Shown: positions 1 through 25,483 of the stretch, piece by piece | Layout of the letters: the number at the start of each line of letters is the position of its first letter | Numbering within the stretch: the first letter of the stretch is position 1 | NCBI GenBank assembly: GCA_947442255.1 | Contig: CANEVO010000060.1 | Coordinates: 1-25,483, forward strand | DNA from: Opitutia bacterium | Lineage (GTDB): Bacteria > Verrucomicrobiota > Verrucomicrobiae > Opitutales > Opitutaceae | Length of the DNA stretch: 25,483 bases | Direction of reading: 5' to 3' | Notes under the pieces: generated by a model | Told to the model about the DNA's origin: nothing | Database searches by the model: none | Seen by the model: only the letters and a program-made list of their open reading frames with translations | Made by a program: the position numbers and the translations under genes

Positions 1-158
1 ACGCTGGCTCGTCGAACGATCCTTCGGCTGGGCGGCTCGCTTCCGCCGCTTCGCCCGCGACTACGAACGCCTCGCCTCTTCCCTCGCTGGTCTCCACGGG
101 CTCGCCTTCGCCTGCCTCATGCTCCGCAGCTTCCTCGACGCAGGTTCATTACAGCCTC
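1..158 (+). mobile_element. right end of an IS5-family insertion sequence (partial)
   Basis: The window opens inside an IS5-type element; only its 3' part is present. The transposase C-terminus runs through this stretch. The sequence at 144-158 reads, on the opposite strand, GAGGCTGTAATGAAC. This resembles the start of the inverted repeat of the complete IS5 element at 9050 (GAAGCTGTG), so I place the element end at about 158. The left end lies outside the window, so neither the inverted repeat pair nor a target duplication can be confirmed. Confidence 0.55.
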
Positions 159-226
159 TAGGGCGGGGCGGACCCGGTGCCGCGACCGGACCTTACTTCT
201 TCTTCGACTTCTTAGCGGGCGGCTGA
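2..226 (+). CDS. IS5-family transposase, C-terminal part (5' truncated by window edge)
   Basis: Frame 2 is open from the first base to TGA at 224-226. It begins [20 protein letters not shown], the C-terminal signature of IS5-family DDE transposases: an RW-VER-F-W block carrying the catalytic Glu, followed by RRF-RDYE. The typical hydrophobic end ([12 protein letters not shown]) follows. The frame then crosses the likely element end at about 158 and continues roughly 20 codons into flanking DNA ([11 protein letters not shown]), overlapping the 3' end of the convergent small gene at 193-375. Either the native stop was lost or this copy reads out of the element. It is distinct from the transposase at 9103, as residues in the VER block differ. 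Confidence 0.7.
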
Positions 227-375
227 CCGGAAGGCTTGATGAACTTGGAGGTGACGTGCTGCTTCTGGTGAAACCGCTGGCCCGCTTTCTGGTCCTTGAT
301 CGTCGGCAGGTATTTGGCGCCCATGCCCTCAAGGCCGTCGATAATCGCGCGCCCGGCAAATAGAATCGCGCTCAT
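193..375 (-). CDS. small basic hypothetical protein (60 aa)
   Basis: A 60-residue frame starts at ATG 375 ([10 protein letters not shown]) and ends in a lysine-rich tail PAKKSKKK. I do not recognise a family. The N-terminal half is mildly hydrophobic and the C-terminal half strongly basic, which would suit nucleic-acid or membrane-surface binding; that is inference only. The open frame continues upstream to 804, but the extension has the arginine-rich composition of an antisense shadow of the oxidoreductase gene, so the internal ATG is preferred. It is divergent from the oxidoreductase at 498 and convergent with the IS end on its left. Confidence 0.45.
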
Positions 376-497
376 CGGTCGTGCTGTTCCCGCCTCTTTC
401 GGCGGCCGGGCCTGCCCGCAGTGGGGATGCGATTGGCGAAATGACGGGATTTGACTATCGCAATGACTTTGGCGCGACGTTGCGCACCACTCATACC

Positions 498-1559
498 ATG
501 CAAATCGGCGTCGATAGTTTTGTCGCAACTGCGCCGGACCAGGCCCGGGAGGGCGCGGTCGGCGACGCGGGCCGCGTCCGGGAATTGCTCGAGCAGATCG
601 AACTGGCCGACCAGGTCGGCCTCGATGTCTTCGGCCTCGGCGAACACCACCGGCCCGATTATCTGGCCTCGGCGCCCGCCGTGTTGCTCGCCGCCGCGGC
701 CGCGCGCACGCAACGCATCCGCCTCGCCAGCGCCGTGACGGTGCTGAGTTCGGACGATCCGGTGCGCGTCTTCCAGCAATTCGCCACCCTCGATCTGATC
801 TCACAGGGCAGGGCGGAGATTATCGTCGGCCGGGGTTCGTTCATCGAATCGTATCCGCTCTTCGGTTTCGACCTCGACGACTACGACGAACTGGCGGCCG
901 AGAAGCTCGAACTGCTGCTGAAGATTCGCGAGCGCACCCATGTCACCTGGTCCGGTCGGCACCGCGCCGCGCTCACCGGGCAGGGCGTCTATCCGCGCCC
1001 GCTGCAACAGCCGCTGCCCATTCACCTCGGCGTCGGGGGCACCCCGCAGTCCGCGATTCGTGCCGGGACGCTCGGCTTGCCGCTGGTGGTCGCCATCATC
1101 GGCGGCCAGACCAGCCAATTTCGTCCGCTCATCGATCTTTACCGCGAGTCCGGTCGCCGCGCCGGCCACGCCCCGGAAAAGCTCACCGTCGGCATTCACC
1201 ACCTCGGCTTTTTCGCGGAGACGACCGAGGCCGCGCGGGAAACCTTCTGGCCGGCCTATCGCGATGCCTTCGTCAAAATCGGCCGGGAGCGCGGCTGGCC
1301 GCCGCCGACGCGCCCGCAGTTCGATGCGCAATGCGGCCCGGCCGGCGCGCTCGCGGTCGGCGATCCCGAAACGGTTGCGGGAAAAATCCTCGCGGAGAAT
1401 ACGGTGCTGGGCGGCATTTCCCGGCTGACTGTTCTGCTCGACAATCGCGTGCTGACTCACGCTCAAATCCTGCGGGCGATCGAGCTCCTCGGCACCCGGG
1501 TGGCGCCGATCGTACGGAAGGCCGTGGCGGACCCGGCGGCGCCGAACGCCTCCGCCTGA
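498..1559 (+). CDS. LLM-class flavin-dependent oxidoreductase (luciferase-like monooxygenase family)
   Basis: This 353-residue protein starts MQIGVDSFVAT. It carries the hallmarks of the bacterial luciferase-like TIM-barrel family: DQVGLDVFGLGEHH near residue 50, then the strand-helix blocks IRLASAVTVLSSDDPVRVFQ and LISQGRAEIIVGRGSF. Relatives use reduced flavin (FMNH2 or F420) to oxidise small organic substrates; the substrate cannot be predicted here. The open frame continues upstream to 381 with another ATG at 441, but family members begin at the MxIGVDSF strand, so 498 is chosen. No Shine-Dalgarno precedes it. The gene appears monocistronic, with yjdM convergent downstream. Confidence 0.9.
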   Translation: MQIGVDSFVATAPDQAREGAVGDAGRVRELLEQIELADQVGLDVFGLGEHHRPDYLASAPAVLLAAAAARTQRIRLASAVTVLSSDDPVRVFQQFATLDLISQGRAEIIVGRGSFIESYPLFGFDLDDYDELAAEKLELLLKIRERTHVTWSGRHRAALTGQGVYPRPLQQPLPIHLGVGGTPQSAIRAGTLGLPLVVAIIGGQTSQFRPLIDLYRESGRRAGHAPEKLTVGIHHLGFFAETTEAARETFWPAYRDAFVKIGRERGWPPPTRPQFDAQCGPAGALAVGDPETVAGKILAENTVLGGISRLTVLLDNRVLTHAQILRAIELLGTRVAPIVRKAVADPAAPNASA

Positions 1560-1570
1560 AACACGTTCGG

Positions 1571-1591
1571 CCCCGGGAGTTCAGTCCGGGG
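1571..1591. terminator. weak GC hairpin between convergent genes
   Basis: CCCCGG (1571-1576) can pair with CCGGGG (1586-1591) around a 9-nt loop, 12 bases after the oxidoreductase stop. There is no T-tract, so a terminator role is only a guess from position. Confidence 0.25.
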
Positions 1592-1673
1592 TTGAACGGC
1601 ATGCGGAGAGGTCCCCGGCCGCCGGCCGGCACACCGCGTTCCTGACTTTCGCCCGCCGCGCTCGGGCCGGGGC

Positions 1674-2000
1674 TCAGGCTTTTTTCACGAAGCAGGCTTT
1701 GAGCGCCATCGGGCTGCCGTCGATCTTGCAGTCGATCTCGTGGTCACCCTCGACGAGGCGGATGCTTCTCACCTTGGTGCCGCCCTTGAGGACGCCCGAG
1801 CCGCCGCGCAGTTTCAGGTCTTTGATCAGCACAACCGAGTCGCCGTCGGCGAGGACGTTGCCATGGGCGTCCTTCACGACGCGGGCGACCTCGGCGGCCG
1901 CTTCCTTGCGCCATTCATGACCGCAGGTCGCGCACTCCCAGTGGTCGGCGTGGCTGAGAACGTCTTCAAGAGTGCAGGCAGGGCAGGCAGGGTTGGGCAT
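1674..2000 (-). CDS. yjdM: YjdM/PhnA-family zinc-ribbon protein
   Basis: This 108-residue protein has an N-terminal zinc ribbon made of CPAC (residues 6-9) and CATC (23-26), then GHEW. The compact C-terminal beta domain typical of YjdM follows (VVKDAHGNVLADGDSVVLIKD, then LKGGTKV and a C-terminal CFVKKA). The family was once named PhnA and linked to alkylphosphonate use, but that role is not supported and the true function is unknown. Start 2000 is the ATG immediately before the zinc ribbon. The longer open frame to 2324 is an arginine/proline-rich extension that does not look like protein. The gene is divergent from the nitrilase at 2179, so the roughly 180-bp gap should hold both promoters. 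Confidence 0.88.
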   Translation of the reverse strand: MPNPACPACTLEDVLSHADHWECATCGHEWRKEAAAEVARVVKDAHGNVLADGDSVVLIKDLKLRGGSGVLKGGTKVRSIRLVEGDHEIDCKIDGSPMALKACFVKKA

Positions 2001-2178
2001 CGATGGAAATGGTGCGCGAGCCGGACAAAATGCCCGGTGTCGGCGGAATGGAGCAAGCGGGGAATGGGTGGTCCGGCGTTCTCGGACGGCCGTTACGTCG
2101 ATGGTGAATTTTGTTGGCGGCGCGTTCTCACGGAAGGATAAGCGAGTCATCCCCGCACCGGGCGGCGGAGCCCCCACT

Positions 2179-3249
2179 ATGAATCGCAGATCGTTTTTGA
2201 CCACCGTGAGCAGTTTGGCAGCGCTCGATGGTGCCAAGGTACTCGCGGCGGACCGGGTCGCGGCGCCGAAGGTGACGAGCACGTCGGACCGTCCGCCCCG
2301 GAAGGTAATTGTCGGCACGGCCATGCAGGCGTTTTGGGGCGAGTATCCGGGGTTGGAAAAACGGCTCGATCAACTCGCGGGTCTCGTGGACCGGATGGCC
2401 GCGGAGGCCAAAGAGAAATATGGGCGCGGTCTCGATCTCGCGGTGCTGCCGGAAACGGCGATCACGGGTGAAGCGGGGAGCGATGCGCTGGCCCGGGCGG
2501 TGCCCTATGCGGGGCGGGTGCAGGACGTTTTTTCCCGCAAGGCGCGCGAGCATGGTTGCTACATCGTGGTGCCCACGTACCTGCTCGAATCCAGCGAACG
2601 GAAATCCTGTTCGAACGCGGCCGTCCTGGTCGGGCGCAAGGGCGAGGTGGTCGGAACCTACCGCAAGGTGCACCTGGTCGTTTCGCTCGAGCGCGGGACG
2701 ATGGAGGGCGGAACCACCGCGGGCCGCACGCAGCCGGTCTTCGACTGCGATTTCGGCCGGCTCGGCATCCAGATTTGCTACGACATGGAATTCGATGACG
2801 GGTGGTCGGAACTGGCGCGCCAGGGCGCGGAGCTGATCGCCTGGCCCACGCAGTCGCCGCAGACGTCGCAACCGGCGTTTCGTGCCCGGCAGCATCGCGT
2901 TCATGTCGTTTCGAGCACGTGGCGGCACAACGCCTCGATCTTCGAGCCCACCGGGAAGATCGTCGCCCAGATCAAACCGCCGCAGAGCACGCTGGTCCAC
3001 GAACTCGACCTGAGTTACGCGCTGCTCCCGTGGAGCGCCAAACTCCGTAACGGCGAGGCGCTCAAAAAGGCCTACGGAGACAAGGTCGGATTCCACTACT
3101 ACCCGGACGAAGACTGCGGCATCTTCTGGTCCAACGATCCGAAGATCACCATCGGCGAGATGGCGCGCGCGCTCGGGGTGCTGGAACTCGAGGAGGAACG
3201 GAGGCGGGTGCGGGAGTTTTACCGGAAGGCCGGAGTGGCGCGGGAATGA
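2179..3249 (+). CDS. exported carbon-nitrogen hydrolase (nitrilase superfamily)
   Basis: The protein has 356 residues. The N-terminus NRRSFLTTVSSLAAL looks like a Tat signal peptide (RRSFL), with likely cleavage near residue 24, so the enzyme probably acts in the periplasm. The Glu-Lys-Cys triad of nitrilase-fold amidohydrolases is visible: Glu92 in LPETAITGE, Lys163 in YRKVHL and Cys200 in IQICYDMEF. These enzymes hydrolyse nitriles, amides or carbamoyl groups; substrate is not predictable. Start at ATG 2179 is chosen because it directly precedes the twin-arginine motif. The frame is open upstream to 1972, but that part overlaps the opposite-strand yjdM and lacks protein character. A GGCGGAG stretch about 8 nt upstream could act as a ribosome site. 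Confidence 0.88.
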   Translation: MNRRSFLTTVSSLAALDGAKVLAADRVAAPKVTSTSDRPPRKVIVGTAMQAFWGEYPGLEKRLDQLAGLVDRMAAEAKEKYGRGLDLAVLPETAITGEAGSDALARAVPYAGRVQDVFSRKAREHGCYIVVPTYLLESSERKSCSNAAVLVGRKGEVVGTYRKVHLVVSLERGTMEGGTTAGRTQPVFDCDFGRLGIQICYDMEFDDGWSELARQGAELIAWPTQSPQTSQPAFRARQHRVHVVSSTWRHNASIFEPTGKIVAQIKPPQSTLVHELDLSYALLPWSAKLRNGEALKKAYGDKVGFHYYPDEDCGIFWSNDPKITIGEMARALGVLELEEERRRVREFYRKAGVARE

Positions 3250-3366
3250 GCCTGGCTCTTACTGGGCCGCTCGCCTCAAAGCCAAGGCGTCGGCGCTGCC
3301 GGGTGTCCGGAATGGCTGGGGTCATTCGTTGTAGCAGTGAAGACAAGTCCTCTCGCCCATTTTCCC

Positions 3367-3864
3367 ATGCCCTCAAAAAACGAGACTCCCGCTGCAGGCA
3401 CTCCCGGATCGGACCGTGAACTGCTCCTGACCCGCGTGCTCAACGCCCCGCGCGAGAAAGTCTACCGCGCGTGGACCGACCTGCAGCTCATCACGCAGTG
3501 GTTTACGCCGCCTCCCTTTGTGACGGTGCATGCGGAAACGGACGTGCGTCCGGGCGGGGCCAGTCTGGTGGTCATGCGTGGACCGGACGGGACAGAGTAT
3601 CCGAATCGCGGTGTCTACCTCGAAGTCGTGCCCAACGAGCGGCTGGTCTTCACCGATGCCTACACCTGCGCGTGGCAGCCTTCCGAAAAGCCGTTCATGA
3701 CCGTGATCCTCACGTTCGAGGACGCCGGCGACGGCAAGACGCGTTACACGGCCCGCGTGCGGCACTGGACCGTGGACGACCGTGAGGCGCACGAAAAAAT
3801 GGGGTATCATGCGGGCTGGGGCCAGGCGACCGCCCAGCTCGAAGCCCTCGCGCAACGCATTTAA
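3367..3864 (+). CDS. SRPBCC / AHSA1-type START-like domain protein
   Basis: The protein has 165 residues. The sequence RVLNAPREKVYRAWTD, a TQWF block, a GG-S-V beta turn, PNERLVFTDAY and the C-terminal helix GWGQATAQLEALA are classic for the AHSA1 (activator of Hsp90 ATPase homologue 1-like) branch of the START/Bet v1 fold. This is a hydrophobic-pocket fold, often found next to VOC/glyoxalase genes, as here. Ligand and role are unknown. ATG 3367 is chosen because the 10 codons upstream in the frame add nothing conserved. The start is preceded by a pyrimidine-rich CCCATTTTCCC and no Shine-Dalgarno. Confidence 0.88.
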   Translation: MPSKNETPAAGTPGSDRELLLTRVLNAPREKVYRAWTDLQLITQWFTPPPFVTVHAETDVRPGGASLVVMRGPDGTEYPNRGVYLEVVPNERLVFTDAYTCAWQPSEKPFMTVILTFEDAGDGKTRYTARVRHWTVDDREAHEKMGYHAGWGQATAQLEALAQRI

Positions 3865-3891
3865 GGCCGCTCCACGACCACGCCCACTGGC

Positions 3892-3936
3892 ACTCCGTTT
3901 CTCTGGTTCGACGACAACGCCGAGGAGGCCGCGAAC
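3892..3936 (+). pseudogene. remnant of a PhnB-like VOC protein N-terminus
   Basis: Fifteen codons read TPFLWFDDNAEEAAN, the opening strand and helix of PhnB-like / 3-demethylubiquinone methyltransferase-like VOC proteins, in which FYVSIF normally follows. Here the text breaks off into unrelated sequence (GRPAGDRPPG). No start codon precedes it. The remnant sits 27 bases after the SRPBCC stop and is in frame with the second VOC gene at 4039, with no stop between them. This suggests that a deletion removed most of one VOC gene and joined its start to the leader of the next. Confidence 0.6.
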
Positions 3937-4038
3937 GGTCGTCCCGCGGGTGATCGCCCGCCCGGTTTCCGCACCTCTCTTTCTCGAGGAACCACCCCTC
4001 ACGTTCACCGCAAAAAACAAGTCCCAGGAGACTTCCCC

Positions 4039-4470
4039 ATGCCCAATCCCTTCGTTCACGTTGAACCCGCCACCACGAATGTGCCCAAGGCGAAGGCTTT
4101 TTATAAGAGCCTGTTTAAATGGAAACTCACCGACCTCCCGATGACGGCTCCGGGCGGCGCCTACACGATGATCGACGTCGGTGACGGCACGGGGGGCGGG
4201 ATGATGAAACAGATGGGTCCCGGTGTGCCCTCGGCCTGGCTGCCCTCGTGCTCGTGATGGACATCGATGCGGCCACAAAGAAGGCGGAAAAAAATTTGCG
4301 CCAAAATTATGAAGGATGTGGCCGAGGTGGAGGGCATGGGCTGGCTCAGCATTATCGTTGATCCCACGGGCGCGGTGCTGGGCTTGTGGGAGCCGAAGGA
4401 CCGGTTGCAACTGCCCCGGTGCGGGTGGTGCCATTGGGCCTTGCGAGGGTGCGCGGCGAAGGCCAGTTGA
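4039..4470 (+). pseudogene. VOC/glyoxalase-family protein, broken by two compensating frameshifts
   Basis: The first part (MPNPFVHVEPATTNVPKAKA) is a typical small VOC metalloprotein of the glyoxalase/bleomycin-resistance fold. The frame stops at TGA 4255-4257 after SAWLP. One base appears lost near 4246: restoring it gives VLVMDIDAATKKAE in the next frame. The original frame resumes after the A7 run at 4288-4294 with AKIMKDVAEVEGMGWLSIIV, then DPTGAVLGLWEPK, the normal family C-terminus. It then runs on about 23 unusual residues to the stop at 4468-4470. A good Shine-Dalgarno (AGGAG) lies about 8 nt before the ATG, one of few in this window. The defects could be real decay or indel errors. 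Confidence 0.8.
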
Positions 4471-4474
4471 AGGC

Positions 4475-4954
4475 ATGATGAAGCTCACCGCTCTCGGCCT
4501 GCTCCTGTTGTCGCTCGGATTCACCGGCTGCGAATCGCTTTCCGACGCCACGAGTGGCGTGCGCGAAACACTGGCGAAGCGGAATGAAGGCCGTTCGAAA
4601 AATTATGCCGCGCCGGCCCGGGAGACCTACGAAGCCGTGCGACTGGCCGCGGCTCACATGGGCTATCGAATGGTGCGGGGTGGGGCGTCGCAGGGAGAAT
4701 TCGAGGCGGTGAGTGCGGTGGCGGCGGGTGAAGCCAACCGCAGTTCCCGCCAGGTGGCGATGAAGGTGAAGCTCAGCCCGGCCCTCGATGGCGGCACCGA
4801 GGTGACCGTGCGCTTCACGGAAATCATCGAGGCGGATTCGGCCAACCGGGCGGGCCAGGCCACGGAAATCCCGCTGCGGGACACCCCGCAATATCAGGTG
4901 CTTTTCCGCCAGGTGCAGGAGGCGCTTTCCGCCGCGTCACGCCCGAAATCGTAG
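4475..4954 (+). CDS. small lipoprotein of unknown function
   Basis: The protein has 159 residues. A lipoprotein signal peptide is clear: MMKLTALGLLLLSLGFTGC, with the lipidated Cys at residue 19. The mature part is soluble, with a YEAVRLAAAHMGYRMVRGG helix-strand start and a C-terminal beta segment (TEVTVRFTEIIEAD) followed by a helix (YQVLFRQVQEALSAA). This resembles small envelope proteins that pair a helix with a beta sheet; no named family is recognised. The start is either ATG 4475 or 4478; GAAGG just upstream may be the ribosome site. It begins 4 bases after the VOC pseudogene stop, so the two were probably co-transcribed. Confidence 0.75.
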   Translation: MMKLTALGLLLLSLGFTGCESLSDATSGVRETLAKRNEGRSKNYAAPARETYEAVRLAAAHMGYRMVRGGASQGEFEAVSAVAAGEANRSSRQVAMKVKLSPALDGGTEVTVRFTEIIEADSANRAGQATEIPLRDTPQYQVLFRQVQEALSAASRPKS

Positions 4955-5113
4955 TCCGGTGCGTTCGGGTCGCGAGTGCACGGGCGCATCTCGGCACCTT
5001 TGTCGTGCCACGGCAGGGTCGATGGCGGACCTTTTACCGCCGGGAAACCCAGGCGGGTGCGCAGGCGCCGGGCTCCGCTCTGCCGGTTCGTTCCGGGAGC
5101 TGAAGCGGCGCGC

Positions 5114-5144
5114 AAAAAAAAGGCGGACCAAAAATCGGTCCGCC
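5114..5144 (-). terminator. intrinsic terminator after sucD
   Basis: On the minus strand, GGCGGACC (5144-5137) pairs perfectly with GGTCCGCC (5129-5122) around a 7-nt loop. Eight T residues (5121-5114) follow directly. It lies 26 bases after the sucD stop and is the clearest Rho-independent terminator in the window. Confidence 0.9.
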
Positions 5145-5169
5145 GGGAAAGGGAAGGGAAAGGAAGGGT

Positions 5170-6093
5170 TTAGCTCAGCGTCACGCCCTTGGCCTTGGCG
5201 GCGCGGAGCAACGCGTCGGCCATGTCGGACGGCGTGGCCGCCACCTCGATGCCGCATTCCTTGAACACGGCGATCTTGGCCGCGGCGGTGTCCTCGGCGC
5301 CGCCGACGATGGCGCCGGCGTGGCCCATCCGGCGGCCCGCGGGGGCGGTGGCGCCGGCGATAAAGCCCGCGACGGGCTTCGTGCAGTTCGCCTTGAGCCA
5401 GCGCGCGGCTTCGACCTCGGCGTTGCCGCCGATTTCACCAATGAGGATGATGCCGTGCGTTTCAGGGTCGGCGTTGAACAGCTTGACGACATCGAGGTGC
5501 GAGGTGCCGTTGACCGGATCGCCGCCGATGCCGACGGTCGTGCTCTGGCCGATGCCCTTGCTCGTGAGCTGGAAGACCGCCTCGTAGGTGAGGGTGCCGG
5601 AGCGGGAGACCACGCCCACGTGGCCCTGCTTGTTGATGTAGCCGGGCGCGATGCCGATGCGGCAACCGCCCTTGGAACCTTCGCCGGCGCCGGGGCTGAC
5701 GAGTCCAGGGCAGTTGGGCCCGACCAGCCGGGTCTTGCTGCCCTGCATCGCACGCTTCACCCTCACCATGTCGCGAATCGGAATGCCCTCGGTGATCGCG
5801 ACGGCAAGGTCGAGGCCGGCGTCAACGCACTCCAGGATCGCGTCGGCCGCGAAGGGCGGCGGCACGAAGATGGCGGACACGGTCGCACCGGTCGCCTTCG
5901 CGGCGTCGGCGACGGAATTGAAGATCGGCACCTTGTGCCCGTTGTGCTCGAAGAACTGGCCGCCCTTGCCGGGCGTGACGCCGGCCACCACGGCCGTGCC
6001 ATAATCGAGCGAGAGCTTGGTGTGGCGTGCGCCGAATTCACCGGTGATGCCTTGGATGAGGATCTTCGTTTTGGGAGTGATCAGGATAGCCAT
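5170..6093 (-). CDS. sucD: succinyl-CoA synthetase (ADP-forming), alpha subunit
   Basis: The 307-residue alpha subunit of the TCA-cycle enzyme that converts succinyl-CoA, ADP and phosphate to succinate, CoA and ATP. The Rossmann CoA-binding start (KTKILIQGITGEFGARHT), VGPNCPG, VSRSGTLTYEAV and the phosphohistidine loop RMGHAGAIVGG (His258) are all present. Relative to the usual sequence, a short glycine/serine-rich insertion (SPGAGEGSKGG, residues 133-143) lies after the PNCPG loop. Start 6093 is the ATG of MAILIT; 25 upstream codons in the frame derive from the repeat-rich spacer. The sequence before the start (ACTTTCCTCAA) is pyrimidine-rich with no Shine-Dalgarno. It forms an operon with sucC. 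Confidence 0.97.
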   Translation of the reverse strand: MAILITPKTKILIQGITGEFGARHTKLSLDYGTAVVAGVTPGKGGQFFEHNGHKVPIFNSVADAAKATGATVSAIFVPPPFAADAILECVDAGLDLAVAITEGIPIRDMVRVKRAMQGSKTRLVGPNCPGLVSPGAGEGSKGGCRIGIAPGYINKQGHVGVVSRSGTLTYEAVFQLTSKGIGQSTTVGIGGDPVNGTSHLDVVKLFNADPETHGIILIGEIGGNAEVEAARWLKANCTKPVAGFIAGATAPAGRRMGHAGAIVGGAEDTAAAKIAVFKECGIEVAATPSDMADALLRAAKAKGVTLS

Positions 6094-6101
6094 TTGAGGA
6101 A

Positions 6102-6199
6102 AGTAGCGAGTAGCGTGTAGTGAGTAGCGAGTAGAAGTGGCGTGCAGCTTTCGAAAGTGCGGGAGCATGCTCGCTACCCGCTACTCACTACTCGCTACT
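6102..6199. repeat. imperfect inverted repeat built from GTAGCGA/GTAGTGA units in the sucC-sucD spacer
   Basis: The left arm 6102-6134 (AGTAGCGAGTAG, CGT, then GTAGTGAGTAGC) is complementary to the right arm 6170-6199 (CTCGCTACCCGCTACTCACT...). About 35 bases lie between the arms, including a smaller CTTTCGAAAG palindrome at 6148-6157. The arms consist of short tandem GTAG(C/T)GA units. In the sucCD transcript this would fold into a long stem between the two genes, immediately before the sucD start. Confidence 0.8.
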
Positions 6200-6206
6200 G
6201 CGGCCG

Positions 6207-7391
6207 TCAGGCCGCGACCAGCTTCACGATCTTCTGGGCGGCGTCGGCCATCGTGTCGCCGGAGACGAGCGTGAGCCCGGAGGCGGCGAGGGTGGCCTTG
6301 CCGGCCGCGACGTTGTTGCCCTCGAGGCGGACCACGAGGGGGAGCTTGAGCCCGACCTCCTTGACCGCTTCGACGATGCCCTGGGCGATCACGTTGCAGT
6401 CCATGATGCCGCCGAAGATATTGACGAGGATGCCCTTCACGTTGGGGTCGCCGAGGATGATTTTGAACGCGGCGATGACCTGCGCCTTCGAAGCGCCGCC
6501 GCCGACGTCGAGGAAGTTGGCCGGCGTGCCGCCGTAGTGCTGGATGATGTCCATCGTGCTCATCGCCAAGCCGGCGCCGTTGACGAGGCAGGCGATGTTA
6601 CCGTCGAGCGCGATGTAGCTGAGCGAGTATTTCGAGGCCTCGATTTCCTTTGGGTCTTCCTCGTTGAGATCGCGGAGCGCGACGATCTCGGGGTGACGGT
6701 AGAGCGCGTTGGAGTCGAAGGACACCTTCGCGTCGAGGGCGAGGACTTCACCGGTCGGTGTCGTGATGAGCGGGTTGACCTCGACCATCGCGGCATCGGT
6801 CTCCCAATACATCGTGTAGAGATTGCGGATGAGTTTGCCGGCGTTCTTGGCTTCGGCGCCGGTGAGCCCCAGCTTTGTGAGGAGATCGCGGACTTGGAAA
6901 TCGGCGAGGCCGTAGGCGGGATCGACGATAACCTTGTGGATTTTCTCCGGGGTGTCGTGCGCGACCTTTTCGATTTCAACGCCGCCCTCGGTCGAGGCCA
7001 CAATGACCGGCTTCGACAAAACGCGGTCGAGGAGGATGGCGAGATAGTATTCCTTTTTGATGTCGCTCGCGGCGGTGAAGTAGATCGTCTGGACCTTGCG
7101 GCCGGCGGGGCCGGTCTGGATCGTGACGAGGGTTTTGCCGAGCATGTTGCCGGCCATTTCCTTCGCGTCGTGCTTGGTCTTGCAGAATTTCACGCCTCCC
7201 TTGAAGCCATCGGTGAACGTGCCCTTGCCGCGGCCGCCGGCGTGGATCTGCGACTTCACCATCGTCGGGCCCTCGGGGAGGGAACTGAGCGCGTTGGTGA
7301 ATTCCTCCGGCGTGGTGGCGGCGGCGCCCTTGGGAACGGGCACCCCGTATTTCTCAAACAACGCCTTGGCCTGATACTCGTGAATGTTCAT
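6207..7391 (-). CDS. sucC: succinyl-CoA synthetase (ADP-forming), beta subunit
   Basis: The 394-residue beta subunit, partner of SucD. It opens with the ATP-grasp signature [20 protein letters not shown] and contains the glycine-rich GGRGKG loop, a metal-binding EVNPL block and the C-terminal [20 protein letters not shown] that contacts the alpha subunit. Length matches the usual near 390. Start 7391 is the conserved MNIHEYQ methionine. The 19 extra codons upstream are phenylalanine-rich spacer. The start follows TTTTCTTTTTCCCA, with no Shine-Dalgarno. The 113-base gap to sucD holds the inverted repeat at 6102-6199. Confidence 0.97.
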
Positions 7392-7537
7392 TGGGAAAAA
7401 GAAAAGGAACGCGGAGTAAGTCAGAGGAAACAGGGGGGAGGCACGCAAAAAAGCAAAAGCGCCCCGCCGGCCGGCGACGGTTAGCCACCCGGTGCGGAGG
7501 ATTGCGTTTCGCTAATGCGCCCGCACCATGCCCGCCC

Positions 7538-8008
7538 ATGCAATCGCACGAGGTGATGAGAGAGGTTTTGAAGAAAACGAGCGCGAAACAGATCGCCGCG
7601 GACATGGCGTTGTCGCTCTCGCTGATCTACAAGTGGGCCGAGCCGCCCGAGGATGACAGCGGCAGCGGGGCGAGCAGCCCCCTCGACCGGGTCGGGCAGT
7701 TGATCCGGATCACCCACGATCCCCGGCTGGCACAGTGGGTCTGCGAGCAGGCGGGGGGATTTTTCATCCGCAATCCGAAACAACTGCCGCCGGATCAGCC
7801 GTTGATCCCGATCACGAACGACATCGTGCAGGATTTCGCCGACATGCTGGCCACCATCGCGATTTCCTCGGCGGACAGCGTCATCACCCGGGAGGAGGCG
7901 AAGAACATCCGCCGCCGGTGGGAGAACCTCAAGACGGTGACGGAGGGATTCGTGCACGCCGCGGAAAGCGGCAACTTCGGCGCCACCCCAGAGCCGGAGA
8001 AAAAATAA
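7538..8008 (+). CDS. phage CII-like helix-turn-helix protein
   Basis: The protein has 156 residues. The N-terminal part (TSAKQIAADMALSLSLIYKW, residues 14-33) reads as a helix-turn-helix; PLDRVGQLIRITHDPRLAQW and a GGFFIRNP block follow. This layout matches the phage regulatory CII-like (CP76-type) proteins common in verrucomicrobial genomes. The C-terminal half is helical and acidic, with a charged end (PEPEKK). It may bind DNA as a small regulator; the target is unknown. The gene is divergent from sucC, with ATG 7538 only 146 bases from the sucC start. The upstream extension of the frame to 7391 is antisense to the sucC leader and is not credible. Confidence 0.7.
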   Translation: MQSHEVMREVLKKTSAKQIAADMALSLSLIYKWAEPPEDDSGSGASSPLDRVGQLIRITHDPRLAQWVCEQAGGFFIRNPKQLPPDQPLIPITNDIVQDFADMLATIAISSADSVITREEAKNIRRRWENLKTVTEGFVHAAESGNFGATPEPEKK

Positions 8009-8044
8009 TCCGGCGTGGAGGCGGCGAGCCGGGCCGAATGCTTT

Positions 8045-8066
8045 ATCCGCGTTGATTAGCGCGGAT
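8045..8066. terminator. hairpin between convergent genes
   Basis: ATCCGCG (8045-8051) pairs with CGCGGAT (8060-8066) around an 8-nt loop. It lies between the convergent HTH gene and the GreA-like gene. There is no long T-tract, so this is a possible bidirectional stop or a small dispersed palindrome. Confidence 0.4.
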
Positions 8067-8128
8067 TAGCGGTTCAAACGGATCGAGTTTTCCGTGCTCC
8101 CAAGCTTCGGAGTGGGCCGAGTCCGCCG

Positions 8129-8749
8129 TTAAGAATCCTCGTCCTCGATTTCCGGGGGTTTGATCGCCGTGAGGAGCCGGTCTAGTTCCGCCGGCGTAGG
8201 ATTGCGGATGGAGCGGACAGTCAGGATCGCTTCGCCTGCGGGGAGGCGGACCTGGGTCTCGGCGTTGACGACGAGTCCGAGCGCGGCGGCGGCGAGGGGA
8301 GAATTGTGGGGCAGGCCCTCGATGCCCGACTCCTCGTCGACCGCGGTCTCGCCGTGCGTGGTTACGAGAAACGTGAACCGGTGCTTCCGCTTCGTGGCGA
8401 CGTCCTGCTTTTCGAGCGCGACCACGTGGCCGAGCTGCAGCGTTTCGGTGGGCTTGGTGAGCCAGGTGGCGGGATCGACCTCGATGAAGGTGTTGCGGGC
8501 GACGAAGCGGTCGAGCGCGGTCATCTGGCGGTCGACGGCGCGGATGGCGTCCTTGGCGGCCTTGAAGCCGAAGTTCTCGCGCAGGTCGCCCTGGCTGTGG
8601 GCCTCGACCTTGTCCTTCACGAGGTCGACGCGCTTGCGCTTGAGGGCTTCGAATTCCTCCGCCAGCACGCGATTGTAACCCAGCCGCACGTAGATCGTGG
8701 CGGGCGCGGGTGGCGGGAGGCGGAAGATCTTTTTTCGGTGGAGCGGCAT
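8129..8749 (-). CDS. GreA/GreB-like transcription factor
   Basis: The protein has 206 residues. Residues 28-75 form a coiled-coil segment with SQGDLRENFGFKAAKDA, very close to the GreA tip motif GDLSENAEYKAA in which Asp and Glu hold the catalytic Mg2+ in the RNA polymerase channel; D and E are both kept. A C-terminal domain follows (LGLVVNAETQVRLPAGEA) at the place of the FKBP-like domain that docks on RNA polymerase. Compared with GreA (about 158 residues), it has an N-terminal addition (RKKIFRLPPPAPATI) and a longer middle. It may rescue stalled polymerase or compete for the channel. Start at ATG 8749 gives the only sensible N-terminus. Confidence 0.72.
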   Translation of the reverse strand: MPLHRKKIFRLPPPAPATIYVRLGYNRVLAEEFEALKRKRVDLVKDKVEAHSQGDLRENFGFKAAKDAIRAVDRQMTALDRFVARNTFIEVDPATWLTKPTETLQLGHVVALEKQDVATKRKHRFTFLVTTHGETAVDEESGIEGLPHNSPLAAAALGLVVNAETQVRLPAGEAILTVRSIRNPTPAELDRLLTAIKPPEIEDEDS

Positions 8750-9049
8750 GACGATGCAAATTTCAACTAGGCACCCTCGAAACGAAAGGCAATCTGCCGG
8801 TGGCCCGCCGGCTGGCGGGCATGCTTACACGAATCGGGGGACGGCTCATGTTGCGACCATCCTCGACCGAGACCGATCGCATACCGTCTTGGAGTTGCCC
8901 CCCGCTGAACATCTCGAACTCGCCCGCCGATTGGTCGAGAGTGTCGTGGCCCAGCTGCCGTTGGCCACTAGGCTTCAACGGGTGGGGATTCGTAAACATC
9001 CACTGGAGATCACAGCCACCTATATTGGGGCCATACGTTCAAGCGATTA
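8750..9049. other. intergenic region with a palindrome and a possible gene remnant
   Basis: This stretch lies between the GreA-like start and the IS5 insertion. It holds a perfect palindrome, GCCCGCC (8803-8809), loop GGCT, GGCGGGC (8814-8820). A plus-strand frame ending at TAG 9048-9050 contains LELPPAEHLELARRLVESV, which resembles the N-terminal helix of small addiction-module antitoxins, but it has no convincing start codon. The IS sits exactly at the end of that frame. I do not call a gene here. Confidence 0.4.
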
Positions 9050-9918
9050 GAAGCTGTGAAAAAACTCTGTACCGAGGAGGCGCCGGATGTTTAGGGTGGT
9101 AGATGCAGGCGAAAAGAGAGCCGTATCCGAGCAGTGTAACGCAAAAAGAATGGGCGATGGTAAAGCCCCTGTTGCCGAAACCAGGAAGGCTAGGCCGACC
9201 GCCGCGCTACGGCCAGCGGGAGATGGTGAATACGATCGTGCAGGTGGTGAGGAGTGGCTGTACTTGGCGGATGGTGCCAAAGGATTTTCCGCACTGGCGG
9301 CTGGTCTACTATTATTTTGCGAAGTGGCAGGCGCTGGGCGTGTGGCAGCGGCTCAATGACACGCTGCGTGATCGCGCCCGGCTCCAAGCGGGTAAAAAAA
9401 GCTCCGACCGCTGCGATCATCGACAGCCAGAGCATTAAAATGGTTAGCCAGCCCGGAGAGCGCGGCTTCGATGCGGGCAAGAAGATCTGCGGACGAAAAG
9501 GGCATCTGTTGGTCGATACCCTCGGGCTGATTTTGGGTTGCGTGGTGCATCAGGCCGGACTGCAAGACCGCGACGGAGCGAAACTGCTGGAGCCTTTTCT
9601 GCTCCGATATGGCTGGCTGAAGGCCGTTTTTGTGGACGGCGGTTACGCCGGACGCTCCCCGACTGGGTGGCTGCGTTGCCTCGACATTGCAAACTCACCG
9701 CCCACGTCGTGCAAAAAATCCACCCCCATCGCTTTGTGGCGTTGCCCAAGCGCTGGATCGTCGAACGCACCTTCGCTTGGCTCGGCAACTTCCGACGTCT
9801 CTCCAAGGACTATGAAGTAAAAACCAGCCACTCCGAGGCCATGATCTATCTTGCTGCTTCCGCCCTCATGCTTCGCCGACTCACCAAATCTTGAGCATGA
9901 GAGTTTTTTCACAGCTTC
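9050..9918 (+). mobile_element. IS5-family insertion sequence, complete (869 bp), TTA target duplication
   Basis: The terminal inverted repeats are perfect over 19 bases: GAAGCTGTGAAAAAACTCT at 9050-9068 and its complement at 9900-9918. The trinucleotide TTA flanks both sides (9047-9049 and 9919-9921), fitting the short T-N-A duplications of some IS5 subgroups. The element carries one transposase locus in the plus direction, split by frameshifts. Perfect inverted repeats and an intact target duplication indicate a fairly recent insertion. Confidence 0.92.
9103..9894 (+). pseudogene. IS5-family transposase split over two frames (two frameshifts)
   Basis: The product is assembled from three pieces. 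Frame 1 from 9103 encodes the N-terminal domain (TQKEWAMVKPLLPKPGRLGR, then CTWRMVPKDFPHW) and reads to an A7 run at 9394-9400. A +1 shift there enters frame 2, which encodes the first catalytic Asp (AAIIDSQSIKM) and the second (VFVDGGYAG). Near 9650 the text returns to frame 1 with TLPDWVAALPRHCKLTAHVV and ends with the Glu block RWIVERTFAWLGNFRRLSKD. The first break sits at a slippery A7 and may be the programmed ORFA/ORFB shift of some IS5 subgroups. The second break has no such signal and probably inactivates this copy. Confidence 0.85.
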
Positions 9919-10063
9919 TTAGAGGTGTGGACCGGACACCCGCTCCTGACCACCAAGGCGTCCGGGATTTCCACAATCTCAACACTTACCCTCGAAGCAG
10001 GCTCAGCCTAAGGCCGCAGGGTCATTTGCGAACCCTCGACAGTTTTCGGAGGACCACCTCTCC

Positions 10064-11146
10064 TCACTCTTCCTTCGCGCCACCGTTGTAGCGGATGGCG
10101 TGGCCTGCTTCGAGCAGGGCGTTGTTGAGGAACGTCGGCGCGGCGCCGGGCTGAAAGCCTGAAATTCTATCTCCAGGCTCCGAGCTCCGGGCTCCAAGCT
10201 CGCCGACGAACACGTCGGCGAGATATCGGTCATATTTATCGGGTTTCGTCGTGCTGATGATCACTTCGTCGCCGGGCTTGAGCCGGGCGTCGACGAACGC
10301 TTTGGCGGCGCGGCCGGCGGCGGCGGAAAGCTCGGGGCAGTCGAGTCCGCGCAGGCGGAGTTTCAACTGGTGCGTGTAGCCGGGCGCGATCGCGAGCGCG
10401 ACGAGCAGGGTGTCGCCGTCGATCACTTTGCGCACCGTGGCGGTGTAGGTGAAGAGTTCGGCTTTCGTCGCGTTGTCCACTTTGCGGACGCCATCCTCAT
10501 TGAGGCGCACAATGTCCTTCGTGGTGAGTTTGGAAGCCGAGCCGAGTTCACGGTAAATCTTGAACCCGAGATCGACTTCGGGCCCGTCCCCGAGGTCGAC
10601 GACCGGATGCAGCCCCGGGGTGCCGCGGCGGGGCGTGAGGAGTTCCACGGGAGCGGCCTCCTCCGAGGCGAGCGCGACGGCGTTGCAGGAGCGAACGCGG
10701 GTTTCGAGTTCGGCCTTGGTCCAGTGATTTTTCAGGGCCTCCTTCAACAATTTCATTCGCTGCGCTTCGTCGCTCACCTGGCAAATCAGCCGGGCCTTCG
10801 ACCAGTCCAATTCGGCGCCCGGGCGCCGAATGGGGAAATACCGGTGGAATTGGGCGCATTCCCGCAAGGTCCGGACGCTGATGGCGGTGTCCGCCGCGAG
10901 TTTTTCGTAAACCTTGGCGCCCTAGTCGGCGCGGTCGCGAAACAGCAGGGTATGTTCGTTGATGAGCCGGCCGGTCTCGTGATAGGTATCGAGCCACGCG
11001 CGATCGATTGTGCGGTGGCCATTGACGACGACGGCGACCACCGCATCGCGCAGCTGCGCGCAGGTCTTCGGCGTCGGGGTGATCGCGCGCGAGGGTATGG
11101 GGAAGCGGGGCGGCAGGATACTCGGATCGGGCGTGCCGAGTGACAC
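10064..11146 (-). pseudogene. DUF1016-N / thermonuclease (SNase-like) fusion, interrupted by in-frame TAG
   Basis: Reading leftward, the N-terminal part (TCAQLRDAVVAVVVNGHRTI, then YHETGRLINEH) is a DUF1016-N (YhcG-like) helical domain. It is cut by TAG at 10922-10924, where relatives have Tyr in RADYGAK. The same frame resumes at once with GAKVYEKLAADTAISVRTL and the rest of DUF1016-N. The C-terminal domain is staphylococcal-nuclease-like: VRKVIDGDTLLVALAI, LRLRGLDCPE and KPDKYDRYLADV keep the Asp, Arg and Glu of the active site. One TAC-to-TAG change explains the break. The start is uncertain: GTG 11146 is the best candidate, as no ATG is in place. A shorter 5'-truncated product could start at TTG 10867. 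Confidence 0.8.
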
Positions 11147-11174
11147 CTGGCTTGTGACGATTCGCCCTAGTCTG

Positions 11175-11286
11175 AGTGGTGGGGCCGCTTCTCCGAAGCG
11201 GCCTGGGTTTAAGGGTGATCGTGCCCGCAGGCGGGAAAGTCGGGAACGGGAACCCAGACCTGCTCGGAGAGCCGGCCCCACCCACT
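11175..11286. repeat. imperfect 36-bp inverted repeat with internal hairpin
   Basis: The left arm 11175-11210 (AGTGGTGGGGCCGC...CTGGGTTT) is roughly 80% complementary to the right arm 11251-11286 (AACCCAGACC...GGCCCCACCCACT). The left arm also folds on itself: GGCCGCTTC (11183-11191), loop TCC, GAAGCGGCC (11195-11203). The repeat lies between the 3' end of rph (11322) and the 5' end of the thermonuclease pseudogene, both minus-strand, so it could end rph transcription or be a dispersed intergenic repeat. Confidence 0.75.
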
Positions 11287-11321
11287 GAGCCGGTCCGCCC
11301 GGGGATCAGCCGGATCAGCCC

Positions 11322-12074
11322 TCAGAACTTCAAAAGCTGCTGCGTGAGAAAGGCGGTCTGCAACGCGGCGATTTCCTTCAGGCCTTTTTGCGAGACCGCC
11401 AGGAGGGCCTGCAACTGGTCGCCGGAAAACGTCGTTTCCTCGCCGCTGCCCTGAACCTCCACGAATTGACCGCGGCCGGTCATCACGATGTTGGCGTCGA
11501 CCGCGGCGTCCTTGTCCTCGATGTAGTTCAGGTCGAGCAGCGTCTGGCCGCCGAAGACGCCGGCACTCACGGCGGCGACGGAATCAACCAGTGGGTTCTC
11601 CGCGATTTTCTTGGCATCGAGCAGTTTTTGGATGGCGAGTCGCGCGGCGAGATAGGCCCCGGTGATCGAGGCGGTCCGGGTGCCGCCGTCGGCTTGCAGC
11701 ACATCGCAATCGATCCACAGGGTGTTCTGTCCGAGCTTTTGGAGGTCGAGTACGGCGCGCAACGAGCGGCCGATGAGGCGCTGGATTTCGACCGTGCGCC
11801 CGTCGAGCTTGCCCCGGGAAATGTCGCGCGGTTTGCGGTCCAGCGTCGAGTAGGGGAGCATGGAATACTCTGCGGTGAGCCAGCCGCCGGGGACTTTTTG
11901 CTGTTTCATCCACGTGGGCACGTTGGCCTCGATCGTCGCGGCGCAGATCACGCGCGTCTGGCCGAAGGATACGAGAACCGAGCCCGTGGCATGGGGCGCG
12001 ATGTTGGATTCGAAGGTGATCTTGCGCAGTTGGTCGGGCTGGCGGCCGTCGGCGCGGGAGGCGGGAGATGACAT
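11322..12074 (-). CDS. rph: ribonuclease PH
   Basis: A 250-residue 3'-to-5' phosphorolytic exoribonuclease that trims tRNA 3' ends. It opens RADGRQPDQLRKITFESNIA and shows SVLVSFGQTRVICAATIEAN, GWLTAEYSMLPYST, the RNA-binding EIQRLIGRSLRAV and the phosphate-site block DVLQADGGTRTASITGAYLA. Length is slightly above the usual 238. ATG 12074 is directly before SSPASRADGRQ. The upstream context (GTGCCCGCCC) lacks a Shine-Dalgarno. It is the last gene of the minus-strand block, 122 bases after hprK. Confidence 0.97.
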   Translation of the reverse strand: MSSPASRADGRQPDQLRKITFESNIAPHATGSVLVSFGQTRVICAATIEANVPTWMKQQKVPGGWLTAEYSMLPYSTLDRKPRDISRGKLDGRTVEIQRLIGRSLRAVLDLQKLGQNTLWIDCDVLQADGGTRTASITGAYLAARLAIQKLLDAKKIAENPLVDSVAAVSAGVFGGQTLLDLNYIEDKDAAVDANIVMTGRGQFVEVQGSGEETTFSGDQLQALLAVSQKGLKEIAALQTAFLTQQLLKF

Positions 12075-12196
12075 GGGCGGGCACCGTAGCCGCAGGGGCA
12101 GGCAGCGCGACTCAGAAATTGACGGATCCCGGGAACACCTCGCCGGCGCGAGGTTGTGGGCGCCACGCCGGTCCGGGACGCGGCACCGAAGCCGGT

Positions 12197-13204
12197 TCAG
12201 GTGCCGGGGGCGGCTTCTTCGCGTTCGACCGGCTTGATCTTCGTAACCGGTGGCTGCTTCGCTTGCTCGTTCATGAAGGCGATGAGGCGGTCGTTGAAAT
12301 CACGGGCGGGGTCGTGCCCCATTTTCTTGAGCGCCTGCGTGAGCGCGGCGACCTCGACCAGTCGCGCGATGTCGCGGCCGGGACGGACGTAGAGCTCGAT
12401 GTGGGGCACCTTCATGCCGAGGATCTCGTAGTAATTCTCCTCCAGGCCGGTGCGTTCCTCGATCGCGTCGGGGGTCCACTCCCGCAGCGAGACGACCATG
12501 TCGATCCGCTTCTCCAGCCGGACGCACTTCACGCCGAACATTTCCGCAACATTGATGATGCCGATGCCGCGGCACTCCATGTAACCGCGGTTGAGCGGGC
12601 GGCTAGAAGCCATGAGCTCGCGCTCGTCGAGCAGCTTGATGACCGTGAGGTCGTCAGCCACGAGCGAGTGACCGCGTTCGATCAGGGCGAGGGCGCATTC
12701 GCTTTTGCCGACGCCGGAGTCGCCGCGGAGCATCACGCCGACCCCCTTGATGTCGAGGGTGGTGGCGTGCTCAGTGCCGGCGGGGGCGAACTCGTTGTCG
12801 ATGGCGAGGGTCGCGAGATTGATCCAGTTCATCGTGATCATCGGGGTGCGGATGATCGGCAGGTTCATCTCGGTCGCCACGGCGAGCATGGGATGAGTCG
12901 GATTGTAGTTCCGGGTCAGGACTATGCAGGGGATGCCGCGCTTCAGCATCTGCTGGAAGATCTCGATCTGCCGGGTCTGGGTGAGCGTCTTCAGGTAGGT
13001 CATCTCGGCGGCGCCGAGCACCTGGACGCGCTTGTTCGCGAAATACTTGAAGAAGCCGGTGAGCGCGAGGGCGGGCCGGTTGATGCTGCCCTCGTGGATC
13101 AGCCGGTGCAGGCCGGCTTCGCCGGTGACGAGTTCCATCTTCAACTTCTCGCGATAGAGCTCGAAGAAGTGGGCAACCGTGATGCCGTGGATCGCTTTCT
13201 GCAT
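12197..13204 (-). CDS. hprK: HPr(Ser) kinase/phosphorylase
   Basis: The protein has 335 residues. HPrK phosphorylates and dephosphorylates the phosphotransferase protein HPr on a serine, linking carbon and energy state to regulation. The Walker A loop is GDSGVGKS (161-168), preceded by the conserved catalytic His (TEHATTLDIKGVGVMLRG), and the family signature MECRGIGIINVAEMFG follows near 209. The N-terminal domain (residues 1-130) is of normal size. The C-terminal extension (QPPVTKIKPVEREEAAPGT) is charged. Start ATG 13204 follows TTCTTTTCCCTCC, a pyrimidine tract with no Shine-Dalgarno. It lies 107 bases after lptB in the same direction. No HPr or EI gene is visible in the window. Confidence 0.96.
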   Translation of the reverse strand: MQKAIHGITVAHFFELYREKLKMELVTGEAGLHRLIHEGSINRPALALTGFFKYFANKRVQVLGAAEMTYLKTLTQTRQIEIFQQMLKRGIPCIVLTRNYNPTHPMLAVATEMNLPIIRTPMITMNWINLATLAIDNEFAPAGTEHATTLDIKGVGVMLRGDSGVGKSECALALIERGHSLVADDLTVIKLLDERELMASSRPLNRGYMECRGIGIINVAEMFGVKCVRLEKRIDMVVSLREWTPDAIEERTGLEENYYEILGMKVPHIELYVRPGRDIARLVEVAALTQALKKMGHDPARDFNDRLIAFMNEQAKQPPVTKIKPVEREEAAPGT

Positions 13205-13311
13205 GGAGGGAAAAGAATCCTAATGTGGAAAACTGGAAAGAGAGAAAAGACGGCACGACTCGATTCCCTGTTTTCCGCCTGGCCGCCTTTAAACCGCCCG
13301 ACCGGGAAGGG

Positions 13312-14055
13312 TTACAAATTGAAATCTTCGCCGAGGTAGAATTTGCGGGCCTGTTCGTCGCGGATCAGGAAGTCGCCGGTGCCCTCGCTCAGCACCTTGC
13401 CCTGGTGGATCAGGTAGGCGCGGTCGACGATGCGGAGGGTTTCCCGGACATTGTGATCGGTGACCACCACGCCGATGCCCCGCGACTTCAGTTCCAGAAT
13501 GATTTTTTGGACTTCGGCGACGGAGATGGGATCGATGGCGGCGAAGGGCTCGTCCATCAGCAGGAATTTCGGGCGGGTGACGAGGGCCCGCGCAATCTCC
13601 AGCCGGCGGCGCTCGCCGCCGGACAGCGTGAAGGCCTTTTGCTTCGCGACGTGGGTGAGGTGCAGTTCCTCCAGATGGGTTTGCACGCGGCTGGCGCGTT
13701 CGCGGCGGGGCACTCCGGCGACCTCGACGATGGCGCGAATGTTCTCCTCGACCGTCAATTTGCGAAAGACCGAGGCCTCCTGCGGGAGATAGCCGATGCC
13801 GAGCCGGGCCCGCTGGTGCATGCGCAGCCCGGTGATATCCCCGCCATCCAGCCGCACGCGGCCGGAACTCGCGGGCACGAGACCGACGACCATGTAGAAC
13901 GTCGTCGTCTTGCCCGCGCCATTGGGGCCGAGCAGCCCGACGACTTCGCCGGCGCGGAAGCGCAGGCTGACGCCGTCGACCACCGTGCGGGAGCCAAACG
14001 ATTTGACCAGATTTTCGGTCTGAATCTCGGAAACCGGAGCGGCGGGCGCGGTCAT
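13312..14055 (-). CDS. lptB: LPS export ABC transporter ATP-binding protein
   Basis: A 247-residue ATPase that powers lipopolysaccharide extraction from the inner membrane with LptF/G. Walker A is GPNGAGKT (43-50), the signature is LSGGERRRLEIARAL, and Walker B is FLLMDEPFAAIDP. The Q-loop LGIGYLPQEASVFRKLTVEE is the LptB-specific form. The start is ATG 14055: its ATGA overlaps the lptA stop by 4 bases, so translation is coupled. The longer open frame to 14442 is the out-of-frame shadow of lptA. It is the last of the four overlapping envelope genes; LptF/G are not in the window. Confidence 0.96.
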   Translation of the reverse strand: MTAPAAPVSEIQTENLVKSFGSRTVVDGVSLRFRAGEVVGLLGPNGAGKTTTFYMVVGLVPASSGRVRLDGGDITGLRMHQRARLGIGYLPQEASVFRKLTVEENIRAIVEVAGVPRRERASRVQTHLEELHLTHVAKQKAFTLSGGERRRLEIARALVTRPKFLLMDEPFAAIDPISVAEVQKIILELKSRGIGVVVTDHNVRETLRIVDRAYLIHQGKVLSEGTGDFLIRDEQARKFYLGEDFNL

Positions 14056-14651
14056 TTGGGCGGTGCGGCCGGAGGCGGGGTGCTGCCGGCGGGCGCGGCC
14101 CCGGAGGGGGCGGCCGGCTGCTTGGGGTCGAAGCCGAGATCGCGGATCTCGGGGCCTTCGAATTCCGAGCCTTCGATCACGACGCGGCGCTCGCCGCGAA
14201 ACATGGTGATCTTCCGGCCGGCGCCGCGCCAGTCGATGCCGCGGTCGATGACGACGGGCTTCTCCGTGAGCTCGATCTTGTCCTCGCGGGGGAAGACCTC
14301 CGCGCGGCCGCAGGTGGCTGCGCGGTCGCCCTGGACAATCTTCACGCGTCCGGTGGCGAGCAGGTATTTGAATTTCTCGATCGTGGGGACGGTTGCGTCG
14401 GTGCCGCCGACCGCGGTGGCGATGATCTCGAGGTGGTCGCAAACGATCGTGAGATTGGTGCCCGTGAGGGTGACCTGTTTCTCCGGCAGTCCGTCGAACA
14501 CGGAGCGGGTCTCGTCGCCGACCGTCCGCATATCGAAATGCTCGGCGGCGACGGCGGTCCGGAGGGGCGGGGTGGACGGCACGGCGGAGTTCGCAACGAC
14601 GGCCAGCAGGGCCAGGGCGGCGAACAAACCGGAAGCGTGGGCAATTTTCAT
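14052..14651 (-). CDS. lptA: LptA/OstA-like periplasmic LPS transport protein
   Basis: The protein has 199 residues. It starts with a signal peptide (MKIAHASGLFAALALLAVVA), and the mature part has the repeated short beta strands of the OstA/LptA fold (QVTLTGTNLTIVCDHLEI, GRVKIVQGDRAATCGRAEVF, KIELTEKPVVID). The C-terminus is a proline/alanine-rich tail (GSTPPPAAPPK), unusual for LptA. LptA forms the periplasmic bridge carrying LPS from LptC to LptD. Assignment rests on fold-like strand pattern and gene order more than on a sharp motif. ATGA overlaps join it to both lptC and lptB. Confidence 0.85.
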   Translation of the reverse strand: MKIAHASGLFAALALLAVVANSAVPSTPPLRTAVAAEHFDMRTVGDETRSVFDGLPEKQVTLTGTNLTIVCDHLEIIATAVGGTDATVPTIEKFKYLLATGRVKIVQGDRAATCGRAEVFPREDKIELTEKPVVIDRGIDWRGAGRKITMFRGERRVVIEGSEFEGPEIRDLGFDPKQPAAPSGAAPAGSTPPPAAPPK

Positions 14652-15076
14652 TTCAGCAGGTCTTTGATCTCGGCGTTGAAGACTATCCGGACATTTCCGT
14701 CGAGCGTCACGTGTTTTTGGGCGTGGTCGTAAACCCAGCGCGTGCCGGTGGCCTCGAGGTCATTGCGCACGATGCGGACCGATTTGTCGCCGAGGGCCCG
14801 ATTTTCCTTGGGTAGGAAAGTGGCCAGCGGGCTCAGAAAGATCGTCTCGACGCGCGATGCGGCATCGCCGGAAAAAATCGTGATGCTGAGGTCGGTCACG
14901 GCGATGCTGTTCTTATCGAGCGGTCGCACCTCCGAGCCACGGGCGGTGAGCGAGCGATGGCCCTCCTTGTCGGTGAAGATCGGCAGGACCCAGTTGGTCG
15001 CGGGCGAACTCCGTTCGACGGCCCGCAGGCCGGAGGCGAACGAGAGCAGCGGAAGGATGAGCTGGAGCCACTTCAT
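14648..15076 (-). CDS. lptC: LptC-like LPS transport protein
   Basis: The protein has 142 residues, starting MKWLQLILPLLSFASGLRAV, a signal peptide or membrane anchor. The remainder consists of short beta strands (DLSITIFSGDAASRVETIFL, GTRWVYDHAQKHVTLDGNV) that fit the LptC/OstA half-barrel. Position between kdsC and lptA, exactly as in many Gram-negative bacteria, supports LptC; it is shorter than the E. coli protein (191). LptC would pass LPS from LptBFG to LptA. Start 15076 is fixed by the 4-base ATGA overlap with the kdsC stop; the arginine-rich extension to 15268 is a kdsC shadow. Confidence 0.78.
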   Translation of the reverse strand: MKWLQLILPLLSFASGLRAVERSSPATNWVLPIFTDKEGHRSLTARGSEVRPLDKNSIAVTDLSITIFSGDAASRVETIFLSPLATFLPKENRALGDKSVRIVRNDLEATGTRWVYDHAQKHVTLDGNVRIVFNAEIKDLLK

Positions 15077-15585
15077 CGGGAGCCCGGTGAGACCCGCGCG
15101 GCCAGGAGGTGTTCGCAGACTTCGCGCACGGCGCCGTGGCCGGCGGCCCGGGTCGGGATGTAGTCGGCGGCGGCGAGGGCCGAGGGCATGGCCGCGCTTG
15201 GGGCGATGCCGACGCCGGCCCAGGCGATGGCGGGCGTGTCGATGTCGTCGTCGCCCATGTAGGCGCATTGCCGGGCTTCGAGCCCGAGCCGGTGCGCGAG
15301 TTCCTGCAGGGCGGTGAGCTTGTCGGTGCGGCCCTGGATGAGATGGGGGATTTTCAGCTCGGTGGCGCGTCGCGTGGTGGCGACCGAGGGGCGCCCGCTG
15401 ATCCAGGCGAGGGCGACGGCGGCCTGGTCGAGCCGCCGGAGGCCGAGGCCGTCGAGAATGGAAAACGCCTTGGCCTCGGAGCCGTCGGAGAAGATTTGCA
15501 CGGTGCCGTCGGTGAGGACGCCGTCCACATCCATCGCGAAAAGGCGGATGGCGGACCAGCGCTGATGGGAGATGGGAGGCGGCAT
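15073..15585 (-). CDS. kdsC: 3-deoxy-D-manno-octulosonate 8-phosphate phosphatase
   Basis: A 170-residue haloacid-dehalogenase phosphatase without a cap domain. It removes phosphate from Kdo 8-phosphate, a step in making the Kdo of LPS. The catalytic Asp pair is in MDVDGVLTDG (Asp19, Asp21). The substrate region DGLGLRRL and WISGRPS follow, then the conserved Lys of RTDKLTAL and the metal-binding MGDDDIDTPA near 110. Start 15585 (MPPPISHQRW) is the only ATG near the family start. It is 52 bases after the E1 gene stop and overlaps lptC by 4 bases, heading the LPS export cluster. Confidence 0.95.
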   Translation of the reverse strand: MPPPISHQRWSAIRLFAMDVDGVLTDGTVQIFSDGSEAKAFSILDGLGLRRLDQAAVALAWISGRPSVATTRRATELKIPHLIQGRTDKLTALQELAHRLGLEARQCAYMGDDDIDTPAIAWAGVGIAPSAAMPSALAAADYIPTRAAGHGAVREVCEHLLAARVSPGSR

Positions 15586-15637
15586 TTGAATCGTTATCGG
15601 TTTCTGGAACTCGGAAGCAAAAGAGAACGAGAACGAT

Positions 15638-17671
15638 TCACCCCATCCAGCCGGCGATGCGATCGATGATTTTCTCCTTCGTCGGCCGGTGGGCGTGTTC
15701 GAGTTCCGGGGCGAACGGCACCGGCAGGTCAAGCGAGGCGATGCGCAGCGGCGGGGCCTTGAGCGACGAAAAAAGTTCCTCGGTCAGGCGGGCGACGAGT
15801 TCCGCCCCGAAACCGTGCGTGCGCCGGCCCTCGTGCAGGATGACCAGCCGGCCGGTGCGGGTAAGCGAGGCACGGATCGAGTCGAGTTGCAGCGGCGCGA
15901 GGGCGCGGAGATCGAACAGGTCGAAAGTGGTTTCATATTCCGACGCGAAATAGTCGCAGGCCTCATCCGCGAGATGCACCATTTCGCCGTAGGTGACGAA
16001 GGTCGCGTAGTCGCCCGTGCGCAGTTTTTTCGGCTGCCAGACCTCACGGTAGTTCGGATCCCACTGCACCGGCGCGCGGCCGCGGCGGTAGAGCGCCTTG
16101 TGCTCGAAGAGGAAAACCGGGTTGTTGTCCTCGTAGGCGGCGAGGAGCGCGTTGAAGGCATCCTGCGGCGTGCTCGGATAAAGCGCCTTGAACCCGGGCA
16201 TGGAGAGAAAAAAGGACTCCAGTTCCTGCGAGTGAAACGACCCGAAGGTGAGTCCACCGCCGCAGGGCAGGCGCAGCACCAGCGGACAGGCGGCCCCGGA
16301 ACGAAAATGCATCGTGGCGGCGTTCAGCGTGAGCTGGGTGGTCGCCTCGGTCGCAAAATCGGCGAACTGGAATTCCTCGATGGGCCGGTGGCCGTTGAGC
16401 GCGAGGCCGATCGCGTAGCCGGTGCAGGAACTTTCGGCGAGCGGTGTATTGAGCACCCGCGGCCGGCCGAACTCCTTGAGCAAATTTTCCGTGACCTTGA
16501 AGGCGCCGCCATACGTGCCGATGTCCTGTCCGAGCAGGAGCGATTCGGGCCGCTCCGTGAGGATCTTGCGGAGACCGAGATTGAGTGCCTGGGCGGCGTT
16601 GAGCTGAACCGGGGCGGCCGGTTCGGGCCGCCAGGCGATCGGCGGCGCGGGGGGGGCGTAGACGTCGGCCTCCATGCCCTCGGGCGTGGGCCTCGGCGTG
16701 GCGTGGGCGACGGCGACGCAGGCCTCGAGAAAGGCATTCAGTTCGTTTTCGATGCCTTCGATTTTCGCCACGCCCGCCTCGGCCACCAGTCTGGCCCGCA
16801 GCCGGGGCAGGGGATCGCGGGCGAAGAAACCTTCGCTTTCCCCCGGGAGCAAATAATCGCAGGTGTCGTACGCCGCGTGTCCCCGAAGACGCAGCGTGTG
16901 CGCCTCGATCAGGATCGGACGCGAGGTGGTGCGGACCCGCTCGATGGCGGCCGCGAGGGTGCGGGTGGTCGCCTCGACATCGGTGGCGTCGAGCGCGAAG
17001 CCCTCCATGCCGTAACCGGCGGCGCGCCGCCATAAATCCGTGCCGGCGGCGTACTGTTCGGCGACCGGGGTGGAGTAGGCGTAGCGGTTGTTCTCGATCA
17101 GGAAGATGACGGGCAGTGAAAGCAGCGAGACGAGGTTCATCGTCTCGTGCACGGCGCCGGTGCTCGAACCGCCATCGCCGAAAATCGCAAACCCGACGGC
17201 GGGCCGGCCGAGGCGGCGCTGGGAATCCGTAGCGCCAGCCACGTTGGAAAGCATGGCGCCGAGATGGCTGATCATCGGCAGGGAGCGTTTCGCCGGATCG
17301 CCGTGGTGGATGTTACCCTCGCGCGCCCGCGTCGGGCTGCCGGCGTTGGCAAAATATTGGTGGAGGTGGTCGCAGAGGTGGCCGCTCCAGATCAGATGCC
17401 CGCCCGAGTCGCGGTGGGAAAACGAGACCACGTCGATCGCCTTGTCGGCGAGCAGCGTGAGGGGAACAATGAGGCCCTCGTTGCCCTGGCCGCCGGTCAC
17501 GGTGCCGCGGATGAGGCCTTGGCGGAAGAGTTCGAGGATGCGATTGTCCGAAATCCGCATGAGGTGCATCCACGCGTAGATGCGCAGCAGGGCGGCGGAA
17601 GGATCTTTCTCGAACTCCGCGGCACGCAAATCGTGCGACGTCAGAAGGGCGGGAGGAATGGGAAATGCCAT
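15638..17671 (-). CDS. 2-oxoacid dehydrogenase E1, fused alpha and beta subunits
   Basis: A 677-residue thiamine-diphosphate enzyme. Residues 1-340 match E1 alpha: RGTVTGGQGNEG, HRDSGGHLIWSG, and the ThDP motif starting GDG (165-167) and ending NN (194-195) in VIFLIENNRYAYSTP. A proline-rich linker (APPAPPIAWRPEPAAP, 339-354) leads to E1 beta (354-677): LLGQDIGTYGGAFKVTENL, NTPLAESSCTGYAIGLAL, EFQFADF and RLPCGGG. Such fusions decarboxylate pyruvate or branched-chain 2-oxoacids for transfer to E2; sequence alone does not separate these. No E2 or E3 gene is in the window. Start ATG 17671 (MAFPIPPALL) is preferred to the basic extension to 17833. It is divergent from the glpQ-like gene. Confidence 0.92.
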   Translation of the reverse strand: MAFPIPPALLTSHDLRAAEFEKDPSAALLRIYAWMHLMRISDNRILELFRQGLIRGTVTGGQGNEGLIVPLTLLADKAIDVVSFSHRDSGGHLIWSGHLCDHLHQYFANAGSPTRAREGNIHHGDPAKRSLPMISHLGAMLSNVAGATDSQRRLGRPAVGFAIFGDGGSSTGAVHETMNLVSLLSLPVIFLIENNRYAYSTPVAEQYAAGTDLWRRAAGYGMEGFALDATDVEATTRTLAAAIERVRTTSRPILIEAHTLRLRGHAAYDTCDYLLPGESEGFFARDPLPRLRARLVAEAGVAKIEGIENELNAFLEACVAVAHATPRPTPEGMEADVYAPPAPPIAWRPEPAAPVQLNAAQALNLGLRKILTERPESLLLGQDIGTYGGAFKVTENLLKEFGRPRVLNTPLAESSCTGYAIGLALNGHRPIEEFQFADFATEATTQLTLNAATMHFRSGAACPLVLRLPCGGGLTFGSFHSQELESFFLSMPGFKALYPSTPQDAFNALLAAYEDNNPVFLFEHKALYRRGRAPVQWDPNYREVWQPKKLRTGDYATFVTYGEMVHLADEACDYFASEYETTFDLFDLRALAPLQLDSIRASLTRTGRLVILHEGRRTHGFGAELVARLTEELFSSLKAPPLRIASLDLPVPFAPELEHAHRPTKEKIIDRIAGWMG

Positions 17672-17844
17672 GAACTTTGGCGCGACGGTGAAGACCCCGC
17701 CGAAGGTGGGCAAGCGAGAGATTGGGCTGCGGCCAGGCGCCCGGCGCGAGCGGCGGCAGGAGAGATTCGGAGGCAGGCCGGATTTTCGCGGGAAGTAAAC
17801 TTTGCCGCTTTGCGTCCGCCGTTTTCCGGCCAACGCTGCCGGCG

Positions 17845-18891
17845 ATGAAACAAGATCGCTGGCTGCCGTTACGTGCAGGCCGCAGGTTGATTCGCCGCTG
17901 GGGGACGCTTCTGGCGCTCGTGACCGGCGGGACGTTGCTGGGGCAGGACCCCCGGCCGCTCGTCATCGCCCACCGCGGTGCGAGCGGCTACCTGCCCGGG
18001 CACACCCTCGCCGCCAAGGCGCTGGCGCACGGGCTCGGCGCGGACTTTATCGAACAGGATCTCGTGCTGACGAAGGACGATGTGCCGGTCGTGTTGCACG
18101 ACATTCACCTCGATACGGTGACGGACGTGGCGGCGCGTTTTCCGGGGAAGAAGCGGGCCGACGGGCGTTTTTATGCCCTCGATCTCACGCTGGCGGAGGT
18201 GAAGCAACTACGCGTGCTGGAGCGGTTCGACGCCAAGACGGGCAAGGCGGTATTTGCGAAACGCTATCCGTCGGCGACGCAGCCGGCGGAGTTTCGCGTT
18301 TCGACGCTCGAGGAGGAACTGCAGTTGATCCAGGGACTCAACCACAGCACGGGACGCAACGTAGGTATTTACCCGGAAATCAAGCAGCCGAAATGGCACC
18401 GCGGTCAGGGGCACGACATCAGCAAGATCGTGCTGCCAATCCTCGCGCGCCATGGCTACGCGACGAAGGCCGATGCGTGCTTTCTCCAATGCTTTGAACT
18501 GGCCGAGGTGAAGCGCATCCGCGGCGAACTCGGCTGGCAGGGGCGCATCGTCTTCTTGATGAGCGGCGGTAAGAGCGCCGACGGCACCGACTACAACTAC
18601 TACGGCAAGCCGGCTGTACTGAAAGAGCTGGCGGCGCTGGTCGACGGCATCGGACCGTCGCTCGGCCTGATCGTGACCTGGCCGGACGCGGCGACGAAAG
18701 AACTGACGACCCTGGTGAATGACGCGCACGCCGTGGGCCTCGTGGTGCATCCCTACACGATCCGCGTGGACGAGCTGCCGAAGAATTGTCCCTCGGTGGA
18801 CGCGCTGCACGCGGCGCTCCTGCGCGAAGCGGGGGCGGATGGCGTGTTTACCGACTTTACGGATGTGACGCGGGCGTGGCTGAAGAAGTAG
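17845..18891 (+). CDS. glpQ: periplasmic glycerophosphodiester phosphodiesterase (GlpQ type)
   Basis: The protein has 348 residues. An arginine-rich N-terminus precedes a hydrophobic stretch (WGTLLALVTGGTLLG), probably a signal peptide. The family hallmarks follow E. coli GlpQ closely: VIAHRGASGYLP (catalytic His43), FIEQDLVLTKDD (metal ligands Glu70, Asp72), VVLHD (His85), GLNHSTGRNVGIYPEIKQP and ADGVFTDF. It hydrolyses glycerophosphodiesters from phospholipid turnover to glycerol 3-phosphate and an alcohol. One oddity: the near-invariant Glu of the PEHT motif is Gly52 (PGHT). ATG 17845 is the last good start before the signal peptide. The 3' end is 12 bases from the convergent hydrolase. 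Confidence 0.94.
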   Translation: MKQDRWLPLRAGRRLIRRWGTLLALVTGGTLLGQDPRPLVIAHRGASGYLPGHTLAAKALAHGLGADFIEQDLVLTKDDVPVVLHDIHLDTVTDVAARFPGKKRADGRFYALDLTLAEVKQLRVLERFDAKTGKAVFAKRYPSATQPAEFRVSTLEEELQLIQGLNHSTGRNVGIYPEIKQPKWHRGQGHDISKIVLPILARHGYATKADACFLQCFELAEVKRIRGELGWQGRIVFLMSGGKSADGTDYNYYGKPAVLKELAALVDGIGPSLGLIVTWPDAATKELTTLVNDAHAVGLVVHPYTIRVDELPKNCPSVDALHAALLREAGADGVFTDFTDVTRAWLKK

Positions 18892-18903
18892 GCGCGGTCG
18901 AAG

Positions 18904-19593
18904 CTAAATCTCCAGGCAGTCTCCCGCTTTCATGACGCGCACCTCGTGGCCGGCGGTGGCGGCACGGGACGCGAAGGCGTGCGGGTCCTGGCGGATTTTT
19001 TCCGTGGTGTCGTAGTGCATCGGCACGGCGATTTTCGGGCGGAGGAGATTGAGCGCCTCGACCGCATCGACGGGGCCCATCGTGTAGAAATCGCCGATGG
19101 GGATCAGGGCGACATCGAGGCCGTGGCGGCCGATGAGCGACATGTCGCCGAAGAGGGCGGTGTCCCCGGCGTGGTAAAGGGATTTGCCCGCCGCGCGGAC
19201 AAGGTAGCCGGCGGCGACGCCCATGGCCCGGTTTTCGCCTTTGGGGAGTTCGAGCGAGGAACTGTGTATGGCCGGCGTCATCTGGATGCGGCCCGAGGGG
19301 AGATCGATCCCGCCGCCGGGCATCAGGTCGATGGTGGCGGGGCGCGAGGCGTCGGCGGCGAAGTGCTCGGCCAGTTCGTAGGGTGCGACAATCGTGGCCC
19401 CGTGGAGACGGGCGAGGGCGAGGGCGTCGCAGCTGTGGTCGCTGTGCGCGTGGCTGCAGAGCACGGTGTCGCAGGGGACCGAGGCGGGATCGACGGCGCC
19501 GTGGGGATTTTCGGAAAGGTAGGGATCGAACACGAGCCGCGCGCCGGGGAGTTCGACGAGGAAGCAGGAGTGGCCGAAGTAGGTCAGGCGCAT
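18904..19593 (-). CDS. UPF0173-type metal-dependent hydrolase (metallo-beta-lactamase fold)
   Basis: The 229-residue protein begins MRLTYFGHSCFLVEL, the UPF0173 start. The dinuclear metal motif is SHAHSDH (His48, His50, Asp52, His53). Further ligands lie in YHAGDTALFGDM and the C-terminal VPMHYDT. The region GENRAMGVAAGYLVRAAGK is also typical. Family members are cytosolic and of unknown substrate. It reads toward glpQ (convergent). The aldo/keto reductase ends 45 bases upstream in the same direction, so the two may be co-transcribed. The upstream context TTTTTCCGCCCGCC is pyrimidine-rich. Confidence 0.92.
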   Translation of the reverse strand: MRLTYFGHSCFLVELPGARLVFDPYLSENPHGAVDPASVPCDTVLCSHAHSDHSCDALALARLHGATIVAPYELAEHFAADASRPATIDLMPGGGIDLPSGRIQMTPAIHSSSLELPKGENRAMGVAAGYLVRAAGKSLYHAGDTALFGDMSLIGRHGLDVALIPIGDFYTMGPVDAVEALNLLRPKIAVPMHYDTTEKIRQDPHAFASRAATAGHEVRVMKAGDCLEI

Positions 19594-19638
19594 GGCGGGC
19601 GGAAAAACGATCGCCGGGGTTCGCGACGCGAATGCGGC

Positions 19639-20628
19639 CTACGAGGCCACGGGGCGAGAAATCGCGTCGAGGCGGTCCATCACCGAGGGGGTGAGGCGAT
19701 CGAGCACGTCGAGCGCGCCGAGATTTTCCTGCAACTGTTCCACGCGCGAGGCCCCGAGGATCACGGTGCTGACGTGCGGATTCTTGAGGCACCAGGCCAC
19801 GCCGAGGCGGGGCAGCGTCGTGCCGAGTTCGGCGGCGAGCGCGGCGAGGGCGGGCACGGCGGCGATCTTCTTTTCGATGCCGGGCTGCTGGAGGATCAGA
19901 TCGCGCAGCCATTCCATTCCGGGCGCGCCGAGTCGCGAGCCCGCGGGCACGCCGGCGTTGTATTTGCCGGTGAGCAGGCCGGACGCGAGGGGCGACCAGA
20001 TGGTCGTGCCCAGACCGGGCGTGCGGTAGAGCGGGGCGTATTCCTTTTCGACGCGGGTGCGGTGAAGGAGGTTGTATTGCGGCTGCTCGACGATGGGCGC
20101 GTGGAGGTTGTGCCGGTCGCATTCGCGGTGGGACTCCTGCAACTGGGTCGCGCTCCATTCGCTGGTGCCCCAGTAGAGCACCTTACCCTGCACGATCAGG
20201 TCGTGCATCGCGCGGGCTGTTTCCAGGATCGGCACGGTCGGGTCCGGCCGGTGACAGTAGTAGAGATCGAGGTGGTCGACCTGCAACCGTCGCAGAGCGT
20301 CGTGGCAGGCCTCGAAGACATGTTTGCGGGAGAGACCCGATTGGTTGGGTTTGTCGTCCTCCCAGCCGAAGAAGACCTTGCTCGAAACGAGATAGGAACT
20401 GCGGCGCCAGCCGGCGGCCTTGAGGATCTGCCCCATCACGATCTCGGCCTTGCCGTCCGCGTAGGCCTCGGCGTTGTCGAAGAAATTGATGCCGGCGTCG
20501 TAGGCGGCGTGGAGCAGTTCCTTCGCCGTCGCATCGCCGATCTGCTTGCCGAAGGTCACCCAGGCGCCGAAGGAAAGCGCGCTGATCTGGAGGCCGGACT
20601 TACCGAGCGGACGATAGAGCATGCTCAT
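19639..20628 (-). CDS. aldo/keto reductase, Kv-beta-like branch
   Basis: The protein has 329 residues, starting MSMLYRPLGKSGLQISALSF. The catalytic tetrad is complete: Asp51 and Tyr56 in NFFDNAEAYADGKAE, Lys84 in VSSKVFFG and His126 in LYYCHRPD. The NADPH-binding C-terminal STVILGASRVEQLQENL is present. The WSPLASGLLTGKYN and SEWSATQLQESH segments are characteristic of the Kv-beta (AKR6-like) branch rather than of the sugar-reductase branch. It reduces carbonyls with NADPH; physiological substrate unknown. A second in-frame ATG two codons later (MLYRPLG) is equally possible. It probably forms a pair with the downstream UPF0173 gene. Confidence 0.93.
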   Translation of the reverse strand: MSMLYRPLGKSGLQISALSFGAWVTFGKQIGDATAKELLHAAYDAGINFFDNAEAYADGKAEIVMGQILKAAGWRRSSYLVSSKVFFGWEDDKPNQSGLSRKHVFEACHDALRRLQVDHLDLYYCHRPDPTVPILETARAMHDLIVQGKVLYWGTSEWSATQLQESHRECDRHNLHAPIVEQPQYNLLHRTRVEKEYAPLYRTPGLGTTIWSPLASGLLTGKYNAGVPAGSRLGAPGMEWLRDLILQQPGIEKKIAAVPALAALAAELGTTLPRLGVAWCLKNPHVSTVILGASRVEQLQENLGALDVLDRLTPSVMDRLDAISRPVAS

Positions 20629-20713
20629 GGGATGAGTATGAATAACGAATGACTAATGTCCAATGCCCAAGGCTCAATCGCCGGGGGTGGAGTGACGCCA
20701 CGAACGGAGAAAG

Positions 20714-21334
20714 TTACCTGGCGGGTAGCCAGGCTTGTGCGGCGGCGATATCCGCGGGGACGAGGGCGTGGCTCGCGGGATGTGACTGCACCGTCACCGT
20801 GGCGCCGCCGGCACGAAACAGCGCGGCCAGGCGGGGCGGGTGATCGAGCGGCACCAGCGGATCGACATTGCCCGAGGAGGTCAGGACGGACTTGCCGGTG
20901 AGCGAACCGGGCATTGCGGGTTGATCGAGCACGACCATCGGTCGAAACAAGATGGCGCCGGCGAGCGATTCCGGACGCAGCAGCAACAAGGTGCCGGCGA
21001 TGTTGGCCCCGTTGGAAAACCCGACGGCGAGGAGGCTGCCGGCGGCGACCCCGTAGTGTGCGGTCGCGGCGGCGAGGAAATCCGCGAGCGCGAGGGTGCG
21101 CCGGGTGATTTCGGCCGGATCGAAGACGCCTTCGCGCAACCGGGAGAAGAACCGCAAAGCACCGCCTTCGTTCACGTCGCCGCGCGGACTCAGCAGGGCG
21201 GCGCCGGGCGCGAGCTTGCGGCCCAACCGCAAGAGATCGTGCTCGGTGCCGCCGGTGCCGTGCAGGAGCAACAACGTGGGCGCCCCGGGGTGGGTCGCGG
21301 GCTCGAAAACGTGGTGGTAGGAAAAATTGGGCAT
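20714..21334 (-). CDS. alpha/beta hydrolase (carboxylesterase/phospholipase type)
   Basis: The protein has 206 residues. It has the serine hydrolase fold with oxyanion block LLLLHGTGGTEHDLL, nucleophile elbow GFSNG (Ser107), acid SSGNVDPLVPL (Asp158) and His189 in SHPASHALV. Length and order match the small carboxylesterase/phospholipase family (PF02230-like, MhqD/YpfH-like), which cleaves short acyl esters. Start 21334 (MPNFSYHHVF) is chosen because the remaining frame up to 21886 is an antisense shadow of rpiB. It is 85 bases upstream of the aldo/keto reductase and 82 bases downstream of rpiB, all minus strand, so one operon is plausible. Confidence 0.9.
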   Translation of the reverse strand: MPNFSYHHVFEPATHPGAPTLLLLHGTGGTEHDLLRLGRKLAPGAALLSPRGDVNEGGALRFFSRLREGVFDPAEITRRTLALADFLAAATAHYGVAAGSLLAVGFSNGANIAGTLLLLRPESLAGAILFRPMVVLDQPAMPGSLTGKSVLTSSGNVDPLVPLDHPPRLAALFRAGGATVTVQSHPASHALVPADIAAAQAWLPAR

Positions 21335-21416
21335 CGTGGGCGAATGGCGGAAAACGAAACGTCTTCCGCTCGCGGCAAAAAGCAATCCGTGCGTCCCGCC
21401 CTTCCCGGCGGGAGGA

Positions 21417-21860
21417 TCAGAGGCCGTCGATCTTCCGGATCCGCGCGAGATGGCGCCCGCCTTCAAATACGGTTGCGAGCCAGGTGCGCACGATCGCGAG
21501 GGCGAGGGGTTCGTCGACCGTCCGCTGACCGATCGAGAGGACGTTGCCGTCGTTGTGGGAACGATTCCACGTGGCCAGCTGTTCGTTCCAGCACAGGCCG
21601 CAGCGGATGCCGCGAACGCGGTTGGCGACGATGGCCTCGCCGTTGCCGGAACCGCCCAGGACGATCCCGCGCTCGAATTCGCCGCGGGCCACGGCCTCGG
21701 CCACGGGCCGGATGAAGTCCGGATAATCGCAGGCCGCATCCGAATAGGTGCCGAAATCCCGTACCGTGTGGCCCTCCGCGAGGAGCATGGCCTTGATCGC
21801 CTCCTTGTAGGCGAAGCCGGCGTGATCGGAACCGATGGCGATGGTGAAGGTGCGGGACAT
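21417..21860 (-). CDS. rpiB: ribose-5-phosphate isomerase B
   Basis: A 147-residue enzyme of the pentose phosphate pathway that interconverts ribose 5-phosphate and ribulose 5-phosphate. It begins FTIAIGSDHAGFAYKEAI. The active-site loop is VLGGSGNGEAIVANRVRGIR, the actinobacterial-type form in which a Glu (here Glu75) rather than a Cys serves as base. NRSHNDGNVLSIGQR binds the phosphate. The start follows CGCCCCTCCTTTC, a pyrimidine tract identical in type to the anti-Shine-Dalgarno, so standard ribosome pairing is impossible here. It is probably the first gene of a minus-strand group with the serine hydrolase and aldo/keto reductase. Confidence 0.96.
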   Translation of the reverse strand: MSRTFTIAIGSDHAGFAYKEAIKAMLLAEGHTVRDFGTYSDAACDYPDFIRPVAEAVARGEFERGIVLGGSGNGEAIVANRVRGIRCGLCWNEQLATWNRSHNDGNVLSIGQRTVDEPLALAIVRTWLATVFEGGRHLARIRKIDGL

Positions 21861-21950
21861 GAAAGGAGGGGCGGAAAACCGGGCAACCCGGTTTATTGGT
21901 GGCTGTCGTTATTTGTGCCGGGGTTATCCGCAGCAAACAAATTTACCGTC

Positions 21951-22380
21951 ATGAAACCCCAATTCTGCCTCGGAATGGCGATGGTCACCGTGCTGCTGGC
22001 GGCCGCGTGTTCGGGTGTCGATTCGCGCATCGCGAAACACCGGGACAAATTTTCCACCTGGCCCGCGGCGGTGCAGGGCAAGGTGGTGATCGGGCAGATC
22101 GACGTCGGCTTCACGCCGCAGCAGGAGCGGGTGGCGCTGGGCGAACCCGACTACGTCTCGACCCGCACGACCGTGGACGGGACGTCCGAAGTCTGGGGTT
22201 TTCGCGATCCACAGCCCCGCTTCGCCTTCGGAATCGGTCTGGGATTCGGCCGGGGGGTCGACGGCGATGGACGCCGGGGTGAGCGTGGGCGAGGATGGAT
22301 TTCGCGACGACGAAAAGCCTCGGTTCGTCTTCGATCGTACGGATCACTTTGCAGTGATCGAGGAAGCGAAGCGGCGGTAA
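21951..22380 (+). pseudogene. small lipoprotein with +1 frameshift in a G6 run
   Basis: The N-terminus MKPQFCLGMAMVTVLLAAAC is a lipoprotein signal with Cys at residue 20. The mature part, VVIGQIDVGFTPQQERVALG, then EPDYVSTRTTVDGTSEVW, resembles small verrucomicrobial lipoproteins built around a VxxGFTPxxVxxALGxPD-like motif. After GFGRG (G6 at 22252-22257) the frame turns arginine-rich. Skipping one G gives STAMDAGVSVGEDGFRDDEK, then PRFVFDRTDHFAVIEEAKRR and TAA at 22378-22380, which is natural-looking protein. Without the shift the frame runs to 22553. Either an extra G was inserted or this is a homopolymer error. Function unknown. Confidence 0.7.
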
Positions 22381-22549
22381 CGCGAGTCCGCGGGCTCGGT
22401 CGCGTCTGTTCGCCTGGGCCGCGGAGCGTGCGGCATGAGGAATTTGCCCTACTCGCGGAAGATTGCGCTTTGCCGGTTTCGGGCTGCGCATTGCAGCCGG
22501 CCAGTCGCACTTACCCGATGGACCGCGAACGCCGACTGGCCGCAGTGAA
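22381..22549. other. intergenic stretch
   Basis: This short region lies between the restored lipoprotein stop and the next possible lipoprotein start. I see no gene, strong hairpin or repeat in it. Confidence 0.5.
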
Positions 22550-22714
22550 ATGAATCCGACTTCTTTTCTCGCCCGCCAAACGAGACGAAATTATTCCGGA
22601 TGCCTTGGCTTGGTCGTGGCGCTCGGTCTCGCGGTGACGGGCCTTTTTTCCGGGGGATGCGTCTCAAGACCCGCTCAGCTCCTTGGGCACTTCCGGCGAC
22701 GAATTTCCAAGAAT
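22550..22714 (+). pseudogene. lipoprotein N-terminal fragment cut by the IS30 element
   Basis: ATG 22550 opens MNPTSFLARQTRRNYSGCLG, followed by the hydrophobic run LVVALGLAVTGLFSGGC, a convincing lipoprotein signal with lipobox SGGC. The following residues (VSRPAQLLGHFRRRISKN) lose character, and the IS30 transposase locus begins on the opposite strand at 22743. I infer that the insertion removed the rest of the gene; the exact junction is not certain. Confidence 0.5.
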
Positions 22715-22742
22715 ACTAATTTTCGCCTGGCGCATTCAAGGA

Positions 22743-23748
22743 TCAATTCGAATTGGGGTTTGATATAAGGAGCTGATGGAAACGTTTGGCGGGGGAGGCG
22801 TCTTGGAGGATTTTACGGGGGCGTTCGTTGAGCATGTCCTGGATCGAGCGGAGCTTTTGGTAAGAGACGGTGGCGAGATCGAGGCCACGGGGCAGGTAGT
22901 GACGGAGGCGGTCGTTCTGGCTCTCGCAGGTGGCGCGTTCCCAGGGGCTGTGGGCGTGGCAGAAGTAGACCTTGAGTTGGAGGTTGGCCGCGAGTTGGGC
23001 GTGTTCGGCCATTTCCTTGCCTTGGTCGTAGGTCAGTGAGAGGCGTAGTTGGGCGGGCAGGTCGGCGAGTTTGCGCTCGAATGCTGCGCGCACGCTCGTG
23101 GCGTCTTTTTGCGGCAGGTGACAGAGGAGCATGAAGCGGGTGGTGCGTTCGACGAGGACGCCGACGGCGGAGGCGTTGCCGGGCCCCATGATGAGGTCGC
23201 CTTCAAAATGGCCGGGAGTGGCACGGGTTTGGACCTCGGGCGGGCGGTGGTCGATCAAGACCATGTCCTTGAGTTTTCCCTGGGTGGCCAGGGTGCCACG
23301 GGGGTGGGCTTTGCGCTTGGTGTGGTGGCGGCGCAGGTAGGCGACCAGCTCGCGTTTGAGCGCCCCGCGCGCGACCACGTAAACGTAGCGGTAAATCGAT
23401 TCGTGCGAGGTCTGCATGGCCGGATCGGCAGGGTGCGTGCGACGCAGGGTGCGGGCAACCTCTTCGGGCGACCAGCCGCGGCGCAGGGCCGCGCGTAGGG
23501 CGGCGTGCAGCGGGGGATGGGCCGTGATCGCGCAAAAATCGCGCCCGGGCCGCGCCTGCGCGGGCGGTGGCGCTCCGCTGGGCGGCGAGCGCCCGGTAGT
23601 GCTCGCGACCGCCATTGAGCGTGAGTTCTCGGCTGAGCGTGCCGGGCGACCGGCCGAGGCGCTCCGCGATCAAGTTTTGCGGGTCACCCCGGCGCACGGC
23701 GCCCTCCAGTTCGATGCGGTCGGCTAGCGTCAGGTGCGTGTATCCCAT
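22743..23748 (-). pseudogene. IS30-family transposase with a frameshift
   Basis: From ATG 23748, MGYTHLTLADRIELEGAVRR and LIAERLGRSPGTLSRELTLN form the IS30 N-terminal helix-turn-helix. Within an arginine/alanine-rich stretch near 23540-23570 the coherent text moves +1 into another frame: ALRRGWSPEEVARTLRR, TSHESIYRYVYV, then the DDE integrase core with GHFEGDLIMGPGNASAVGVL (first Asp), LTYDQGKEMAEH (second Asp) and SPWERATCESQNDRLRHYLP (Glu). The end is ASPAKRFHQLL. All catalytic residues are kept, so the shift is the only visible defect. The element is probably about 1.07 kb, but its inverted repeats could not be fixed. Confidence 0.85.
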
Positions 23749-23783
23749 CGGACGGCGTTGGGGGTCGCCGCGGGAAATTTGGC

Positions 23784-23839
23784 AACGCTCAGGGGCCCCG
23801 GCCAGCCGCCAAGCCGGCTGGCCGGGGTCCCTGAGCGTT
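23784..23839. repeat. 25-bp near-perfect hairpin with CCAAGC loop
   Basis: The arm 23784-23808 (AACGCTCAGGG...CAGCCG) pairs with 23815-23839 over 25 positions with a single G-T pair, around the loop CCAAGC. It lies just outside the 5' side of the IS30 transposase. It shares the core CCGCCAAGCCGG with the palindrome at 24023-24050. There is no T-tract. IS30-family elements often insert beside palindromes, so this could be target DNA. Confidence 0.85.
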
Positions 23840-24022
23840 TGGTCTCGTGCTCATCTATATTAGTCCGTTCAGGTTCAGCTTCGCTTTCATTATACGTCGA
23901 ATCGTGCATTCGACCTCATCCTTGAACCCGCCATCCAATCAAATAGTTTTTCATGGTTTTGACTTGGACAGATGATGGCAATGCGGCCCCCAGTGTCACT
24001 CTCCAAGACACCGCCCCACTCC
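23840..24022. other. non-coding, lower-GC stretch with a small palindrome
   Basis: No gene is recognised. A 7-bp palindrome lies at 23896-23914 (GTCGAAT, loop CGTGC, ATTCGAC). A minus-strand frame (24102 to 23890) contains the plausible text SDTGGRIAIICPSQNHEKLF, but it is short, starts in the repeat and has no family match I know. Confidence 0.4.
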
Positions 24023-24050
24023 GGGCCGGACCGCCAAGCCGGTCCGTCCC
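24023..24050. repeat. palindrome of the CCAAGC-loop type, second copy
   Basis: The stem has 3 outer pairs, one mismatch and 7 inner pairs (CGGACCG, 24027-24033, with CGGTCCG, 24040-24046), closing the same CCAAGC loop as the hairpin at 23784. The loops are identical while the stems differ but remain complementary, as expected for members of a palindrome family. Confidence 0.7.
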
Positions 24051-24070
24051 TCCGCTTGGGATTGCCAACC

Positions 24071-24152
24071 ACCACCGCAGTCATCACATCAACCCGAGCC
24101 AAAGACTAACACTCCACCTGGCCCATTTTTCGGGACCCGCTCAACGCCAGCC
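24071..24152 (+). repeat. 82-bp direct repeat, copy 1
   Basis: This copy lies upstream of the PH-like/SHOCT gene. It matches 24822-24903 at about 76 of 82 positions. It contains the constant parts AGTCATCACATCAACCCGAG, CCAAAGACTAACA and TTTTCGGGACCCGCTCAA. It ends 40 bases before the gene's start codon. Confidence 0.9.
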
Positions 24153-24192
24153 CATCGTATCTGACCGCGGTCGTTCGGCAAAAAACCCAAAT

Positions 24193-24798
24193 ATGACTGA
24201 CACTATTCAAAGCGAAGAGCCACGCGTCGAAAAGGCGCTCGAATATATTAAATCCATGCTCATTCCCGGCGAAATGCTTGAAGCATGGGCTATTCAGCGC
24301 CGTCTATTCGCGCTGACTCACCGGCGCGCGCTTATCGCCACGACAAGCGGACGATTTATTGGTATTCAAAGAGGTCTTTTCGGAGGATTTACTCCAGTCG
24401 ATATTCGCTGGCAGGATCTAACGGATGCGAAAGTTAGAGTGGGGATTTTCGGAGCCAGCGTTTTCATGTCGTCATACAATAGTTCGGACTTGGCTGTCGC
24501 ATCTTCTATTAATGGTCTTCTTAGTTTTACTGGCCTTCGCAAGCAGCAAGCCCAAAAGGTTTATCGTATTTGTCAGACACAGGAGCAGTCTTGGCGCGAG
24601 AAGCGTCGTATTCGTGAGCTTGACGAACTACGCGCTCAATCCGGAGGAGTTCAGATTTCGACCGGTCTTCAGTCGGCGCAGCAAGGAGCTTCCGATTCTG
24701 TATCGAGACTTCAGCAGGCCAAGCAGATGTTGGATTCTAAGCTGATTACCGACTCAGAATATGAAGCGATTAAAGCCAGAATTATAAACGGTATCTAA
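24193..24798 (+). CDS. PH-like domain plus C-terminal SHOCT domain protein
   Basis: The protein has 201 residues. Residues 25-130 look like a bacterial PH-like domain: PGEMLEAWAIQRRLFALTHR, RALIATTSGRFIGIQRGLFG, then DIRWQDLTDAKVRVGIFG. This fold is often found in small membrane- or stress-associated proteins. A charged linker (EKRRIRELDELRAQ) leads to a SHOCT domain at 168-200 (VSRLQQAKQMLDSKLITDSE, then YEAIKARII), a short two-helix module usually at the end of oligomeric or membrane-linked proteins. No membrane segment is obvious, so it is likely cytosolic. Codon use is less GC-biased than in neighbours, suggesting transfer. The gene stands alone between two 82-bp direct repeats. Precise function is unknown. 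Confidence 0.82.
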   Translation: MTDTIQSEEPRVEKALEYIKSMLIPGEMLEAWAIQRRLFALTHRRALIATTSGRFIGIQRGLFGGFTPVDIRWQDLTDAKVRVGIFGASVFMSSYNSSDLAVASSINGLLSFTGLRKQQAQKVYRICQTQEQSWREKRRIRELDELRAQSGGVQISTGLQSAQQGASDSVSRLQQAKQMLDSKLITDSEYEAIKARIINGI

Positions 24799-24821
24799 GA
24801 AGAAAACCGAGCCGAACCACC

Positions 24822-24903
24822 ACCACCGAAGTCATCACATCAACCCGAGCCAAAGACTAACAATCCACCTAGCCCAGTTTTCGGGACCCGCTCAAGCCCA
24901 GCC
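24822..24903 (+). repeat. 82-bp direct repeat, copy 2
   Basis: This copy begins 24 bases after the PH-like/SHOCT stop. It is in the same orientation as copy 1, with about six substitutions. Its end at 24903 coincides with the point where a PEGA-like coding remnant begins, which suggests a recombination boundary. Confidence 0.9.
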
Positions 24904-25036
24904 ACCTTCCAATTGCCGCGTAAAGGTGCGTTAATTGTTACCATCGCAAAAGACGGATATGAAACCGCGACCGTAAACGTTGTTCCCAAGGTCGCTGGAG
25001 CAGGTGGAGCTGCTATTGCAGGTAACATGGTGATGG
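24901..25036 (+). pseudogene. internal fragment of a PEGA-like lipoprotein gene
   Basis: Starting at the edge of repeat copy 2, the frame reads ATFQLPRKGALIVTIAKDGY, ETATVNVVPKVAGAGG and AAIAGNMVM. This is the style of a PEGA-type beta domain in verrucomicrobial and proteobacterial lipoproteins, in which a LPRKG...V-KDGYE-TVTV segment precedes a glycine-rich membrane-like stretch. No start codon or signal peptide is present, and the text ends where the IS4 transposase fragment begins on the other strand. Both ends of the gene are therefore lost. Confidence 0.55.
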
Positions 25037-25049
25037 CACAGCTGTCTGA

Positions 25050-25295
25050 TCAGAAGCCATTGATCTCCAGTCGACTAGGAATATCGACTATGGTGTTCGT
25101 TGTATAAACTTTGGCAAACAGCTCTGCGAGAGGCACTTTCTCCAGTGCGGAAATCGAGACAACTTGCAGAACTTCGTGAAGGCTGTGCGACAAGGCAAGT
25201 TCTTGTCTGGTGATCGCGACCGGCAAGTACGCGCAGAGCGCGGTCCAGATTTGGACGGCGACGCCGTTGGGATGATTCGAGAAGAATCCCCGTGA
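25050..25295 (-). pseudogene. IS4-family transposase, C-terminal fragment
   Basis: A minus-strand frame from about 25295 to TGA 25050-25052 reads FFSNHPNGVAVQIWTALCAY, LPVAITRQELALSHSLHEVL, QVVSISALEKVPLAELFAK and ends RLEINGF. This matches the C-terminus of IS4-family transposases (F-S-N-VQIW-A-CAYLLVAI, LQ-LS-EK-P, LFDF-like end). The upstream part is missing: a stop lies just above it, and the IS3 fragment follows within about 25 bases. Only about 81 residues remain, so it is inactive. Confidence 0.75.
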
Positions 25296-25318
25296 CCGGA
25301 CTCACGGACTTGGACCAC

Positions 25319-25483
25319 CTACGATGAGAGACCAGGCGGGTTGTGGGTTACTGCTGAGGGAGTGGTTGGGGTTGGGAGCTTGGCCAGAAGTTCGGCGCGA
25401 TATTCCGCCGGCGTGCGCTGCTGGATCGAGCTGTGCGGCCGGCTCGTGTTGTAGTCGTCGCGGAAATTCCGCGCGACGCATTG
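25319..25483 (-). CDS. IS3-family transposase (OrfB), C-terminal end, cut by window edge
   Basis: Reading leftward from the window edge, the frame gives NFRDDYNTSRPHSSIQQRTP then AEYRAELLAKLP and stops at TAG 25319-25321. YNTxRPHSSxxxxTPAEY is the conserved C-terminal block of IS3-family integrase-type transposases. The protein continues beyond the window. It abuts the IS4 remnant, so this element probably inserted into or next to the IS4 copy. The terminal inverted repeat could not be fixed. Confidence 0.85.
   Translation of the reverse strand, partial: QCVARNFRDDYNTSRPHSSIQQRTPAEYRAELLAKLPTPTTPSAVTHNPPGLSS

What the first reader, a model, noticed from the sequence alone, without database searches (positions are those of the whole stretch)
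24071..24903. PH-like/SHOCT gene bracketed by 82-bp direct repeats: a possible mobile gene cassette
Two copies of an 82-bp sequence in the same orientation, about 93% identical, flank exactly one gene with short spacers (40 and 23 bases). The repeat-to-repeat unit is 751 bp. The gene is less GC-rich than its neighbours and sits among broken mobile elements. Copy 2 ends precisely where a truncated PEGA-like frame begins, as expected if the unit was inserted or exchanged by recombination at the repeat. The layout resembles an integron cassette, but no canonical attC core sites are visible, so the repeat could be a different kind of recombination site.
Basis: partly seen in the sequence, partly recalled or inferred. 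Interest (0 to 1): 0.72.

Follow-up and report, generated by a model that had tools for sequence, protein, structure and literature searches.

The report
Gene between two insertion-sequence stubs
The two matching repeats on either side of a small bacterial gene are broken-off right ends of a common jumping gene (an IS3-type insertion sequence), so this is ordinary mobile-DNA debris around an acquired gene and not a new kind of gene cassette.

Summary
An 85-bp direct repeat (24068-24152 and 24819-24903, 93% identical, 751 bp apart) brackets one PH/SHOCT gene (24193-24798), and copy 2 stops where a truncated PEGA-type frame begins. The cassette reading fails. The repeat is the right end of an IS3-family insertion sequence (called IS-A here): the last codons of its orfB plus the terminal inverted repeat, ending at 24143 and 24894. 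Matches occur in 21 of 252 genomes of one family. No attC-like fold was found, and no integron integrase passed the curated cut-off in the 6 related genomes tested. What remains of the mobility idea: L003 carries the same gene fused to the same 76-bp IS-A end at the same joint (93.8% over 709 bp). Its downstream flank is different, and upstream lies the right end of a sister IS. So the gene plus one IS end has moved or been re-joined as a block: by recombination between IS copies, decay of an IS-bracketed unit, or one-ended IS insertion. These routes were not separated. New example of a known kind; low interest.

The parts
24019..24143 (+). Copy 1: solo right end of IS-A (IS3 family), positions 1170-1294 of the 1294-bp reference copy in L069; starts in the GC palindrome near the end of orfB and ends at the terminal CCCGCTCA
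   Evidence: 99.2% to L001; 93.6% to L069; orfB tail SGPDRQAGPSLRLGLPTTTAVITSTRAKD*
24144..24192 (+). 49 bases between IS end and start codon; only the last 8 (ACCCAAAT) are shared with L003
24193..24798 (+). Acquired 201-aa gene: PH-like fold plus C-terminal SHOCT (both below Pfam cut-offs); dN 0.026 and dS 0.140 against the L003 copy
24819..24894 (+). Copy 2: 76-bp solo right end of IS-A (positions 1219-1294); the same gene/IS joint as in L003
24895..25107 (+). Remnant of a PEGA-type protein gene; 5' part missing exactly at the IS-A end; similarity to homologues ends near 25044

Best explanation
The 82/85-bp repeats are two solo right ends of one IS3-family insertion sequence (IS-A, 1294 bp in its reference copy L069). 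They point the same way and bracket a horizontally acquired PH/SHOCT gene in a stretch with several broken IS elements. SHOWN: identity of the repeat as an IS terminus; IS end at 24143 and 24894; no other IS-A match in the window (blastn, E<=1e-3); the same gene-to-IS joint in a second genome with different flanks on both sides. INFERRED: the gene was carried or re-joined as a segment whose right edge was an IS-A terminus. That happened by homologous recombination between dispersed IS-A copies, as the remnant of a compound unit, or by one-ended insertion with IS-A transposase supplied from elsewhere. The segment became joined to a PEGA gene. As it stands it lacks a left end and a transposase and cannot be called an autonomous element.
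For: A pattern scan of genome contigs gave 6 stretches, three of them from Opitutus/Opitutae MAGs. There the repeat follows an IS3-type orfB read by eye (L001), sits at the end of an internally deleted IS (L004), or follows the same gene (L003). L069 holds the full IS with orfA (88 aa) and orfB (310 aa). orfB scores 221.6 bits to NCBIfam transpos_IS3 (cut-off 160) and passes the rve cut-offs; orfA passes the HTH_Tnp_1 cut-off. L068 and L143 align to it end to end at 96% and 87% (their frames were not read). The left and right ends align as inverted repeats. The right end matches 41 times at E<=1e-3 in G001 (40 of 44 candidates scored) and in 21 of 252 family genomes at E<=1e-6 (at most 3 candidates scored per genome). 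Beyond the terminal CTCA the flanks differ from copy to copy. Of 51 right ends compared, 23 had enough upstream sequence to judge: 2 full length, 1 partial (L066), 5 internally deleted with a left end, 15 solo right ends, counting both window copies and L003 (my count). L003 matches window 24185-24893 at 93.8%; upstream it has the right end of a sister IS, IS-B. Elements 71-73% identical to IS-A positions 1-1121 end in IS-B ends in L113 and L093. P0003 carries the 14-residue N-terminal extension that L003 encodes (read by eye), P0002 shares 12 of the 14, P0004 has another upstream context.
Against: No target-site duplication could be seen by eye at IS-A copies with both ends, so the transposition chemistry is unproven, and IS-A has not been seen moving. 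The nine bases after the two window copies are alike in 7 of 9 positions, as in only 4 of 1275 pairs of right-end flanks, the window pair included; simple independent insertion does not explain this. The window's own genome is not held, so copies elsewhere in it could not be counted. Left ends further than the fetched 1.5-4 kb upstream of solo right ends would have been missed.
Confidence: 0.88

Rival explanations
1. Integron-type or other site-specific gene cassette: the repeat is a recombination site used by an integrase.
For: Layout repeat-gene-repeat, one small AT-rich gene.
Against: The repeat is part of an IS3-family IS, coding for its orfB C-terminus. DNA folds of both copies and strands are no better than shuffles (z -0.48 to 0.63). 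For the integron integrase model all 6 genomes tested give weak matches, as do all 14 control genomes, and none passes the cut-off; no positive control was among them and the window's own genome was not tested. A 54% homologue of the gene lies among other genes in L073, with no IS-A match there.
Confidence: 0.02
2. Route within the best explanation: homologous recombination between dispersed IS-A copies, or adjacent deletion starting at an IS end, swapped the flanks; the gene itself was not transposed.
For: IS-A is multicopy (41 matches in G001), and the two window copies share 72 of 76 bases. PMC3189936 (abstract and passages) concludes that most IS801 fragments arose by reorganisation, not one-ended transposition.
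Against: Does not by itself explain why the upstream edge near the start codon recurs in different contexts.
Confidence: 0.4
3. Route within the best explanation: decayed compound transposon; two IS-A copies in the same direction once flanked the gene and have been trimmed to their right ends.
For: Two same-direction ends around one gene. Decay of ISApl1 compound units to one or no copies is described in PMC5821093 (passages).
Against: L003 lacks the upstream IS-A end and shares only the last 8 of the 49 bases before the start codon, so the upstream end in the window was joined separately or was replaced in L003.
Confidence: 0.3
4. Route within the best explanation: a transposase-less passenger unit moved by one-ended insertion; right edge at the IS end, left edge near 24185, IS-A transposase in trans.
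For: The gene plus 76-bp end is joined to two different downstream flanks (window, L003). The gene has at least three different upstream contexts (window; L003/P0002/P0003; P0004, known from protein letters only), in each case changing 8-9 bases before the start codon. One-ended insertion of IS911 (IS3 family) is cited in the reference lists of PMC3031569 and PMC5821093; I did not see that paper.
Against: The left edge shows no IS left-end similarity beyond chance (1219 of 2000 window 60-mers and 549 of 2000 shuffles score as well). No target duplication is visible. Only two loci are known at DNA level; whether P0001-P0005 have the IS-A end downstream is unknown.
Confidence: 0.2

Closest known systems
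IS3-family insertion sequences (orfA/orfB, DDE transposase)
   Same: orfA+orfB, terminal inverted repeats, multicopy, internally deleted derivatives
   Different: In the window only two right ends remain; no target duplication recognised
Compound (composite) transposon decaying to IS stubs
   Same: Gene bracketed by two same-direction pieces of one IS
   Different: No complete IS-A on either side; upstream end not shared by the relative L003
Mobile insertion cassette / MITE
   Same: IS end plus gene without a transposase; MITE-like deleted IS-A copies exist (L004, L011, L042, L056, L058)
   Different: No left end flanks the gene unit
Integron gene cassette
   Same: Repeat-gene-repeat layout only
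   Different: No attC-like structure, no integrase over the cut-off in the 6 genomes tested, repeat is IS-coding sequence

Membership tests
IS3-family IS (source of the repeat) | orfA (HTH) and orfB (rve DDE) upstream of the end | tested here: met
   L069: transpos_IS3 221.6 bits (cut-off 160), HTH_Tnp_1, rve and rve_3
IS3-family IS (source of the repeat) | Imperfect terminal inverted repeats | tested here: met
   L069 left end aligned with the window copy-2 right end, score 45.0 against 16.5-17.0 for the unit's left edge
IS3-family IS (source of the repeat) | Short target-site duplication | tested here: inconclusive
   None seen by eye in flanks of copies with both ends; copies may be old
Integron gene cassette | attC-like folding and core sites | tested here: not met
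   Folds not better than shuffles; no core sites found on reading
Integron gene cassette | Integron integrase in the genome | tested here: inconclusive
   0 of 6 related genomes over the TIGR02249 cut-off; the window's own genome is not held and no positive control was in the set
Mobile insertion cassette | Both IS ends flanking the gene | tested here: not met
   Only right ends in the window; left-edge similarity not above chance
Compound transposon | Two IS copies flanking, at least one with transposase | tested here: not met
   Only 125-bp and 76-bp stubs

The most novel reading that the evidence does not exclude
The 710-bp block (24185-24894: gene plus 76-bp IS3-family right end) is a recurrent one-ended passenger unit with a fixed left edge just before its start codon, moved by an IS3-family transposase in trans, so that one IS terminus suffices to carry a gene between loci.
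Probability: 0.12. Interest if true: 0.4.

Novelty: new member of a known kind. Interest (0 to 1): 0.14.

Why it matters
It removes a candidate new cassette system and gives the repeat a clear identity. It also documents an IS3-family element found in 21 of 252 genomes of one family, with solo right ends and small internally deleted forms. If the one-ended reading held, it would be a natural example of a single IS3-family end carrying a gene; for the IS3 family I saw only a citation of earlier laboratory work on this.

Tried and rejected
attC/integron reading: rejected. Pseudo-left-end at the unit's left edge: looked promising by eye (CCCAAAT against CCCGAAAT) but scored no better than random window 60-mers (1219 of 2000) or shuffles (549 of 2000); the right-end version did no better (1426 and 680 of 2000); dropped. 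GC palindrome as a dispersed REP element: an exact search of 6 genomes gave matches in 5; in the cases whose coordinates I compared they start about 40 bases before an IS-A right-end match, so I take it as IS-internal. Proliferation of right ends alone: not supported; G001 has 41 right-end and 37 left-end matches (different query lengths and E limits), and assemblies break at full copies. Plasmids: no DNA match to 23850-25130; protein matches in 3 records, all under 60% identity. Phages: no protein match. IMG/VR: 0 exact pattern matches and 2 protein relatives at 55% (not followed). PADLOC: no family. NCBIfam: none for the gene product. PDB by sequence: none. Fold of the gene product: mean pLDDT 75, pTM 0.57; no fold search was run.

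Full report
OBSERVATION. The repeat is real: 85 nt, 93% identical, 24068-24152 and 24819-24903, 751 bp apart. Its 30-base core occurs twice in the window with up to 3 mismatches, mean 0.00 in 100 shuffles. One gene lies between the copies (24193-24798); its GC is 48.3% against 64.9% for window positions 1-22500. No whole genome is held for the window, so copy number there is unknown. The related sequences come from Opitutus/Opitutae MAGs, so a verrucomicrobial source is likely (inference).

WHAT THE REPEAT IS. One exact 18-base scan of the genome contigs gave 6 stretches. Three were chance-like (Devosia, a nanoarchaeote, a chloroflexote: only 18 to 26 bases alike). The other three were Opitutus/Opitutae MAGs with 91-99% identity over 75-76 bases. 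In L001 the repeat follows an IS3-type orfB tail (read by eye). In L004 it closes a short internally deleted IS with a left end and orfA start. In L003 it follows the same PH/SHOCT gene. Longer copies were then found. L069 holds the complete element, 1294 bp, with orfA (88 aa) and orfB (310 aa). orfB scores 221.6 bits against the NCBIfam IS3 model (cut-off 160) and hits rve domains; orfA hits HTH_Tnp_1. L068 and L143 align with it end to end at 96% and 87%. The terminal inverted repeats align. I call this element IS-A. The finding's repeat is IS-A positions 1219-1294: the last codons of orfB plus the right terminal repeat. In copy 1 the IS match runs further left, to 24019, positions 1170-1294, reading SGPDRQAGPSLRLGLPTTTAVITSTRAKD*. 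Both copies end at CCCGCTCA (24143, 24894), after which the flanks of other copies differ.

DISTRIBUTION. The end matched in 3 of 3 MAGs behind the Opitutus/Opitutae hits, 41 times in one (40 of 44 candidates scored), and in 21 of 252 genomes of one family at E<=1e-6. A fuller look at 23 genomes chosen from those results found matches in 20 at E<=1e-4; the 3 without had none before either. Among 51 right ends compared, 23 had enough upstream sequence to judge: by my count 2 full length, 1 partial, 5 internally deleted with a left end, 15 solo right ends (both window copies and L003 included; L059 and L067 are probably one locus in two genomes). So a solo right end is common debris of this IS. 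Full copies are under-counted because assemblies break at them. In G001:C26 two right-end modules sit in tandem (L086). In G714:C1 two same-direction ends lie about 3.2 kb apart; the stretch between was not examined.

THE GENE. The 201-aa protein gave 5049 relatives at E<=1e-3 among 5249 candidates, 120 listed. Pfam matches to SHOCT and bPH_3 are below the curated cut-offs; of 3 relatives tested, P0018 passes the bPH_3 cut-off. The AlphaFold model (mean pLDDT 75, pTM 0.57) has seven strands, a long helix and two C-terminal helices, as I would expect for PH plus SHOCT. The gene is rare in the group: 1 of 177 order genomes at E<=1e-15, 5 of 387 phylum genomes at the same limit, and 2 of 252 family genomes at E<=1e-6, one of them only a 35-residue match to the C-terminus. 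These genome sets overlap. A 54% relative in L073 stands among other genes (frames read by eye). Against L003 the gene has dN 0.026 and dS 0.140, so it has probably been kept functional. Its role is unknown; a membrane-associated or oligomerising accessory protein is a guess from the domains.

HOW THE STRUCTURE AROSE. L003 matches window 24185-24893 at 93.8%, including the gene-to-IS joint and the 76-bp end. Both flanks differ. Right: PEGA remnant in the window, other sequence in L003. Left: in the window 49 bases, of which 8 are shared, and then an IS-A right end; in L003 the right end of a sister IS, IS-B. IS-B ends match in 23 of 252 family genomes, and in L113 and L093 they close elements 71-73% identical to IS-A positions 1-1121; in L004 an orfB-like frame was read by eye (an attempted family scan of it failed). 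P0003 carries the N-terminal extension that L003 encodes, P0002 shares 12 of 14 residues, P0004 has a different one. Thus the gene has been joined to at least three left contexts, and gene plus IS-A end to two right contexts. Three routes fit: recombination between IS-A copies, decay of an IS-bracketed compound unit, or one-ended insertion. I cannot separate them; the first two need nothing unusual. The left edge shows no IS left-end likeness beyond chance. PEGA homologues show that the 5' part of that gene is missing at 24895.

ODD POINT. Nine bases after the two window ends are alike in 7 positions (ACGCCAGCC, AGCCCAGCC). Only 4 of 1275 pairs of right-end flanks reach this, the window pair being one of them. 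Both could read as the T/S-P-A codons of PEGA proteins. If not chance, one copy arose by duplication including its flank.

LITERATURE. Six searches. I read passages of PMC3031569 (IS-linked movement, with a rare product type explained by one-ended insertion of IS1; it cites Polard 1994 on IS911, which I saw only as a reference), the abstract and passages of PMC3189936 (most IS801 fragments are ascribed to reorganisation) and passages of PMC5821093 (compound units losing one or both IS copies). The search on Opitutaceae, insertion sequence and transposase listed 2 papers, neither about this element by title. IS-A was not compared with ISfinder, so whether it already has a name is unknown.

VERDICT. 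Observation confirmed; cassette interpretation replaced by IS3-family right ends around an acquired gene. Ordinary in kind, low interest.

Noticed in passing
24144-24152 and 24895-24903: Nine bases beyond the IS terminus are 7 of 9 alike in the two copies and resemble PEGA T/S-P-A codons; only 4 of 1275 flank pairs do so well.
   Followed up: partly
L086:113-367: Two IS-A right-end modules in direct tandem, 130 bp apart, in G001:C26.
   Followed up: partly
L058 (G714:C1:17639-17682 and 20890-20965, both -): Two same-direction IS-A right ends about 3.2 kb apart on one contig, one of them in a MITE-like copy; content between not examined.
   Followed up: no
L004, L011, L042, L056, L058: MITE-like internally deleted IS-A copies with left end, orfA start and right end.
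   Followed up: partly
22743-23748 (-): Transposase-like gene with an rve domain (IS30-like from memory), split into two overlapping frames.
   Followed up: no
25322-25483 (-): C-terminal piece of another IS3-type orfB (rve_3); next to it 25040-25290 (-) looks from memory like a transposase tail, no Pfam match.
   Followed up: partly
9103-9894 (+): IS4/5-type transposase in two frames (DUF4096, DDE_Tnp_1).
   Followed up: no
L060:402-820 and 3455-3873: A 419-bp direct repeat, 91% identical, near an IS-A right end in G721.
   Followed up: no
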